Shown here: positions 1-64,000 of the stretch, in pieces
Layout of the letters: each line of letters begins with the position of its first letter
Position numbering within the stretch: position 1 is the stretch's first letter
NCBI RefSeq assembly: GCF_000828715.1
Contig: NZ_AP014583.1
Location: forward strand, 1,858,001-1,922,000
Source of the DNA: Winogradskyella sp. PG-2
Lineage (GTDB): Bacteria > Bacteroidota > Bacteroidia > Flavobacteriales > Flavobacteriaceae
Direction: 5' to 3'
DNA: 64,000 bases
Notes under the pieces: generated by a model
What the model saw: only the letters and a program-made list of their open reading frames with translations
Told to the model about the DNA's origin: nothing
The model's database searches: none
Program-made: the position numbers and the translations under genes

Positions 1-23
1 AATCAAATACTGCCAATGTAAGG

Positions 24-49
24 TTTGGCATTTTTTTTGACTAATTTTG
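24..49 (+). promoter_or_regulatory. Probable trxA promoter
   Basis: A TAATTTTG element at 42-49 matches the Bacteroidota -7 consensus TAnnTTTG, and a TTTG lies upstream at 24-27, somewhat closer than the usual -33 spacing. Transcription would start near 56, leaving a leader of about 50 nt before the trxA start codon. The call rests on motif match and position only. Confidence 0.4.
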
Positions 50-108
50 TGTACTTGTTAAGACGCAGGTATGTTAACTAAAGTAGAATACAATAAATAA
101 TAAATATT

Positions 109-426
109 ATGGCATTAGAAATAACAGATGCAAACTTTGAAGAAACAGTATTAAAGAGTGATAAACCAGTAATGGTTGATTTTTGGGCAGCATGGTGCGG
201 TCCTTGCCGTATGGTTGGACCAATCATTGATGAAATTAGTACAGAGTACGATGGTAAAGCTGTAGTTGGTAAGGTAGATGTTGATGCTAATCAGGAATTT
301 GCTGCTAAGTACGGGGTGAGAAACATACCAACAGTATTAGTTTTTCAAAATGGAGAAGTTGTAGGTCGTCAAGTTGGTGTTGCACCTAAAAATGCATACT
401 CTGATGCTATTGATGCACTTTTATAG
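109..426 (+). CDS. trxA: Thioredoxin
   Basis: A 105-residue protein of exactly the usual length for thioredoxin 1, the cytoplasmic disulfide reductase that passes electrons from thioredoxin reductase to ribonucleotide reductase, peroxiredoxins and other targets. The active site WCGPC is intact, with cysteines 30 and 33, and the cis-proline of the fold is in RNIPT further on. The whole chain is a single thioredoxin domain with no signal peptide. The gene has its own promoter-like element upstream and a strong hairpin terminator 25 nt after the stop, so it is probably transcribed alone although a DUF58 gene follows closely. Nothing in it is unusual. Confidence 0.97.
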   Translation: MALEITDANFEETVLKSDKPVMVDFWAAWCGPCRMVGPIIDEISTEYDGKAVVGKVDVDANQEFAAKYGVRNIPTVLVFQNGEVVGRQVGVAPKNAYSDAIDALL

Positions 427-450
427 AATAAGATTCTAAAAGAAATGATA

Positions 451-480
451 AAAGGTTTGTCTATAAGGCAAACCTTTTTT
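451..480 (+). terminator. Rho-independent terminator after trxA
   Basis: AAAGGTTTG at 451-459 pairs perfectly with CAAACCTTT at 469-477, giving a 9-bp stem with a 9-nt loop followed by a run of T to 480. It separates trxA from the DUF58 gene that starts 14 nt later. Confidence 0.8.
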
Positions 481-493
481 AGTTTCGGTACTC

Positions 494-1423
494 ATGGATT
501 TACAATTAGAACTCAATAAAGCAGGTGGTTTTAAAAACCTAGAATTGTCAGCTAAACAAGTGGTTGAAGGTTTTATAGCTGGGATGCATAAAAGTCCATT
601 TCATGGGTTTTCTGCTGAGTTTGCTGAACATAAAATTTACAATCAAGGTGAAAGCACTAAGCATATAGATTGGAAGCTTTATGCCAAAACAGATCGTCTG
701 TACACTAAGCGTTATGATGAAGAGACGAATCTGAGATGTCATCTTATTATAGATAATAGTAGTTCTATGCACTATCCTGAATCAGCTGGTTCTACGATAG
801 ATAACTTAAATAAAATTTCGTTTTCAGCTTTGGCAAGTGCATCTTTAATGCATATTCTTAAAAAACAACGTGATGCTGTTGGTTTGAGTGTCTATAGTGA
901 TATTTATGATTTCTATTCACCAGAAAAAGGTAGTGAGCGTCATCATAGAATGCTGATGACCAAATTAAGTGAAGCGGTTATTACAAAACCAGAGTCGAAA
1001 ACAACAGAAACTTATCGCTACTTGCATCAGATTGCTGAGAAGATTCATAGACGATCATTAATCTTTGTGTTTACAGATATGTTTCAGACCTCAGAAGATG
1101 ATGAAAAGTTATTTGAAGCCTTAAGACATTTAAAACATAACAAGCATGAAGTAGTTTTGTTTCATGTATTTGATAAAGCCAAAGAACTGACTTTTGATTT
1201 TGATAATCGACCAAAACGTTTTATAGATATAGAAACAGACGAGTATATTAATCTGTATGCTGATAATGTAAAAGACAACTACGAAAAAGCGGTAAGAGAC
1301 TACTTTAATAATCTAAGATTAAAGTGTGGACAATATAGAATTAAGTATGTTGAAGCCGACATCAATGCTGGTTTTAATAGCATCCTAACCTCTTACATGA
1401 TAGAGCGTCAAAAATTTGTTTAG
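494..1423 (+). CDS. DUF58 domain protein (vWA-like)
   Basis: A 309-residue DUF58 protein. The family signature is visible around residues 50-80, where YNQGESTKHIDWKLYAKT is followed by RLYTKRYDEE. A von Willebrand A-like metal site follows as IDNSSSM, which fits the DxSxS MIDAS pattern. No membrane segment or signal peptide is visible, so it should be cytoplasmic or peripheral. DUF58 proteins commonly sit next to MoxR AAA ATPases and Bat proteins, where they are thought to help metal-dependent protein assembly or stress tolerance. No MoxR gene is near here, so this is a stand-alone copy and its partner is unknown. The family call is firm; the function is inference. Confidence 0.85.
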   Translation: MDLQLELNKAGGFKNLELSAKQVVEGFIAGMHKSPFHGFSAEFAEHKIYNQGESTKHIDWKLYAKTDRLYTKRYDEETNLRCHLIIDNSSSMHYPESAGSTIDNLNKISFSALASASLMHILKKQRDAVGLSVYSDIYDFYSPEKGSERHHRMLMTKLSEAVITKPESKTTETYRYLHQIAEKIHRRSLIFVFTDMFQTSEDDEKLFEALRHLKHNKHEVVLFHVFDKAKELTFDFDNRPKRFIDIETDEYINLYADNVKDNYEKAVRDYFNNLRLKCGQYRIKYVEADINAGFNSILTSYMIERQKFV

Positions 1424-1479
1424 ATTTTTGTTTGCCAAATTAAAAATGCAATGTATATTTGCCCTCGCAATTATGCAAC

Positions 1480-1553
1480 GGTCTGGTAGTTCAGTTGGTT
1501 AGAATGTCGCCCTGTCACGGCGAAGGTCGCGGGTTCGAGTCCCGTCCAGACCG
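1480..1553 (+). tRNA. tRNA-Asp (GTC)
   Basis: A complete 74-nt cloverleaf. The acceptor arms GGTCTGG (1480-1486) and CCAGACC (1546-1552) pair fully and are followed by discriminator G1553. The anticodon stem TCGCC/GGCGA encloses the loop CTGTCAC, with anticodon GTC at 1514-1516. The T arm contains GGGTTCGAGTCCC. No CCA is encoded. It stands alone and is followed by a terminator-like hairpin. Confidence 0.97.
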
Positions 1554-1569
1554 CTAAAATTGCAAAATT

Positions 1570-1597
1570 AAAGCTTCAAGAAATTGAGGCTTTTTTT
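1570..1597 (+). terminator. Terminator after tRNA-Asp
   Basis: AAAGCTTCAA (1570-1579) pairs with TTGAGGCTTT (1584-1593), with one G-T pair, and a T run follows to 1597. It probably ends the tRNA transcript. Confidence 0.65.
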
Positions 1598-1733
1598 GAA
1601 GCATTTGTAAGATGTTGTGTTGTTTTCAGAGAGATCTGAGACGTAGTGATATCAAACTTGATTTGATATTCCAATGAAAGGCTTTCCTTTTTTCTTTATA
1701 GAAAATCGGGATGCTTTTTTGTTTTACAGAGGA

Positions 1734-2457
1734 TTATTGTTTGTTTATTTTCCAAGATTCAAAATCTTTTTTATTGTCTTCAGAGGTTAAAGGGTATAGT
1801 CCTATTATAGATCTCCCTTCTAGTACTTTTTCTGTTACATATTCCTCATACAATTCCATTTTAGAAGCTGTGTCTGCTACTTCGTCTGCTAAATGTGCAG
1901 GAATAACCATAACACCATCATCATCTCCTACTATAACATCACCAGGAAAAACGGCGACATCTCCACAACCAATAGGTACATTAATATCAATAGCATGATT
2001 CAATGTAAGATTTGTTGGAGCAGTTGGAGTATTATGATAAGATGAAAAAGGTAAACTCACAATGATACTTGAGTCTCTAAACCCTCCGTCAGTAACAACA
2101 CCTTCAACTCCACGTTTCATTAATCTAGTTATTAATATAGAACCTGCTGAAGCCGCTCTAGCCGATTTTCTACTATCCATAACCATAACAGCACCTTTAG
2201 GGCATTCTTCGAAAGCAACTCTTTGTGGACTTTGGGTCTTTAAATACTGTAATAGGGTTTAAATCTTCTCTAGCTGGTATATATCTTAATGTAAATGCTT
2301 CACCAACCATATTAGGTCTTCCTTTTGCTAAAGGTTTTGCACCTTGTATAAATTGATGCTTTAAACCCATCATAAACAATATCGTGGCAATAGTTGGTGT
2401 ACTGGTTCTTTTTAATTGTTCTTTAGTAGAATTTAGTATATTTTTTGGATTTAAAGA
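1734..2457 (-). pseudogene. Broken RraA-like (HMG aldolase family) gene
   Basis: On the minus strand two reading frames together spell an RraA-like protein of about 235 residues, in the family that includes HMG/CHA aldolases and RNase E activity regulators. The first part, 2457 down to about 2230, reads through STPTIATILFMMGLKHQF. The rest, down to the stop at 1734, contains GVEGVVTDGGFRDS and GDDDGVMVIPA, both typical of the family. Near 2229 the frame breaks: the protein would continue as PQRVAFEECPKG before MVMDSRKS if two bases were restored (or one removed). The 5' part also has no good start codon, because a TGA lies at 2458-2460 and the first ATG is well inside the domain. I read it as a decaying gene. 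The direct-repeat regulatory region 105 bp further on points away from it. Confidence 0.8.
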
Positions 2458-2561
2458 TCATATAATTGCATGATATTATGTGTAAATATAGATTATATGG
2501 TTTTAAAAAAAAGAACATTTTAACCCCTGAAATTGAGTTTTAAACAGGCTGCGGGTAAAAT

Positions 2562-2636
2562 AAATGCATTTAATCGATAAAAAAATGCATTTAATCGATG
2601 ATATTTTTTAGTTTATTATATTATGTTCTATATTTG
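2562..2636 (+). promoter_or_regulatory. 21-bp direct repeats plus TAnnTTTG promoter
   Basis: A 17-nt sequence ending in TTTAATCGAT is present twice without mismatch, at 2562-2578 and 2583-2599, a 21-bp period. TATATTTG, a perfect TAnnTTTG -7 element, begins at 2629. The CGAT of the second repeat starts at 2596, 33 bp upstream of that element. The exopolysaccharide-locus promoters have the same geometry, so the same or a related regulator may act here. Each copy also contains the palindrome ATCGAT with a central CG, so a LacI-type operator is an alternative reading. Confidence 0.55.
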
Positions 2637-2793
2637 AACTCCTTCTTAAGACCTCAAATCGCTTACTAAGGAAATTTTAGTTCATTTTACTATTAGGCAC
2701 GAGTTGTCTAGAAAAACATCCCTCGTTTTTATTTTAGTATAGTTTTAGGCGAAAACCTAAGATAGTTAATAATCCATTCCCTTCCCTCAGCGT

Positions 2794-2812
2794 TGTAACG
2801 ATAGTCGTTACA
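2794..2812. promoter_or_regulatory. Perfect inverted repeat, probable operator
   Basis: TGTAACGA (2794-2801) and TCGTTACA (2805-2812) are exact reverse complements separated by TAG. It lies 42 bp upstream of the small secreted peptide gene. The size and symmetry suit a dimeric DNA-binding protein; the neighbouring NarL-type regulator is a possible ligand, but that is speculation. Confidence 0.5.
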
Positions 2813-2854
2813 CATTAATATTGACTATTACTCAACCTTAAATTGAATATACTT

Positions 2855-3028
2855 ATGAAAACCTTAAAAATTACTTTAGCCTTAGTTGCTGTACTTGTTT
2901 TAACTGTGTCTGGTGTGCAATCTGAAAATACTTCAGACTCAGCGCAAAATGAAATCAATCAACCAACTAAAATAGATTTACTTGCTCACAGAGGAAAAAC
3001 AAAAATGAAAATACCTACAACCGGATAA
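2855..3028 (+). CDS. Small secreted peptide
   Basis: A 57-residue protein starting at ATG 2855; a TTG four codons earlier would extend it but is a poor choice. Residues 1 to about 25 form a signal peptide with a basic start (MKTLK) and a hydrophobic core ending near SGVQSE. The mature part is only about 30 residues, polar, and ends in basic residues followed by IPTTG. I do not recognise a family. It sits directly upstream of a TPR histidine kinase and NarL-type regulator, and it has an inverted repeat and a direct-repeat promoter in front and a hairpin terminator behind. A role as a secreted signal or surface peptide linked to that two-component pair is an inference from position. Confidence 0.6.
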   Translation: MKTLKITLALVAVLVLTVSGVQSENTSDSAQNEINQPTKIDLLAHRGKTKMKIPTTG

Positions 3029-3051
3029 AACAAATATATTTGTATTTATTT

Positions 3052-3081
3052 AGCCCATCTCGTTAACGATTTGGGCTTTAT
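3052..3081 (+). terminator. Terminator after the secreted peptide gene
   Basis: AGCCCA (3052-3057) pairs with TGGGCT (3072-3077), and an inner CGTTAACG palindrome can extend the hairpin. Only a short T stretch follows. It lies 24 nt after the stop codon and separates the peptide from the kinase gene. Confidence 0.5.
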
Positions 3082-3156
3082 TGATTATAATCAACTTACC
3101 TTAACAATATTTATATAAAAAATTCTAAATTTGATTATATCAATACCCCCTTTTTT

Positions 3157-5190
3157 GTGAAATATATATTCATTAGTTTTATTTATGCTTTTTTGTCATT
3201 TACTCAGGTTAGTAGCCAATCAAATGATAGATTAATTGACTCGATTAATAAATTAAGGGAATTTTCTATAAGTACTTCTATCTCACCAAAGGAAAGGCTT
3301 GAGTTTTCCAAAAAAGTGATAAAATTAGCGAATCATATAAATATTGATTCTATAATTCTTCGCGCCAATAGAGATTTAAGTTACAATTACTTAATTAATG
3401 AGGATTTTGATATGTTTAAAGAGATAAGTCTAAGGAATTTAGAATTAGCGCGAAAACTTAAAGACTCGTCTGCTGTAGCTTATACAAATAAGAATTTGGG
3501 TTGGTATTATTATGCTATTGATGATGATAATACACAATCTTACAAATATTTAATAAGAGCATTGGATTACTTTAATCTAAAAGGAATATTAAATGAGAAA
3601 GCTGAGATATTAGCAAGTATAGCAACGATTCAAGATTTAGAAAAGGACTATTTAGGTAGTGAGCAAAATGCTATTGAGGCTCTAAGATTGTTAAATAATT
3701 TAAATGCAGAAGATAAAAATGAGGATAAATATCGTTTACTTAATCTTCTCGGAGGTCTATCTTATAAACTTGAAAATCATGAAAAATCTATAGAATATCA
3801 TACAAAAGCGTTAAATCTTGCAAAAAAAATTGAAGACAGGATTGATAGATACTCAGAATCATTAAATAATCTAGCATTAACTTATAGAGCCAAAGAAAAT
3901 TATGTTAAAGCTTTAAATTTTTATGAAGAACTTATTAATGACAATAAGCTACGAAAAAATGATATTACATTTTATGCTTTGATTCTTGACAATTATGCTT
4001 TTACAAAATTCATGCAAGGGAATTATGATTTTGATGTATTAGAAAAAGATTTCAAGATGGCACTTAAGATTGCGGATAGTATTGATGATTCTTATACCAA
4101 ACTTGCTGCTTCTATAGATTTATCTAAATTTTATAAAGCGAATGATAGAAAGGATTCTGCTTTGATTTATGCTAAAGAGAGTTATAAAATATCACGTGAT
4201 ATTCCAATCAATGAATTATATCTAGAATCAATGATTTTACTCTCTGATTTAACTAAAGGTGAAGAGAGTAATAATTATTTAAAAGCTCATATTAAATTGA
4301 GTGATAGTCTTTTAAAAAAAGAAAGAAATAACAGAAATAAATATGCTAGGATAAAATATGATACCGACCAAATTGAAGCTGAAAACGAACAAATTTCAAA
4401 AGAAAACTTTTACTTAGCTATATTATCAATTGGCTTATTATTTTCAGCAATTCTTATATATGTTGTGATATCTCAACGTTCTAAGAACAGAAAACTTAGA
4501 TTAATACAAGTACAACAAAAAGCCAATGAGGATATTTATAACCTTATGCTTGGTCAACAAGATAAAGTAGATGAAGCTAGAGCCAAAGAGAAAATTAGAG
4601 TGTCTAAAGAATTGCATGATGGTGTTTTAGGGAGACTTTTTGGAACTCGTCTTAGCTTGGATAGTATGAATTTTAAAGATGGCAAAGAAGCGATGATGAC
4701 CAGAGCCAATTATATTGGCCAGCTAAAAACCATCGAAGAAGACATCCGTAAAATATCTCATGAGTTAAATACCGATTTTGTTTCGGGTACCGGTTTTATG
4801 GAAATTGTTTCGGAACTTATTGAGAATCAAACCCAAGCTTATGGTTTAACCTTTGACTTTAATTATACCGATGATATTAGTTGGGATTTAGTATCTAATA
4901 AAACTAAAATAAATATTTATAGAATTATCCAAGAATCAATGCAAAATATCTATAAACATGCTAATGCTAATGCCATAAAAATTAGTATTTCATTAGAAAA
5001 AGATGTAATTTGCTTAGAAATCATCGATGATGGAGAGGGATTTGACACATCGAAAAGCAAAAAAGGCATTGGTTTAAAAAATATGACTTCTCGTGTGGAG
5101 GATATTAATGGTAAAATCACCTTTACTTCTCATACTGGTGATGGAACAACTGTTAATGTTAAGATTCCCTACACAAACCAATCAACATGA
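3157..5190 (+). CDS. TPR-domain sensor histidine kinase
   Basis: A 677-residue membrane kinase. Residues 1-20 are a signal peptide, followed by a periplasmic region of tetratricopeptide repeats to about residue 390. One membrane segment lies at about 419-438, and a coiled linker leads to the kinase. The phosphoacceptor motif KELHDGVLGRLFG contains His487 and is of the HisKA_3 (NarX/DesK) class. The ATPase part has an N box in QESMQNIYKHANA and G boxes DDGEGFD and KGIGLKNM. The start is GTG 3157, with TAAATTTG at 3126-3133 as a probable -7 element. The stop overlaps the next gene by 4 nt (ATGA), so it is co-translated with the cognate regulator. The signal is unknown; the TPR domain suggests binding of a peptide or protein ligand outside the cytoplasmic membrane. 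Confidence 0.9.
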   Translation: MKYIFISFIYAFLSFTQVSSQSNDRLIDSINKLREFSISTSISPKERLEFSKKVIKLANHINIDSIILRANRDLSYNYLINEDFDMFKEISLRNLELARKLKDSSAVAYTNKNLGWYYYAIDDDNTQSYKYLIRALDYFNLKGILNEKAEILASIATIQDLEKDYLGSEQNAIEALRLLNNLNAEDKNEDKYRLLNLLGGLSYKLENHEKSIEYHTKALNLAKKIEDRIDRYSESLNNLALTYRAKENYVKALNFYEELINDNKLRKNDITFYALILDNYAFTKFMQGNYDFDVLEKDFKMALKIADSIDDSYTKLAASIDLSKFYKANDRKDSALIYAKESYKISRDIPINELYLESMILLSDLTKGEESNNYLKAHIKLSDSLLKKERNNRNKYARIKYDTDQIEAENEQISKENFYLAILSIGLLFSAILIYVVISQRSKNRKLRLIQVQQKANEDIYNLMLGQQDKVDEARAKEKIRVSKELHDGVLGRLFGTRLSLDSMNFKDGKEAMMTRANYIGQLKTIEEDIRKISHELNTDFVSGTGFMEIVSELIENQTQAYGLTFDFNYTDDISWDLVSNKTKINIYRIIQESMQNIYKHANANAIKISISLEKDVICLEIIDDGEGFDTSKSKKGIGLKNMTSRVEDINGKITFTSHTGDGTTVNVKIPYTNQST

Positions 5191-5855
5191 AACATATTAA
5201 CATACTCATGGTAGATGATCACCCAATTATTATTGAGGGCTACCAAAATGTATTAATGGCGACTAAAGCCGATGATCAGACTTTACTCATAGATACAGCT
5301 AATAATTGTGATACTGCCCAGTTGATGATTAATAGAGCCTCTAAGGATACACCTTATGATGTCTGCTTTTTTGATATAAGTTTACCAGCTTCTGAAGATG
5401 GGAGATATGCATCTGGTGAAGACTTAGCGCTCTTAGCTAAGAGGGTACTGCCAGATGCTAAGATTATTATACTTACTATGTTTAATGAATCTTTTAGAAT
5501 CCATAATATTATTAAAGAAATAAATCCTGATGGATTTCTTATTAAAAGTGATTTAACATCAATGGAATTGGCTGATGCCTTCCAACAGATTTTAAAATAT
5601 GCACCTTATTACAGTAGTACAGTAAGTAATTATGTAAAAAAGACCATTACTAGCGAAATTTATGTAGATGATGTCAATCGTAAAATTTTACACTTATTAT
5701 CACAAGGCATAAAAACAAAAAGCTTAAATGAGTATATACCACTTTCTACAAGTGCTATAGAAAAGCGAAAAAAACAGCTAAAATTATTGTTCTCCGTAAC
5801 TGATGGAAAAGATGAATCTTTGCTTCAAGAGGCCAGAGAAAAAGGATATTTATAG
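5187..5855 (+). CDS. NarL/LuxR-type response regulator
   Basis: A 222-residue response regulator partnered with the overlapping TPR kinase. The receiver covers about residues 1-135: acidic pair Asp10-Asp11, phosphoacceptor Asp63 in FFDISLP, and the conserved Lys in FLIKSD. The C-terminal 60 residues form a short helix-turn-helix around ILHLLSQGIKTKSLNEYIPL, followed by STSAIEKRKKQLK, which matches the LuxR/NarL recognition region only loosely. HisKA_3 kinases usually pair with NarL-type regulators, which supports the assignment. Target genes are unknown; candidates are the peptide gene upstream, with its inverted repeat at 2794, and the repeat-controlled transcript at 5998. Confidence 0.87.
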   Translation: MKHINILMVDDHPIIIEGYQNVLMATKADDQTLLIDTANNCDTAQLMINRASKDTPYDVCFFDISLPASEDGRYASGEDLALLAKRVLPDAKIIILTMFNESFRIHNIIKEINPDGFLIKSDLTSMELADAFQQILKYAPYYSSTVSNYVKKTITSEIYVDDVNRKILHLLSQGIKTKSLNEYIPLSTSAIEKRKKQLKLLFSVTDGKDESLLQEAREKGYL

Positions 5856-5927
5856 GAATAGGTAAAATAATTACGCTTTTAAATGTTTCTAAAAATACTT
5901 GTATCTACTGCCAAACCTATAAACTAC

Positions 5928-5991
5928 GGTTTTTCCACAACATGTCTATGGTTTTTCCGCAACAATAAATGAGTCTTGTAACTTACCTTTA
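5928..5991 (+). promoter_or_regulatory. 15-nt direct repeats and -7 element
   Basis: GGTTTTTCCACAACA (5928-5942) and GGTTTTTCCGCAACA (5950-5964) differ at one base and are 22 bp apart. TACCTTTA at 5984-5991 is one mismatch from TAnnTTTG and would start a transcript near 5998. A terminator follows at 6057, so this looks like the control region of a short RNA. The distance from repeat to promoter resembles the 21-bp box promoters, but the box sequence differs. Confidence 0.4.
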
Positions 5992-5997
5992 CATCAA

Positions 5998-6091
5998 GTC
6001 AACAAGAATTAATTAATCCCTCTTAAGTAATTGTTGAGTTAATAGCAAGAAAATTGAAACCTAGCGACATCTTATGTAACTAGGTTTTTTT
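5998..6091 (+). ncRNA. Candidate small RNA
   Basis: A predicted transcript of about 94 nt between the promoter-like element at 5984-5991 and a terminator whose stem is AAACCTAG (6057-6064) with CTAGGTTT (6080-6087) and a T run to 6091. I see no credible ORF. The alternative is that the terminator simply ends the kinase-regulator transcript with a long 3' tail of about 200 nt. Confidence 0.3.
6057..6091 (+). terminator. Rho-independent terminator
   Basis: An 8-bp perfect stem, AAACCTAG (6057-6064) with CTAGGTTT (6080-6087), a 15-nt loop, and seven or more T. It ends either the two-component operon or the candidate small RNA and blocks read-through into the convergent DUF456 gene. Confidence 0.75.
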
Positions 6092-6109
6092 CTTACTTTA
6101 TATTTAGGT

Positions 6110-6607
6110 TTATAACCAACTCGCGTTATGTTCTGATAGTTTTGCTATAAAGAAACCTAAAAAAACAATTGCTACTATAAATTTTAAAAAAGTTGATGCT
6201 ATAAACCCTAAGAATGATCCAAAAGCTGCCTTCAATGCTTTTTCCATGTCATTTCTATGAATCATTTCTCCAATTAACGCTCCTGTAAAAGGACCGATAA
6301 TAATTCCGAATGGAATAGGTGAGAGTAATCCAATTATTAAACCTAGCGTAGTTCCTATCATTCCGTCACGGCTTCCACCAAAACGTTTTGTTCCTAGAGC
6401 AGGAATAATGAAGTCTAATACATATATAAATACTGCAACTAGAAGTGTAGATATTAAAAAAGTTTGACTCATTTCGACACCATCAGTAAAGTGTAACACT
6501 AAAAGACCAGCCCAACTTGTTAGTGGACCAGGTAGAATAGGTAGAAAACTACCAATAATTCCTAAAATGATTAAAAGTAGTGCAACAAGCACCAAAAAAA
6601 TTTCCAT
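6110..6607 (-). CDS. DUF456 family membrane protein
   Basis: A 165-residue integral membrane protein of the DUF456 family. It has about five hydrophobic segments and the glycine-rich loops of that family: GSFLPILPGPLTSWAG near the N-terminus, a central GTKRFGGSRDG and FGIIIGPFTGALIGE. Length and layout are normal. The molecular function of DUF456 is not established. It is divergent from the BlaI-type regulator gene, with 119 bp between the two start codons, and that gap contains three operator copies, so its promoter may also be touched by the repressor. Confidence 0.88.
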   Translation of the reverse strand: MEIFLVLVALLLIILGIIGSFLPILPGPLTSWAGLLVLHFTDGVEMSQTFLISTLLVAVFIYVLDFIIPALGTKRFGGSRDGMIGTTLGLIIGLLSPIPFGIIIGPFTGALIGEMIHRNDMEKALKAAFGSFLGFIASTFLKFIVAIVFLGFFIAKLSEHNASWL

Positions 6608-6664
6608 ATAAGTAATTTGAATTCACTTTATAAGACGCAATAAGTAGACCAAAGTTACAGTTTA

Positions 6665-6724
6665 AACTAAAAAATTAGTTTAAACTAATTTTTTAGTTAT
6701 ATTTGTGTAACTAAAACCTTAGTT
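6665..6724. promoter_or_regulatory. Triple AACTAA-N4-TTAGTT operator of the BlaI-M56 operon
   Basis: Three copies of the 16-bp dyad AACTAA-N4-TTAGTT lie at 6665-6680, 6683-6698 and 6709-6724, with spacers AAAA, TTTT and AACC. The first two together form a perfect 34-bp palindrome. TATATTTG (6698-6705), a perfect TAnnTTTG -7 element, sits between copies two and three, and the third copy ends 2 bp before the blaI-type start codon. BlaI/MecI repressors bind dyads of this sort in their own promoter, so autorepression is the natural reading. Confidence 0.8.
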
Positions 6725-6726
6725 TT

Positions 6727-7086
6727 ATGAAACAGTTAACAAAAGCAGAAGAAGAAATAATGCAAGCCTTATGGCAGCTAAAAAAGGCCAATGTAAAGTC
6801 TGTAATTGAAATTTTACCTGAACCTAAACCAGCATATAATACAGTATCTACAATTGTAAGGATTCTTGAATCCAAAGGTTTTGTGGATTATGAAAAACAA
6901 GGGAAAGGTCATATTTATTTTCCAATAGTACATAAAGCATCTTATAGCAATCAGTCTATAAATAAAATTGTAGATAATTACTTTCAAGGCTCTTTTAAGA
7001 GTATGGTGTCTTTCTTTGTACAGAAAAATGATATTGATGTCAAGGATATAGAAACGTTGTTAAATGAAATTAATAAAAAGAACTAA
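6727..7086 (+). CDS. BlaI/MecI/CopY family transcriptional repressor
   Basis: A 119-residue protein of the BlaI/MecI (penicillinase repressor) family. The N-terminal winged helix spans about residues 1-75 and shows LTKAEEEIMQALWQL, then YNTVSTIVRILESKGFV (recognition helix) and the wing. The C-terminal part is the dimerisation and cleavage-linker region. It overlies no other gene and is followed after 2 nt by an M56 peptidase, the classic repressor plus BlaR1-like sensor pair. No beta-lactamase gene is nearby, so the target is probably its own operon and other genes, as in many Bacteroidota. Three operator copies precede it. Confidence 0.93.
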   Translation: MKQLTKAEEEIMQALWQLKKANVKSVIEILPEPKPAYNTVSTIVRILESKGFVDYEKQGKGHIYFPIVHKASYSNQSINKIVDNYFQGSFKSMVSFFVQKNDIDVKDIETLLNEINKKN

Positions 7087-7088
7087 TC

Positions 7089-9551
7089 ATGTTATATACC
7101 ATCATTCAAATTATAGCATTTCAGACCTTGTTTTTATTGGTTTACGATTTGTTTTTAAGACGCGAAACCTTCTTTAATTATAATAGAACTTATTTACTTT
7201 TAACTTCAGTATTATCATTGGTATTACCATTTGTAAAGTTCCCTAAATTAAAAAAAATAACAACAAACGATGTTGTGATTCAGTTACCTGAGGTTTTTAT
7301 AGGTACCAAAGTACCTACAGCAAATGAAATTTTTATAGCAGAACAAGCAGGTATTATTATAGAGCAACCACAAACTCCAATTTGGCAGAGTATAGCTTTA
7401 TTTGGTATTGCTTTAGCAGCATTAATTTTCCTTTTTAAAATCGGAAAACTTTATGTATTAAAATTTAGAAACCCAAAACGATGGCAAGGAAATGTGTTAA
7501 TTGTAAAGCTTATAAAGAGTAGTGCAGCCTTTTCATTTTTCAATACTATTTTTCTTGGTGAGCGCATTCCTGAAAGAGAAAGACCAATTATTTATAAGCA
7601 TGAACTAGTGCATATAAAAGAATTACACACTTTAGATTTACTCTTTTTCGAAGTCCTTAGAATCATCTTATGGTTCAATCCATTGTTAAATATCTACCAA
7701 AATAGAATAAAAGAATTACATGAATATATAGCAGATGCTAAAGCTTTGAAGCAAAATGGAAAAGTAGAGTATTATCAAAGCTTACTTAATCAGGTATTTG
7801 ATGTGAAAAATGTGTCTTTTACAAACACATTTTTTAAAAAATCATTAATCAAAAAACGAATCGCTATGTTACAAAAATCAAAATCCAAACAGCGTCAACT
7901 TATAAAGTATACATTATTACTTCCTTTAGTTTTTGGCATGCTAATTTATACCTCCACTGAGGTTAGAGCTCAAGTAAAATCAGTTGTTGAACAAGAGATT
8001 AATTCAGACTTTTCGAATGTTGAATCGTATACACCTACCAGTATTCAAGTAAAACCAAAGGTTAAGCAAAACGTGAATCAAGAACTCACAGATGCCGAAT
8101 TGATAAAAAAGTATTACAATGAATTAGTGGCAATGAAAAAAAATGGAGCGTCTTTTCTTGAAATTGCAAAATATGCTGACATTGGTACTGAAAATTCAGA
8201 AAAATACTTACTTTCTAAAGGAGAGTTTTTAAAATCTAAAGCCTTTATGCAGTATGTTGTAGAGCATATGAGTGCAAGAAAGTCAGAAAAAGGAACGTTA
8301 ACAACAGAAGACTTTCAAACATTTGAAAAATTAACTTTTGATAAACACAAAACGTATCTTGACTATAGAGCATGGAAAAAAACGGATGAGGCAAAAGAAC
8401 ACTGGGAGTCTTATTCTAGAGATGGAGTGCTTAGGCTTTTTGTTAAAGAAATAGGAAACCAATCGGCTGAAGAAAAAGAACTTTTCGACCGTTTATTAAA
8501 ACAATTAGAGAATGATGATTATGAAAAAATAATAATGACAGATGGCAAATCTACATTTGTTGTAAATGATTATAAAAGTCCTGAGCAAAATGAAGTAATT
8601 GAATCTATTGAAGTCCCATTTTCAGTGGTAGAGGAAGTCCCAACATTGGTTGAATGTAAAGATTTAATGAGTAATGTAGATCGCAAAGATTGCATGAACC
8701 AGTTTGTAAACAAACACGTTAATAAGAATTTTAATACAAGTCTAGCTGATAGTTTAAGTTCAGGTAGAAAACGCATTTTCATTCAGTTTAAAATAGATAC
8801 TCTAGGTTATGTTAAGGCTATAAAAGCCAGAGGACCGAGTAAAGTATTAGAAGAAGAAGCCAAACGCGTTATTAAAACTCTGCCTCAATTTACACCTGGA
8901 AAGCAAAAAGGGAAATTGGTTGTTGTGCCTTATTCTTTACCTATTGTTTTTCAAGTAGCTGGTACTAATTCAACTGAAACAAAAGTATCTTTAGAAGAAT
9001 TGGTTGCTCAAAGAGATCGAGTTTTAAAGAATTCTAGTGAGGATAATCCAGTTGTAATAAGATTAAATCGTCAGATTGAGGCTGTAAAGAAGAATAAATC
9101 CGTTAATGATAAAGTAGATGAATTAACAAAATATTTAAAGGAAGAGTTAAATAAAACTCAAAAAGATTCTATTCAGCTTCAAAATATTCCATTTAGTGTT
9201 GTAAAGGTCGCTCCTGTGCATCCAGATTGTAAAACGCTTACTGATGAAGAACAGAGAAAATGTACAACCAGTAAAGTAAACATGCATGTAAATAAAAACT
9301 TTAATACTAATTTGGCTAATGAACTTGATATTAGGGGAAGGCAGGAAATATTTATTGCTTTTACAATTAATAAAGAAGGTTATGTTACTGATGTTAAAGC
9401 TAGAGCACCTCATAAAGAATTAGAAGCTGAAGCCATTAGAGTAATTAAAAAATTGCCTCAGTTTATTCCTGGTAAACATGATGGTGAAAACGTAGATGTT
9501 CCTTTTAGTATACCTGTAACTTTTCAAGTTAATAACACAAAAAAAAATTAA
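7089..9551 (+). CDS. M56 (BlaR1-type) peptidase with two TonB-like domains
   Basis: An 820-residue membrane protein. The N-terminal 290 residues are an M56 module: hydrophobic segments, the zinc motif HELVH with His171, Glu172 and His175, and downstream ELHEYIADAKAL. A further membrane segment near residues 275-295 leads to an extracytoplasmic part. That part has a helical region and two TonB C-terminal-like domains, near 555-632 and 735-815, each with the same pattern: FIxF, then GYVxxxKAR, then LPQFxPGK, then PxSxPxxFQV. The two copies are clear duplicates. In BlaR1/MecR1 the M56 domain cleaves the BlaI/MecI repressor after sensing an outside signal. Here the TonB-like modules replace a penicillin-binding sensor, so the ligand is unknown. 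Upstream neighbour: the BlaI-type repressor. Confidence 0.9.
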   Translation: MLYTIIQIIAFQTLFLLVYDLFLRRETFFNYNRTYLLLTSVLSLVLPFVKFPKLKKITTNDVVIQLPEVFIGTKVPTANEIFIAEQAGIIIEQPQTPIWQSIALFGIALAALIFLFKIGKLYVLKFRNPKRWQGNVLIVKLIKSSAAFSFFNTIFLGERIPERERPIIYKHELVHIKELHTLDLLFFEVLRIILWFNPLLNIYQNRIKELHEYIADAKALKQNGKVEYYQSLLNQVFDVKNVSFTNTFFKKSLIKKRIAMLQKSKSKQRQLIKYTLLLPLVFGMLIYTSTEVRAQVKSVVEQEINSDFSNVESYTPTSIQVKPKVKQNVNQELTDAELIKKYYNELVAMKKNGASFLEIAKYADIGTENSEKYLLSKGEFLKSKAFMQYVVEHMSARKSEKGTLTTEDFQTFEKLTFDKHKTYLDYRAWKKTDEAKEHWESYSRDGVLRLFVKEIGNQSAEEKELFDRLLKQLENDDYEKIIMTDGKSTFVVNDYKSPEQNEVIESIEVPFSVVEEVPTLVECKDLMSNVDRKDCMNQFVNKHVNKNFNTSLADSLSSGRKRIFIQFKIDTLGYVKAIKARGPSKVLEEEAKRVIKTLPQFTPGKQKGKLVVVPYSLPIVFQVAGTNSTETKVSLEELVAQRDRVLKNSSEDNPVVIRLNRQIEAVKKNKSVNDKVDELTKYLKEELNKTQKDSIQLQNIPFSVVKVAPVHPDCKTLTDEEQRKCTTSKVNMHVNKNFNTNLANELDIRGRQEIFIAFTINKEGYVTDVKARAPHKELEAEAIRVIKKLPQFIPGKHDGENVDVPFSIPVTFQVNNTKKN

Positions 9552-9563
9552 TTGCAATTGTCT

Positions 9564-10694
9564 ATGAAATATAACTTTTGGTTATTGTGTTTAGTTCTCA
9601 ACCTTAGTTTAAGCTCCCAAAACTCAACAGATAAAGCCGATAATTTATATGCTAGTGGCAACTATTCCAAAGCTATTGAAATCTATAAATCGTTAAAAGA
9701 CTTAAATGAGATTTATGGAAAAATAGCTAAAGCCTACATTGCTATTGGTAACTACGGGGAAGGACTGGTTAACTATAAAAAAGCAATAGACGCTAATCCT
9801 GAGAATACACTTTTAAAATATGAATATGCCAAGTTACTGACCAAGACTAAAAAATATGATGAATCACATCAACTTTTTAAAGTCTTAATTGCTTCAGATA
9901 GTTTAAACCCTAATTACCATTATGAGTTGGGTATTGTTTTAGAAAAACAGAAAGATACTTTGGCTATACAAGAATTTATAAAAACTTTTGATTTAGATCT
10001 TACTCATCAAAAAGCCATTTTTAAGATAGCAAAATATAATATTAAGAAACGAAAATTTGAAACTGCACACCGTTTTATAGACAAAGGCCTTGAGAGTTAT
10101 ATAAATAATATAGAATTGGTGAGTCTCAAGGCTCAAGCTTATTATTTTCAAGACTATTATACACATTCTGTAGTTTGGTTTAAGAAGTTACTCGACTTAG
10201 GAGAGAAGTCTGAATTTATACATGAGAAATTAAGTTTAAGTTATGCACAGAATTCAGATTATGAAGATGCTATTTATCACAGAAAACAAGCACTAAAGTA
10301 TAGCCCTAACGATGCTAATGCAATATTTGTCATTGGAACTTACTATCAAAGTCTAAGCAATTTCGAAAAGGCAGAAGAGTATATTTCTAAGGCATTAAAA
10401 CTTCAAGACCAATCCCTTTCAGATGAATATCAGCGGTTAGGAGTTATTTTAAACCGCCAAAAAAAATATGAAAAAGCCATTAAGGCATTTCAAAAATCTT
10501 TTAAAGAAGATCCTACGAATATTATGTCAGAGTTCTTTATTCTTAGAACTAAAGACGAATATTATGCAGATATAGATACAAAGATTAAAATGTATGAAGA
10601 CTTTATTAAAAGGAAAGAGAAAAGTCCTTTTGCATCCTTTGCCCAAAGTAGACTTGAAGAACTAAAGCAAGAAAAATTCTTAGAGGAAGATTAG
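9564..10694 (+). CDS. Secreted TPR-repeat protein
   Basis: A 376-residue protein from ATG 9564; a TTG 12 nt earlier touches the previous stop and is less likely. A signal peptide (MKYNFWLLCLVLNLSLSS) precedes a string of about ten tetratricopeptide repeats covering nearly all of the rest, for example the stretch around NYSKAIEIYKSL and KYEKAIKAFQKS. It therefore acts as a scaffold in the periplasm or at the outer membrane. It follows the M56 gene by 12 nt and is probably in the BlaI-M56 operon. No catalytic domain is visible. Confidence 0.8.
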   Translation: MKYNFWLLCLVLNLSLSSQNSTDKADNLYASGNYSKAIEIYKSLKDLNEIYGKIAKAYIAIGNYGEGLVNYKKAIDANPENTLLKYEYAKLLTKTKKYDESHQLFKVLIASDSLNPNYHYELGIVLEKQKDTLAIQEFIKTFDLDLTHQKAIFKIAKYNIKKRKFETAHRFIDKGLESYINNIELVSLKAQAYYFQDYYTHSVVWFKKLLDLGEKSEFIHEKLSLSYAQNSDYEDAIYHRKQALKYSPNDANAIFVIGTYYQSLSNFEKAEEYISKALKLQDQSLSDEYQRLGVILNRQKKYEKAIKAFQKSFKEDPTNIMSEFFILRTKDEYYADIDTKIKMYEDFIKRKEKSPFASFAQSRLEELKQEKFLEED

Positions 10695-10735
10695 AATTTA
10701 AAAATATCGTATTTTTCACAATTAGAATTTTACGA

Positions 10736-11212
10736 ATGAGGCCAATTATTTTTCTTTTAATCTTATTACTAGCAACATCTTGCAGTTATTTTGAAAAGAA
10801 AAAAGTCAATTCAGAAGATTTACTCCAAGAAGAATTACAAACCTTTAATTGGAAGGAAGTAGATACATATCCAACTTTTAGTAGTTGTGATTCTATTACA
10901 ATAAAAGCAGATAGTAAAGCTTGTTTTCAGAATACATTGGTTTCTAGTGTGAATCAGTTTTTAGAAACTCAGAATATAGTTGTTACAGAAGATGTAAACG
11001 ATATGATTAGACTTCAACTCACTATTGATAACAAAGGTGTTTTATCAATTGATGTATTAGATTTTAAACCAGAAACTGAAGTTCAAATTCCGCAAATAGA
11101 TAGTTTATTGCGACAAAGTTTAAAAGGGATTCCTAAAATATTTCCTGCAATAAAAAGAGGTCAACAAGTAAAGACTACTTTTGAGTTACCAGTAATTGTA
11201 AAGATTAATTGA
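10736..11212 (+). CDS. Lipoprotein with TonB-like C-terminus
   Basis: A 158-residue predicted lipoprotein. The signal ends in LLATSC, a lipobox with Cys16. The remainder resembles the TonB-like domains of the M56 protein encoded upstream: it has a short cysteine-containing segment (FSSCDS), then LQLTIDNKGVLSIDVLDF and a final PAIKRGQQVKTTFELPVIVKI, in the same order as in those domains. It is 41 bp downstream of the TPR gene and is probably the last gene of the BlaI-M56 operon. A role as an outer-membrane partner of the M56 sensor is inferred from the shared domain. Confidence 0.7.
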   Translation: MRPIIFLLILLLATSCSYFEKKKVNSEDLLQEELQTFNWKEVDTYPTFSSCDSITIKADSKACFQNTLVSSVNQFLETQNIVVTEDVNDMIRLQLTIDNKGVLSIDVLDFKPETEVQIPQIDSLLRQSLKGIPKIFPAIKRGQQVKTTFELPVIVKIN

Positions 11213-11214
11213 TT

Positions 11215-11952
11215 TTAGAAACGGATTGCAAATTTCTGCATCAATCGTAAGACCTCTATATACAACCAAATAAGTGTCGCTAAAAGTCCCCAAGTAGCCA
11301 ACCATTCTTTATATTTTGGTGCTCTATTTTTATAACGTTCTATGTAATCAAAATCTAATAATAAAGCAAAAGAAGCCACTATTGCAGCTAATACATTAAA
11401 CGCTATAGCAAACCATGACGTTCCCCATATATAGGTTTTAATGCTAAAAAAACTTAAAATCCAAGATATAAGATATACAACCATAATACTAATGGTGGCA
11501 GTTATAATAACACTGCGTAGTTTTTTAGTGACTACAATAATTCTTAGTTGGTATAATAACAGCATTACAAAAAAAGTAACAATGGTAACACCAATGGCTT
11601 GGTATGGTAATTCAGGAAAATTACGATGGGCATAAGCCGAAAATCCCCCTAAAAAGAAGCCTTTAGCTATTACATAAAGTGGGACTAAAATATGAGCCCA
11701 ATTTTTTCGTACAGAAATTAGAACACTAATAACAACAGCACCTAACATACCGCCTAAAGTATACCATTTCATTGAAGTGCCAGTTTCATTTAATTTCCAT
11801 AAATAGGCTGTAATTGCTGCAATAATTAAAATCCCAAACATGGATTTTATAAATATACCTCCAACAGACATTGTCTTAGCAGATGATTTTCTGTCATCCC
11901 AGAAATAACTATTAAAAACAGGATTTGAAGTTTTAAAGTTTCGTAAACTCAT
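11215..11952 (-). CDS. Bax inhibitor-1/YccA family membrane protein
   Basis: A 245-residue protein with about seven hydrophobic segments, typical of the Bax inhibitor-1/YccA family in Bacteroidota, which starts in the same style (SLRNFKTSNPVFNSYFW). These proteins are proton-sensitive calcium leak channels in the best studied cases. The gene converges on the lipoprotein gene with 2 nt between stop codons, and its start codon overlaps the stop of the next upstream gene on the minus strand. Confidence 0.85.
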   Translation of the reverse strand: MSLRNFKTSNPVFNSYFWDDRKSSAKTMSVGGIFIKSMFGILIIAAITAYLWKLNETGTSMKWYTLGGMLGAVVISVLISVRKNWAHILVPLYVIAKGFFLGGFSAYAHRNFPELPYQAIGVTIVTFFVMLLLYQLRIIVVTKKLRSVIITATISIMVVYLISWILSFFSIKTYIWGTSWFAIAFNVLAAIVASFALLLDFDYIERYKNRAPKYKEWLATWGLLATLIWLYIEVLRLMQKFAIRF

Positions 11953-12815
11953 TATAAATTGAATTTATAACCGATAGCAATATCCGTAGAAAAATTACCT
12001 TGATTATCCAATAATAGGGCAAATAGTTCGCCATAAATTATCGTGATAAAACTGTTATCACTGATTTTAATATCAGAACCAATACCAAAAATTAGCGGTA
12101 CATCAAATGAGGTGTCATTTATATCAACTATTTCATCATTTTCACCAATAAATTCAATCCGAGATAGGTTAACAGTCGCTAGTTTTACTTGACCATAAAT
12201 TGAAAACGAAGGTTGGTTAATTACTCTATAACGATATCCTAAAGAAAATTCGGTTGTTGCATAAGGAAAGTCATCATTATCAAAAGCATGTCGTGCTTGT
12301 AAAAAACCTGAACTTCTTGGCAAAACATTAGCTTCATATATTTCTAATTCAAAACCAATAAGCGGTGTTTTTATATTATCTGGGTTTCCAACAAAAGGAT
12401 TGTTAGTGATACCTCCAGAAAAGCCAAGCCTAAATTCTACATTACTCTCGGTAGAATCAGAAACATAAGTTGAATCTACAGACGTATTGTATTTGTCAAT
12501 ATAATTCCTAAGACTATAGAGTGTTAATTTTAGTTTATCTGCAGACTGTCCGTTAGTGAGGTCACTTAAGGTAGATTTATATTCTTCTTGGTATTTGTTG
12601 TTATCACCCTTTGTGTTTTTAAGCTCTAAGATTGAACCATCATCTGTTCTAACAAAATAACGATATTCATTATCAATAATATTCCAAAGTAAGTCTAGTT
12701 TACCATCAATTTCTGTCTTAAGTTCTAAGGTTTCTCCATTAATGGTATACCGTTCTTGACTATAATTAAATTGAAAAATGAAGCCAATAACAAGTAATAA
12801 AAGTAACTTTTTCAT
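11952..12815 (-). CDS. Predicted outer-membrane beta-barrel protein
   Basis: A 287-residue protein when read from the ATG at 12815, which gives a clean signal peptide (MKKLLLLLVIGFIFQFNYS). The longer reading from 12899 would overlap the glycosyltransferase gene and bury the signal peptide. After the signal comes a region of about 100 residues, then alternating beta-strand sequence ending in aromatic-rich GYKFNL, as in small outer-membrane barrels. No specific family is recognised. It overlaps the Bax inhibitor gene by 1 nt and lies in a minus-strand run of four genes. Confidence 0.65.
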   Translation of the reverse strand: MKKLLLLLVIGFIFQFNYSQERYTINGETLELKTEIDGKLDLLWNIIDNEYRYFVRTDDGSILELKNTKGDNNKYQEEYKSTLSDLTNGQSADKLKLTLYSLRNYIDKYNTSVDSTYVSDSTESNVEFRLGFSGGITNNPFVGNPDNIKTPLIGFELEIYEANVLPRSSGFLQARHAFDNDDFPYATTEFSLGYRYRVINQPSFSIYGQVKLATVNLSRIEFIGENDEIVDINDTSFDVPLIFGIGSDIKISDNSFITIIYGELFALLLDNQGNFSTDIAIGYKFNL

Positions 12816-12867
12816 TTGCTGTTTGGATTTGGTTTTAGTAAAGCTACCAAAAATATTCAATACAATA

Positions 12868-14022
12868 TCATTTCTTAAATGTACGACCTTTCCATTCATA
12901 AGATTTGAAAAGCGATAAGATTACAATATAAATGCTAAAAAAAGGATAAATTATACTTGAAGATATATAGGAAATAAGTAGCGTTTCTTGTTTGAAAAAT
13001 CGAGATGTTTTAAATAGTAATAAAAAGTCAATACTAAATTTAATAACAAATAGGGCTATTGCAATTTTGGAGGTTAAGTAACCAAAAATCACTAAGGGTA
13101 TTAACAGGATACTAGCTAAATTACCAAGTAAAATAATACTACCTATAATTTTTGAAAACGCATTAGTAGAGCGACTTGTTTTTGATGCCCAGCGTAAGCG
13201 CTGTTGAATCAATTCAGTACCAGTATTCACAGGATTAGTAGCTACTATAGCTTTTTCAGATTTAAGATAACTCACTTTTTTAATATCTTCTTTTATGAAT
13301 TTTTCTAAAAGAAAAATGTCATCTCCACTGGCTATATTTAAGTTGCCTTCAAAACCATTTAAATTAAGAAAAGTAGATTTTCGATATGCAAAATTTGCTC
13401 CATTGCATAAGAACGGTTTCTTCAGACCAAAACCACCAATGGTAGCACCTTGTAAACTCAAAATATCTAAAATCTGAAAGCGATTAAAAAACGAATTTGA
13501 GTTGCGGTATGTTACTGGTGCTACTATACAATTAGGATTTTTAGTTTGAATACATTCATCAAAAACATCGAGCAAATATTTAGGTAATACACAATCGGCA
13601 TCAGTGGTTATAATCCAATCGGATTTTGAAATTACTATTGCTGAGGTTATTGCATCCTTTTTTGGCGAGTTTGAAGTTCTTTTATTTTGAATTATTTTAA
13701 TATTGTCATTTCGATGGACATCTTTTTTTGATGATTTTACACCGAGAGATTTTTTGATTACTGAAATAGAGTCATCCTCAGATTCATCGTCAACCAGAAT
13801 AACCTCAAACAAAGACTTAGAATAATTTAACTGAGAAATTGAAGTTAATAATTTCGGTAAATTTTCAACTTCATTCCTAAAGGGAATTACAAGAGAAAAT
13901 TTAGTTTTAGCTTTCAAATCTTGAATCTTAAAATAGTCGACTTTATCAAAGCCATAAATCATTGAGCCAATCCCTAAAAGATAAATAATAATTATTGTTA
14001 TGACTAGAGTTGACATAATCAT
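12868..14022 (-). CDS. Family 2 glycosyltransferase
   Basis: A 384-residue membrane glycosyltransferase. An N-terminal membrane segment (residues 3-24) is followed by a GT-A domain: LVIPFRNEVENLPKLLTS, then VILVDDESEDDS and the metal-binding ITTDADC. The acceptor-side motif appears as QQRLRWASK, the QxxRW element of processive GT2 enzymes. Three or four membrane segments close the protein. It probably transfers a sugar to a membrane-bound acceptor at the cytoplasmic face. The start overlaps the stop of the next upstream gene by 4 nt, which encodes an LPG-synthase-like membrane protein; the pair looks co-translated and suggests a lipid- or wall-linked glycan. Confidence 0.88.
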   Translation of the reverse strand: MIMSTLVITIIIIYLLGIGSMIYGFDKVDYFKIQDLKAKTKFSLVIPFRNEVENLPKLLTSISQLNYSKSLFEVILVDDESEDDSISVIKKSLGVKSSKKDVHRNDNIKIIQNKRTSNSPKKDAITSAIVISKSDWIITTDADCVLPKYLLDVFDECIQTKNPNCIVAPVTYRNSNSFFNRFQILDILSLQGATIGGFGLKKPFLCNGANFAYRKSTFLNLNGFEGNLNIASGDDIFLLEKFIKEDIKKVSYLKSEKAIVATNPVNTGTELIQQRLRWASKTSRSTNAFSKIIGSIILLGNLASILLIPLVIFGYLTSKIAIALFVIKFSIDFLLLFKTSRFFKQETLLISYISSSIIYPFFSIYIVILSLFKSYEWKGRTFKK

Positions 14023-14987
14023 ACTTCGTTACTAGGAAGTTTAAAGTTTAAAACAAAATAGCTCCCAAATAAGCTCGGAATCACAAAATTAAGTAGCCAC
14101 ATTAAAGTTACAATGCTCAGTATAGTAAGTTCATTGACTTCTACATAACCAAATAAAAATACAGCAACACTTCCTTTTATAACGACATCGAATATTGAAA
14201 TAGATGGCAGAATAGAAGCTAAAAAATGCATGCTAGTGATAACAACCATAGCTTTTGCATAGTCTGCATTTACACCAAATATGGTAAGCAAATAATAAAA
14301 TTGAAATGAAAATATTAGATACCGAAATAAGGATAAAGACAAGTTTATAATGTGTGTTTTTAAATCCATTTTTTTAATAAAACCAAAAACACGTTCAAAT
14401 GAAAATCCTTTTATTCTATAGCGTTTTTGTTTTACTCCTAAAACAGTAAATAAACTCACCATAAGTAATATAAATCCAAACTTTATAATACGGTAATAAT
14501 TGATGTCAATTTGATAGCGATTTACAAAAATCATAAAACCAATAATACCAAAAACTGTAGTAATGGTCATTTGTGCCATATTGCCTAAAAGGTTAAGAAG
14601 TACAATTCTGGTTCTCTGTTGCTTAGCATAATACACAGCTTTTGCTCCATAATCACCAATACGGTTTGGTGTAATTAATGAGGCTGTTAATCCTCCTAAA
14701 CTTTGTTCTAAAGCTTCTTTAAATGAGATTCTCTTTATTGTTTTAACTAAACCTTGCCATTTTAAAATTTCAAAAAGCCAGTTAAAAATGCTTAAAAAGA
14801 GTAAAAAAACGATGTTTTTGTACGAAAATGTATCATTTTCTTTCAAAAACGTAATAAATTCACTGAATTGTAAGTTCTCGTTTTCAGAGAGTTTGGAGTA
14901 TATAAAATAAAATGCACCAACAACAATACTTAACTTAATAAGTACAAAGAAGAATTGTTTAGTTTTGTAAGTCACATTATAATACAT
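14019..14987 (-). CDS. Lysylphosphatidylglycerol synthase TM-region family protein
   Basis: A 322-residue polytopic membrane protein with about eight hydrophobic segments. It matches the UPF0104 / LPG synthase transmembrane (flippase-like) family, with the characteristic GGLTASLITPNRIGDYGAKAVYY early and SISIFDVVIKGSVAVFLF late. No aminoacyltransferase domain is attached, so it is the flippase-like half only. It is translationally coupled with the GT2 gene downstream. The divergent plus-strand barrel gene starts at 15015, so 27 bp lie between the two starts. Confidence 0.82.
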   Translation of the reverse strand: MYYNVTYKTKQFFFVLIKLSIVVGAFYFIYSKLSENENLQFSEFITFLKENDTFSYKNIVFLLFLSIFNWLFEILKWQGLVKTIKRISFKEALEQSLGGLTASLITPNRIGDYGAKAVYYAKQQRTRIVLLNLLGNMAQMTITTVFGIIGFMIFVNRYQIDINYYRIIKFGFILLMVSLFTVLGVKQKRYRIKGFSFERVFGFIKKMDLKTHIINLSLSLFRYLIFSFQFYYLLTIFGVNADYAKAMVVITSMHFLASILPSISIFDVVIKGSVAVFLFGYVEVNELTILSIVTLMWLLNFVIPSLFGSYFVLNFKLPSNEV

Positions 14988-15014
14988 TGTACAAATAAAA
15001 TCAAAAACTTACAG

Positions 15015-15653
15015 ATGCAACATTATTTTAAACAATACCTGTTCTTTTTTATAATTGTTTTTGCGACTTTTAATTGTAATGCGCAATTTAAAGATACTAG
15101 TAAATGGAAAGCTCTTTTTGCGCTAGGTTTTAATTACCCAACCACTGATGGATTTGTTGATGGTGCATATGGTAAACCTGTCAATTTTCCTACTGTAAAG
15201 CTTGGAGTTCAGCATATGTTTAAAAGTACTTATGGAGTAAAACTAGATTATGGTTTTAATCGTTTTAAGAATGATGATAATTCACCAGAATTTAAGTTAA
15301 ATTACTCACGTATTAATGCACAATTTGTTTTTGATCCATCAGGATATATAGGATTTTTACCACAGCGAATTAGAACTGTTTTACATGCTGGACCTGGTAT
15401 ATCTTTTGCAAAGCCGTTAGGCAATTTAGGAGATAACAAGCAAACATTTCTCAACTTTTTAGGTGGTTTAGAGGTCCATTATGCTGTCAGTGAAAAAGTT
15501 TCTGTTTATACAGATATAGCCTACATTTATGGTTTAACATCTTTAGATAATTATGATCCTGTGCTTAGTGGATTAGGAGCCTTTAATGGTAGTGTTTTTA
15601 ACCTTACCTTTGGTGTAGCCGTTTCATTAAGTGGTTGTCAGTTTTGTGATTAA
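15015..15653 (+). CDS. Outer-membrane beta-barrel protein
   Basis: A 212-residue protein. The best start is ATG 15015, which gives a signal peptide (MQHYFKQYLFFFIIVFATF, cut near CNAQ); the longer frame from 14955 would run into the divergent gene. The mature part has alternating hydrophobic strands (KLGVQHMFKSTYGVKLDY, INAQFVFDP, VSVYTDIAYIYGL) as in OmpA-type or OmpW-type small barrels. It ends in SGCQFCD with two cysteines. It lies immediately before ruvC, with the stop codon touching the ruvC start. No specific function is recognised. Confidence 0.7.
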   Translation: MQHYFKQYLFFFIIVFATFNCNAQFKDTSKWKALFALGFNYPTTDGFVDGAYGKPVNFPTVKLGVQHMFKSTYGVKLDYGFNRFKNDDNSPEFKLNYSRINAQFVFDPSGYIGFLPQRIRTVLHAGPGISFAKPLGNLGDNKQTFLNFLGGLEVHYAVSEKVSVYTDIAYIYGLTSLDNYDPVLSGLGAFNGSVFNLTFGVAVSLSGCQFCD

Positions 15654-16208
15654 ATGAGTAAAGAAAAAATTATACTAGGCATAGATCCAGGAACAACAAT
15701 TATGGGTTTTGGACTTATAAAGGTTGTGGGTAAAAAAATGGAATTTATGCAGCTTAATGAATTGATGCTTAAAAAGTATGATGATCATTATCTAAAACTG
15801 AAACTCATTTTCGAACGCACAGTAGAACTCATAGATACCTATCATCCAGATGAAATTGCTATTGAAGCTCCATTCTTTGGTAAGAATGTGCAGAGCATGC
15901 TAAAACTTGGTCGTGCTCAAGGTGTTGCAATGGCTGCTGGTTTATCTCGAGAAGTACCCATTACAGAATACGCACCTAAGAAAATTAAAATGGCAATTAC
16001 AGGAAATGGTAATGCTAGTAAAGAACAAGTTGCTAAAATGCTTCAAAGCATGCTTGGTTTAAAAGAATTACCTAAAAACTTAGATTCTATGGATGGGTTG
16101 GCAGCAGCAGTTTGCCATTTTTATAATCAAGGTCGTGTACAAATTGGAAAGAGTTATTCTGGTTGGTCTGCTTTTGTTAAGCAGAATGAAGGTAGAGTGA
16201 AGAAGTAG
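15654..16208 (+). CDS. ruvC: Crossover junction endodeoxyribonuclease RuvC
   Basis: A 184-residue RuvC, the Holliday junction resolvase that nicks four-way junctions together with RuvAB. The four catalytic acidic residues are recognisable: Asp11 in GIDPGTTIMG, Glu71 in IAIEAPF, and Asp144 and Asp147 in LDSMDGLAAAVCH. Length and domain are standard. It starts at ATG 15654, one codon boundary after the barrel gene, and is followed by a 66-bp gap before an LRR lipoprotein gene. Confidence 0.96.
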   Translation: MSKEKIILGIDPGTTIMGFGLIKVVGKKMEFMQLNELMLKKYDDHYLKLKLIFERTVELIDTYHPDEIAIEAPFFGKNVQSMLKLGRAQGVAMAAGLSREVPITEYAPKKIKMAITGNGNASKEQVAKMLQSMLGLKELPKNLDSMDGLAAAVCHFYNQGRVQIGKSYSGWSAFVKQNEGRVKK

Positions 16209-16274
16209 TTCAATTGTTTATCTGTATTAATCGTGGATTTGTAATTCCGCACGTGATGTGGAATCTATTTTAAT

Positions 16275-17420
16275 ATGAAAAAGATACTTATATACTTATT
16301 ATGTGTAATCTTATTTGGATGCTATAATAATCAGAAAACAGAATTAGTCTCTACTACCGAAAATCAAGATAAACCTTTTGATAATGTAGAATGTTACGAA
16401 GTTGGTATGAAATGGAATGGTCATCTTAAATACACTTCAGGTCCTTTTTATGAATTAAATGTAATAGAAAAAACTACTGATTTAAAAAGTTTATTGGTCA
16501 GAAAGGATACCATCACTATTTTAAAAATTAATTCTCTTAAATTAAAAGAACTCCCTGAGGAATTACTTCTTTTTACAAACCTTGAAGCATTAGATATATC
16601 AGATAATCCATTTCAAAATCTAGAAAAATTAATTAGTGATTTAAGTAAATTTCCAAGACTTCAACTATTGGCAATGAACCACTGTGGTATAGTTGAGCTT
16701 CCAGATAATTTGTCACGATTAAATAATTTAATAGGTTTAGCATTAAATCAAAACGAAGGTTTAAAAAATATTAGCAAAGTTCATCAACTTGATAAGTTAA
16801 AGTATTTGGATATTAGTGGAAATAAAAAATTAAAAGATTTACCTGATGATATAGGAAGCCTTAAATGTTTAGAACAAATAGTTATGGGAGGCTCTGGTAT
16901 TATAAGGTTGAGAGATGAGTTAACATATTGTATTAACCTTAGAGAGATAACTGCCAATGCTTGTAAAATTAAAGAACTGCCTATAAACATAGGAAATCTC
17001 AAAAAACTAAAAAAATTAAATTTAGGAGCAAATAGAATAGAATTAATACCTGAGTCAATAGGAGAATTAAGTGAATTAGACTATTTAAGTTTAGGAACGA
17101 ATGACATATTTTATCTACCAGAATCAATTTCTAATCTTAGAGAATTGTACTCAATTAGCTTAGAACTTAATAGATTTAGAGCCTTTCCTAGAGAGGTCTT
17201 AAAATTGAGGAATCTCCGATATTTAGATTTGCACAACAATAATTTTAAAGATGTTCCTATTGAAGTTGCAGATTTACCTAATCTAACAAGAGTTTATGTT
17301 GATCATGAATTAATTTCTGATGATAATATTGAAGTATTAAGAAATAGAAATCCAGATTTGGAGGTAGAAAGCCGTGATGCTTTAAGACTTGTTCCAAATG
17401 AACCTAAGCGTAAAAACTAA
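16275..17420 (+). CDS. Leucine-rich-repeat lipoprotein
   Basis: A 381-residue protein with a lipoprotein signal ending in ILFGC (Cys16). From about residue 85 to 355 it consists of roughly eleven leucine-rich repeats of about 23 residues, of the bacterial type, e.g. LKKLNLGANRIELIPESIGEL and LRYLDLHNNNFKDVP. There is no catalytic domain, so it is a surface or periplasmic binding protein. An imperfect dyad (TTCCGCA, then TGTGGAA) lies about 15 bp upstream. The stop codon abuts the start of hemW. The ligand is unknown. Confidence 0.85.
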   Translation: MKKILIYLLCVILFGCYNNQKTELVSTTENQDKPFDNVECYEVGMKWNGHLKYTSGPFYELNVIEKTTDLKSLLVRKDTITILKINSLKLKELPEELLLFTNLEALDISDNPFQNLEKLISDLSKFPRLQLLAMNHCGIVELPDNLSRLNNLIGLALNQNEGLKNISKVHQLDKLKYLDISGNKKLKDLPDDIGSLKCLEQIVMGGSGIIRLRDELTYCINLREITANACKIKELPINIGNLKKLKKLNLGANRIELIPESIGELSELDYLSLGTNDIFYLPESISNLRELYSISLELNRFRAFPREVLKLRNLRYLDLHNNNFKDVPIEVADLPNLTRVYVDHELISDDNIEVLRNRNPDLEVESRDALRLVPNEPKRKN

Positions 17421-18554
17421 ATGGCAGGCATCTACATCCACATACCATTTTGTAAACAGGCTTGTCATTATTGCGATTTCCATTTTTCTACATCGTTAAA
17501 AAAGAAAGATGACCTGATTAATGCATTAACCAAAGAATTAGAACTTCGTAAAGAAGAATTTAAAGATATAACTATTGAAACTATTTATTTTGGCGGAGGT
17601 ACACCTTCTTTACTAACAAATAACGAATTACAATTCTTAATTGATGCAGTTTACAAACACTATAAAGTTTCAAATAATCCTGAGATTACTTTAGAAGCTA
17701 ATCCTGACGATTTATCTAAAAATCGAATAATAGAATTATCTAAAAGTCCAATTAATCGCCTTTCAATTGGTATTCAATCTTTTTTCGAAGCAGACTTAAA
17801 ATTAATGAATCGCGCGCACAATGCTGAAGAAGCGAAAGCTTGTTTAGAAGAAGCAACAAAACACTTTGATAATATTTCACTCGATTTAATTTATGGTATT
17901 CCTGGATCCACAAATGCCCAATGGAATGAAAATATTGAAACTGCTTTAAGTTATAATGTTCCTCATATTTCGAGTTATGCATTGACAGTAGAACCAAAAA
18001 CTGCACTGGCATCATTTATAAAAAAAGGAATAATTGATAATGTTGATGATGAACAAGCTCATGAGCAATTTCATATTTTAAAAGAGAAGTTAGAAGATGA
18101 AGGTTTTATGCATTACGAACTCTCAAACTTTGGAAAGGATAATTTTTTTAGTAGAAATAATTCAGCCTATTGGAAAGGTAAATCTTATATAGGTATTGGA
18201 CCATCAGCGCATTCCTTTAATGGTAAACAACGTGGTTGGAATGTGAGTAATAATTCAAAATACATAAAGGCGATTCAACAAAATGAATTACCAATAGAAA
18301 TAGAGATCTTAACACTTACAGATCAATACAATGAATATGTAATGACTGGATTGCGCACTATTTGGGGAGTCTCGTTTCTAAAAGTAGAAAACGATTTTGG
18401 CATAGTTTTTAAGGATTACTTAATTGAACAATCAGAAGTTTTTATAAACCAACATTTATTGTATATTGATGATGAGCATTTACGAGTTACTAAAAAAGGA
18501 CAATTTTTGAGTGATGGTATTGCTTCAGAACTGTTTAAACTTAATTTATCTTGA
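17421..18554 (+). CDS. hemW: Heme chaperone HemW (radical SAM)
   Basis: A 377-residue radical SAM protein of the HemW family, previously often annotated as oxygen-independent coproporphyrinogen III oxidase. The iron-sulfur motif is CKQACHYCDF with Cys11, Cys15 and Cys18. It is followed by IYFGGGTPSLL, and then LEANPDDLS and NRLSIGIQSF. The C-terminal HemW domain includes SRNNSAYWKGKSYIGIGPSAHSF. The CxxxCxYC spacing without an N-terminal extension is typical of HemW, not HemN. HemW is thought to insert heme into respiratory proteins. It overlaps the following cyclase gene by 4 nt. Confidence 0.93.
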   Translation: MAGIYIHIPFCKQACHYCDFHFSTSLKKKDDLINALTKELELRKEEFKDITIETIYFGGGTPSLLTNNELQFLIDAVYKHYKVSNNPEITLEANPDDLSKNRIIELSKSPINRLSIGIQSFFEADLKLMNRAHNAEEAKACLEEATKHFDNISLDLIYGIPGSTNAQWNENIETALSYNVPHISSYALTVEPKTALASFIKKGIIDNVDDEQAHEQFHILKEKLEDEGFMHYELSNFGKDNFFSRNNSAYWKGKSYIGIGPSAHSFNGKQRGWNVSNNSKYIKAIQQNELPIEIEILTLTDQYNEYVMTGLRTIWGVSFLKVENDFGIVFKDYLIEQSEVFINQHLLYIDDEHLRVTKKGQFLSDGIASELFKLNLS

Positions 18555-19300
18555 TTACTACAATACAATACAATTCCAGAAAACTAAAAATAGATTTATC
18601 TCAGCCATTAGATATTTCAATACCATTACGAGGTAACGCACCTAACGTTAATGTCTGGTATATCGGTCCACCAAAAATTGAAGCAGCCGTTATAGATGGT
18701 CAGACAGTAAGTGTGGCTGAAGGCGCTGTCGTAAACTTTAATAATATAACATTTAATCCACATTCGCATTGTACACACACTGAAACAGTTGGTCATATTA
18801 CGGAAAAAGTATATTCGATTAATAAACACCTCGAACAATTCTTCTTTTTAGCTGAAGTCGTTACGGTTGCACCAGAAAAATTAGATGATGATTACGTGAT
18901 TTCTAAAAAGCAATTACAGTTTGCAATAGGTAATAAAAAACGAGAAGCTATTATTATTAGAACCTTACCAAATACTAATAGTAAAAAATCTAGACAATAT
19001 TCACATACCAATCCTACCTATTTGCTAGAGGATGCAGCCATTTACTTGAGATCTAAAGGTATTAAGCATTTGCTTATAGATTTACCGAGTGTAGATAAAG
19101 AGAAAGATGGTGGTGAACTTTTAGCACATAATGCCTTTTGGAATACAAAAGGAAACTTGAGGTTAGATGCAACAATAACTGAGTTTATTTATGTCTCTAA
19201 TAAGATTGATGATGGTTGTTACATGCTAAACCTTCAGATTGCGCCTTTTGAAAATGATGCAGCTCCAAGTAAACCAATTTTATATAAAATATTAGAATAA
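18551..19300 (+). CDS. Cyclase / arylformamidase family protein
   Basis: A 249-residue member of the metal-dependent cyclase family, whose best known member is kynurenine formamidase. The metal-binding region is PHSHCTHTETVGH, a variant of the usual HxGTHxDxPxH site with Cys in place of the Gly; most of the His ligands are kept. A second conserved patch is LLIDLPSVDKEKDGG, followed by HNAFW. The start is TTG at 18551, overlapping the hemW stop; no ATG is available near it and the domain begins at once. The substrate cannot be told from sequence. Confidence 0.85.
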   Translation: MITTIQYNSRKLKIDLSQPLDISIPLRGNAPNVNVWYIGPPKIEAAVIDGQTVSVAEGAVVNFNNITFNPHSHCTHTETVGHITEKVYSINKHLEQFFFLAEVVTVAPEKLDDDYVISKKQLQFAIGNKKREAIIIRTLPNTNSKKSRQYSHTNPTYLLEDAAIYLRSKGIKHLLIDLPSVDKEKDGGELLAHNAFWNTKGNLRLDATITEFIYVSNKIDDGCYMLNLQIAPFENDAAPSKPILYKILE

Positions 19301-19302
19301 CC

Positions 19303-19337
19303 ATATGTGACTAGAATTTTAAGCTAGTGTCACATAT
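19303..19337. other. Hairpin before the DUF4230 gene
   Basis: ATATGTGA (19303-19310) pairs exactly with TCACATAT (19330-19337), and CTAG occurs on both inner flanks. There is no T run, so it is not a standard terminator. It lies 10 bp before the DUF4230 start and could be an operator or a leader structure. Confidence 0.4.
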
Positions 19338-19347
19338 ATAAAGACAT

Positions 19348-19959
19348 ATGGGAACATTTTTTATAATCATAGTAAGCATTTTGGTAACCGTAGGTTTAGT
19401 TACTATTTACAAACATTGGAAAACTAAACAAACTACAAATGCACAATCTATTTTACTTTTAGATAAGATAAAAAGTGTTTGTAAGTTTATAACCGTAGAA
19501 GGTGACTTTGCAGAGATTTATCATTACGAAGATGTGAAAGAGAAGTTTTTAAAACTCATCTCTAGCAAGAAAAAAGCATTGGTAGTTATTAATGCAAAAG
19601 CACATGTGGGGTTTGATTTGAGTAAAGTAAAAATGAGCTCAAACTCTAAATCTAAGACTGTAACGTTATCTCATTTCCCTCAACCAGAAGTCTTATCTAT
19701 TGAAAGTAATATTAATTATTACGACAAGCAAGATGGTATGTTCAATAAGTTTGAAGCTTCTGATTTAACAGAATTGAGTGCTAAAGCTAAAGAGCATATT
19801 ATGGATAAGATTCCAGAAAGTGGTCTTTACAATGTAGCTAAACATGAAGCTCTAGAAGCTATTCAGCTCATTGAAAATTTAGTAGAAACAATAGGTTGGA
19901 CACTAGATTATACCGCTTTAAAGATTGAATCTTCCGAAGTTAAAAAATTAGAAGAGTGA
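19348..19959 (+). CDS. DUF4230 domain protein, membrane anchored
   Basis: A 203-residue protein with one N-terminal membrane segment (residues 3-20) and a DUF4230 domain over the rest. The domain shows KFITVEGDFAEIYHYED, then KALVVINAKAHVGFDLSK and VTLSHFPQPEVLSIES, then many Ala/Glu helices. The family is widespread in Bacteroidota and other bacteria, has no established function, and is predicted to face outside the cytoplasmic membrane. The stop codon overlaps the start of the frameshifted GNAT gene. Confidence 0.85.
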   Translation: MGTFFIIIVSILVTVGLVTIYKHWKTKQTTNAQSILLLDKIKSVCKFITVEGDFAEIYHYEDVKEKFLKLISSKKKALVVINAKAHVGFDLSKVKMSSNSKSKTVTLSHFPQPEVLSIESNINYYDKQDGMFNKFEASDLTELSAKAKEHIMDKIPESGLYNVAKHEALEAIQLIENLVETIGWTLDYTALKIESSEVKKLEE

Positions 19960-20335
19960 TAGAGATTTCTAAAGACAAGACTAAGTTACAAGTAGAAGTA
20001 ATTCATCAATTTTAACTGAAACTTATTGGGCAAAAGGTAGAACTATTGACGAGGTAAAAATGTCGATATCACATTGTCTTTGTTTTGGAGTTTATATAAA
20101 TGATAAACAAATTGGTTTTGCCAGAATAGCAACTGATTATGTTGTGTTTGCTTATCTAATGGACGTGTTTATTCTTCCGGAATATAGAGGGAATGGGTAT
20201 TCTAAATTACTTTTAAAAGCCATAAATGAAGAACAACAATTACATAATTGTAAAATGTGGATGTTAAAAACGGCTGATGCACATACTTTATATAAGCAGT
20301 TTGGCTACACAAACTTAAACATCCAGAAAAATTAA
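19956..20335 (+). pseudogene. GNAT acetyltransferase gene with frameshift
   Basis: Two frames join into one GNAT N-acetyltransferase of about 125 residues. The first, from a GTG at 19956 overlapping the previous stop, reads VIEISKDKTKLQVEVIHQF and then hits TAA. One missing T in the TTTT around 20010-20013 would continue it as LTETYWAKGRTIDEVK into the main frame, which starts apparently at 20060. The downstream part has the acetyl-CoA loop in VFILPEYRGNGYSKLLL and ends YKQFGYTNL, so the catalytic core is intact. Either the gene is inactivated by a single-base loss or the assembly has an error there. The core alone, 91 residues from ATG 20060, lacks the first strands of the fold. Confidence 0.8.
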
Positions 20336-20351
20336 TGGAACGAATCTTAAC

Positions 20352-20714
20352 ATGAATATTGAAGATTACAGAAACTACTGCATTAATAAAAAGGAAGTTA
20401 CAGAGCACTTCCCTTTTGATAATGATACACTAGTCTTTAAAGTTTGTAATAAAATGTTTGCTTTAGCTTCATTAAAAAGATGGGAAAATGGTGAAGCATT
20501 TATAAACTTAAAGTGCGATCCAGAATATGCACAAGTGTTAAGAGCAGAATATGATAGCATTAAACCAGGTTATCACATGCACAAGCAACAATGGAATAGT
20601 GTATATATTCATACTGGCGAACTTTCTCAAAGACTGATTACAGAATTAATCGACCATTCTTATGATATGGTTGTAAAAAGACTGCCTAAGAAATTCCAGT
20701 TTAAGCTACAATAA
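20352..20714 (+). CDS. MmcQ/YjbR family protein
   Basis: A 120-residue protein of the MmcQ/YjbR (DUF419) family. The family pattern is clear: the start YRNYCINKKEVTEHFPFDND, then LVFKVCNKMFALASL, LKCDPEYAQVLR, and the end part KQQWNSVYIHTGELSQRLITELIDHSYDMVVKRLPK. The fold resembles a cyanobacterial-type CyaY-like DNA-binding protein in structures of relatives, but the role is unsettled. It begins 16 bp after the GNAT frame ends and the two may be co-transcribed. Confidence 0.88.
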   Translation: MNIEDYRNYCINKKEVTEHFPFDNDTLVFKVCNKMFALASLKRWENGEAFINLKCDPEYAQVLRAEYDSIKPGYHMHKQQWNSVYIHTGELSQRLITELIDHSYDMVVKRLPKKFQFKLQ

Positions 20715-20745
20715 TTTTACTTAAAGTTATAATTTTACCATCTAA

Positions 20746-20807
20746 CGATTCAACAGGTTTACTTATCGAAAAACTCTACATGTAGATTACGCTTTCTTTT
20801 AATTTTG
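20746..20807 (+). promoter_or_regulatory. 21-bp box promoter upstream of the 62-aa ORF
   Basis: Two boxes, CGATTC starting at 20746 and CGAAAAA starting at 20767, are 21 bp apart. TAATTTTG (20800-20807), a perfect TAnnTTTG -7 element, begins exactly 33 bp after the second box. This is the same layout as at the exopolysaccharide promoters. The transcript would run into the small ORF at 20980 with a leader of about 165 nt. Confidence 0.6.
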
Positions 20808-20979
20808 TCTCAAGAATTATCAACCAAAATGAATTGATAGATTGTGAGTGTAATTGCTATTTAATCCATTTCATTAATTATAGATTTATCCGCTTATTTA
20901 TTCAGGAAAAATCAGTTAAGTTTCAACGATTTTAAAGAGTCATATCTATTCATAAATGATACTTTAACCAAAGGGGCAT

Positions 20980-21168
20980 GTGAAAGAAAGTAGTAATGAT
21001 CTTACCATATCAGAAATTAAAACTGATCAAATTAAAATAGAATTGAATAAAAGTCTTAAACACTTAGAATTTATTAACCAATTAGAAAACTATATAGAGT
21101 TATTAGGTGAAAGCGTTTTAACTGTTGAGTTTTTAAAAGAGTTTGAGGAAAGTAAGAGAAAAGCATAA
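20980..21168 (+). CDS. Small acidic hypothetical protein
   Basis: A 62-residue hydrophilic protein read from GTG 20980, with an AAAGGGG purine run about 8 bp upstream that would serve as ribosome binding site. It is predicted to be two helices (TDQIKIELNKSLKHLEFINQLENYIELLGES, split across the middle here) with no signal peptide and no membrane segment. I do not recognise a family. It lies between a 21-bp box promoter and the promoter of the H-NOX operon, so it belongs to the signalling island by position. It could be a small partner protein; a chance ORF is not excluded. Confidence 0.45.
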   Translation: MKESSNDLTISEIKTDQIKIELNKSLKHLEFINQLENYIELLGESVLTVEFLKEFEESKRKA

Positions 21169-21230
21169 CTATCAATTATAAAGACGACTAATACTTTTGA
21201 CCTTGCAGCTTAAAAATTAAATTTCCATTC

Positions 21231-21314
21231 GTCGACACTTGGCTGCAATCTGTCGAAACATAAATACAATTAACCGAAAATAGATCTAATCCATTAGCAA
21301 TAAACGTTAATTTG
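21231..21314 (+). promoter_or_regulatory. Three 21-bp boxes and promoter of the H-NOX signalling operon
   Basis: Boxes CGACACTT (21233), CGAAACAT (21254) and CGAAAATA (21275) follow each other at exactly 21 bp. TTAATTTG (21307-21314), one mismatch from TAnnTTTG, begins 32 bp after the last box. The first two boxes are preceded by GT, giving GTCGACAC and GTCGAAAC. This control region precedes the operon that encodes a LytTR regulator, so autoregulation is plausible. Confidence 0.7.
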
Positions 21315-21338
21315 TTTTCATTAGACAAAAAACGCAAA

Positions 21339-21749
21339 ATGAAAACCCTCAACATACTATTAATCGAAGATGACATTATAGAAGTGATGAAACTCAACAG
21401 AGCAACAAGTTCTTTGGGGTTAAATCATAAAATTAAAGAAGCTAATAATGGAGAAGATGCACTAAGTATATTAGAGCAAAAAGACAGTTTACCAGATATT
21501 ATATTACTAGATTTAAACATGCCAAAAATCAATGGTACTGAATTTCTAAGGATACTTAAGGCAGACCATCGATTGAAGTATATTCCAACGATAATACTTA
21601 CAACATCAAATAACCAACGTGATTTATTAGAATGTTATAAGATAGGTATTGCTGGTTATGTCTCAAAACCTTTAAAATATGAGGATTATGTTTCCAAAAT
21701 AGAAAAATTATTAGGATATTGGAGCATAAACGAATTAATTAAGTCATAA
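21339..21749 (+). CDS. Single-domain response regulator
   Basis: A 136-residue stand-alone receiver read from ATG 21339 (the longer frame from 21312 adds nine unlikely residues). Acidic pocket Asp11-Asp12, phosphoacceptor Asp58 in ILLDLNMP, Thr/Ser in ILTTSN and Lys in YVSKPLK are all present, so it should be phosphorylatable. No output domain follows. It belongs to the Rcp1-like group of receivers often paired with heme or light sensing kinases. The stop overlaps the H-NOX start by 1 nt. As first gene of the operon it may compete for phosphate or act by protein contact. Confidence 0.9.
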   Translation: MKTLNILLIEDDIIEVMKLNRATSSLGLNHKIKEANNGEDALSILEQKDSLPDIILLDLNMPKINGTEFLRILKADHRLKYIPTIILTTSNNQRDLLECYKIGIAGYVSKPLKYEDYVSKIEKLLGYWSINELIKS

Positions 21750-22288
21750 TGAAAGGAATGATTTTTACTGAATTTTTAGAGCTTGTTGAAGAAAAATTTG
21801 GACTAGTAATGGTTGATAAGATTATAAATCAATCTAATTTGGATTCTGAAGGAATTTATACAGCTGTAGGTACATACGAATTTTCTGATATGTTACAACT
21901 TCTTACACATCTGAGTAATAATACTGATATTTCAATCGATGATTTACTGCTGGTTTACTCAGAGCATTTGTTTAAAGCCTTGTTAAAAACACACCCTAAT
22001 TTGGTAGATCATTACAAAGATCCAATGGATCTGTTGGCTTCAATAGAGAACCATATACATGTAGAAGTGCAAAAAATATATCCTGAAGCTCAATTACCAA
22101 CTTTTGAAATAGAAGATCGTACAGAAACCAAAATGATAATGATTTATAAATCAGATAAAGCATTGTACATGCTTGGTAAAGGTTTGATGTTAGAAACATT
22201 TAAGTCATTTAAAGTACCTGTAAATATTGAGGTTGAAAAACTTAATAAAATTGGTACAGAGGTGAGATTCACGATTAATAGGAGCTAA
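21749..22288 (+). CDS. H-NOX (heme NO-binding) domain protein
   Basis: A 179-residue stand-alone H-NOX protein, the bacterial relative of the soluble guanylate cyclase heme domain. The proximal heme ligand is His104 in HVEVQKIYPEAQLP, with Pro117 thirteen residues later as in the family. The heme-propionate motif YxSxR appears as Tyr133, Ser135 and Lys137, i.e. with Lys in place of Arg. Counted from these anchors, the position of the oxygen-binding distal tyrosine of Thermoanaerobacter H-NOX is Leu142, so NO selectivity is expected. Both adjoining genes overlap by one base. In other bacteria such H-NOX proteins inhibit a partner histidine kinase when NO is bound; the next gene is such a kinase. 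Confidence 0.92.
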   Translation: MKGMIFTEFLELVEEKFGLVMVDKIINQSNLDSEGIYTAVGTYEFSDMLQLLTHLSNNTDISIDDLLLVYSEHLFKALLKTHPNLVDHYKDPMDLLASIENHIHVEVQKIYPEAQLPTFEIEDRTETKMIMIYKSDKALYMLGKGLMLETFKSFKVPVNIEVEKLNKIGTEVRFTINRS

Positions 22289-23877
22289 TGAGTCAAGAGG
22301 AGATTAATATTCTCAAAAGAGCACTCAAGCGCGAAAAGGCATCTAGAAAAGCTGCTGAAGAGATTTTAGAAGCAAAGTCTGCAGAGCTTTATGAGGTTAA
22401 TAAAAAGCTTGAAGCTTCCCATAATGAGCTAATTTCTTTATATAATAAAACAAATTCTCAATTACAAGGTGTATTTGAAAACATAGTTGATGCTTATGTT
22501 ATTATGGACCTTTGGGGCAATATTCTAAAACTGAATGATGCCGCAGTGGAGTTACTAGGTTTTGAGACTACCAAAGATGATGGTAACCTTATGAATCTTG
22601 TCGATCCAAACGATAAGGATATGATTACTCCTTCATTTAAAAAATTAATAGAAGCGGGTTCTATTACAGATTTTAAAATTACTATTTTAACTAGCAAAAA
22701 AACAAGAAAGTTTATACATATTAACGCCAGTATTATATACGAAAATGATAGAGCGGTAGCTGCACAGGGCATTATTAGAGATATAACTTTAGAAGATAAA
22801 TACCAAAAAGCTTTAGAAGCAGAAAAACAAAAGTATAGCAGTATAATTGCTAATATGAATTTAGGATTAGTTGAGTTTAATAGTAATGATGAAATTCAGA
22901 TGATAAATCAGAGTTTTTCTGAGATGTCTGGTTATAAAGAAGATGAGTTGATTGGTAAAACAGGATGGGAAATGTTTCCTGATGATTGTGGTTCGGACAT
23001 AATTAAAAAAGAAAGTAAAAAACACGCTAAAGGTGAGTCTAATTCCTATGAAGTTAAAGTAAAAACAAAAAATAGAGATACTAGGTATTGGTTAATTAGT
23101 GAAGCACCTAATTATGATCTCAATGGTAATATAATAGGCTTAATAGGTATTCATTTAGATATCACCGATCTAAAAAGTTTACAATTTCAAAAAGAAAGTC
23201 TTCTTTCTAAGTTAGAAAAAAGTAATGATGAGTTGCAAGAATATGCACATATAGTTTCACACGATTTAAAATCGCCTCTGCGAAGTATTGATGCTTTAAT
23301 TCAATGGATTAAAGAAGATAATAAAGACCAACTAAATGAAGTTACACTTCAAAATTTTGCACATATAGAAGGGACTTTAGAAAAGATGGAGCAACTCATC
23401 TCTGACATATTAGATTATTCGAGTATTGGGTCCGAAAATAATGAAAAGGCTGATGTGAATACTAAAGAATTAGTAAATGAATTAGTGAATATTTTATATG
23501 TACCAGATCATATTAAGATTTCTGTAACTGAAGATATGCCAATTGTAAAGGGCGATAAAATAAAGCTTCAACAATTATTTCAAAATTTAATTAGTAATGC
23601 TGTAAAGTTTATTGATAAACAAGAGGGGAAAATAGATATAAATGTAAAAAAATTACCAAATCATTTTGAATTTTCAATAACCGATAACGGTATGGGTATT
23701 GAGAATCAGTTTCATGATAAAATTTTTAAAATTTTTCATTCTTTAAATAATAGTAAAGAATCTACAGGTATTGGTTTATCTATTGTAAAAAAGATTGTTG
23801 ATTTACACAAGGGAAGTATCTGGCTTGAAAGTGAACCAGGTAAAGGTTCAACGTTCTATTTTACCCTAAAAAAATAA
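22288..23877 (+). CDS. PAS-PAS histidine kinase, probable H-NOX partner
   Basis: A 529-residue cytoplasmic histidine kinase. A coiled coil (residues 1-60) leads to a first PAS domain (about 60-170) and a second (about 185-300). The HisKA domain has the phosphoacceptor His325 in AHIVSHDLKSPLRSID. The ATPase domain has QNLISNAVKF, DNGMGI and STGIGLSIVKKIV. There is no membrane segment, so the input must be intracellular, in line with a partner H-NOX protein encoded directly upstream with a 1-nt overlap. It has no receiver, so phosphate must pass to separate receivers or the Hpt in this operon. The kinase core is a close paralogue of the one encoded at 25067. Confidence 0.92.
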   Translation: MSQEEINILKRALKREKASRKAAEEILEAKSAELYEVNKKLEASHNELISLYNKTNSQLQGVFENIVDAYVIMDLWGNILKLNDAAVELLGFETTKDDGNLMNLVDPNDKDMITPSFKKLIEAGSITDFKITILTSKKTRKFIHINASIIYENDRAVAAQGIIRDITLEDKYQKALEAEKQKYSSIIANMNLGLVEFNSNDEIQMINQSFSEMSGYKEDELIGKTGWEMFPDDCGSDIIKKESKKHAKGESNSYEVKVKTKNRDTRYWLISEAPNYDLNGNIIGLIGIHLDITDLKSLQFQKESLLSKLEKSNDELQEYAHIVSHDLKSPLRSIDALIQWIKEDNKDQLNEVTLQNFAHIEGTLEKMEQLISDILDYSSIGSENNEKADVNTKELVNELVNILYVPDHIKISVTEDMPIVKGDKIKLQQLFQNLISNAVKFIDKQEGKIDINVKKLPNHFEFSITDNGMGIENQFHDKIFKIFHSLNNSKESTGIGLSIVKKIVDLHKGSIWLESEPGKGSTFYFTLKK

Positions 23878-23878
23878 T

Positions 23879-24976
23879 ATGCTAATTACAACAACGAACA
23901 TTACTGAAATTGTAGACGCAATTTCAAACCATGTTAATGGCGAAGCTGCTTTAATTTCTGTAGGCGAACATACAGAAATTGATATAGAAAAGTTGGTTAT
24001 TACTTTAGATAATGCCAACTTAAAATTCATGGGTGGAATTTTTCCGAAAGTAATTCACGGAAATTCTATTTTTGATAAAGGTATAGTTTTGAATACCCTT
24101 AACAATGTCGAAGAACTATTCTTAGTAAAAGACATTAGCAAAAAAGATTACACCATCCCACAAATTAATTTTGATGAAAGTATTGCATATAGCATTATTA
24201 CTTATGTAGATGGTCTTACATCTAATATCTCTCATTATCTAAGTAGTTTATATGAAAACTATGGAATGCAAACCAATTATTTTGGAGGAGGAGCAGGTAG
24301 TTTGTCATTAGAGCAAAAGCCTTGTGTATTTTGTAATGAAGGTCTTTTTCAAGATGCAGCTGTAGGTTCTTTAGTGCGTATGCAATCTAGAATAGGAGTG
24401 CGACATGGATGGAATAAAGTTGATGGTCCTTTTATTGTAACAAAGGCCGAAGGCAATATTATAAAAGAGATTAATTGGAAAAACCCTTTTGAAGTCTATA
24501 AAGAGGTTGTAGAAGCTCATTCTAATAAACAATTTAATGATGATAATTTTTTCGAAATAGCTAATGGGTATCCTTTTGGTATTGTAAAAGATCATGCGGA
24601 ATGTATTGTAAGAGATCCTCTAATGGTTAACGAAAAAGGGGAACTAGTTTGCATCGGTGAGTTAGAGGATAATACACTTGTAGATATACTTAATGGTAGT
24701 GAAAGCTCTTTAATAGAAGCAGCTCAAAATGCAGCTGAAGAAAGCCTCTTATTAGCAGAACAACCAAAAAAAGCAATTATTATAGATTGTATTTCTAGAA
24801 TTTTATTTTTAGAAGATAATTTTGATAAAGAGCTCAATGCTATTACAAAAACGATAAGTGATAAGTTTCCTGATGTATCCGTTGGTGGAGCATTAACGCT
24901 TGGAGAAATATCGTCTTATGGTGAAGGGTTCTTAGAGTTTTATAACAAAACAGTTGTTATTGGTTTATTTGAATAG
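23879..24976 (+). CDS. FIST-domain protein (candidate NosP-type sensor)
   Basis: A 365-residue protein with FIST N and FIST C domains, seen in LISVGEHTEIDIEKLVITL and NYFGGGAGSLSLEQKPCVFCNEG, and at the end in VSVGGALTLGEISSYGEGFLEFYNKT. FIST proteins are small-ligand sensors, and the NosP members are NO-responsive heme proteins that control a histidine kinase and an Hpt pathway. Here the gene lies 1 bp after an H-NOX kinase and before another kinase and an Hpt gene, the gene company seen for NosP. Heme binding cannot be read from sequence: cysteines and histidines are present but I cannot name a ligand. Amino acid sensing is the alternative. Confidence 0.87.
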   Translation: MLITTTNITEIVDAISNHVNGEAALISVGEHTEIDIEKLVITLDNANLKFMGGIFPKVIHGNSIFDKGIVLNTLNNVEELFLVKDISKKDYTIPQINFDESIAYSIITYVDGLTSNISHYLSSLYENYGMQTNYFGGGAGSLSLEQKPCVFCNEGLFQDAAVGSLVRMQSRIGVRHGWNKVDGPFIVTKAEGNIIKEINWKNPFEVYKEVVEAHSNKQFNDDNFFEIANGYPFGIVKDHAECIVRDPLMVNEKGELVCIGELEDNTLVDILNGSESSLIEAAQNAAEESLLLAEQPKKAIIIDCISRILFLEDNFDKELNAITKTISDKFPDVSVGGALTLGEISSYGEGFLEFYNKTVVIGLFE

Positions 24977-25066
24977 ATGAAACGAGCATGATAAAAATTT
25001 TGTCACACAACGGAATGATTAATAGCGAACAGCATCTGACCTTAAAAAGGCAGTAATTATGAACAG

Positions 25067-26233
25067 ATGAAATTAGAAAACAACATATTAGAGATTCTTC
25101 CCCTTTACGAATATGCTATGGCTATTGGTAAATCTGTAGATTATAAAGAAAGTTGTGATTTATTTCTAAAATTAATTTTAAGACGTAAGAATTTAAATGC
25201 TGCTTGGATTCTCGAAAGAAAAGACAATCAGTTGAGATCCACATACTCTATTCCATTAGGAAAAAAAGTTACTATAGTATCAGATAAGAACATTAACAAA
25301 CTTATAGAAAGCGTAAAAGATCATAAGCTTACTGAGGTAGATGCCAGCATTTCTGAGTTGGTGCCAATAGATATTAATACAGGTTATTTAGCCATATTTA
25401 ATCTAAAAGAGCAAGGATATTTATTTCTATATTCTAAATTAGAAAGACTTAAGCAAAAGGACTTATTACAGTTACAACCAGTAATTAATAAATTTTTAAT
25501 AAGTCTAAAGGCTTGTAAAGCGTTTAAGAGACAACAAATATTATTAAATAATTTAGAGTTGCGTAATCAAGAGTTAAGTGATTATGCACATATGGTTTCT
25601 CACGATTTAAAATCACCATTGCGAAGCATTGATACATTAATAGCATGGCTTAAAGATGATTATATTGATAAGCTCGATGATCAAGGACAACAAAGTCTTA
25701 ATCTCATAAGAAATAGTGTTGAAAAAATGGATACTCTGATTAATGGAATTTTAGAATATTCTACAATCGGTAAAAGTACAATTGAGGTCTATGATGTGGA
25801 TTTAGATAACCTCGTTGACGATATTTTAGACATTATTTATATACCAGATACTATTGAAATTAGAAAAGAAAAATTACCATTAATAAAAGGTGATAAATAT
25901 CGATTACAACAGTTGTTTCAGAACCTAATAAGTAACTCAATAACTTATAATGATAAAGAATATGGTATTGTTGAGATTGGTGTAATAGACAAGAATGATT
26001 TTTGGGAATTTTATATAAAAGATAATGGAAAAGGTATTGAAGAAGTATATTTTAAAAAGATATTTGAGACCTTTCAAAGGTTAGAAAGCAATCAAGATTC
26101 TACAGGTATTGGATTGTCTATTGTAAAGAAAATAGTAGATCTTTATGGTGGTGATATTTGGTTAACTTCTGAATTGAAAAAAGGAACCACATTTTTCTTC
26201 ACCCTAAAAAATAATTATAATGGAACAGCCTAA
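25067..26233 (+). CDS. Histidine kinase, probable FIST partner
   Basis: A 388-residue cytoplasmic kinase. The N-terminal 160 residues look like a small GAF-type input domain (AMAIGKSVDYKESCDLFLKL, then AAWILERKDNQL) but I would not insist on it. The HisKA motif is AHMVSHDLKSPLRSIDT with His179; the ATPase has FQNLISNSITY, DNGKGIEE and STGIGLSIVKKIVDLYGG. The core is about as similar to the kinase encoded at 22288 as recent duplicates are. No membrane segment is present. It overlaps the Hpt gene by 14 nt. By order it is the partner of the FIST protein, and its phosphate can go to the Hpt and then to the LytTR regulator. Confidence 0.9.
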   Translation: MKLENNILEILPLYEYAMAIGKSVDYKESCDLFLKLILRRKNLNAAWILERKDNQLRSTYSIPLGKKVTIVSDKNINKLIESVKDHKLTEVDASISELVPIDINTGYLAIFNLKEQGYLFLYSKLERLKQKDLLQLQPVINKFLISLKACKAFKRQQILLNNLELRNQELSDYAHMVSHDLKSPLRSIDTLIAWLKDDYIDKLDDQGQQSLNLIRNSVEKMDTLINGILEYSTIGKSTIEVYDVDLDNLVDDILDIIYIPDTIEIRKEKLPLIKGDKYRLQQLFQNLISNSITYNDKEYGIVEIGVIDKNDFWEFYIKDNGKGIEEVYFKKIFETFQRLESNQDSTGIGLSIVKKIVDLYGGDIWLTSELKKGTTFFFTLKNNYNGTA

Positions 26234-26537
26234 TCTGTCTTATATAGAGAGTATGTCTGGAGGCGATAAAGCCTTTGAGCAAAAGCTTATAGACATCATA
26301 AAAAAAGAGTTTCCAGAAGAGAAAAAAGTTTATTTTGATAATGTAACAGCAGAAAATTTTAAAGAAGCTGCAGAAAATGTGCATAAACTTAAACATAAAA
26401 TTAGTATTTTAGGGCTTACAAAAAGTTATGACGTTGCCGCTGGTTATGAGTTTAATCTCTTAGATAAGAGTAGCATTGGTAAAGAAGATTTTGAATCTAT
26501 TTTGCAAAGCATGACGGATTTTTTAGAGACCATATAA
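26220..26537 (+). CDS. Hpt domain phosphotransfer protein
   Basis: A 105-residue single-domain histidine phosphotransfer protein, fully helical. The phosphoacceptor is His55 in VHKLKHKIS, which corresponds to HxLKGxS in most Hpt proteins; the Gly is replaced by His59. It overlaps the kinase gene before it and precedes the LytTR regulator by 9 nt. It is positioned to connect both kinases with the receivers of the operon. Hpt proteins also mediate NosP signalling in Pseudomonas, which fits this gene company. Confidence 0.83.
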   Translation: MEQPNLSYIESMSGGDKAFEQKLIDIIKKEFPEEKKVYFDNVTAENFKEAAENVHKLKHKISILGLTKSYDVAAGYEFNLLDKSSIGKEDFESILQSMTDFLETI

Positions 26538-26546
26538 GTTTGTTTT

Positions 26547-27263
26547 ATGAATTGTATTATCATCGATGATGAAGCTACAGCAAGAGTAATTATTAGTCAA
26601 TTGTGCACTAATATAGATAGCCTAAAAGTTTTAGAAGAATTTCCTAATGCAATGCAAGCCATTAAGTATTTAAATCAGAATGTCATTGATTTAATATTTT
26701 TAGATATTCATATGCCTGACTTTACAGGTTTCGATTTTATTGATACTATTAAGAATCCACCTAAAATTATTTTAACAACTTCTGATACAAACTTTGCAAT
26801 TCAGGCATTTGGTTATGATTGTATTGTAGATTATTTAGTAAAGCCTATTACGCCTAAGCGTTTTCAAAAAGCGATTCATAAGGCAGAAGCGATTAAGCCA
26901 AGTATAGAATCATTAAAAGAAAATGTATCTGGCCAAGTAGAGACCAGTTCTGGTAATGATTTATATGTTAATATAGATAGGCGATTAATTAAAATAGATA
27001 TACCAAGTATTTATTTAGTTGAGGCCAAAGGAGACTACATTCAAATTAAAACTGAGGATAAAAACTATACTGTACACTCAACACTTAAGAAAATTGAGGA
27101 TAAACTACCGGACAGCTTATTTTTAAAAATACACCGTTCATACATTATCAATGTCGATAAAATTATTGATATAGAAGACAATAGTGTATTGATAAAGAAA
27201 GATGTAATTCCTGTAAGTCGTTCTAATAGACCAGAATTAATGAAACGTCTTAATTTATTGTAA
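26547..27263 (+). CDS. LytTR-family response regulator
   Basis: A 238-residue response regulator of the LytR/AlgR class. The receiver (about 1-120) has Asp7-Asp8, phosphoacceptor Asp53 in IFLDIHMPD, and the conserved KPI. The LytTR DNA-binding domain (about 140-238) shows IYLVEAKGDYIQIKT, then FLKIHRSYIINVDKI and VIPVSRSNR. LytTR regulators bind tandem direct repeats of about 9 bp spaced 12-13 bp, which gives a 21-22-bp period. Sites of that period lie upstream of its own operon, right after it (two small RNAs), and before the exopolysaccharide and LruC genes, so it is the best candidate for the common regulator. It is the last gene of the operon. Confidence 0.93.
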   Translation: MNCIIIDDEATARVIISQLCTNIDSLKVLEEFPNAMQAIKYLNQNVIDLIFLDIHMPDFTGFDFIDTIKNPPKIILTTSDTNFAIQAFGYDCIVDYLVKPITPKRFQKAIHKAEAIKPSIESLKENVSGQVETSSGNDLYVNIDRRLIKIDIPSIYLVEAKGDYIQIKTEDKNYTVHSTLKKIEDKLPDSLFLKIHRSYIINVDKIIDIEDNSVLIKKDVIPVSRSNRPELMKRLNLL

Positions 27264-27293
27264 ACTATTCAAAGAAACATATTAGTCTCCTAA

Positions 27294-27354
27294 CTACATG
27301 TTACGTTCATTCGACGAAAAATAATAAATTACCTTTGAATTAACTATATTTTTG
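27294..27354 (+). promoter_or_regulatory. 21-bp box promoter of predicted sRNA 1
   Basis: CTACATGT (box at 27294) and CGAAAAAT (27315) are 21 bp apart, and TATTTTTG (27347-27354), a full TAnnTTTG match, begins 32 bp after the second box. The predicted start near 27361 leads into a short transcript with a strong terminator. Confidence 0.7.
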
Positions 27355-27360
27355 AAGTAA

Positions 27361-27430
27361 TAATCATATGTAATGGTTTTTAAAATTGATAGCTAATTTT
27401 AGGGCAAAAGATTTATCTTTTGCCTTTTTT
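27361..27430 (+). ncRNA. Predicted small RNA 1 downstream of the LytTR gene
   Basis: A predicted transcript of about 70 nt from the box promoter at 27347-27354. It ends in a perfect 9-bp hairpin, GGCAAAAGA (27403-27411) with TCTTTTGCC (27416-27424), followed by six T. The only ATG-led frames are trivially short, so it is non-coding. The same terminator stem GGCAAAAGA recurs in the second unit 357 bp later. By layout, two adjacent response-regulator-controlled small RNAs resemble the Qrr-type logic of Vibrio, but there is no sequence relation. Confidence 0.6.
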
Positions 27431-27588
27431 GTTAAATGTAGTTATGTAACAATAGATGTATTTACTATTTGACGTCATAATAAAGTTAACTCACTTTTAT
27501 TAAGACTTATCCATTGAATTTTATGGTTTAAGTATATTTTCCGAATTACTTTATCTAGCAGTTAATTCTGCACCGAACGATATATGAA

Positions 27589-27691
27589 TTTACACTTTAA
27601 ACCATTCGACGACAGTAATTAGTTATCCAACGTCTTATTACTTTATTTTAACGAATAAAAATTAAATCGTTTTTAATTAATGATAAATTTG
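27589..27691 (+). promoter_or_regulatory. Four-box 21-bp array and promoter of predicted sRNA 2
   Basis: Boxes begin near 27589 (TTTACACTT, one base off phase), 27610 (CGACAG), 27631 (CGTCTTAT) and 27652 (CGAATAAA), i.e. 21-bp steps. TAAATTTG (27684-27691), a full TAnnTTTG match, begins 32 bp after the last box. It is the longest array in the window and would give cooperative loading of a direct-repeat binding protein. Confidence 0.62.
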
Positions 27692-27697
27692 AAAGAT

Positions 27698-27787
27698 CAA
27701 GGTGGTGTAAAATTAAATTAGGTTAATATAAATGACGTACCCTTAATTAATACTAGAAAGGCAAAAGAGAAATCTTTTGTCTTTTTT
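27698..27787 (+). ncRNA. Predicted small RNA 2
   Basis: A predicted transcript of about 90 nt from the promoter at 27684-27691. It ends in the hairpin GGCAAAAGA (27760-27768), loop GAAA, TCTTTTGTC (27773-27781, one G-T pair), then T6. The stem is nearly the same as that of small RNA 1, while the bodies share only short stretches. The one ATG inside opens a four-codon frame. The terminator and promoter are both good; the RNA itself needs transcript data. Confidence 0.6.
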
Positions 27788-27946
27788 ATTTCTAAAACCA
27801 TCCAATTAGGACATAATTTAAAGTGACTCATAATTGCGCATTTAAAATACGAATTAGTAATTTTTAATTAGAATGCTACATTAAAATCTAAATACTAATT
27901 GAATTCAAATGCTTAAATAACTTGACTCAGGTTAAGCTTACTTAAA

Positions 27947-28029
27947 CTATGAATATTTTCATTTCGACTATACTGAATGTCTATCCGACGAAAAAAATAA
28001 AAATATAGTCAACTCTGAAAGTAAATTTG
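27947..28029 (+). promoter_or_regulatory. 21-bp box promoter of the receiver/sugar transferase unit
   Basis: CTATGAAT (27947), CTATACTG (27968) and CGAAAAAA (27989) follow at 21-bp steps, and TAAATTTG (28022-28029), a perfect TAnnTTTG, begins exactly 33 bp after the last box. The start codon of the receiver gene is 54 bp further on. Confidence 0.72.
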
Positions 28030-28082
28030 TAACATAAATTAACTATTAACAATAGGTCTAAAAGAATAATTAAAAAAATATA

Positions 28083-28469
28083 ATGAAAAAAAAGATATTA
28101 GTAATTGATGATGAGTTAACAATGACAACTATGCTTGAGTTTTTTTTATCAAATAAATATGAAGTAAAAGCTGTTAACTCAGGTGAAGAAGCAGAAGCTT
28201 GGCTCGAAAAAAAAATACCTGATTTAATAATCAGTGATATTCAAATGAGCGAGATGGACGGTTTTACACTTTTACAAAACATAAGATTAAGAGGCTATAC
28301 CAAGCATACACCAATCATTATGCTTTCAGGTAAACCAGAAAGTAAAGAGCGTATAAAATCCTACAGACTAGGTGCGCAGGATTATTTAACAAAACCATTC
28401 AACCCAGAAGAACTGGATGAAGTGGTTAAGAAGAATTTATACCCAATTCATTATAGTAACGTCTGGTAA
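28083..28469 (+). CDS. Single-domain response regulator at the head of the EPS locus
   Basis: A 128-residue stand-alone receiver. Asp9-Asp10, phosphoacceptor Asp52 in IISDIQMSE, Ser in IIMLSG and Lys in YLTKPFN are present, so it should accept phosphate. There is no output domain. It is followed 28 bp later by a sugar transferase that itself carries a degenerate receiver, so it may signal by heterodimer contact with that protein and tie polymer initiation to the upstream phosphorelay. That link is inferred from gene order and the shared fold. Confidence 0.88.
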   Translation: MKKKILVIDDELTMTTMLEFFLSNKYEVKAVNSGEEAEAWLEKKIPDLIISDIQMSEMDGFTLLQNIRLRGYTKHTPIIMLSGKPESKERIKSYRLGAQDYLTKPFNPEELDEVVKKNLYPIHYSNVW

Positions 28470-28497
28470 TTAAGAAATTAAAAAAATTTTTTGAACA

Positions 28498-29679
28498 ATG
28501 AAAATACTATATATAGGCAGTTATACTCAAGATATACAAAGAATCAAAGAAGAGACTGAAACTTTAGTGATTCAATGTAGTAATGGCTTAAAAGCCATAG
28601 AGATTTTAAATACTCATGATGATATTTTGGCTATAATCTGTGAGTATAATTTACCTGAAAATAATGGGATAAACTTTTATAAGAAGCTTTTAAATGAAGA
28701 AATCTTATCAAAGAGACCATTCATTTTACTAGTTGAAGAGCATAATAATAGAATCTACAAGGAGGCATACAATAGTGGAATTGACGATTACTTTGTTGCT
28801 AATTCTACAAAAACAGAGCAAATTTTGATTAGAGCGAAACAATTATCTCATCGTTGTAAAGGTTTAAATTCAGCTAGTTCTGTTCAACCTGTAAAATATA
28901 AGTTCCCATTAACAAAGAGAGTTTTTGATGTTGTTATTGCTTCAATAATTTTATTATTGCTTTCGCCATTATTATTGATTACAATTATTGCTATCAGAAT
29001 AGAGTCAAAAGGGAAGGTGTATTATATATCAAAACGCGTCGGCAGGAAAACGTTTGATTTTTATAAACTAAGATCAATGCGATCAGGATCAGATAAGCTC
29101 TTAAGTCAACTTGCTAAAGAGAAAAACCAATACAATAAGTCTGAAACCCAAACTAAAGTTAATTTAGAAGAAAAATGTCCTAGATGCGCTAAGCTACCAG
29201 CTGGGTATCATTGCTCTGCTGTAAAATATAATGAATTAGATAAGGTTTGTGATTATTGGCATACACACCAAAAACAAAAACAACAAAACAATAATTCAAG
29301 CTTTATCAAGATTATTGATGATCCTAGGATTACAAGATTAGGTAAAATAATTAGGAATACGAGTATTGATGAATTACCTCAACTCATAAATGTTATAAAA
29401 GGGGATATGTCTCTAGTAGGTAATAGACCACTGCCAGTATATGAGGCAGAGTTACTGACTCAAGATCAAAAGTCTAAACGTTTTTTAGCACCAGCAGGAA
29501 TTACGGGGCTTTGGCAAGTAGAATTACGTGGAAAAGGAGGGGATATGTCTGAAGATGAACGTATATCTTTAGATAATCGTTATGCAGATTATTTTGCAGG
29601 TGACAACTACTCACTATGGTTAGACTTAAAGATTCTTTTTAGAACAGTTCCAGCATTATTTCAAAAAAGTACAGTATAA
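28498..29679 (+). CDS. Degenerate receiver fused to a sugar transferase
   Basis: A 393-residue two-part protein. Residues 1-120 fold like a receiver but the phosphoacceptor Asp is Glu in IICEYNLPENNG and the conserved Lys is lost (YFVANS), so it cannot be phosphorylated normally. Residues 140-393 form a bacterial sugar transferase (WcaJ/WbaP class) that starts the repeat unit by moving a sugar-phosphate to undecaprenyl phosphate. It has one strong hydrophobic hairpin (about 142-168), then YYISKRVGRKTFDFYKLRSM, TSIDELPQLINVIKGDMSLV and GITGLWQVE. A Cys-containing insert (CPRCAKLPAGYHCSA, then VCDYW) interrupts the catalytic domain, as in related flavobacterial enzymes. A terminator follows. 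It probably sets EPS initiation. Confidence 0.9.
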   Translation: MKILYIGSYTQDIQRIKEETETLVIQCSNGLKAIEILNTHDDILAIICEYNLPENNGINFYKKLLNEEILSKRPFILLVEEHNNRIYKEAYNSGIDDYFVANSTKTEQILIRAKQLSHRCKGLNSASSVQPVKYKFPLTKRVFDVVIASIILLLLSPLLLITIIAIRIESKGKVYYISKRVGRKTFDFYKLRSMRSGSDKLLSQLAKEKNQYNKSETQTKVNLEEKCPRCAKLPAGYHCSAVKYNELDKVCDYWHTHQKQKQQNNNSSFIKIIDDPRITRLGKIIRNTSIDELPQLINVIKGDMSLVGNRPLPVYEAELLTQDQKSKRFLAPAGITGLWQVELRGKGGDMSEDERISLDNRYADYFAGDNYSLWLDLKILFRTVPALFQKSTV

Positions 29680-29701
29680 TTTTTTTCAAAGTTACTTTTA
29701 G

Positions 29702-29738
29702 CTGCTATTTCATTTTGTTTAAATAGCGGTTTTTTTTA
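29702..29738 (+). terminator. Terminator after the sugar transferase gene
   Basis: CTGCTATTT (29702-29710) pairs with AAATAGCGG (29721-29729, one G-T pair), followed by eight T. It separates the initiation unit from the tolC-wzc-wzx operon. Confidence 0.75.
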
Positions 29739-29775
29739 TTTCTCTTCATTTTGCAGGACTGTAAAAATGTTTAAT

Positions 29776-29858
29776 CAACAGGTACGTTTAATTCATCTAC
29801 ACTTAGCGTTCATCCATCGAAATATAACAGAATTTACTCTAGTGACATTGTAAGTTTG
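29776..29858 (+). promoter_or_regulatory. 21-bp box promoter of the tolC-wzc-wzx operon
   Basis: CTACACTT (box at 29797) and CGAAATAT (29818) are 21 bp apart; a weaker TCAA element sits a further 21 bp upstream (29776). TAAGTTTG (29851-29858), a perfect TAnnTTTG, begins exactly 33 bp after the second box. The boxes and the spacing are the same as before the wzy operon. Confidence 0.75.
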
Positions 29859-29896
29859 TTTTGAAGAAATACAATAACAGATAAATATTTTGAGCT

Positions 29897-30631
29897 ATGA
29901 CATATATTTCAAAAACTTTATTAAGCTTAATATTATTTGCGCTATTAAACGCTGTTGCTTACGCTCAAGATACAATAGTAGATAGTAAAAAGCCAGAATC
30001 TTTTAAACTATTAATACCAATGCTTAATGTTCTTATAGATTCGGCTTTAACAAACAACGGAATGCTTGGTTACAGGAAAAATGAAATTGAAGTGAAGAAA
30101 GCTAATCTTAAAGCAAAGCGCAGAAATTGGACAAGAAATTTTGGAATCCAAGCAGATACTAGGTATGGTACCTTTGACAATTTTTCTAATAATATTAGTG
30201 GTCCCAATACGGTAACTTTAGCAAGTACAACTACACAAACTAACTATGGTGTAGGCTTATACTTAAAAATTCCCGTATTTGATATTTTCAATAGAAAGTC
30301 TGATATAAAACAAGCAAAGGCTGAAATATCTCAAGCCGAAAGCTTGGTGGAATTTCAAGAATATGAAATTAGAGAAACAGTAATTAGATATTACGAAGAT
30401 TTAGTTCTAAAGGAAAACTTGCTCGAAATTCAAGCCACCAACCTCAGTGATGCTAAGGTAAATAATGAAATGGCAAAAAAGGAGTTTACTAATGGGCAAA
30501 TGGAAATATACGAGTACATAAGAATATCAGATATCACAGCTGGTGTAGCAACAGAATTTGAAAAAGCAAAGTCAAACTTACTTTTGGCGAAAAAGCTATT
30601 GGAGAATTACACGGGTGTGAAAATCAATTAA
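29897..30631 (+). CDS. TolC-family outer-membrane protein (short form)
   Basis: A 244-residue protein, about half the length of a full TolC. A signal peptide (to about AYAQD, residue 24) is followed by one outer-membrane-efflux repeat: a short beta section (YGTFDNFSNNISG, then TNYGVGLYLKIPVFD) and long helices with AEISQAESLVEFQEYEIRETV. Short TolC-like proteins of this size occur in flavobacterial polysaccharide loci and may work as a trimer or hexamer channel partner. It is the first gene of the tolC-wzc-wzx operon, 18 bp before the wzc-like gene. I see no frameshift that would explain the length. Confidence 0.83.
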   Translation: MTYISKTLLSLILFALLNAVAYAQDTIVDSKKPESFKLLIPMLNVLIDSALTNNGMLGYRKNEIEVKKANLKAKRRNWTRNFGIQADTRYGTFDNFSNNISGPNTVTLASTTTQTNYGVGLYLKIPVFDIFNRKSDIKQAKAEISQAESLVEFQEYEIRETVIRYYEDLVLKENLLEIQATNLSDAKVNNEMAKKEFTNGQMEIYEYIRISDITAGVATEFEKAKSNLLLAKKLLENYTGVKIN

Positions 30632-30649
30632 TTTTATAAGCAAAAAACA

Positions 30650-32974
30650 ATGAAACCTATTGATCTAATAAAACTGATATTAAAGCATAAGACGATTCTT
30701 ATAGTAATGCCATTGATTTTTGGGGTATTAGCAGTGTCGATTACACTAAACCCAAAGAGAAGCTACTATTCCGATACCATGCTGTATACAGGCATAGCTT
30801 CGGGATCCTCCATAGAAATGGATAAAACGTTTAATTATCTAGCAGCTAATAATGCATTTGATAACCTTATTAACATCATTAAATCTAGAGACACGCAAGA
30901 AGAAGTTGCAATAAGATTATTAAGTCTACACTTGTCCTTAAAAGAGGCAAATCATAAGTTTATTTCAGAAGAAGCATATGAAGAACTACAGGCAATTCTT
31001 CCAGAAGATATTAAAAGCCATTTGTCCAATCAGATAAAACTTGAACAAGACGGCAATTTAAACTATGAAGCTACAGTGGCATACCTAACAGAAGTAATGC
31101 ATAATGATAATTCTAATTTTGTGTATTCACTACTTAGTTTTCACCATAGATACTATTCTATTGAGGCAATTTCAAAAGTAAAAATAGAACGTATTTCTTC
31201 AAGTGATTTGGTAAAATTGAGTTATGAGGCAGATGATCCTGGAATTTGCCAACAAACACTAAAAATCTATATAGAGGTCTGCACCAAGATGTATAAGAAC
31301 CTTAAAGAAAATGGTTCTGATGCTGTTGTAAAATACTTCGAAGAACAACTGATGTTGTCCGAAACGAAATTGAAGGCTATCGAGCAGAAGATGCTGAAAT
31401 TCAATCAGGATAATAACATTATAAATTACTATGAGCAAAGTAAAGCGGTTGCTATAGTAAAAGAAGACATGGAAGTGGTCTATAAAAGAAACATGGCTCA
31501 ATTAGCGGGTTCACAGGCTTCAATAAAACGTTTGGAGGAAAAATTGGCAATACAGGAACTTATTCAAGAAAAGAATAATGCTATTGTAGAAAGCAAAAAG
31601 CAATTGGGGGATCTGAACTATAAAATAGGTATGTATTCGGCTAAATCTAATGGAGATGAGCGTTCTATTCAAAACATAGAACAATTAAAAAAGCAGGTTC
31701 AAGCCCTTCAGAAAGAAATAAAAACTAATGTGGACGAGCTGTATTCGTTTCAAAATTCAACAGATGGTGTACCTATTAAAAAAGTATTGCCAGACTGGGT
31801 GGATAAAGTTGTTGAGACCGCAGACTTAAAAGCTAAGCTCTCGGTTATGGATACGCAGAATAAAGCCATAGAAAAACAATTTGCAACATATGCTCCAGCT
31901 GGTGCTAATTTAAAGCGAATAGAACGAGAAATAGAGGTAGTAGAACAAGAATATCTTGACATTTTACATGGTCTAAATCTAGCTAAGCTTAAGTTTCAAG
32001 ATACACAACTGTCCAGTAATTTAACTGCTGTAGATCCGCCGTTTTATCCATTGAAGCCTATTCCTTCTAAACGAAAAATTATCATCGTTGCAATTGTACT
32101 AATTACTGGTGTTATTATCCTTGCATGCATTTTACTTATGGAAATATTTGACGATACATTAAAAAATGAAGAAAAAGCAAAAGAGATTTTAGAAATTCCA
32201 TCTATGGGAATGATTCCTAAGCTTTTCAGAGCAAAGCCACATTTAGATTTAGTAAGAATGCAAGATCGTTTGATGGAGTTTATAATGCAGGATTTTAATA
32301 GAATATTCAAAGAGACGAGCATTACGAAGACACCTAAAATAATTACAATTTTTAGTACAAGAAATAATGAAGGTAAAAGCGTTATTGCTTCTAATATTGC
32401 TAAAAAATTAAAAGCGTCAGGAGATTCCGTTATGGTGTTAAACCACTCGAATGAAGATAGGTCTAAGACTAGTGTTTCTAGATCGGCCTGGTTATATAAA
32501 TTCTTTGGTTATCAAGATCCAAGAATAGATTGTAACCATCCGTTCTTGTCTTCTGCAAATGATAATTTAAGTACCTCTGAATACAAAATATATAATGTGG
32601 ACGAAGCTTATAAAGGAATTACGGATTATCAAGAATTTATGGTCAATGTGTCAGAAAATAACATTCGTAGCTTAGACCATATTTTAATCGAATTGCCAAA
32701 TTTACTAGAGTTTAGCTACCCTTCAGAATTAATAGCAAATTCTGATTTAGTATTAATGGTTTGTCGTTCTAATAGATTATGGTCTAAGGCAGATAATAAC
32801 ATTCTGGATAATTTAAAAGCAATTGCGGGCGAAAAATTACAGTTTATTATTAACGGTGTTGAGATTAAGGAAGTGGAGACTGTTTTGGGTGAGTTGCCAA
32901 AGAAGCGTTCTAAGACTAGAATTAGATTAAAGAACATGTTCCGTTTTCAGTTCTACTCGAGTAGTCATATTTAA
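30650..32974 (+). CDS. Wzc/GumC-like polysaccharide co-polymerase
   Basis: A 774-residue inner-membrane protein that regulates length and export of the polymer. It has a membrane segment at about residues 13-33, a large periplasmic part with a long coiled coil (about 225-430), a second membrane segment (about 475-497) and a cytoplasmic ATPase-like domain. That domain resembles a BY-kinase but is degraded: Walker A is STRNNEGKS, Walker A' has no acidic pair (VLNHSNEDRS), and Walker B reads HILIELPNL. The C-terminus has no tyrosine cluster. It therefore probably lacks tyrosine kinase activity and works as a structural co-polymerase. It is between the tolC and wzx genes. Confidence 0.88.
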   Translation: MKPIDLIKLILKHKTILIVMPLIFGVLAVSITLNPKRSYYSDTMLYTGIASGSSIEMDKTFNYLAANNAFDNLINIIKSRDTQEEVAIRLLSLHLSLKEANHKFISEEAYEELQAILPEDIKSHLSNQIKLEQDGNLNYEATVAYLTEVMHNDNSNFVYSLLSFHHRYYSIEAISKVKIERISSSDLVKLSYEADDPGICQQTLKIYIEVCTKMYKNLKENGSDAVVKYFEEQLMLSETKLKAIEQKMLKFNQDNNIINYYEQSKAVAIVKEDMEVVYKRNMAQLAGSQASIKRLEEKLAIQELIQEKNNAIVESKKQLGDLNYKIGMYSAKSNGDERSIQNIEQLKKQVQALQKEIKTNVDELYSFQNSTDGVPIKKVLPDWVDKVVETADLKAKLSVMDTQNKAIEKQFATYAPAGANLKRIEREIEVVEQEYLDILHGLNLAKLKFQDTQLSSNLTAVDPPFYPLKPIPSKRKIIIVAIVLITGVIILACILLMEIFDDTLKNEEKAKEILEIPSMGMIPKLFRAKPHLDLVRMQDRLMEFIMQDFNRIFKETSITKTPKIITIFSTRNNEGKSVIASNIAKKLKASGDSVMVLNHSNEDRSKTSVSRSAWLYKFFGYQDPRIDCNHPFLSSANDNLSTSEYKIYNVDEAYKGITDYQEFMVNVSENNIRSLDHILIELPNLLEFSYPSELIANSDLVLMVCRSNRLWSKADNNILDNLKAIAGEKLQFIINGVEIKEVETVLGELPKKRSKTRIRLKNMFRFQFYSSSHI

Positions 32975-32975
32975 G

Positions 32976-34328
32976 ATGAAGAAGCTGTTCAATAAAATAA
33001 TCAGAGAAGATAATTTCTTGTCCTTATCAGGAAACCTAACTATCGCACTATTGGGTTTTGGTGGTTTTGCTTTACTAGCAAGAAGTTTAGAGACACAAGA
33101 ATTTGCACAGTGGGTACTATTTATTTCTGGGGGATCGCTTGTTGAAATGCTTCGTTATGGAATTACCAATAATGGACTGGTAAGGTTTCTTTCGGGAGCC
33201 ACAGAAAAGAATAGGGATCAGTTAATAGGAGCTAATGTACTTATTAGCTTATTGGCAACTTTGATTATAGCCATGTTGTTGGTTAGTGTTAAATTAATTT
33301 TTGGTGATGTTATTAATACATCTTCGTACGTGCTCTTTTTTAGCTGGTATCCAGTTCTGGCATTTGTAAACCTTCCGTTTAACAATGCGCTTGTAGTACA
33401 ACAGGCAAAAATGAGGTACGACAAAATTTTAATTATTAAAGCATTAAATAGCGGGTTGTTCTTTAGCTTTTTGGTAGTGAATACTTTTGTTTTAAAATGT
33501 TCTGTCTTAGAGATTACCTTAGTGTTTTTGGGTGTAAATACAATCACTTCTTTGGTTTGTATAGGTAAATCCTGGGATGGTTTAAAGCTAATTATAAAAG
33601 CGACTAAAACAACACTAAAAACCTTATTGAACTTTGGAAAGTACAGCACGTTTACACTTATTGGAACAAACTTATTGCGTAATGCAGATATTTTAATTAT
33701 TAGTGTAAGCCCTTTTGGAAGCACTGCCGTAGCCTTGTTTAGTATCCCGTTAAAACTAACTGAGATCCAGCAAATTCCTTTACGAAGTTTTACGGCAACA
33801 GCTTTTCCTAAAATGTCAAAAGCGAGTTTAGAGGGAAAAACAAATGATGTAAGAGTATTATTTAATACTTATTCAGGTGCATTAACCTATTTGTTTTTTG
33901 CCGTGTCTATAGGAACCTTTGTTTTTGCGGAAGCATTTGTAATTCTAATATCCGGATGTCAATATTTAGATACCAAGATAATGGGAATAGATATTGTAGC
34001 TATTGTGAGAATATTATCGGTTTATGGTTTATTGCTTCCTGTAGATAGAATGACAGGGATTGGTTTAGACAGTATCAATAGACCTAATATTAACGCCTTA
34101 AAAGTGGCCATAATGTTAGGTGCTAATATTGTTGGTGATTTGATAGCTATATATGTCTTCAAGTCCATCGAAATGGTTGCTGTTTCAACACTTGTATTTA
34201 CAACTGTTGGGATTATAGTAGGTGCTTATTTCCTAAATAAGACATTTCGTGTTTCTCTATTGGAAATTTTTAAGAGCGGTCATGCATTTTATAAAAGCCT
34301 TTGGCGTCAATCAAAACAATTTATCTAA
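32976..34328 (+). CDS. Wzx-like oligosaccharide flippase
   Basis: A 450-residue protein with about 12-14 hydrophobic segments, of the polysaccharide-biosynthesis/MOP flippase class. Visible parts are the N-terminal NLTIALLGFGGFALLARSL, a central LIGTNLLRNADILIIS and SIPLKLTEIQQIPLRSFTA in the second half, all typical of Wzx. It would move undecaprenyl-linked repeat units to the periplasm. It begins 2 nt after the wzc-like gene and ends the operon; the following wzy operon has its own box promoter. Confidence 0.87.
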   Translation: MKKLFNKIIREDNFLSLSGNLTIALLGFGGFALLARSLETQEFAQWVLFISGGSLVEMLRYGITNNGLVRFLSGATEKNRDQLIGANVLISLLATLIIAMLLVSVKLIFGDVINTSSYVLFFSWYPVLAFVNLPFNNALVVQQAKMRYDKILIIKALNSGLFFSFLVVNTFVLKCSVLEITLVFLGVNTITSLVCIGKSWDGLKLIIKATKTTLKTLLNFGKYSTFTLIGTNLLRNADILIISVSPFGSTAVALFSIPLKLTEIQQIPLRSFTATAFPKMSKASLEGKTNDVRVLFNTYSGALTYLFFAVSIGTFVFAEAFVILISGCQYLDTKIMGIDIVAIVRILSVYGLLLPVDRMTGIGLDSINRPNINALKVAIMLGANIVGDLIAIYVFKSIEMVAVSTLVFTTVGIIVGAYFLNKTFRVSLLEIFKSGHAFYKSLWRQSKQFI

Positions 34329-34459
34329 GAGTTTTAGGTTTAACTAACCGATAATAGTATTTTATTTAGAAGCTACGATTAGAGATTGTGGCTTTATATT
34401 TTGGTTCAAAGTATAGGTCTTCAGGAATACATTAAGAAAACTTAATAACATTCCCTTAT

Positions 34460-34542
34460 CAATAATAGTTTTCTATTCGTCTACACTTAATGATTATTAG
34501 TCGAAATCTAGCCGACATCACTCGGTTTAGAATTTATGTTTG
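34460..34542 (+). promoter_or_regulatory. 21-bp box promoter of the wzy operon
   Basis: CTACACTT (box at 34481) and CGAAATCT (34502) are 21 bp apart, with a weaker TCAA element at 34460, again 21 bp upstream. TATGTTTG (34535-34542), a perfect TAnnTTTG, begins exactly 33 bp after the second box. Both main boxes are nearly the same as at 29797 and 29818. Confidence 0.75.
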
Positions 34543-34584
34543 TAATGTAAAGCATTTAATACGTCAAGTTTTACTGAATAAACA

Positions 34585-36072
34585 ATGGACATATTTAAAA
34601 ATCATATTAACCCTTTTGAAAATAACTCGGGCTCAATGCGCGTAACCAAGCTCAGTAGTGCAATTATACTTTTTGCACTACTCACTGTCTTGGGATTTGT
34701 TATTGTTAAAACTAAGGTTACAGGGGTTGCATTTTGTGTTGGTTTGTTTTTTGTTGTAGCCTTAATATATGTCATATTTAAATCCCCTAAAATCGGAATC
34801 TATATTAGTATCATTCTAGGCTTTTTTGCAATAGGTGCTTCACGATATGTGGAAGCTCCATGGGGATTAACTATAGATGCTTTACTGGTATTAATATATA
34901 TTGCTTTATTCTTTAAGGCATTTAGAGTGAAACTAGCATGGCATAAAGCCAAATCTAGTTTAACCCTATTAGTTAGCTTATGGATGGCCTATGTGTTATT
35001 ACAATTAGGAAATCCAGAAGCATTGAGTAGAGAAGCTTGGTTTTATGCAATGAGAGGGGTTGGTCTCTACCAGTTTTTAGCAATTCCACTACTCTTTATG
35101 CTTTTTAATAAGCAAAAAGATTTAAATAACTTTTTCATTATTTGGGGAATTTTGTCATTATTAGGAACCTTAAAAGGAATACAGCAATTTCAGTTTGGAG
35201 TAGATCCTTTCGAACAGCGTTGGTTAGAGTTGGGTGGAGCAGAAACACACATCCTTTTTGGGAAGTTAAGGATTTTTTCATTTTACTCAGACGCTGGGCA
35301 ATTTGGTGCCTCTCAAGCACATGCGGGTGTTGTTTTTGGAATTTTGGCACTGTTCAAAAAAACAAATCTTCGACTTAGATCCTTTTTTATAGCTGTTGCA
35401 ATAGGCGGTTTTTTTGGCATGATGATATCTGGAACCAGAGGAGCTATTGCTGTGCCAGCTATTGGTGGATTTGTATTTTTAATACTCAGTAAAAACATTA
35501 AAATTCTCATTCTAGGGGGAATGTTAGTTGCAGCTGCATACATATTTTTTGCACATACCACTATAGGACAGGGAAACTACGAAATTAGAAGAATGCGTAC
35601 TGCCTTCGATCCTAATGAGGCATCATTGCAAGTTCGTTTATCCAATCAAAGAAAACTTAAAGGATATCTAGCAACAAGGCCATTTGGTGGTGGGCTTGGT
35701 GCTACGGGAAACTGGGGATTGCGTTTTACACCTCAGAGCTTTTTAGCCAATACAGCAACAGATAGCTGGTATGTAATGATTTGGGCAGATACAGGTGTGG
35801 TTGGATTAGGGTATTATTTATTTATGTTGTTTTTTATTCTTGTTTCTGGAGCTCGAAATGTCATGTTCAAAATAAAGGATCACAATTTAAAAATACAGAT
35901 AACAGCGATTACCTGTGGTATGGCCGGCATTATGATGGCCTCTTATGGTAATGGTGTTTTTGGGCAAATGCCGACGGGGATACTTATGTACGCAACCATG
36001 GTTTTTATGTTTGTTTCTCCCCAATTAGATAAAAATAAAGCATTAAAAACTTATAAAATAATGGATTTATGA
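34585..36072 (+). CDS. Wzy-like O-antigen polymerase/ligase
   Basis: A 495-residue polytopic protein with about 12 hydrophobic segments and a long periplasmic loop, of the Wzy/O-antigen ligase family. The loop contains FYSDAGQFGASQAHAGVVFG and the next segment GMMISGTRGAIAVPA, a common Wzy_C pattern; further on come RLSNQRKLKGYLATRPFGGG and DSWYVMIWADTGVVG. It would polymerise EPS repeats in the periplasm. It overlaps the next gene by 4 nt and heads an operon of seven genes up to 41264. Confidence 0.88.
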   Translation: MDIFKNHINPFENNSGSMRVTKLSSAIILFALLTVLGFVIVKTKVTGVAFCVGLFFVVALIYVIFKSPKIGIYISIILGFFAIGASRYVEAPWGLTIDALLVLIYIALFFKAFRVKLAWHKAKSSLTLLVSLWMAYVLLQLGNPEALSREAWFYAMRGVGLYQFLAIPLLFMLFNKQKDLNNFFIIWGILSLLGTLKGIQQFQFGVDPFEQRWLELGGAETHILFGKLRIFSFYSDAGQFGASQAHAGVVFGILALFKKTNLRLRSFFIAVAIGGFFGMMISGTRGAIAVPAIGGFVFLILSKNIKILILGGMLVAAAYIFFAHTTIGQGNYEIRRMRTAFDPNEASLQVRLSNQRKLKGYLATRPFGGGLGATGNWGLRFTPQSFLANTATDSWYVMIWADTGVVGLGYYLFMLFFILVSGARNVMFKIKDHNLKIQITAITCGMAGIMMASYGNGVFGQMPTGILMYATMVFMFVSPQLDKNKALKTYKIMDL

Positions 36073-37028
36073 ATTACAGAAGTATTAGCGATTTAAACGA
36101 AACGATATTAAGAAATCTTCATTTGATATCTAGAGATATAGATTTGGTAGTAGGTGTACCAAGAAGTGGAATGTTACCCGCAAATCTATTAGGGTTATAT
36201 CTTAATTTACCTTATACAGACATCCATTCATTTATTAATGGCTTCGTATATAAGGCAGGTGCTAGAAGACAATTTTTTGACAGTTTGGACTATAAGAATA
36301 TATTGGTTGTAGATGATAGTATTGCTTCTGGTTCTGCATTGGCAGAGTGTAAGGAGAACTTAGCACATCTAACATCAAAATTCAATTTTAAGTATGCAGT
36401 AGTTTATGCTACGCCAGGCAAGGAAAACCTCGTGGATTATGCCTTAGAAACTGTAGCTACGCCGCGTTATTTTCAGTGGAACATCTTTAACCATTCTACT
36501 TTAGATAAAGCGTGTTTCGATATTGACGGTGTGCTATGTGAAGATCCAACTAATGAACAGAATGACGATGGACCAAAGTATGTCTCGTTTTTACTAAATG
36601 CGGTACCATTATACCTCCCAGGAAGTAAAATAGGAACATTAGTTACCTCTCGATTAGAGAAATATAGAGCTGAAACCGAAACTTGGTTAGAAAACCATAG
36701 AATTAAATACGAAAGACTTGTAATGCTAGACCTGCCAGATATGAAAGCTAGGCAAAAAGCCAATTGTCATGGCATTCATAAAGCCAATGAATATAAAAAG
36801 AGCAAGTATAATCTATTTGTGGAAAGTGATTTAAAGCAAGCCATAGAGATCAATAAGCTTACTAAGAAGCCTGTGTTTTGTACAGAAAACTTCAAGATGA
36901 TTTACAATTCTCAGTCTCTTACTTATAATATAAAAAGTGGTAAATATCTGCCGTTTGTAAGAGAATTTGCTCTCAAATTAAGAACGGTAATTAATAAGTT
37001 TAAAAGTAGAGAATTAGCAGTTAAATAA
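36069..37028 (+). CDS. Phosphoribosyltransferase-HAD-like fusion protein
   Basis: A 319-residue two-part cytoplasmic protein. The N-terminal half is a type I phosphoribosyltransferase: VGVPRSGMLPA near the start and the PRPP motif ILVVDDSIASGSA at about residues 78-90. The C-terminal half looks like a HAD-type phosphatase: CFDIDGVLCED at about 149-159 with a DxD signature, TLVTSRLEKYRAET (motif II Thr-Ser), and VESDLKQAIEI late in the domain. Genes of this type recur in bacterial polysaccharide loci, where the reaction is unproven. It might make or recycle a phosphorylated sugar donor such as a ribose-derived one. It overlaps wzy by 4 nt, so it belongs to the pathway. Confidence 0.85.
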   Translation: MNYRSISDLNETILRNLHLISRDIDLVVGVPRSGMLPANLLGLYLNLPYTDIHSFINGFVYKAGARRQFFDSLDYKNILVVDDSIASGSALAECKENLAHLTSKFNFKYAVVYATPGKENLVDYALETVATPRYFQWNIFNHSTLDKACFDIDGVLCEDPTNEQNDDGPKYVSFLLNAVPLYLPGSKIGTLVTSRLEKYRAETETWLENHRIKYERLVMLDLPDMKARQKANCHGIHKANEYKKSKYNLFVESDLKQAIEINKLTKKPVFCTENFKMIYNSQSLTYNIKSGKYLPFVREFALKLRTVINKFKSRELAVK

Positions 37029-37061
37029 AACGAATTATTCACTATCAAAAAAATAATTACC

Positions 37062-38276
37062 ATGGAAACTATAATTCAGATATTTCAATATTTAGGGCAG
37101 GGTACAGAAATGATATTTGCTGTCTACTTTGCAGTATCAACTCTATATGTTTTAGTGTTTGCTTCTGCAGGACATTTCTATAAAAAGCGCAAGCAAAATA
37201 CGGATGACAAGCTTAGTAAAATGGCCATATTTATTCCCGCTTACAAGGAAGATGCTGTTATTGTAGGTGTTGCAAAGAAAGCATTGTTACAACAATATCC
37301 ACCAAGTTTTTATGATGTTATTGTTATTGCAGATTCATTACAATCTAAAACGCTAATAGAACTTCAAAAACTACCTATTAAAGTAGTAAAAGTAAGCTTT
37401 GAAAATAGTACCAAAGCGAAAGCCTTAAATGCCGCTATACAAGATTCGGATAAAGATTACGATTATGCTATAATACTTGATGCGGATAATATTATGGAGT
37501 CTCATTTTTTAATGAAAATGAATACGGCTTTTCAGAATGGTTTTCGTGTAGTACAAGCGCATAGAAAAGCAAAAAATCAAAACACTTCTTTTGCTATTTT
37601 AGATGCGGCTAGCGAAGAAATAAACAATCATATTTACAGAAGAGGACATCGTGCTTTAGGATTATCTTCAGGGTTAATTGGTTCGGGTATGGGCTTTGAT
37701 TACAAAATATTTGAGTCCATTATGAAAAAGATTACAGCTATTGGGGGATTCGATAAAGAGCTTGAGTTTAAATTGGCTCAAAAGAATATTTCTATAGAAT
37801 ATCTTCAAGATACTGTTGTTTTAGACGAGAAAGTTCAGAAGTCAACAGACTTTTCAAAACAAAGAAGACGTTGGTTGGCTACTCAGTTTGTATATCTAAA
37901 AAGATATTATAAATCTGGATTAAGAGCGCTTTTTTCAAGTGGTAATGTAAACTTATTTGATAAGGTTTTTCAGATGATAGTACCACCTAGAATTTTATTG
38001 CTTGGAATAACAATTATAACTGCACTTGTTTATTGCCTGTTAGATTTTGGATTAAATATTAAAACCTACGTATCTAGCTTCGTCTGGGTAGTAAATCTTA
38101 CGCTTTTGGTTGTAGCTTTTGTATTAGCACTTCCAAGATCGTTTTACAATACCGCAACTTTGAAAGCAATGGCTTCTATGCCTTCTGCTTTTCTAAGGAT
38201 GTTCTGTCTGCTTTTTAACTTAAAGGGAGCTAACACAAAATTTATTCATACATCACACGGTGTAATTAAAAGATAA
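37062..38276 (+). CDS. Family 2 glycosyltransferase, membrane
   Basis: A 404-residue GT2 enzyme. A membrane segment near residues 18-38 is followed by a GT-A domain: AIFIPAYKEDAVIVGVAKK, FYDVIVIADSLQSKT, and AIILDADNIME with the metal-binding DAD. The acceptor-binding QRRRWLATQ is the QxxRW motif of processive enzymes. Two or three membrane segments end the protein. It lies 33 bp after the phosphoribosyltransferase gene in the wzy operon and probably adds one sugar of the EPS repeat. Confidence 0.88.
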   Translation: METIIQIFQYLGQGTEMIFAVYFAVSTLYVLVFASAGHFYKKRKQNTDDKLSKMAIFIPAYKEDAVIVGVAKKALLQQYPPSFYDVIVIADSLQSKTLIELQKLPIKVVKVSFENSTKAKALNAAIQDSDKDYDYAIILDADNIMESHFLMKMNTAFQNGFRVVQAHRKAKNQNTSFAILDAASEEINNHIYRRGHRALGLSSGLIGSGMGFDYKIFESIMKKITAIGGFDKELEFKLAQKNISIEYLQDTVVLDEKVQKSTDFSKQRRRWLATQFVYLKRYYKSGLRALFSSGNVNLFDKVFQMIVPPRILLLGITIITALVYCLLDFGLNIKTYVSSFVWVVNLTLLVVAFVLALPRSFYNTATLKAMASMPSAFLRMFCLLFNLKGANTKFIHTSHGVIKR

Positions 38277-38281
38277 GGAAA

Positions 38282-39436
38282 ATGAGAATTGGTATAGAGG
38301 CACAGCGTTTATTTCGTCTGCAGAAGCATGGTATGGAAAGGGTTGCTCTTGAGTTAATTAAAAACTTACAAGTGTTAGACAAGGAGAATGAGTATTTCAT
38401 CTTTGTAAAACCAGATGTCGATAACAAGGTTATCTCCAGTACTGATAATTTTCATATCGTTGAGGTTGAAGGTGGAGCATATCCTATTTGGGAACAATTC
38501 AAACTGCCTAAATTGGCTAAAGCTTACAACTGTGATGTTCTACATTGTACAAGTAATACAGCGCCTTTGGCTTTGAAAATACCATTGGTAACTACGCTCC
38601 ATGATATTATTTTTAAAGAAAGAAGTGTACTAGAACAATTGACAAGTAGCGCTTCTTGGTATCAAAAAATAGGAAATCTTTACAGAAGATTAATTGTTAA
38701 CAGCATAGTTAAGAAGAGCGAGCGACTTATCACGGTATCTAACTTTGAAAGACAAAATATTTCTAAAATTTATAAGTTAGACAATAACAAAATACAAACA
38801 GTATATAATGGTGTTAATGAGTACTTTAAAGCTGTAATTGATAACAAAACAAAGGCAAAAGTTAAACAGAAATATAATTTGCCAGAGCACTTCTTGTTGC
38901 ATCTAGGAAACACAGATCCTAGAAAAAATACAGCACGTGTTTTAAAAGCCTTTTACATGTATATTTACGAATTTACAGAAGATTTAAAGTTAGTTCTTGT
39001 TGGTCTTAATCAAGCAAAACTAAGTACGATCTTAAAGTCTATTGACTTAGAAAAAGAGTTAAGTGATAAAATAATACTTACAGGGTATGTTGCAGACAAA
39101 GACTTACCAGTATTATTTGGTCTGTCCGAGTTATTTTTATTTCCTTCATTACGAGAAGGCTTCGGTATTCCAATTATCGAAGCAATGGCTTGTGGAACTC
39201 CTGTGATTACTTCAAATACATCCTCTATGCCTGAAGTTGCAGGTGATGCGGCTTGTCTGGTAAATCCAAACAGTACAGAAAACATTTATGAAGCTATAGT
39301 AAAAGTACGTTCGGATAAAAATTATAAAGAACAGCTAACTGAAAAGGGATTTACAAGGTATACCAAATTTACTTGGGAAAATACCGCAAAAAAGGTCTTG
39401 GGAATTTATCAGAGGTTTAACCACAACAATATATAG
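38282..39436 (+). CDS. Family 4 glycosyltransferase
   Basis: A 384-residue GT-B enzyme. The N-terminal domain starts MRIGIEAQRLFRLQKHGMERVALEL, with the acceptor-side HDIIFKERS; the C-terminal domain shows LHLGNTDPRKNTARVLKAF, then ILTGYVADKDLPVLFGLSELFLFPSLREGFGIPIIEAMACGTPV, of which the Glu-rich EGFGIPIIE is the GT4 EX7E nucleotide-sugar motif. It is cytoplasmic and adds a sugar to the lipid-linked EPS unit. It begins 5 bp after the GT2 gene in the same operon. Confidence 0.92.
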   Translation: MRIGIEAQRLFRLQKHGMERVALELIKNLQVLDKENEYFIFVKPDVDNKVISSTDNFHIVEVEGGAYPIWEQFKLPKLAKAYNCDVLHCTSNTAPLALKIPLVTTLHDIIFKERSVLEQLTSSASWYQKIGNLYRRLIVNSIVKKSERLITVSNFERQNISKIYKLDNNKIQTVYNGVNEYFKAVIDNKTKAKVKQKYNLPEHFLLHLGNTDPRKNTARVLKAFYMYIYEFTEDLKLVLVGLNQAKLSTILKSIDLEKELSDKIILTGYVADKDLPVLFGLSELFLFPSLREGFGIPIIEAMACGTPVITSNTSSMPEVAGDAACLVNPNSTENIYEAIVKVRSDKNYKEQLTEKGFTRYTKFTWENTAKKVLGIYQRFNHNNI

Positions 39437-39438
39437 AA

Positions 39439-40647
39439 ATGACTATAAGAGGAAAAGATATAGTAATAGTAGGAATTCAACCGTGGGATATTGAAATAGG
39501 CAGTAACTGTAAAAACATTGCTACAGAATTCGCTAAGCAAAATAGAGTGCTTTATGTAAATCCACCGTTAGACAGGATTACTAGATATAAGCAAAGGCAA
39601 AAGGAGACGATTCAAAAGCGAATAAATATTTCTAAAGGCTATCTACCAGATATTGAGAAAATTGAGTTGAACTTATGGAACCTATACCCAAAGAACATCG
39701 TAGAATCTATAAACTGGATTAATTCTCATCAGATATATATGTTTTTAAATAAGCGAAACGCAAAATTATTTGCTGACAATATTAAAGATGCGGTTAATCG
39801 CTTAGGTTTTAAAGATGTTTTGTTGTTCAATGACAGCTCAATGTTTTTAGGACTTCACTTAAAAGAACTATTACAACCAAAGTTGTATACTTACTATGTT
39901 AGGGATAACCTGGTTAAAGTACCCTATTGGAAAAAACATGGCGAGCGTATTGAGCCCATGATGATCGAGAATGCAGATGTTATCGTGAATAATTCAGAAT
40001 ACTATGTAGACTATAGTTCAAAGTATAACAAGAATAGTATTATGGTTGGGCAAGGCTGCGATGTTAGCATGTTTAACGATACAAATAATAGTATTGAAGT
40101 ACCAGAAGAATTCAATGTAATTCAAGGACCTGTAATTGGCTACGTAGGGTCCCTTACGACATTGCGATTGGATATAGAATTATTAGAGTTTATTGCATCA
40201 CAGAGATCGGATTGGAATATTGTTCTTGTTGGTCCAGAAGATGAAGATTTTAAACAATCTAATTTACATCAGTTACAGAATGTATTCTTTCTTGGGAACA
40301 AACCGGCAGACCAATTGGCATCTTATATCAAAGGCTTTGATGTAGCTGTTAATCCTCAGGTGGTTAATGAAATTACTATAGGAAATTATCCTAGAAAAAT
40401 AGACGAATACTTAGCTATGGGAAAACCTGTAGTGGCTACAGAAACAAAGGCAATGCAGATGTTTAAGGACTTTGTTTATTTAGGAGAAACAAAAGAAGAC
40501 TATATTTCGCTTATCGATAAAGCCTTAACAGAGCATTCAAAAACCAATGTAAAAGTACAAATAAACTTTGCTAATAAGCATACTTGGACAAATAGCGTAA
40601 ATTATATTTACACGGCTATGGAATCAACTTTAAAACAACTACAGTGA
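39439..40647 (+). CDS. GT-B glycosyltransferase
   Basis: A 402-residue glycosyltransferase. The N-terminal part has IVIVGIQPWDIEIGSNCKNIA and the central region VLLFNDSSMFLGLHLKEL with YVRDNLVKVPYWKKHG. The C-terminal half contains PVIGYVGSLTTLRLDIELLE and IVLVGPEDEDF, followed by YPRKIDEYLAMGKPVVAT as in GT4-type enzymes. It is 2 nt after the previous gene and overlaps the acyltransferase gene by 4 nt. Its central part has a decayed second copy around 49789-49884, with in-frame stop codons, so this gene was once duplicated. Confidence 0.87.
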   Translation: MTIRGKDIVIVGIQPWDIEIGSNCKNIATEFAKQNRVLYVNPPLDRITRYKQRQKETIQKRINISKGYLPDIEKIELNLWNLYPKNIVESINWINSHQIYMFLNKRNAKLFADNIKDAVNRLGFKDVLLFNDSSMFLGLHLKELLQPKLYTYYVRDNLVKVPYWKKHGERIEPMMIENADVIVNNSEYYVDYSSKYNKNSIMVGQGCDVSMFNDTNNSIEVPEEFNVIQGPVIGYVGSLTTLRLDIELLEFIASQRSDWNIVLVGPEDEDFKQSNLHQLQNVFFLGNKPADQLASYIKGFDVAVNPQVVNEITIGNYPRKIDEYLAMGKPVVATETKAMQMFKDFVYLGETKEDYISLIDKALTEHSKTNVKVQINFANKHTWTNSVNYIYTAMESTLKQLQ

Positions 40648-41264
40648 TGGAAATAGCAGCAAAAATAAAATCAAACAGCAAATTAAAAAGATTAGCGCAC
40701 TGGTCAATCTTAATCCCCAATCAAGCCAGACCAAGGTTATGGATAAAATGGTTTGTAAACCCATTTATCCACAAAAGAGGAAAAGGATCTTGTATAAGAA
40801 GACGAACCAGATTGGATGTAGTGCCCTGGAATAAATTCAGTCTTGGTCAAGCGTCAACCATTGAAGATTTTTCAGCAGTAAATAATGGTGTAGGAGATGT
40901 TATCATTGGTAATAGGACAAGAATAGGTTTAAGTAATACCATAATCGGACCAGTAAATATTGGAAATGATGTAAGACTGGCGCAGAATGTTGTGCTTTCT
41001 GGATTAAATCATAATTACGCAGAGATCGATAGTCCAATTCATGAGCAGGGAGTTTCTACTAAGCCCATTATTATTGAAGATGAATCTTGGATTGGAGCTA
41101 ATGTTGTCATCTTACCAGGTGTTACGATAGGCAAGCATTCAATTGTTGCGGCAGCAAGTGTAGTTACAAAAGATATCCCTAAATATACCTTAGCTGCAGG
41201 CAACCCTGCTAAAGTATTAAAGAAATACAATTTTGAAACTCAAGAATGGGAAAAGTTAAGTTGA
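40644..41264 (+). CDS. Hexapeptide-repeat acyltransferase
   Basis: A 206-residue left-handed beta-helix acyltransferase of the LbetaH class, as in serine and maltose acetyltransferases. The hexapeptide stretch runs through VIIGNRTRIGLSNTIIGPVN and on to IIIEDESWIGANVVILPG. The likely catalytic His is in SGLNHNYAEID. The C-terminal GNPAKVLKKYN is typical. It would O-acetylate (or similarly modify) a sugar of the EPS repeat or a lipid-linked unit. It is the last gene of the wzy operon and overlaps the glycosyltransferase by 4 nt. Confidence 0.9.
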   Translation: MMEIAAKIKSNSKLKRLAHWSILIPNQARPRLWIKWFVNPFIHKRGKGSCIRRRTRLDVVPWNKFSLGQASTIEDFSAVNNGVGDVIIGNRTRIGLSNTIIGPVNIGNDVRLAQNVVLSGLNHNYAEIDSPIHEQGVSTKPIIIEDESWIGANVVILPGVTIGKHSIVAAASVVTKDIPKYTLAAGNPAKVLKKYNFETQEWEKLS

Positions 41265-41519
41265 AAGCAAGAATAACTCAAAATACGAATTTTTAAATTC
41301 CTATTAGGTAAAAATTTGAGACGTATTATACTCAATTGTTTACAACTAACGCATCATGAGGTTGATAGAATAAAGATTGAACTTTAATTGAAATTTTAAT
41401 AATAAACATTGGGTTACACTAAATGATTTCTACTGAAGCTTCATTTAGAATAAATCATGTAATGAGATGGAAATTAGATTTTGATTCTCGTTAGAATAAA
41501 AAATTAGAAAACATAGAAT
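41265..41519. other. Intergenic gap before the oxidoreductase operon
   Basis: A 255-bp gap without an ORF. A TTACACT near 41414 resembles the first box of the EPS promoters, but I find no second box in phase and no properly placed TAnnTTTG, so I do not call a site. No terminator hairpin is clear either. Confidence 0.4.
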
Positions 41520-42089
41520 ATGAAAAGAAGAGATGTATTAAGAGGATTTTTTGGATTTACAGTTATAGGTTTGTCTTCTTATTATGGAACGAACTATTTT
41601 TTTAGAGATTCCACTTCAAATTTAAAAGACATCAGAAAATATTCAAGTCTCATTGCCGAATTAGTTGAAGTAATTATTCCGATATCAGATACTCCTAGCG
41701 CAAAAGATGCACAAGTCCATAATTTCATAATTAGTTATTTAGAGAATTGTGCTAGCCGCAAAGAATATAAAAATTTCATGAATGGATTAAATGATATTGA
41801 GTCTGAGAGTAAGACTAGATTTAATGAATTATACAAGGATTGTAGAGTAGATCAAAAGTATTTGCTTTTAAAAGAATTAGACGATTCTTCAAACAATTCT
41901 TTAATAAAGAAGATTAGTAATAAAATTATGGGAAGATCTTTTTTTGATTTGCTTAAATCCTTAACTATTGAGGGATATTGTACCTCGGAGGTGGGTGCAA
42001 CAAAATTTCTGAGATATCAGCCTGTTCCAGGTAATTATGAGGCCATAACTAATATTAGAAAAAATCAAAAAGCTTGGGCAACAAAATAA
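41520..42089 (+). CDS. Gluconate 2-dehydrogenase subunit 3-like protein
   Basis: A 189-residue protein of the gluconate 2-dehydrogenase subunit 3 family. It starts with a Tat-type signal (MKRRDVLRGFFGF, twin arginine at 3-4) and a hydrophobic stretch. The mature part has ELVEVIIPISDTPSAKDAQVHNFI, typical of the family, and closes with GYCTSEVGATKFLRYQPVPG. It is the small partner of the GMC flavoprotein encoded 4 nt later; twin-arginine export of the small subunit usually carries the flavoprotein across the membrane as a folded complex. Confidence 0.88.
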   Translation: MKRRDVLRGFFGFTVIGLSSYYGTNYFFRDSTSNLKDIRKYSSLIAELVEVIIPISDTPSAKDAQVHNFIISYLENCASRKEYKNFMNGLNDIESESKTRFNELYKDCRVDQKYLLLKELDDSSNNSLIKKISNKIMGRSFFDLLKSLTIEGYCTSEVGATKFLRYQPVPGNYEAITNIRKNQKAWATK

Positions 42090-42093
42090 AATT

Positions 42094-43782
42094 ATGATGA
42101 TAAATATGTCTGAAGAAAATACATTCGATGCTATTGTAGTTGGTTCTGGTATAAGTGGAGGTTGGGCAGCAAAGGAATTAACGGAAGCAGGATTAAAAAC
42201 TATTGTTCTTGAAAGGGGGCGAAATGTTGAGCACATTAAGGATTATCCAACAGCGAATACGCATCCCTGGGAATTTAAGAATAGATCTCATTTGAATAAA
42301 AAGGAGATATCGGAAAGGCCCATACAGAGCAGTCATTGTGATGACACTAACAAGCATTTTTTTGTAAAGGATATTGAGCATCCATATATTGAAGAGAAAC
42401 CATTTAAATGGATAAGAGGTTATCAGGTTGGGGGAAGATCTTTAACCTGGGGTAGGCAATGTTATCGTTGGTCTGATTTAGATTTTGAAGCCAATAAAAA
42501 AGATGGTTATGGAATAGATTGGCCAATTAGATATAAGGATTTAGAAAAATGGTATGATTATGTTGAACAATATGTAGGAATTAGTGGAGATTACGATAAT
42601 TTACCTCATTTACCAGATGGAGTTTTTTTGCCACCTATACCAATGAATGTAATAGAAAAGCATCTAAAAAAGTGTCTTGATGAAAAATATACAGATAGGA
42701 AGGTGATTACCGGCAGAGTCGCAAATTTAACTGAATTTAAAAAAGGTCGTGGTAAATGTGTTTATCGAAATATGTGTAGTAGAGGATGTCTTTTTTCAGG
42801 ATATTTTAGCAGTAATTCAAGTACTTTAAAGGACGCTAAAATCACTGGTAATTTAACAATTAGGCCTTACTCAATTGTAAAAGAGGTTATATATGATGAA
42901 GATAAGAAGAGAGCCATCGGCGTTGTTGTTATTGACAAAGAAACAAAAGAAGAATTAAGGTTTTTTTCTAAAATTATATTTTTAAATGCATCTACAATAG
43001 CAACTACTGCAATTTTATTGAATTCTATTTCTAAGTCATTTCCTGAGGGACTCGGTAATTCAAGTGGTCAATTAGGTCATAATTTAATGGATCATGTAAT
43101 TAATGAAGGCACTTACGGTATACATGAAGGATTTATAGATAAATATTATGAAGGTAGATCTCCAGGGACTATTTATATACCTAGATTTCAGAATGTTAGT
43201 AAAAAGACAAAAAATAAAGAGTTTTTAAGAGGTTACGGTATTCAGGGTAAGGGAGAAAGAGAAAACTGGAGGTCAAAATCTAGTCCAGGGATAGGTCTAG
43301 AGTTAAAAAAGGCTTTGCAATATCCTGGGAAATGGAAGATTTCTTTGGGAGGTAGAGGAGAAGTTTTACCATATTTTGAAAATAAGATTTCTTTAGATTT
43401 TGATAAAAAAGATCAATGGGGAATTCCCTTGGTAAAAATCAATTTTAAGTATGGTGATAATGAAATTGCTATGATGAAACATATGACAAAGGCAAGTGAA
43501 GAAATATTATTGAATTCTGGCTTTAATAAAGTTCAAAGCTACAGGTCAAGCCCCACCCCAGGTTCAGCTGTGCATGAAATGGGTACGGCTCGAATGGGTA
43601 GAAATCCAGAATCATCGGTGTTAAATAAGCATAATCAAATGCACGATGTTAAAAACGTATTTATTACCGATGGTAGTTGTATGACATCATCAGGTTGTCA
43701 AAACCCATCTTTAACTTATATGGCTTTAACAGCTAGAGCTTGCAATTATGCTGTAAATCAAATAAAGAAAGGTAGATTATGA
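42094..43782 (+). CDS. GMC family FAD oxidoreductase
   Basis: A 562-residue glucose-methanol-choline oxidoreductase. The FAD-binding fold opens with DAIVVGSGISGGWAAKEL and LKTIVLERGR. The GMC substrate part has GGRSLTWGRQCYRW in place of the usual site, and the C-terminus has HEMGTARMG followed by VTDGSCMTSSGCQNPSLTYMALTARAC. There is no signal peptide; the partner protein upstream carries a Tat signal, as in gluconate or sorbitol dehydrogenases. The electron acceptor would normally be a cytochrome c, but none is encoded here; a beta-propeller gene follows instead. The substrate is probably a sugar or sugar derivative. The start could be 12 nt later at MSEEN. Confidence 0.93.
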   Translation: MMINMSEENTFDAIVVGSGISGGWAAKELTEAGLKTIVLERGRNVEHIKDYPTANTHPWEFKNRSHLNKKEISERPIQSSHCDDTNKHFFVKDIEHPYIEEKPFKWIRGYQVGGRSLTWGRQCYRWSDLDFEANKKDGYGIDWPIRYKDLEKWYDYVEQYVGISGDYDNLPHLPDGVFLPPIPMNVIEKHLKKCLDEKYTDRKVITGRVANLTEFKKGRGKCVYRNMCSRGCLFSGYFSSNSSTLKDAKITGNLTIRPYSIVKEVIYDEDKKRAIGVVVIDKETKEELRFFSKIIFLNASTIATTAILLNSISKSFPEGLGNSSGQLGHNLMDHVINEGTYGIHEGFIDKYYEGRSPGTIYIPRFQNVSKKTKNKEFLRGYGIQGKGERENWRSKSSPGIGLELKKALQYPGKWKISLGGRGEVLPYFENKISLDFDKKDQWGIPLVKINFKYGDNEIAMMKHMTKASEEILLNSGFNKVQSYRSSPTPGSAVHEMGTARMGRNPESSVLNKHNQMHDVKNVFITDGSCMTSSGCQNPSLTYMALTARACNYAVNQIKKGRL

Positions 43783-44825
43783 AAACAATAAAACATGCAA
43801 TCATAACTGTAGGTTTAGGCTTCTTCGTAATTATAGTAATAATTCTAATTTCTAGAAGACCCATTTATTCAATACAGGCATCAGGTAAATTAGTAATAGT
43901 AAATAAACTAAGTAGTAGTATAATTATCTTTAATTTAAAAGAAGGCAAAAGAATATCAGAGATACCTGTAGAAATTGAACCTCATGAAGTTATATCTTTA
44001 AAAAACAAGAATGAATTTGCTATAACCAATTATGGTGCTCCTCATGTCGTAGGTGAAAGCATTTCTATTGTAAATGCCAAAACTTCACAAATAGAAAAAA
44101 CGATAGATTTAGAAAAAAGTCCTCGACCTCATGGAATTACAAGAGCGTTAAATTCAAATAACGTGGTAGTTGTGACCGATATTGGGAATGAACTATTAGT
44201 TGTTAATACTCAAACAGGAAATATTGAAAAAAGAATCTCGACAGAACAAGAGCTAAGTCATATGGTTGTTCTACATCCCCATAAATCTTTAGCCTATGTA
44301 ACCAATATAAATTCTGGTTCAGTCAGTGTAATTGACCTTGATATGGAAAAGGTTATTCAAATTATTTATTGTGGATCAGGGGCTGAAGGTATTGATATTA
44401 CACCTGATGGGAGAGAGCTTTGGGTTACGAATAGTAAAGAAAATACAATTTCTGTTATCGATACTCGAACTAACCAAGTGTTAGAATTATTAAAAACTGG
44501 AAATGAAGCATTGCGGTTAAAATTTTCTGTTGATGGGAAATATTGTTTAGTTCCAAATTCAAAGGATGGAACGATAAGGGTTTATAATCAAAAAACAAAA
44601 AAACAAATAAAGATTATAAATGTTCCTGGTAAGAAAAACATAATTGATAGAATACTATATCATACTCCAAGGCCTGTTGGTATTTTAATGCACCCTAATG
44701 GGAACTATGCATTTGTTGCAAATTCTAATGCGGATAAGGTTGAAGTAATTGATATGAAAACGTTTGAAATTGTCAGTAAAATAGGAACAGAAAGAGTGCC
44801 TGATGGACTAGCCTTTATGGAATAA
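43779..44825 (+). CDS. YncE-type beta-propeller protein
   Basis: A 348-residue protein with one N-terminal membrane segment (residues 8-27) and a seven-bladed beta-propeller of YVTN/YncE repeats: GKLVIVNKLSSSIIIFNL, HKSLAYVTNINSGSVSVIDL and RELWVTNSKENTISVIDTR are three repeats of the series. It overlaps the GMC gene by 4 nt, so it is co-translated. It is anchored outside the cytoplasmic membrane and could act as a protein-binding partner or an electron-transfer substitute in the oxidoreductase unit, although no cofactor motif is seen. Confidence 0.85.
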   Translation: MKTIKHAIITVGLGFFVIIVIILISRRPIYSIQASGKLVIVNKLSSSIIIFNLKEGKRISEIPVEIEPHEVISLKNKNEFAITNYGAPHVVGESISIVNAKTSQIEKTIDLEKSPRPHGITRALNSNNVVVVTDIGNELLVVNTQTGNIEKRISTEQELSHMVVLHPHKSLAYVTNINSGSVSVIDLDMEKVIQIIYCGSGAEGIDITPDGRELWVTNSKENTISVIDTRTNQVLELLKTGNEALRLKFSVDGKYCLVPNSKDGTIRVYNQKTKKQIKIINVPGKKNIIDRILYHTPRPVGILMHPNGNYAFVANSNADKVEVIDMKTFEIVSKIGTERVPDGLAFME

Positions 44826-44894
44826 TATTATTGTTTTAAATAGTTATCAACATCAAAAAAGGATGCAATTGTAAGAAGTGGTCCAAAATTTAGT

Positions 44895-44977
44895 CTACAG
44901 TAAGTAGCATTTCAACATTAGAAATTAGGATTTAAAAGAAAACCTACTCTAAACTTCATTTTTTAAAAATAGATTTA
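44895..44977 (+). promoter_or_regulatory. Weaker three-box 21-bp promoter of an LruC gene
   Basis: CTACAGTA (44895), CATTAGAA (44916) and AGAAAACC (44937) are exactly 21 bp apart, and TAGATTTA (44970-44977), one mismatch from TAnnTTTG, begins exactly 33 bp after the last box. The boxes are more divergent than at the EPS operons. Confidence 0.5.
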
Positions 44978-45005
44978 TCATTCTATTAACTTAATTAAGA
45001 TAAAA

Positions 45006-47216
45006 ATGAGAAAGTATTTATTAATTTTCATTCTTTTGACGCCTATTATTTTTAGTTGTACGAAAGAATTTCAAGAAGAAGCTGCAGATTTTACAGATGA
45101 AAATCAAGATGAGACGACTTCATTAATTGTGCCTGATGGTCATGATCTAAGACCAGTCAATCTTCAAAATGCAACCATAATTTTGTCTGACGAATCTATT
45201 GCAGACATGGCTAAAATTAGAGTTTATAAAATTGAAGGTGAAACCAATAAATTATTATTCGAAGGAGCAGTTGAAAAAAATCAATCGTTAAATAAACAAT
45301 TTTTAATACCAAACCATACTGAAACGGTGTTAATTGAAGCAGACCTTGCAACAAACACAAGACAATATTACATTTCACCAGACCAATTAGAAAATCTTAT
45401 TTTAACAGATAATATTGTAGAAGAAGAAAGTGAAGAGACAGGAAAGTCTTTTTCTTCGGACGATCCGCCAAGTTGGAATTGTAATAACTATTCTGAGTTT
45501 AATGGAAGCGATGGGGGGAATTATAAAATAACTGGTAACTCGACACAAGGGGTAAATATTAATTCTAATACCAAAATTTATATTTGTAGTGGAGGTTCAT
45601 GGACCCCATCTTATTTAAATGATAATTCGAGTAAATTAACAATATATGTAGGTCAAGGGGGGACTTTAAATCTATCAGGTACTATAAATTCAAAAATTTA
45701 TAATGAGGGTACTTTTAATGGAGTAAATGCAAATATTGCTGAGGATTTTGATAACTGGGGATTAACTAATATTACTGGAAATCTTTCTGTATCCGATCAT
45801 GTTCAGAATTTTGGTGGAACTATAAACATCACCGGTAACTTCAACAATAATGAACATTTTAAAAATGAGGGGGGATCAGTTATTATTGCGGGTCACGTAA
45901 CGCTTTCAGATAAATTTGATAATAAAGAAGGTTCAGAATTGATTGTTTCTGGAAATTTCATTGTAAATGACGGTAAATTTAAAAACTATTGTTATACCAC
46001 AATTTCAGGGACAGTAATAAATAATGATGAAGTAGAGTTTAAGAATGCATCATATACGCTCATTACAGGGGCATTCATGAACAATTCAAATAAAGAAGTT
46101 AAAGTCAAAGAAGGTTCTATATTTAAATGCGCAAGCATTATTTCAAGTGGCAATATTAAAGGTGATCATGCTTATTCTATAATTGAAACTGGCGCTATAA
46201 CATTCAATGGTGGTAAGAAATTTAAAGGAGAGCTAGATATATGTTCTAACAGCTATACCAGTTCTATCGGAGATAATGATGTGATTAATACATGTTCTAC
46301 GTTTATATCATCAAACTCATGCTCGCCTGGTTACAACAATATGGTTGATAATGATGGAGATGGAAGTGAAGGAGGCGTTGACGTTGACGATAATAACCCT
46401 GATATAGCAACTTATAATTATCCTCAAGGACAAGGTTTGTATTTTACATCTGTCTATGAAGATTTATACCCTTGTCAAGGAGATTATGATTTTAATGATT
46501 TAGTCAATAATTACAGTTATAAGGAAGGATTGAATAATGGGGATAACAACGACGGTCAAAATACTTATATCACAACTATTGAATTTAATTATAAGTTCCC
46601 TGCATTAGGAGGCGGTTTTAATAATGGTTTTGTATTAAGGGTAATAGATGGCGACAACGATGCTGTACTAACCTTAGATGCTTCAGATAGTTACGAATCA
46701 AGTCACATTACAAGATTACATGACAATAATAACGGCACCACCCTATTTGTATTTGCAAATCTTAAATCTATTTATGTCGATAATCCCGATGCTATAATTA
46801 ATAGCGTACAAATAGACTACGCAAATATTCCAGTAATTTCTGGTACTGTAACTAAATTAAATGGTGCTTATGATGAATTTTTATTGAGAGATGGTGTGTC
46901 AGGGCAGGAAATACATCATTTATATAACACAATTCATATCAATTATCCAGCTTTGAATTTACCATCTATGTTTAATGATGACAGTAATTTTTCTGAGTGC
47001 GATGACTTGTCAACTGGTAGTAATTTATTTGTCAATGCTAATGGTTTCCCATGGGCACTTAACGACTTGCCAATTGATTGGCCATGGCCAAAGGAGAATA
47101 CAACCATTCTAGAAGCTTATCCAAATTTTGATGATTTCGTTACTTCAAATCCAGATTTAGATTGGTACTCCGACATTAACGGTAATAGAAATAATTCTAA
47201 ACTAATTTTTAACTAG
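45006..47216 (+). CDS. LruC-domain lipoprotein
   Basis: A 736-residue surface lipoprotein. The signal ends in IIFSC with Cys18. Residues about 150-440 are a repetitive beta-helix-like region in which IxGNxxxxxxFxNxG is varied many times (for example NLSVSDHVQNFGGTINITGN). After a cysteine-bearing bridge and a calcium-type DNDGDGSEGG stretch comes the LruC domain (about 475-735). Its signature reads FTSVYEDLYPCQGDYDFNDL, and the end reads WPWPKENTTILEAYPNF. LruC proteins are outer-surface lipoproteins of unknown role. A weak box promoter precedes it and a strong terminator follows, so it is monocistronic. A broken second copy of its 3' end is found at 49575. Confidence 0.83.
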   Translation: MRKYLLIFILLTPIIFSCTKEFQEEAADFTDENQDETTSLIVPDGHDLRPVNLQNATIILSDESIADMAKIRVYKIEGETNKLLFEGAVEKNQSLNKQFLIPNHTETVLIEADLATNTRQYYISPDQLENLILTDNIVEEESEETGKSFSSDDPPSWNCNNYSEFNGSDGGNYKITGNSTQGVNINSNTKIYICSGGSWTPSYLNDNSSKLTIYVGQGGTLNLSGTINSKIYNEGTFNGVNANIAEDFDNWGLTNITGNLSVSDHVQNFGGTINITGNFNNNEHFKNEGGSVIIAGHVTLSDKFDNKEGSELIVSGNFIVNDGKFKNYCYTTISGTVINNDEVEFKNASYTLITGAFMNNSNKEVKVKEGSIFKCASIISSGNIKGDHAYSIIETGAITFNGGKKFKGELDICSNSYTSSIGDNDVINTCSTFISSNSCSPGYNNMVDNDGDGSEGGVDVDDNNPDIATYNYPQGQGLYFTSVYEDLYPCQGDYDFNDLVNNYSYKEGLNNGDNNDGQNTYITTIEFNYKFPALGGGFNNGFVLRVIDGDNDAVLTLDASDSYESSHITRLHDNNNGTTLFVFANLKSIYVDNPDAIINSVQIDYANIPVISGTVTKLNGAYDEFLLRDGVSGQEIHHLYNTIHINYPALNLPSMFNDDSNFSECDDLSTGSNLFVNANGFPWALNDLPIDWPWPKENTTILEAYPNFDDFVTSNPDLDWYSDINGNRNNSKLIFN

Positions 47217-47236
47217 AAATTAATAGTTAGTTGATT

Positions 47237-47285
47237 AAAAAGTCGCTCAAAGATTGGTAAAGCAAATAATCTAGAGCGGCTTTTT
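47237..47285 (+). terminator. Terminator after the LruC gene
   Basis: AAAAAGTCGCTC (47237-47248) pairs over 12 bp with GAGCGGCTTTTT (47274-47285, one G-T pair). A diverged copy of the hairpin and its flanks is present near 49620-49670. Confidence 0.78.
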
Positions 47286-47361
47286 ATCTGAAAGTATTTT
47301 AGCCATTTTAAATTGAGTTTATGACCCTTTATACGCACTTTTTAGATCATTTTTCATTTAT

Positions 47362-47443
47362 CTACATTAAATGGCTAACTAACTCTCAAAAGCAGCTAGT
47401 GAAAGAAAAAAATAAAATTTAAAAAAATTTCTCCTTTATTTTG
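47362..47443 (+). promoter_or_regulatory. Weaker three-box 21-bp promoter of the second LruC gene
   Basis: CTACATTA (47362), CTCTCAAA (47383) and AGAAAAAA (47404) follow at exactly 21 bp; TTATTTTG (47436-47443), one mismatch from TAnnTTTG, begins 32 bp after the last box. The start codon is 24 bp further on. Confidence 0.5.
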
Positions 47444-47466
47444 AGAATGTAGAAAAATAATAGCTC

Positions 47467-49452
47467 ATGGGTAGAAAAATAAACATCCGAATTTTTATAG
47501 TATTACTATTGTTTAATAGCTCATGTGCTAAACCTGATTTTAATGATGGATCATCAGAGAATACAGATATTGAATCAATAAATATTCCTGACGGTTTTGA
47601 CTACAGTACATACCGAAAAGTAGATATTAAGATTCATGACAACTCACCGTATTCTAAATATAATGTGTATGCTTACACAGAAGGCTTACATTCTGTAGGA
47701 TATGAAACTTTTGAAAATCAGGCTGGGGAGATTGTAACTGAGGAGATATTTAAAAACGATGTTCTTAATAAACTGATTTTTTCGGGAGTTCCAAAAAATG
47801 GAATATTAGAGCATTCAGTAAATATTCCAAATTTTTATGATCAATTATATATCCGAAGAAAGGATAATTTAAAGTATTCAGCATCTGTTGAGTTAATTAC
47901 AAGTGATCAAGTTGAACATTATTATAGTGAGGCCTCAAATAACAATTATGGGCGAGATAACGTTGAAGATTATTTGTATTGTGTTAACGGATCAGCTGAA
48001 CATTTCCAGGTAAATCCATTAGATGGATCGTTAACTTATCTTTCCGATATGCCTATGGGCAGTTATACGGCTGCTATAGACCAAGAAAATGGACTAATGT
48101 ATTCAATAGGTAAGAGTAGCCCGCATCCTTTAATGAAATACGATATTGCAAGTAATTCGTGGCAAATTATTGCAAATCTTGGAATCGGTGGGCCTAGATT
48201 AGATTTTAACGTTAATGATAGGTTGTTATATTTTTCAAAAAATGATAAATTATATACGTTTGATCCTATTGATGGCACAAATTTAAATATTTGGAACATT
48301 AATGGATTACATAACACCCATGGCGGAGATTTAGCATTTGCCGCAGATGGGACATTATTTTTATGCTCATTTTCTGGTTTATATAGACTGGAATTAAATG
48401 AGAATAATGAATATGATAGTGTTCGGATTAGTGGGGATAATTTACCTTTTCAGCCCACTTCTATGACATTTGATTCTAATCAAGATTTATGGTTGGCTAA
48501 TAATGCTTCGAGTTCGGATTTAATTATAATGGATACAGTTACAGGTGGCTGGGAATATGTATATGGCATAAATTCAAACAATGGTACAGATTTTGGAAGA
48601 ACAATTAATGATTTAAGCACTTTTAGGATTTTTTCAAATGATCCTGATGAAATCGATACTGATGGGGATGGTGTTGTAGATAACGATGATGCCTATCCTA
48701 ATGATCCAGAAGTGGCTTATGAAGTTTTTACTCCTAGTAAATATGGTACGGGTAGTATTGTTTTTGAAGATTTATGGCCGTCTAGCGGTGATTATGATTT
48801 TAATGATATGGCTTTAAATTATAAAGCGATTGCATTATTGAACTCGGATAATTTAGTGGTAAGAGTGGATTTTTTATGCAATGTTAAATCTAATTCTGCT
48901 GGTTTTACAAATGGTATGGGTATAGAGATAGAAGGATTGGTGCCATCTGATATTGAAAGTGTTTCTGGCACTTCTTTTAGTGAAAACTATATAAGTTTAA
49001 ATGCGAATGGTACAGAAAGTGCTCAAGATAATGCGGTCATAATTTTTACAGATAATTCCGATAATTTAATTACAGAGAGAACTATTACAATTAATTTTGT
49101 AAATCCTGTAAGTACTGCCATACTAGGCGAGGCCCCATTTAAACCATTTTTAATTGCAAATAAAGTTAGAGAGCACGAAATTCACCTTCCTTATAATGCA
49201 ACAACTAAGCTTGGTCAAAATTTAGTAGAAACTAGTGGAATGCACGTAGATCCTGATGGTAATTATATATCCGACACAGGTTATCCTTGGGCATTAAGTA
49301 TAATCCATGATTTTAAAGTTCCTAAGGAATCAGTAAGAATTTATGATGCTTATAACTATTTTAGTGATTGGGCTATTTCTGGTGGTAATAATTATAAGGA
49401 TTGGTATAAAGATAATCCAGGTCATAGAAATGACAATTTGTTGGTCAACTAG
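47467..49452 (+). CDS. LruC-domain propeller lipoprotein
   Basis: A 661-residue lipoprotein with a lipobox at FNSSC (Cys20). After a beta-rich N-terminal part (residues 35-150) comes a six-bladed propeller-like region (about 160-390): YCVNGSAEHFQVNPLDGSLT, AIDQENGLMYSIGKSS, FAADGTLFLCSFSGLYRLEL and STFRIFSNDPD mark it. A thrombospondin-type calcium loop (DTDGDGVVDNDDAYPNDP) leads to the LruC domain with FEDLWPSSGDYDFNDMALNY (about 435-660). It is a paralogue of the gene at 51921 and the broken gene ending at 55804. It is probably anchored on the cell surface. It may bind polysaccharide or calcium, but that is inference. Confidence 0.85.
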   Translation: MGRKINIRIFIVLLLFNSSCAKPDFNDGSSENTDIESINIPDGFDYSTYRKVDIKIHDNSPYSKYNVYAYTEGLHSVGYETFENQAGEIVTEEIFKNDVLNKLIFSGVPKNGILEHSVNIPNFYDQLYIRRKDNLKYSASVELITSDQVEHYYSEASNNNYGRDNVEDYLYCVNGSAEHFQVNPLDGSLTYLSDMPMGSYTAAIDQENGLMYSIGKSSPHPLMKYDIASNSWQIIANLGIGGPRLDFNVNDRLLYFSKNDKLYTFDPIDGTNLNIWNINGLHNTHGGDLAFAADGTLFLCSFSGLYRLELNENNEYDSVRISGDNLPFQPTSMTFDSNQDLWLANNASSSDLIIMDTVTGGWEYVYGINSNNGTDFGRTINDLSTFRIFSNDPDEIDTDGDGVVDNDDAYPNDPEVAYEVFTPSKYGTGSIVFEDLWPSSGDYDFNDMALNYKAIALLNSDNLVVRVDFLCNVKSNSAGFTNGMGIEIEGLVPSDIESVSGTSFSENYISLNANGTESAQDNAVIIFTDNSDNLITERTITINFVNPVSTAILGEAPFKPFLIANKVREHEIHLPYNATTKLGQNLVETSGMHVDPDGNYISDTGYPWALSIIHDFKVPKESVRIYDAYNYFSDWAISGGNNYKDWYKDNPGHRNDNLLVN

Positions 49453-49574
49453 AGTATTTAAATTTAAACCAAGGTGATAATATATAAGTTTAGAATTTTA
49501 AATTATAAAAAAGAAGCCTTTTAATTTTTAATAAATTTCAATTGGTAGGTATTCAACCTTTTTTCAGTAAAAGC

Positions 49575-49690
49575 AATAATTCTAAACTAATTTATTAAAG
49601 AGAAATTAGAGGTGATTTGAAAGTTACTCAACGATTGATAAGAAATACTCAATCTAGAGTGATTTTTTCATTTAAAAGAGATTTTAACCT
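49575..49690 (+). repeat. Diverged duplicate of an LruC gene 3' end and terminator
   Basis: AATAATTCTAAACTAATTT at 49575-49593 occurs exactly at 47190-47208, where it encodes the last residues of the first LruC lipoprotein (NNSKLI). Both copies then run into related flanks: 47237 onward AAAAAGTCGCTCAAAGATTGG-like, and at 49618 onward TGAAAGTTACTCAACGATTG-like, ending in the same kind of hairpin near 49655-49670. It is a segmental duplicate that has decayed. The parent-to-copy distance is 2385 bp. Confidence 0.6.
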
Positions 49691-49780
49691 TAACCGACTT
49701 TCGATTCTATTTATCAAAATTATAATTAATAATAAAGACAGTTTTTATTATAGTCTTTTCTTTTCGCTTTTCATAAAATG

Positions 49781-49885
49781 TTTTGTTGTTGAATGATAGT
49801 TCTATGTTTTTAGAACTTCACTTAAAAGAGTTTTAACCAGATCTATCTATGTACTGTCTTAGAGAAAATTTTATTAAAGTATAAT
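49781..49885 (+). pseudogene. Remnant of a GT-B glycosyltransferase gene
   Basis: The stretch around 49789-49838 matches 39819-39868 in the intact glycosyltransferase gene with about 44 identities in 50 bases. It continues, less well, for another 50 bases: PKLYTYYVRDNLVKV of the parent appears as PDLSMYCLRENFIKV. A TAA replaces the Gln before the proline and a second TAA follows, so it is dead. Only about 35 codons are left. Together with the duplicated LruC 3' end next to it, it marks an old local duplication followed by loss. Confidence 0.75.
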
Positions 49886-49953
49886 AATTTTAGGTATAAA
49901 AATGTCTGTAGGTAAGGTGTTAAACCTTATCAAGACGTTAATTGACCATCTAT

Positions 49954-50035
49954 CGAAACTAAAAGGTAATTCATCTATATTGAATGTAGGATGAAAGAAT
50001 TATCTTAAAATACATGAATTGTGTGGCTAATTTTA
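49954..50035 (+). promoter_or_regulatory. Weaker three-box 21-bp promoter of the GT2 gene
   Basis: CGAAACTA (49954), CTATATTG (49975) and AGAATTAT (49996) follow at exactly 21 bp, and TAATTTTA (50028-50035), one mismatch from TAnnTTTG, begins 32 bp after the last box. The ATG at 50052 would leave a leader of only about 10 nt, which weakens the call. Confidence 0.4.
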
Positions 50036-50051
50036 CTTGAGAAATATTACT

Positions 50052-51242
50052 ATGGAAACTTTAAAAATATTGTTTTGGATACTATTAATTATAATTTTAT
50101 ATACCTACATAGGATATGGAATTCTACTATGGATTATGGTAAAAATTAAACGACTAATTTTTATTAAGAATAATACCAAGATAATTTTAAATCCATTACC
50201 AGAAGTTACTCTTTTGATTCCTGCCTACAATGAAAGAGATTATGTCAACCAAAAAATGGAAAATACAATGAGTCTTAATTATCCAAAAGATAAATTGAAA
50301 ATAGTTTGGGTGACAGATGGTTCAAGCGATGGGACAAATTCAATGTTAGGGGGTTATGATAATGTTCAGCTTTTTCATCGCAATGAAAGAAAAGGTAAAA
50401 TCAATGCTATAAATAGAGTCATGCCCCATGTAAAAACACCAATAGTGGTTTTTAGTGACGCGAATACAAACTTAGGGTTAGATTCTATTATACATATTGT
50501 AAATGGTTTTAATAACGATAAAGTAGGGTGTGTCTCTGGAGAGAAACGAATCGTTAACAAAGCTAGTGATTCAGCAGCAGGAGCTGGTGAAGGCTTGTAT
50601 TGGAAGTACGAATCAAGACTAAAAAAATGGGATGCGGAATTGTATTCAGCTGTGGGAGCGGCAGGAGAGTTATTTGCTATTAGAACGGAATTATATAAGG
50701 AAGTTGAACCTGATACTATTTTAGACGACTTTATTATTTCCCTGAGGATAGCTCGACAAGGATATATGATACAATATAATCCTGAAGCATATGCTGTAGA
50801 AAATGCCTCAGCTAACGTGAAAGAGGAGTTAAAGCGAAAAATTAGAATTTCGGCAGGAGGTATTCAATCGGTCATTAGATTAAAATCTTTGCTAAATGTT
50901 TTTAAGTATGGCTTATTATCATTTCAGTATATCTCTCATCGAGTTTTGCGTTGGACAATAACACCTTTATGTCTATTGCTGATAATTCCTGTTTCTTTTG
51001 TATTGGCTTCCATGGAAGGGTTAAGCAACTATTCATTTTACAATATCGTTTTTTGGTTACAGATTACTTTTTATGTCTCTGCTCTTTTGGGTTGGTTTCT
51101 TGAAAATAATTCCACACGAATAAAGCTATTATTTGTACCATACTACTTTTTTATAATGAATTTAGCAGTGATATTAGGCTTTTTTAGACATATAGGTAAT
51201 AATCAATCGGTTAATTGGGAACGCTCCAAAAGAGCGACTTAA
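50052..51242 (+). CDS. Family 2 glycosyltransferase, membrane
   Basis: A 396-residue GT2 enzyme from ATG 50052; a TTG at 50037 is in frame but less likely. It has an N-terminal membrane segment (about 4-28), then a GT-A domain: VTLLIPAYNERDYVNQKMENT, IVWVTDGSSDGT and VVFSDANTNLG, where SDAN carries the metal-binding Asp. DTILDDFIISLRIARQGY and a QxxRW-like region (KRKIRISAGGIQS) follow, then three membrane segments. It belongs to the hyaluronan/poly-GlcNAc synthase-like group. It is probably regulated with the EPS operons because of the box array in front. Confidence 0.88.
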   Translation: METLKILFWILLIIILYTYIGYGILLWIMVKIKRLIFIKNNTKIILNPLPEVTLLIPAYNERDYVNQKMENTMSLNYPKDKLKIVWVTDGSSDGTNSMLGGYDNVQLFHRNERKGKINAINRVMPHVKTPIVVFSDANTNLGLDSIIHIVNGFNNDKVGCVSGEKRIVNKASDSAAGAGEGLYWKYESRLKKWDAELYSAVGAAGELFAIRTELYKEVEPDTILDDFIISLRIARQGYMIQYNPEAYAVENASANVKEELKRKIRISAGGIQSVIRLKSLLNVFKYGLLSFQYISHRVLRWTITPLCLLLIIPVSFVLASMEGLSNYSFYNIVFWLQITFYVSALLGWFLENNSTRIKLLFVPYYFFIMNLAVILGFFRHIGNNQSVNWERSKRAT

Positions 51243-51276
51243 ATTAGAATTATTTACTAATTAAATAGTAGAAATA

Positions 51277-51732
51277 ATGAATGTAGGATTAATTGTAGTA
51301 ATTAGGACTCTTAAGAACGAGGCACATAAATTGTCTTTAACATCATCCATAAATAATATGAATGATGTTAAGGTGTGCTTGGTATGCAACAGTAATGATG
51401 CAAAAGTCTATGAAACCCTTACTGAAATTGCAGATCAGTGCAGTAATACCAATGTTGTTAATGCAAAAATGAAAAAAACGAGTTCAGCTTCAATTAGAGC
51501 AGGTGCAAGATTTTTACAGAATGAATTTAGTTTGAAGCATATTGGATATATATCAGAGATAGACCATTTAGAAGTATTAAGTGTATTAGAAAAATTCATA
51601 GAATATCAAGAGACAATTATAGCTTTAAATAAAAGAGAGAAAAATAATAAAAATGTAAAGCCAACATTTTACCAAAGTCTATTTTCTATTTCAGAATATT
51701 TAGAGAAAATAATAGCTAATTTGATTGTTTAG
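51277..51732 (+). CDS. Hypothetical protein, possibly a degenerate GT2-like fold
   Basis: A 151-residue soluble protein without a recognised domain. The order of elements recalls the first half of a GT-A glycosyltransferase: a strand followed by RTLKNEAHKLSLTS, then VCLVCNSNDAKVYETLTEIADQ, and then ASIRAGARFLQNEFSLKHIGYISEID, which sits where GT2 enzymes have the acceptor helix and the DxD. The DxD reads SEID, so catalysis is unlikely. It starts 34 bp after a true GT2 gene and could be a helper for it. No signal peptide or membrane segment is visible. The structural reading is speculative. Confidence 0.5.
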   Translation: MNVGLIVVIRTLKNEAHKLSLTSSINNMNDVKVCLVCNSNDAKVYETLTEIADQCSNTNVVNAKMKKTSSASIRAGARFLQNEFSLKHIGYISEIDHLEVLSVLEKFIEYQETIIALNKREKNNKNVKPTFYQSLFSISEYLEKIIANLIV

Positions 51733-51794
51733 AGTCATTCTTAGAGTTTTTTATTGTTGTCTAAGATTCCAATATGCTCTACCTTACTATTTAT

Positions 51795-51876
51795 CGATAG
51801 TAAAGTGTCATCTGTCCTATATATAAGCCATGGTAAAGAAAAATTCATAACTCATCAATAGAACCCTATAAATTTA
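51795..51876 (+). promoter_or_regulatory. Weaker three-box 21-bp promoter of the third LruC gene
   Basis: CGATAGTA (51795), CCTATATA (51816) and AGAAAAAT (51837) follow at exactly 21 bp, and TAAATTTA (51869-51876), one mismatch from TAnnTTTG, begins 32 bp after the last box. The start codon is at 51921. Confidence 0.45.
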
Positions 51877-51920
51877 CATGCGAAATGATGGTTCTTAAAA
51901 GGATTAATACATTATAGATT

Positions 51921-53915
51921 ATGAAAGAATTGATAAAAATTGGAGGCTCAATTGCTCTTCTGCTCTTATTTACTTGTACTCAACCAGAAATAGCTAATGA
52001 TTTGCCTGAAGATGAAAATTTAGGTAGTTGGATAGACATTCCTTCTGGTTTCGATTACAGTACGCACGAGAGTGTAAACATAAAAATAAATGATAATTCT
52101 AATGCTGTTTATGAAGTCTTTGTAACTTCAAATGACCCTAATTTTTTAGGATCGAAAACCTTCATAGATGAGTCGGGTAATACTGTAACTGATGATGTCT
52201 ACAGAGAGGATATAATCAACAAGCAAGTACTTAAAGGAATACCTAAAAACGGTATTTTAGAACAATTAGTGACTTTACCAAAATATTGCGAAAAAGTTTA
52301 TATCAGAAGAAATAATAGATTGAACTTTTCTGGCGAATTTGTTAATGTTGTGAACGGCGAAGTCAATTATACATTTCAAAATTCAGCTGGTAGAAATACT
52401 ACACAATTAGAAAGAAATGGGGTTAATGATTATTTGTATTGTGTAAATGGTCAAGGCGAGTTGTTTCAAATTGATCCCCTTAATGGTGATTTAACTATGA
52501 TATCAGAGATGCCTATGGGAAGCTGGACAGCCGCCATTGATCAAGAAAGTTTAATGCTATACTCTATCGGAAGATCAAGTCCATATCCTTTGATGAGATA
52601 CTCAATTGAAAATGATGAATGGTCTACAGTAGCCAACTTAGGTATGGGAGGCCCTAGGTTAGCTTATAATTCAAATGACAATTTATTATATTTCTCAGAT
52701 AACAATGGAGTTTTGTTCACAATAAACCCTATATCTGGTGCGATATTAAATTCATGGCAGATTATAGGATTACACAATACTACTGGCGGAGATATTGATT
52801 TTGCAGAAGATGGGACTATTTACGTTTGTACATTTTCAGGGCTTTACAGTATTGAATTGAATCAGAATAATGATTATATAGCAACTAGAATTAGTGCAGA
52901 TAATTTACCATTTCAACCTACATCCATGACCATTGATTCTAACCAAGAATTATGGTTAGCTAATAACGGATCAAATTCAAGTTTGATTATTATGGATACC
53001 ACAACTGGAGGATGGCAATATCAATATGGAATAGGTGCTGGGAATAATACTAATTTTAATAGAACCATAAATGATTTAACCACACTTCGTGTTTATTCTG
53101 ATAGTGTAGATACAACAGATACAGATGGAGATGGTATAATCGATTCGGAAGATTCCTATCCTGATGATTCAGAAAAAGCATTTGAAGTCTTTACGCCTAG
53201 TAAATACGGGAAAGGAACTATTGCTTTTGAAGACTTGTGGCCGACATATGGTGACTATGATTTTAATGATCTTGCATTTAGCTACAGAGCTATTGTTATT
53301 TTAAATTCAGATAATGAAGTTGTTCAAGTTGATCTCATTTGTCGTGTAAAAGCTAATGGTGCTGGCTACGATAATGGTTTTGGGATAGAGATAGATGGTT
53401 TATTGCCAGATCAAGTTGAAAGTGTCACAGGTACAACATATAGCTCGGATTACATAACACTTAATGCAAATGGAACTGAAGCTAATCAGGACAAAGCTGT
53501 AATTATACTAACAGATAATGCAGACAACTTTTTAAATGAAAGAACTGTTTCGATAACGTTGACAGCACCTGTAAGTACATCAGAATTAGGAGTAGCTCCA
53601 TTTAATCCATTCATAATTATTAATCAAGAACGTCACAAAGAGGTCCATCTTCCTAATAGAGATAGAACCAATTTGGGAACAAATGTGAGTATTTCTGAAG
53701 GAATTAATTCTGACATTGATGGGAACTTTATTTCCGATAATGGAATGCCTTGGGGTATTAGCATTATTCACGATTTTAAGGTGCCAAAGGAAAATACAAG
53801 GATTGACAATGCGTATAATTTTTTTGTAGCTTGGGCTACTTCCGGCGGTGCCACACACAATGACTGGTATAAAGATAATCCAGGGTTTAGAAATGAGAAT
53901 TTATTAGACAATTAA
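51921..53915 (+). CDS. LruC-domain propeller lipoprotein (paralogue)
   Basis: A 664-residue lipoprotein of the same build as the one encoded at 47467. The lipobox is LLFTC (Cys19). The N-terminal beta part (to about residue 145) includes KNGILEQLVTLPKYCEKVYIRR. The propeller-like region (about 155-395) has LYCVNGQGELFQIDPLNGDLT and FAEDGTIYVCTFSGLYSIEL. Then come a calcium-loop region (DTDGDGIIDSEDSYPDDS) and the LruC domain with FEDLWPTYGDYDFNDLAFSY. The closing GGATHNDWYKDNPGFRNENLLDN is nearly shared with the paralogues. A weak box promoter precedes it. The short gap to the chimeric pseudogene suggests a former tandem array. Confidence 0.85.
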   Translation: MKELIKIGGSIALLLLFTCTQPEIANDLPEDENLGSWIDIPSGFDYSTHESVNIKINDNSNAVYEVFVTSNDPNFLGSKTFIDESGNTVTDDVYREDIINKQVLKGIPKNGILEQLVTLPKYCEKVYIRRNNRLNFSGEFVNVVNGEVNYTFQNSAGRNTTQLERNGVNDYLYCVNGQGELFQIDPLNGDLTMISEMPMGSWTAAIDQESLMLYSIGRSSPYPLMRYSIENDEWSTVANLGMGGPRLAYNSNDNLLYFSDNNGVLFTINPISGAILNSWQIIGLHNTTGGDIDFAEDGTIYVCTFSGLYSIELNQNNDYIATRISADNLPFQPTSMTIDSNQELWLANNGSNSSLIIMDTTTGGWQYQYGIGAGNNTNFNRTINDLTTLRVYSDSVDTTDTDGDGIIDSEDSYPDDSEKAFEVFTPSKYGKGTIAFEDLWPTYGDYDFNDLAFSYRAIVILNSDNEVVQVDLICRVKANGAGYDNGFGIEIDGLLPDQVESVTGTTYSSDYITLNANGTEANQDKAVIILTDNADNFLNERTVSITLTAPVSTSELGVAPFNPFIIINQERHKEVHLPNRDRTNLGTNVSISEGINSDIDGNFISDNGMPWGISIIHDFKVPKENTRIDNAYNFFVAWATSGGATHNDWYKDNPGFRNENLLDN

Positions 53916-53946
53916 GAACAATATTAACCTATAAAAAATATGATTT

Positions 53947-55804
53947 ATGGCCTTGCGAATTAAAGAAAAAAAGGTGTAATCATTGTAGAGGGTTTCCTTA
54001 AAACTAAGGCTGCATTGGCATTCAAAAACCATATAGATTTACTTTTGAAAAATTGCAGTGATGTAATTGTAAATTTAGAGAAAGTCTCAGAAATAGATGA
54101 AACATACAGAAATGGTATAATGAACAAATTGGTTTTTTCAGGTGTACCATTAAATGGCATACTAAGCCAGACAATTAATTGCCAAAATTTTGTGATAAAG
54201 TTTACATTAGAAGAAATGAAAATTTAAACTTTACTTCATCAATAGAGAATATCTATAATCAAAAAGTAAATTACAACTTTTTATCAGCAGATTTAATAAC
54301 AAATGGAACATCACCAAATGACTATTTATTTTGTGTCAATGGTTCCGGTGAATTATTTGAAGTAGATTCTTTAGATGGCTTGCTTACGTATCTCTCTGAT
54401 ATGCCCATGGGCAGCTTTACTTGCGCTATTGATCAAGAAAATAAAGTTCTTTATTCAATAGGTAAAAGTAGTCCTTATCCATTGATGAAATATTCTATAG
54501 AGTTTAATACATGGGAAACAATTGCTGAACTTGGAATAGGTGAGCCAAGACTAGATTATAATGATGAAGATGGATTGTTATATTTTTCAAAAAATGATAG
54601 ATTGTATACATTTAATCCTAATAATGGATCAAATTTAGATCAGTGGGTAATAAATGGCCTTCACAATGTTAGTGGAGGTGATTTAGCATTTGCTGAAGAT
54701 GGAACATTGTTTTTATGCACCTTTTCTGGTCTTTACAGGTTAGAATTGGATGAAAATGATGAATACCAAAGCACAAGAATAAGTGCAGATAATTTACCAT
54801 TTCAACCTACTTCAATGACTTTTGATTCTAATCAAGAGTTATGGTTGGCTAACAATTCAAGTAGTTCGGATTTAATCATTATGGATACTGTAACGGTAGG
54901 GTGGCAATATAGGTACGGAATAAATGCAAATAATAATTCAGATTATGGTAGAACGATTAATGATTTAACAACATTTAGAGTTTATTCAGAAAACCCAGAA
55001 ACTATAGATACTGATAATGATGGTATTCCAGATCAAGATGATTCTTACCCAGAAGACCCAGATAAAGCATTTGAAGTATTTACACCAAGTAAATATGTTA
55101 CAGGAACTATCGCTTTTGAAGATTTATGGCCTTCTGATGGGGATTATGATTTTAATGATATGGCATTAAACTATCAAGCTATTGCAGTTTTGAATTCAGA
55201 AAATTTGGCAGTTCAGATTGATTTTATTGCCAGAGTGAAGTCTGATGATGCAGGTTACACCAATGGCGTGGGCATAGAAATGGAGGGAATTAGCCCTTCT
55301 CAGATACAAAGTGTCATAGATCCTATATATACTGAAAATTTTATAAATTTAAATACAAATGGTACAGAAGTAAACCAAGATAATGCCGTCATTATTTTAA
55401 CTGATAACGCAGGAAACTTAACAAACGAAACTTTTATATCGGTAAAGTTTGTAAAGCCAATTACAACCACAGAATTGGGGGTTGCCCCATTTAATCCATT
55501 CATTATTGTAAATAAAGAGAGAGAGAAAGAAATACATTTACCTTATTATAATACTACAAGTCTGGGCAATAGATTTTTTGATGTAGAAGGCGTGAATAAT
55601 GACCACAGTGGTAATTACATTTCGAATAGTGGATTTCCATGGGGTATCAGTATAATTCACGATTTTAAAGTGCCTAAGCCATCTGTTGCTATAAATGAGG
55701 CCTATAATTTCTTTAATAACTGGGCGGAATCTGGTGGTACAGATTTAAAAGATTGGTATAAAGGTAATCCGGGAAATAGAAACCCAAGTTTGTTAAAAGA
55801 CTAA
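53947..55804 (+). pseudogene. Chimeric STAS-LruC pseudogene
   Basis: The 5' part (ATG 53947 to about 54095) encodes the first 50 residues of a STAS-domain protein related to the one encoded at 58063: GVIIVEGFLKTKAALAF, then KNHIDLLLKNCSDVIVNLEK and VSEID. The frame is lost after the first ten codons by one missing A in an A run near 53966-53972. Right after VSEID the sequence switches into an LruC propeller lipoprotein (ETYRNGIMNKLVFSGVP). A second one-base loss near 54176-54181 shifts it again, into the long open frame 54179-55804 (541 residues) with the propeller, the calcium loop and the LruC domain (FEDLWPSDGDYDFNDMALNY). The parent's lipoprotein signal and about 90 residues are gone. I infer a deletion between two adjacent genes. 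Confidence 0.82.
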
Positions 55805-56107
55805 TGAAGGTATCTGATTAGACTAGAAGGATATTATACTTTGAATTAATATAAGAACAATAAATCTCAAATTTTTAAAAACACCATTTAAACGAGTATA
55901 TGTGGTGAGTTCAGTTTGATTTTTTACGACTGCAACTTTAAAAAATGATTCATTAAGACAAAGTTCACATATCTATTGTTTGATAAAAAATTAAATACTC
56001 TTTTTTAGTTTAATTAGTTTTTGGGTCATAATCACATTATTTAATTGAAATAAGTACTATTTTTATTGAATTAAATTGCGTAATTATCAAGGTACTAAAT
56101 TATTTAA
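55805..56107. other. Intergenic gap before manA
   Basis: A 303-bp AT-rich gap. I see no ORF, no box array in phase and no clear terminator. A candidate promoter for manA is not evident. Confidence 0.4.
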
Positions 56108-57076
56108 ATGGAAGCGTATCCAATAAAATTCAAACCAATATTAAAGGAAAAAATATGGGGAGGCGAAAAACTTTCCCAAATCCTAAATAAGGATTCAGAT
56201 TCGAAAAATGTAGGTGAAAGTTGGGAGATATCTGGTGTACAAGAAAATATCTCCATAGCATCAAATGGGGTATATAAAGGACAGTCATTAAATGAACTTT
56301 TAACAACCTTTAAAAGTGATTTTTTAGGTAGAAAGAATCTTCAAAGATTTGGCGAAAACTTTCCACTATTAATTAAATTCTTAGATGCTAAGACACATCT
56401 GTCGGTTCAAGTACATCCTGATGATAAAATGGCTAGTGAAAAACACAATTCTTTCGGGAAAACCGAAATGTGGTACATTATGAATAGCGATGATGATGCA
56501 GAGATTGTACTTGGTTTAAAAAATAGTGATATCGATAAAAACCAGTTAGGTCATGTTAATGCAACAAATGTTGATTCTATTTTTAACACCATTAAAGTGA
56601 GGCAAGGTGATAGCTATTTTATACCTGCTGGTAAAATACATGCTATAGGTGCAGGTGTTTTAGCTGCAGAGATACAACAAACAAGCGATATAACCTATCG
56701 AGTTTATGATTGGGACAGAAAAGACGATAGTGGTCAAGGTAGAGAGCTACATATAGCTTCAGCCATAGAAGCAACTAAAGTATTTGAGTCTAGCGGTAAA
56801 AGTGATTATAAGTTAGAGAAAAATAAAACAAGTAATCTTGTAGATTGCGATTTCTTTACAACTAATATTTTTGAGGTAAATGGTGAACAGACAAGAGATT
56901 ATAGTAGGTTAGATTCCTTTATAATTTTAATGTGTGTTGAAGGAAGCACAGAAGTTAGCATGAATAATAAAATGGAAAGCCTTAAAATGGGTGAGACTAT
57001 TTTACTTCCAGCAACATCAGATAAAGTGACCTTTAACTCAGAAACAGGAAAATTACTAGAAGTTTATATTGATTAA
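56108..57076 (+). CDS. manA: Mannose-6-phosphate isomerase, class I
   Basis: A 322-residue type I phosphomannose isomerase, the zinc enzyme that interconverts fructose 6-phosphate and mannose 6-phosphate. The zinc and active-site stretches are present: LKEKIWGGEKLSQIL near the start, then HLSVQVHPDDKMAS, KTEMWYIMNSDDDAEI and the second part IPAGKIHAIGAGVLAAEIQQTSDITYRVYDWDR. The length fits bacterial short-type ManA. Mannose-derived donors (GDP-mannose) feed EPS glycosyltransferases, so its place behind the EPS island makes sense. It has a separate promoter. Confidence 0.94.
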   Translation: MEAYPIKFKPILKEKIWGGEKLSQILNKDSDSKNVGESWEISGVQENISIASNGVYKGQSLNELLTTFKSDFLGRKNLQRFGENFPLLIKFLDAKTHLSVQVHPDDKMASEKHNSFGKTEMWYIMNSDDDAEIVLGLKNSDIDKNQLGHVNATNVDSIFNTIKVRQGDSYFIPAGKIHAIGAGVLAAEIQQTSDITYRVYDWDRKDDSGQGRELHIASAIEATKVFESSGKSDYKLEKNKTSNLVDCDFFTTNIFEVNGEQTRDYSRLDSFIILMCVEGSTEVSMNNKMESLKMGETILLPATSDKVTFNSETGKLLEVYID

Positions 57077-57150
57077 ACAAGGTTTTAAACTTTTCACTTT
57101 TATATCATTGCCAGATGCCATTAGTTATATTTGTGGATATAAAAGAATCT

Positions 57151-57726
57151 ATGAGCCTAGAGCGTATACTTAAGCAAAGAAGTAACACTACTTGCGAATT
57201 ATGTGGTGATACAGATAAGTTATCAGTTTATAATGTTCCTGATATTAAAGAGCGTGCAGATAAAACAGCCCTTTATGCCTGTAATATTTGTATTGAGCAA
57301 ATGACTGACTCTGATCAAATAGATGCTAATCATTGGCGATGCCTTAATGATAGTATGTGGAGTGAGCATGAAGCTGTAAAGATTATGGCATGGAGAATGC
57401 TAAATAGAATTCAAGCAGACTGGACACAAGATTTATTAGGTATGATATATCTAGAAGATAATGTTTTAGAACTAGCTAAGGCATCTGGTGATGGGGAAGA
57501 CCAAACTGATAAGTTAATTCACCGAGATGTTAATGGTGTAGTTTTAAATCATGGTGATTCTGTAGTTTTAATAAAGGATTTAAAAATAAAAGGTTCTAGT
57601 ATGGTAGCTAAGCAAGGTGTCGCTGTTAGAAATATTAGACTAGACCGTGATAATGCAGAGTATATTGAAGGTAAAGTTGGGCCAACGCTAACAGTAATCA
57701 TTACTAAGTATGTAAAGAAAATATAA
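57151..57726 (+). CDS. PhnA-like zinc-ribbon protein
   Basis: A 191-residue protein of the PhnA/YjdM family, read from ATG 57151 because the family begins MSLERxL; the frame upstream to 57115 lacks family similarity. The N-terminal zinc ribbon has two CxxC pairs, CELCGD and CNICIEQ, and the C-terminal PhnA domain has DVNGVVLNHGDSVVLIKDLKIKGSS followed by VAVRNIRL. Despite the name the protein is not tied to phosphonate use and its role is unknown. It is 74 bp from manA and probably has its own promoter. Confidence 0.87.
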   Translation: MSLERILKQRSNTTCELCGDTDKLSVYNVPDIKERADKTALYACNICIEQMTDSDQIDANHWRCLNDSMWSEHEAVKIMAWRMLNRIQADWTQDLLGMIYLEDNVLELAKASGDGEDQTDKLIHRDVNGVVLNHGDSVVLIKDLKIKGSSMVAKQGVAVRNIRLDRDNAEYIEGKVGPTLTVIITKYVKKI

Positions 57727-58062
57727 TTTCTCCACTTAGATAAGGCAAACTTGAAAACTGCAATAAATATAGAGTTCAATGCCTTAAAGCCTTAAAATTT
57801 TAGATATTTATACGAATTCTAGAAAGTTAAAAACGAATTAGTTTTTAGCCAATTTACTATTTTTTAATCCTATAAAAAGTGTGTTGTTTATCGAAAAAAT
57901 AAACAGACTCTTCCGAATAATCTAGTCAAAATCACCATTTATCGATTTTATAATGTAACACTCGTAGATATGTGAGATATTGTGGTCATCCCTCTAAATA
58001 ATAGTACACAAAATACTGGTGGATAGCCCCGAATTAGTATCAACGCTTAAACATTATTTATT
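57727..58062. other. Intergenic region upstream of the STAS gene
   Basis: A 336-bp gap without ORF. ACGAATT occurs at 57812 and 57833, exactly 21 bp apart, and CGAAAAAA (57892) and CGAATAAT (57914) are 22 bp apart. These resemble the boxes elsewhere but no TAnnTTTG element stands at the expected distance, so I do not call a site. Confidence 0.4.
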
Positions 58063-58374
58063 ATGGATTTAGAAATTACAAACTACAACAATCGTTTTCA
58101 GATTAAAGGATCTTTAAACAAATTAAACTTAAAAACTTTTAACGCCCACTTTGCTAACATTTTTGATAAGTTAGATGATATTCATATCAATATAGAAAGT
58201 GTAGAGAGTATAGATAGAGCAGGTGTGATGGCTTTAGCTAGATTACACAACGAGTCTATTAATAAATCAAAGAAATTATCTATCATAGGATGTGGATGCA
58301 AAGAACTTTATCAGCACTTTAAAGCTGAAGAGCCACAAGTTGCTGTTCCAGCAAACGCTATTGTAGTGGCTTAA
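58063..58374 (+). CDS. STAS-domain protein
   Basis: A 103-residue single STAS domain, of the anti-sigma-factor antagonist fold. The usual strand-helix order is visible: NRFQIKGSLNKLNLKTFNAHF, then IHINIESVESIDRAGVMALARLHNES, in which SVESIDRAGV sits where the phosphorylatable Ser/Thr is found (here Asp/Arg, so phosphorylation may be lost). It ends with NAIVVA. It is a relative of the STAS half of the chimeric pseudogene at 53947. STAS proteins in EPS loci can control synthesis by partner switching; no cognate kinase or phosphatase gene is close by. A good terminator follows. Confidence 0.85.
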   Translation: MDLEITNYNNRFQIKGSLNKLNLKTFNAHFANIFDKLDDIHINIESVESIDRAGVMALARLHNESINKSKKLSIIGCGCKELYQHFKAEEPQVAVPANAIVVA

Positions 58375-58417
58375 TCCATTTTTTGTAGTTTAAATCCCTC
58401 TTAATATATATTACATT

Positions 58418-58476
58418 AAGTGTTTCCGACTAGTATTCTTCTTGACCGTTGAGTACTCTTGGAAACACTTTTTTTA
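58418..58476 (+). terminator. Terminator after the STAS gene
   Basis: AAGTGTTTCC (58418-58427) pairs exactly with GGAAACACTT (58461-58470), and a T run follows. The 33-nt loop is long and contains a small GAGTACTC palindrome. Confidence 0.7.
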
Positions 58477-58493
58477 TTCAATTGAGCTAGTTC

Positions 58494-58964
58494 TTAACAA
58501 GACATATCTGCCACAATTTTCCATTCTCCATTAATTTTTTTGAAGATAATAATAAAGACTCCATCTGCATCTCCAACTTCTCTTTTTAGATGATATTCTC
58601 CCATGACCCAATAATTGTCTCCTTCAATTTTAGAAATATCATTAATTACAAAATTAAGTGTACCACTTTCTGCTTTTGTAGGATAGCCTTTTTTGTAGTT
58701 GGCTAAAGTGTTTTTCCAACCTTTAGTAAGACCATTACTTCCATAGAATTTTAGAGAATCACTTTTCCAATAGCCTTGCATAAACCCTTCTAAATCATGA
58801 TTGTCCCATGCAATTTCTTGGGCTTCCATGACTAATCGAATTCCAGCTTCTGCATCAGTACGGCTTGTTGTAGTTTGGTTGCTTTGCTCTGTTGTAACAT
58901 CAGCTCTTACACTAATGCAGCTTACAAATAATAGTGCAATTACTGCGGTATAGATAAATTTCAT
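58494..58964 (-). CDS. DUF4440/SnoaL-like lipoprotein
   Basis: A 156-residue predicted lipoprotein read from ATG 58964: MKFIYTAVIALLFVSC gives a lipobox (Cys16), while the frame from 58985 would add seven residues before it. The mature part is an NTF2/SnoaL-like fold of the DUF4440 type: AEAGIRLVMEAQEIAWDNHDLEGFMQGYW and WVMGEYHLKREVGDADGVFII, ending in NGEWKIVADMSC. Such domains bind small molecules or act as isomerases, but no catalytic residue set is clear. The gene is on the minus strand, 42 bp after the DUF4407 gene. Confidence 0.8.
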   Translation of the reverse strand: MKFIYTAVIALLFVSCISVRADVTTEQSNQTTTSRTDAEAGIRLVMEAQEIAWDNHDLEGFMQGYWKSDSLKFYGSNGLTKGWKNTLANYKKGYPTKAESGTLNFVINDISKIEGDNYWVMGEYHLKREVGDADGVFIIIFKKINGEWKIVADMSC

Positions 58965-59006
58965 AAGGTTGACTTTTAATTTCAACCTAAAAGTAATAAC
59001 TAATTT

Positions 59007-60107
59007 TTAAAGCACACCTTTCTGTTTCTTTAAAAAAGCATCGGCTTGGTGTTGCATCAATTCACGAGCTTTTTTGCGCTTGTAGTTCATCACTTCTTCT
59101 TCATCAGCAATTTCATTATAAACTTTGTTATTAATGTCATTATCAGTTTTCACCAAAAGTTGACGTTCTGTAACCTGTTGCGTTGTCCAAGCTTTAATAG
59201 CAGTTTCCTGGTCTTCTAGCTTAAAATCAAATTCACCTTTAGGTGATAAGAGTTTTGCAAAGATTGGTGAGGTTTCAATAGCTAAGAATAATAGAAATAT
59301 AAAAAATGATGGTAACCAAGGTAATTTACCTAAAGCGTTAACACGTGCCATTAAACCATCAAAATTATCAATTACTGGTTGTGACTGAGCAACGTTTGCG
59401 GTATAATCCCCTTGCAAAGTTGAAATCTGAGTTTCTATGGCTAAAATTTTAGCTTTATTATCAGTCTTTAATTGTTGTAGTTCTGCTAAACCAGCATCAT
59501 GTTTTTCGCGTTTTTCTTTATAAACAGGTCCTTTGCCTAATAGCTTAGTGCCAGCTGTACCTTCGGCTTCAGAAATGTAGATGTCATATAAGGCATTTAC
59601 TTCGGTCTCTTTGGTATCAATTTCTGCCTGCAATCCTAAAATCTGACTTTCTAATTCGGCAATTTGTGGGTCAAATCGTTGAGCAATTTGATTTTGATTC
59701 GCTAAGGCTAAATCATTCTTTTGCTCTAATAGAACCTGATTGATTTCTTTTTCAAAAATTTTGAGCTCTAAAGGTTTAGAGATTACAATAGCTATGATTA
59801 CGGCTAGAAAAATTCGAGGAGTGGCCTGCAGAATCTCATCGATTACATTATCTCTTTTTTTGATTGTTGAAACTATATAACGGTCTAAATTAAAAATAAG
59901 TAAACCCCAAATTAGCCCAAAGAATACAGATGAATACAGGCTATCAAAAACCGTGTAAAGTGCATAACTAGAAGCTATAGTCGCCATTATAGCCGTAAAA
60001 AAAACGGTAGCTCCAATACCAGCATATTTGTTTTGTTCACCTATAGAACAGTCATTTAAAATATCGGTGTCTGCTCCCGAACACAGGATGAAGAATTGCT
60101 TAAGCAT
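59007..60107 (-). CDS. DUF4407 membrane protein
   Basis: A 366-residue protein of the DUF4407 family. Three or four membrane segments lie in the first 110 residues (FFTAIMATIASSYALY, VFFGLIWGLLIFNLDR, IFLAVIIAIVISKPL); a long periplasmic coiled coil follows (about 130-245, with IAELESQILGLQAEIDTKE). A last membrane segment (about 262-282) leads to a Lys/Glu-rich tail. The family has no proven function and is common in Bacteroidota. It lies on the minus strand between the DUF4440 gene and the split M56 gene; no operon link is obvious. Confidence 0.87.
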   Translation of the reverse strand: MLKQFFILCSGADTDILNDCSIGEQNKYAGIGATVFFTAIMATIASSYALYTVFDSLYSSVFFGLIWGLLIFNLDRYIVSTIKKRDNVIDEILQATPRIFLAVIIAIVISKPLELKIFEKEINQVLLEQKNDLALANQNQIAQRFDPQIAELESQILGLQAEIDTKETEVNALYDIYISEAEGTAGTKLLGKGPVYKEKREKHDAGLAELQQLKTDNKAKILAIETQISTLQGDYTANVAQSQPVIDNFDGLMARVNALGKLPWLPSFFIFLLFLAIETSPIFAKLLSPKGEFDFKLEDQETAIKAWTTQQVTERQLLVKTDNDINNKVYNEIADEEEVMNYKRKKARELMQHQADAFLKKQKGVL

Positions 60108-60174
60108 AAGGTTTGATTTTTGATTGATTGTCTATTAGAACGCTAAAGTTGTCTATTTGTTACATTTTTAGATT

Positions 60175-60202
60175 AAAAAAGCCTCATTAATGAGGCTTTT
60201 TT
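60175..60202. terminator. Bidirectional-type terminator at the end of the split M56 gene
   Basis: GCCTCATTAATGAGGC (60181-60196) is a perfect 16-bp palindrome flanked by A6 (60175-60180) and T6 (60197-60202). On the minus strand it follows the gene that ends at 60222 by 20 nt. Confidence 0.82.
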
Positions 60203-60221
60203 AATAAACTTAAATACTTAT

Positions 60222-62528
60222 TTAAATAGTATTAATTTTTACAATAGGCGGATTTACTGAGGAAATGACTTCAGCTTTAGGGTTTCTTTTTATAAAACGT
60301 TTTGCCTTACTTAAATTAATCTCTTCACTATTTAAATAGAATTTTGCTCCAATACTACTAATCACATTAAAATGATCAATTCTATTATTGGATGTTAGTA
60401 TGGGAATTGTATTTTCTATATTATTAGAAATCAAAACTATATAACCACTATGAGGTCTATTATATGGATAAAGTCTCATTTTTGAATTATTTTTAATCAA
60501 AGAGATTGCTTTATCTAATGTTAGATGAGTATTATAAAATGGTACTTTGGCGGGTTGTGCATCAACTTGAGTTAAGATAGCCCCTTTATTATTAGCCTTT
60601 ATTAGAAAATCTATCATAACTTGTTGGTTACCTGCATTCGGGCCACCTTTTTCTTTTTTAGAATCTTTACCTTTTACTCCAACATGTATCGGTTTATTAG
60701 ACATATAAACTAGAGGCTCTTTTGTATCTGTCTTTTGTGCATTGATATGTGTATTAGGATTCTTTTTTAATATGTCAATAGCTTTATCAGATGATATAGG
60801 CTTTAACTTATAAAAGAATTTAGCATTCGCTTTTGCCATTCTAATTACAAAATCTAAAGTAGATTCTGGTGCTGGTGGTGCTGGTGGAGGTGGAGGTAAA
60901 ATATCACCTTTCTTATTTGTGATGAAACCATCTTTATTATAGTACGTTTTTTTGCCTTTGTAAACTGTATAGTAATGAGAATCAACGTTTTCTAACATCT
61001 CACAACCAGATTTTACACTTTTTGGTGTTTCTTTTATGATTTCATTTAAGGTTTTCTTTTTACCATTTTTATATTGAGCAGCTTTTGTTGGCGGAGGTGG
61101 GGGTGGTATTTTATTTATATCCACTTTATTACCTTGGCGATCGTAATACGTTGTTTCTCCATCTTTTGTTTTAAAGAAATACTCTTTTCCTGCAATCTTA
61201 GTTTTGCCCTCCTTATCTACAGGGATCTCAACAATTTCAACAACTTCTCCATTTATATTTGCTTTGGTTACACTTTCTGGGTTTTTGTCTCTGTATTTTT
61301 TAATTAGTTCCTTCTTATGCTTAATTTCTTGCTCTTCAATTACTTCTGGTCTTGGAGGTGCAGGTGGAGGTGGTACTTTTGAAAAATCGGGATACGATTC
61401 TGCATTCTTTTTTTGATCTTCAGACATTATGCCATATAAGTATTCTATTCTTTTTACATCCTTGACTTTTATGATTGGAAACTCGCTTTCAAGATCAGAA
61501 TTACAGTGCTTAGCCAATTTATTATATTCTGCAATTTGCTTTTTTGTAGCACCTTGTTGTTCGCTAGCTTTTGCCTCTAGACCTAGAAAAGGATATTCAA
61601 CAGCTTTTGTCTTCTGTTGCTGTGACATTCTATTATATATATCAGTAAATTTGATAAATTTTTGTTCGTCAATAGGTGGATACCAAGTAGCATCACTTGA
61701 AAGTTTTTTACTCTTGCCATGTATCTTTTTAGCCCAAGCATTATATGTTGCAACTTCTTTATGTGTTGGTAGTTTTTGCTGATGCGATATATGACTATTA
61801 ATTGCAAATGGAGTATTACCTTTTACTCTATTTATGACCTGATTTGGAGTTACAATACGATAAAATCCATAGTCTTGAAGCGCATTATAAATAAACCAAG
61901 TTTCTTTGTTAGAAATCTCTTTGGATGAACTCACATGGATATTCATAATATTATTTCTAATCTCTGGTGTAATATCTTGGTGTAGTTGATTAAATACATT
62001 ATTAAATGTTCGTTTAGTTGCTTTAATGCCATCTATAATATAAGAGCCATCATTTAAAATTTTTAAATCAATACTTCTAGCATAATTTTTATTTTTCTCA
62101 GGGCTAGATAACTTAACAACATATTTACCATCAGCGTCTTTTTGGGTTAACATCTCCGTGCTTTTGCCTTTATTATTAGTGGCAATAGATTTTGCTTTTT
62201 TAGCAGATATTTTTTCATTATCTAAATAGAAAGAAGCTCCTTGTTGTTCCATCTCTATAATGTATTCTAAAAACGATGGATTGTAATAATTCTGTGCTTC
62301 AGGACCGCCTTTAGATTTTTTTATTGGTGGTGGAGGTGGTGGAGGTGGTGGAGGTAAAGTTGCTTTTTCTTCTTTAGTTAAGTCTTTATATTCCTTATAG
62401 TACGTTTTGCCATTTAGTGTGATTTTCGCATAAGGTTTAATAGGTGCGATAGGTCGTTTTACTTTTGCTTTATTTACTCTAGATAGTCTAAAATACATGC
62501 CCCCAAGATCTGAGAATAAAGCATCCAT
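60222..62528 (-). CDS. C-terminal part of a split M56-type protein
   Basis: A 768-residue frame with no signal peptide at its first ATG (62528), and the same frame stays open upstream through the codons KKYEALRNSKPHYIKKSEQ, so it has no true start. One extra A in an A run at about 62592-62606 (plus-strand T run) would join it to the M56 gene upstream. The protein contains at least four copies of a module of about 60 residues (FLEYIIEMEQQGASFYLDNEKIS, FVIRMAKANAKFFYKLKPIS, FLIKANNKGAIL and NVISSIGAKFYLNSEEI) and several proline runs of up to ten. Repeats like YNKLAKHCNSDLESEFP occur in large M56 proteins. I read it as the extracytoplasmic part of a frameshifted sensor. Confidence 0.72.
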   Translation of the reverse strand: MDALFSDLGGMYFRLSRVNKAKVKRPIAPIKPYAKITLNGKTYYKEYKDLTKEEKATLPPPPPPPPPPIKKSKGGPEAQNYYNPSFLEYIIEMEQQGASFYLDNEKISAKKAKSIATNNKGKSTEMLTQKDADGKYVVKLSSPEKNKNYARSIDLKILNDGSYIIDGIKATKRTFNNVFNQLHQDITPEIRNNIMNIHVSSSKEISNKETWFIYNALQDYGFYRIVTPNQVINRVKGNTPFAINSHISHQQKLPTHKEVATYNAWAKKIHGKSKKLSSDATWYPPIDEQKFIKFTDIYNRMSQQQKTKAVEYPFLGLEAKASEQQGATKKQIAEYNKLAKHCNSDLESEFPIIKVKDVKRIEYLYGIMSEDQKKNAESYPDFSKVPPPPAPPRPEVIEEQEIKHKKELIKKYRDKNPESVTKANINGEVVEIVEIPVDKEGKTKIAGKEYFFKTKDGETTYYDRQGNKVDINKIPPPPPPTKAAQYKNGKKKTLNEIIKETPKSVKSGCEMLENVDSHYYTVYKGKKTYYNKDGFITNKKGDILPPPPPAPPAPESTLDFVIRMAKANAKFFYKLKPISSDKAIDILKKNPNTHINAQKTDTKEPLVYMSNKPIHVGVKGKDSKKEKGGPNAGNQQVMIDFLIKANNKGAILTQVDAQPAKVPFYNTHLTLDKAISLIKNNSKMRLYPYNRPHSGYIVLISNNIENTIPILTSNNRIDHFNVISSIGAKFYLNSEEINLSKAKRFIKRNPKAEVISSVNPPIVKINTI

Positions 62529-62578
62529 TTCATTTTGTTCTTGCTCTGATTTTTTGATGTAGTGTGGTTTAGAGTTTC

Positions 62579-64000
62579 TTAGGGCTTCATATTTTTTATT
62601 TTTTTTATATATGCTTTAACTTGCTCTTTGTTTTCAGATGGTATAGGTTGAGCCGAAAGAATATCATGTTTTTTTAATTCTTCTTTTGTAAATGATTTAT
62701 AAAGCCTGTCTAACCGAGCTTTTAAAATCTGCAAATCAGAAGACTCTATTTTAAGTCCTTGTAGATAGTTGTTTAATGCTATTGAGTATTGCTTTGTTAA
62801 AGCATTATATTTTTTAATGTCAGATTCTATATAAGTTTTTTCAAAGCCCACTTTTGTGTATAAATGATATTGGTATGATTGTGGAAATTTATTACTTCTT
62901 GCATTTTTATGAACAAAACTTCCTGAGTAATACACAATGTCCGTAACACTAAGATTATTTAATTTAGAATTAGGGATTGATTCTCCATTTAACCATAAAG
63001 CATATTCTGAAGGATCTTTCCATGAATTAAATTCTGAAACAGGTGGCCTTTTTGTATTTATGTCGGTTAAATTAATATTTGGAACTTTTGGCAATGGTTT
63101 TACAGAAGCACGTTGTTCATTGGACATTAGATCGTAGTATATAGTATAGGCACGCTCATATTTATTGCCTCTAATTAATTTAGTTTTTTCAACTGTTTCA
63201 ATAAAGTCACGATACTCTTGCATTAATTTTTCAGAAGCTTCTTCAACATAAATCATTTCTAATTTGTCGGCTTCATCTAATTCATCTTTGATTTGTTGAA
63301 CAAGATCTGTATTATCTTTTTCGACATATTCTTTTTCAGCAAAACTATAATATAGAATAGTGATAATTGGAAGTAGTAATAAACTACTAATCCAAATTTT
63401 GGTTTTTGATGTTTGTGTTTTCATAACTGTAAATCGTTTTTTGATGGATGAATAATTGATGGCACTGCTAAGTTGATACTCGTCAGTGTTTGATGAAAAT
63501 TGTAATAATATATTTTGATAGGTTTTGGTGTCAATACCTTCTTGCAGTACGGCCTGATCGGCTAAGAACTCATGATTTAATTTAATATGATGTTTTAAAA
63601 TGTAAACCAATGGATGAAACCAAAATACAATCTGAAGTAATTCTATAATTATAATGTCTATACTATGTAATTGTTTGGCATGCGTTTCTTCATGCAAGAT
63701 GACTTCTTTTGGAATAGCGTTTGTTTGATATTTTGATTGATTAAAAAATATGTACTTAAAGAATGAATGTGGAATACGAAGTTCTTCTAATAATACATAG
63801 ATAAAAGAACGTTCTAATACTTTTTCGTGCCCAGCGATTCGCTTAAACATTTTAAATAGATTAATAACAAAACGACCAAAGAATACTAAAACACCGATAC
63901 CATAAATTAGCCAGAGTATTTTTTCTAAATTCCAAAATGGTGGAGTTACTTCTTCCATAACTTCATATATTGGCTCAATAGGAATAAATGTTTGAGCAAC
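62579..64000 (-). CDS. M56 (BlaR1-type) peptidase, partial
   Basis: The frame runs from the window edge (no stop up to 64000; the ATG at 63958 is internal) to a stop at 62579, so at least 473 residues are in view and the N-terminus is cut off. Zinc motif HEETH (HEETHAKQLHS) and NHEFLADQAVLQ mark the M56 peptidase. A membrane segment, IWISSLLLLPIITILYYS, separates it from an outer region with YNALTKQYS-type helices. The family cleaves a BlaI-type repressor after sensing a signal; the second M56 gene in this window, at 7089, is a distant paralogue. The 3' end is probably frameshifted into the gene ending at 60222. Confidence 0.88.
   Translation of the reverse strand, partial: VAQTFIPIEPIYEVMEEVTPPFWNLEKILWLIYGIGVLVFFGRFVINLFKMFKRIAGHEKVLERSFIYVLLEELRIPHSFFKYIFFNQSKYQTNAIPKEVILHEETHAKQLHSIDIIIIELLQIVFWFHPLVYILKHHIKLNHEFLADQAVLQEGIDTKTYQNILLQFSSNTDEYQLSSAINYSSIKKRFTVMKTQTSKTKIWISSLLLLPIITILYYSFAEKEYVEKDNTDLVQQIKDELDEADKLEMIYVEEASEKLMQEYRDFIETVEKTKLIRGNKYERAYTIYYDLMSNEQRASVKPLPKVPNINLTDINTKRPPVSEFNSWKDPSEYALWLNGESIPNSKLNNLSVTDIVYYSGSFVHKNARSNKFPQSYQYHLYTKVGFEKTYIESDIKKYNALTKQYSIALNNYLQGLKIESSDLQILKARLDRLYKSFTKEELKKHDILSAQPIPSENKEQVKAYIKKIKNMKP

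Follow-up and report, generated by a model that had tools for sequence, protein, structure and literature searches.

Between positions 20746 and 34542 of the 64-kb stretch of Winogradskyella sp. PG-2 DNA analyzed here (the window), a series of promoters is preceded by boxes repeated every 21 bp, which raises the question of which protein binds these boxes and whether it activates or represses the genes behind them. Our reading, to which we give a probability of roughly 0.8, is that the boxes are bound by the product of the gene at 26547, a response regulator of the REC-LytTR type, which would thereby activate its own operon, the polysaccharide genes and short units that follow, with a nitric oxide (NO) relay placed upstream of it via an Hpt-like phosphotransfer protein.

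A geometry check of 20746 to 34542 found seven promoters, all on the forward strand, with boxes at exact 21-bp steps throughout, two to four positions per promoter, and distances from the last box to the -7 element of 33, 32, 32, 32, 33, 33, and 33 bp for promoters 1 to 7 in order. Every coordinate and step of the preliminary description, which had placed the last box 32-33 bp ahead of the -7 element, therefore holds. Promoter 1 (20746-20807) has a weak distal position at 20746, its last box at 20767, and the -7 element TAATTTTG at 20800; as the distal box does not match the consensus (scores of -17.9 and -31.2), this site rests on the last box and the -7 element. Promoter 2, that of the signalling operon (21227-21314), has boxes at 21233, 21254, and 21275 and the -7 element TTAATTTG at 21307, and promoter 3 (27294-27354) has boxes at 27294 and 27315 and TATTTTTG at 27347. 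Four positions precede TAAATTTG (27684) in promoter 4 (27589-27691), at 27589, 27610, 27631, and 27652, with those matching the consensus of relatives being 27610 (distal) and 27652 (last). The same -7 sequence, TAAATTTG, is found at 28022 in promoter 5 (27947-28029; boxes at 27947, 27968, and 27989), while promoters 6 (29791-29858; boxes at 29797 and 29818) and 7 (34475-34542; boxes at 34481 and 34502) carry TAAGTTTG at 29851 and TATGTTTG at 34535, respectively. The preliminary description needs amendment in that the -7 element is exactly TAnnTTTG in six of the seven promoters but TTAATTTG at 21233, the 20746 distal box is off consensus, and the distal match of the 27589 promoter is at 27610.

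The motif was then defined from relatives, using the best 80 of 545 confirmed loci with close LytTR orthologs, in most cases including 10 kb of flanking sequence in both directions (1.57 Mb); the nearest named relatives in this set are Winogradskyella, together with Psychroserpens, Algibacter, Lacinutrix, and others. In these best 80 loci, CGAAA follows [CT][GT]ACACTT within 60 bp in 77 cases on the gene strand and in three on the other, the 77 pairs being spaced by 21 bp (n = 32), 42 bp (n = 28), 22 bp (n = 6), 43 bp (n = 2), or other distances (n = 9). From 48 sites in 37 loci, a consensus unit ATTCRTCKACACTTAA recurring each 21 bp was obtained, with the last unit being YTAANCGAAATATAA, the CGAAAT box. 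Where an exact TAnnTTTG lay within 70 bp of these 48 sites, its distance was 32 or 33 bp in 24 of 25 cases. In the 28 three-unit sites, the middle unit, which had not been selected for, kept 15 of 16 consensus positions in 16 to 28 of the 28 sites and the remaining one in 9. A promoter score trained on the relatives' loci only, combining the distal unit, the last unit, and a -7 element at 32-33 bp, gave 247 matches of >16 bits on the gene strand versus 5 on the other across 79 of the best 80 loci, a count that includes the 48 training sites. Nine of the 247 sit inside long open reading frames (ORFs), and 89 of 155 strong matches have their inferred start 12-26 nt ahead of the next ORF.

Applied to both strands of the window, this score returned seven sites of >14 bits and no eighth: promoters 1 to 7 scored 20.4, 40.1, 24.3, 25.6, 24.0, 48.1, and 47.6 bits, respectively. 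Shuffled windows (n = 200) gave 0.75 sites per window at >14 bits, 0.28 at >16, and 0.015 at >20, with a maximum of 22.3 (a first set of six gave 0.17 per window at >14 bits); only the 20746 site falls within the range that shuffles reach. When the -7 window was shifted, matches of >16 bits in the window dropped from seven to between zero and two, with the overlapping windows of 31/32 and 33/34 keeping three and four.

The preliminary description had proposed a genome scan of the spaced motif, which was carried out with short patterns and a profile. The exact pattern CKACACTT-N13-CGAAA occurs three times in the 3.81-Mb genome, each time at one of the seven window sites. With one mismatch allowed, this two-box pattern was found 10 times in all versus 16 in a reversed control, such that only exact matches stand out. 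Similarly, CGAAA-N27/28-TAnnTTTG was not enriched in number genome-wide (10 versus 26 in the reversed control), although five of the 10 occurrences are sites of the seven promoters, within 14 kb; the other five were set aside, being without a distal box, with three inside ORFs. A longer combined pattern was too strict, giving zero matches even at the known sites. A profile, R1, trained on the 32 of the 48 relatives' sites with a 21-bp step, gave three matches in the whole genome at E <0.01, which are the exact two-box sites; E values were 4.9e-5 for promoter 2 (whole genome), 1.8e-8 for promoter 6, and 2.8e-7 for promoter 7. The next match was promoter 5, upstream of the receiver gene at 28083 (E of 0.05 in the genome and 0.00075 in the window), and the window sites at 20746, 27294, and 27589 were missed at an E of 1. 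By these patterns, no strong two-box site was found in the genome outside this locus, and weaker candidate sites may exist elsewhere, since R1 also misses three known ones. Outside the window, an intergenic last-box/-7 match without a distal box (G000:C1:1734275-1734314) lies upstream of a 407-aa gene and is possibly a weak additional target.

The proposed binder, encoded at 26547-27263 (+ strand), consists of a REC domain and then a LytTR DNA-binding domain, both above the Pfam cut-off (Response_reg and LytTR). Its segment FLKIHRS is close to the LytTR family motif FhRhHRS (PMC4227749). The statement that the window encodes no other LytTR protein stands among the 20 window ORFs scanned, but the genome as a whole encodes about 13 near full-length LytTR relatives, and for this reason tests of linkage between motif and gene were needed. 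In 149 genomes of the family, searched with R1 at an E of 0.01 and for the LytTR ortholog at an E of 1e-70 (stricter filters lose weak matches), R1 was found in 38 and the ortholog in 64: both in 36, the motif only in 2, the gene only in 28, and neither in 83, including the only genome of the same genus in the sample. The corresponding Fisher value is about 1e-14, which is overstated because the genomes are related. Of the 58 R1 matches, 50 were no more than 25 kb from the ortholog and without exception on the same strand as it; the other eight were not near it. In the 28 regions with the gene only, where the orthologs are more distant, 16 had a match of >15 bits, with 28 such matches on the gene strand versus 1 on the other (20.1 bits, in L131); in the remaining 12 nothing of >15 bits was found near the ortholog.

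It is unlikely that the boxes are instead bound by another DNA-binding protein, for instance one of the LytTR paralogs or a regulator unlinked to this locus. The number of LytTR relatives in the genome, the two of 149 genomes with the motif and no detected ortholog, and a conserved unit that exceeds the 9-bp repeat would suit such a protein; against it, both the presence and the place of the motif track the 26547 ortholog, and at seven paralogous LytTR loci in this genome no match exceeds 15 bits (two reach 14.9 and 14.0 bits, on the other strand). Moreover, in the probably autoregulated operon Pfam places a DNA-binding domain in the REC-LytTR protein alone, with no DNA-binding family matched in the other genes. 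Co-occurrence, linkage, the null result at the paralog loci, the lone DNA-binding domain, and the likeness to published sites described below all favor the 26547 protein, which the preliminary description had named as the regulator, and the assignment of the 21-bp boxes as its putative sites is well supported.

A 21-bp period had been called typical of LytTR targets, which is borne out by published sites alike in length and spacing: those of HdrR are 9-bp repeats with a 12-bp gap, ACCTCTTAG-12-ACCACTTAA (PMC6193735), and the PlnC repeat is TACGTTAAT (PMC2714321). The box core TACACTTAA on its 21-bp step agrees with these in both respects; the step is found in seven of seven promoters and in relatives, and a core like TACGTTAAT or ACCACTTAA on a 21-bp direct-repeat step is shared with HdrR, BrsR, and PlnC. 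The LytTR domain, a site upstream of the promoter, and autoregulation are common to PlnC/PlnD, AgrA, HdrR/BrsR, and the putative system described here. Unlike PlnC/AgrA/HdrR-type sites, those in the window have two to four positions and a conserved unit of 15-16 of the 21 bp, longer than the classical 9-bp repeat, and a CGAAAT last box that departs from the LytTR core and keeps a constant distance of 32-33 bp from a -7 element of the Bacteroidota type, with no -33 element. In LytTR regulatory systems (LRS), the regulator is likewise autoregulated by direct repeats (PMC6193735), although there a LytTR protein is paired with a membrane inhibitor, whereas here a REC-LytTR protein accompanies kinases and an Hpt-like protein, with Hpt-like, kinase, and receiver genes as the neighbors of lytTR. 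In the agr system (AgrA-RNAIII), a LytTR regulator likewise turns on its own operon together with a neighboring RNA (RNAIII), an arrangement that is predicted here as well. The agr system differs in that no peptide signal or membrane kinase was seen here and in that the short units are of 70-100 nt. Activation by LytTR proteins at direct repeats is known, and the 21-bp code is supported as a putative variant of it.

The preliminary description had also proposed an activator that replaces a missing -33 element. In Flavobacterium psychrophilum, the sigma-A -7 box occupies -12 to -5 (PMC9723704); with this position and the geometry above, the last box begins around -45, and its core reaches to roughly -36. 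TTG at the -33 position occurred in 5% of 159 strong sites. Of 1262 further TAnnTTTG occurrences in these loci, the majority of which are not established promoters, 13% had it; the scarcity at the strong sites is compatible with an activator that may take over the -33 contact. It is quite improbable that the LytTR protein on the boxes acts as a repressor whose last box overlaps the polymerase site. The position of that box, at about -45 to -36 and so near the core promoter (PMC9723704), would allow it, and PlnD, a LytTR protein, represses at sites that it has in common with PlnC (PMC2714321), but these promoters seldom have a TTG at -33, as if an activator were needed, and LytTR autoregulation via such repeats is positive in HdrR (PMC6193735). 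Under activation by the 26547 regulator, protomers would form a head-to-tail row along a single face of the DNA, with the last one standing in for the absent -33 contact and recruiting sigma-A RNA polymerase; the constant spacing of 32-33 bp suggests a way in which an activator might work at promoters without a -33 element.

The operon at 21339-27263 (+ strand) is a predicted conserved H-NOX/kinase/Hpt/LytTR relay. It begins with a receiver-domain protein (21339-21749; Pfam Response_reg), for which the ATG at 21339 (136 aa) suits the relatives (136-138 aa) better than the TTG at 21312, which is close to the inferred -7 element. Next is an H-NOX (heme NO-binding) protein (21749-22288; Pfam HNOB, 118 bits), whose gene adjoins that of a PAS histidine kinase (22288-23877; Pfam). 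The usual H-NOX motif is Y-x-S-x-R; that of this protein (21749-22285) is Y-x-S-x-K. The protein at 23879-24976 (Pfam FIST and FIST_C) scored 30.3 bits against the NCBIfam NosP model, for which the cut-off is 450, and is named FIST only. A second histidine kinase (25067-26233; Pfam) precedes the Hpt-like protein (26220-26537), which had no Pfam match. A four-helix model of the latter has a pLDDT of 88, and its best 11 fold-search matches were Hpt proteins at an E of about 0.2 (none <0.001). It carries an invariant HKLKHK, the His being invariant in six of six aligned sequences (6 of the 10 first chosen). By tblastn, matches to H-NOX were found in 75, to FIST in 47 (many at 22-26% identity), to the kinases in 80 (a single gene can be hit by both queries), and to Hpt in 80 of the best 80 of 545 loci. 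The operon's promoter (21233) is among the best conserved sites, and therefore positive feedback is likely; the operon probably autoregulates.

In other bacteria, partner kinases are the targets of H-NOX and of NosP FIST proteins (PMC12570481, PMC6769237). Here, the two kinases, beside H-NOX and FIST, would phosphorylate the regulator via the Hpt-like protein, and from the domain names we infer that the relay may read NO or a related signal. The output would be the signalling operon itself, the polysaccharide genes next to it, and, immediately after lytTR, a pair of short transcripts that end in terminators. In the H-NOX/NosP networks of Vibrio, signals pass from HqsK or VpsS to LuxU to LuxO (PMC6769237). 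As predicted here, NO sensor proteins act on kinases, with one Hpt and one response regulator, and the output includes several small RNAs (PMC6769237); the short RNAs of this locus are predictions. Unlike in Vibrio, the output regulator is a LytTR protein rather than LuxO, and the parts are in one operon.

The short units, at 27355-27433 and 27692-27791 (+ strand), follow the promoters at 27294 and 27589, from which about 80-100 bp run up to a terminator with no gene between. Both terminators show paired changes in relatives. The units were aligned (A2) using 28 of 36 candidates; six were without a terminator, L032_1127 and L049_942 were left out, and the end of L028 was set by hand. An Rfam search of the window at gathering score found tRNA only, the short units matching no curated family. 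Two further lines of evidence were rejected. TTAATAGC, considered as a conserved seed, was present in seven of the 28 units but also at 12 of 149 other terminators (relaxed, 10 of 28, with a shuffle mean of 0.09, versus 17 of 149), and as many of these others are the 3' end of a secreted-protein gene, it is no evidence of a seed. Model R2 ranked both window units first, but both were in its training set, and three further terminator-like matches had an E of <0.01, so that R2 is no proof of a family.

Whether the units are small RNAs or relics stands at about even odds. As relics, they would be the leader and terminator of a secreted-protein gene that follows in other species: the TTAATAGC-plus-terminator stretch ends a gene of roughly 860 aa in 13 loci, and the 5' part of the units is poorly conserved. 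Against this, units could be aligned from 22 relatives' loci, where they lie 3' of lytTR with up to three in a row (L058 and L136), and both partners have changed in 10 of the 11 terminator pairs (26 units). In the distant relative L136, three near-identical copies of promoter, short unit, and terminator, 238 bp apart, are found 2459-2935 from the lytTR start.

Taken further, the locus might represent a phosphorelay for NO in Bacteroidota, running from H-NOX and FIST kinases through Hpt to LytTR and ending in tandem small RNAs, each with a LytTR promoter of its own. This would be a LytTR counterpart of LuxU-LuxO-Qrr, with an extended 21-bp site on which protomers sit head to tail and the last of them replaces the -33 contact of the Bacteroidota sigma factor; we offer this interpretation tentatively, as one that is somewhat doubtful in its entirety. 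No described binding site for a Bacteroidota LytTR regulator was found among the open-access titles and abstract openings listed, and the code proposed here is a precise and testable one for such a regulator. It would tie predicted NO sensors to a transcriptional output, with named targets: the relay itself, polysaccharide genes, secreted proteins (in relatives), and predicted short RNAs.

Downstream of promoters 5 and 6 lie, respectively, a receiver protein and polysaccharide sugar transferase genes (28083-29679, + strand; Pfam) and outer-membrane-efflux-like, chain-length (Wzz-like), and flippase genes (29897-34328, + strand; Pfam, the Wzz match being slightly under the cut-off), and promoter 7 is upstream of a Wzy-like gene at 34585. 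The outer-membrane-efflux (TolC-like) protein (29897-30631) is of 244 aa only, about half the usual length of TolC. The layout of promoter 1 recurs ahead of a 124-132 aa gene in eight relatives; here, the small membrane-protein-like gene downstream of it (20811-21230) is interrupted in frame, while it is open in those eight. Target genes in relatives, examined singly, included those for proteins with type IX secretion tails, CAP-domain proteins, UDP-glucose dehydrogenase, a STAS-domain protein, and polysaccharide genes. In one relative, a secreted target protein (L015:11024-14257) carries an ice-binding-like domain.
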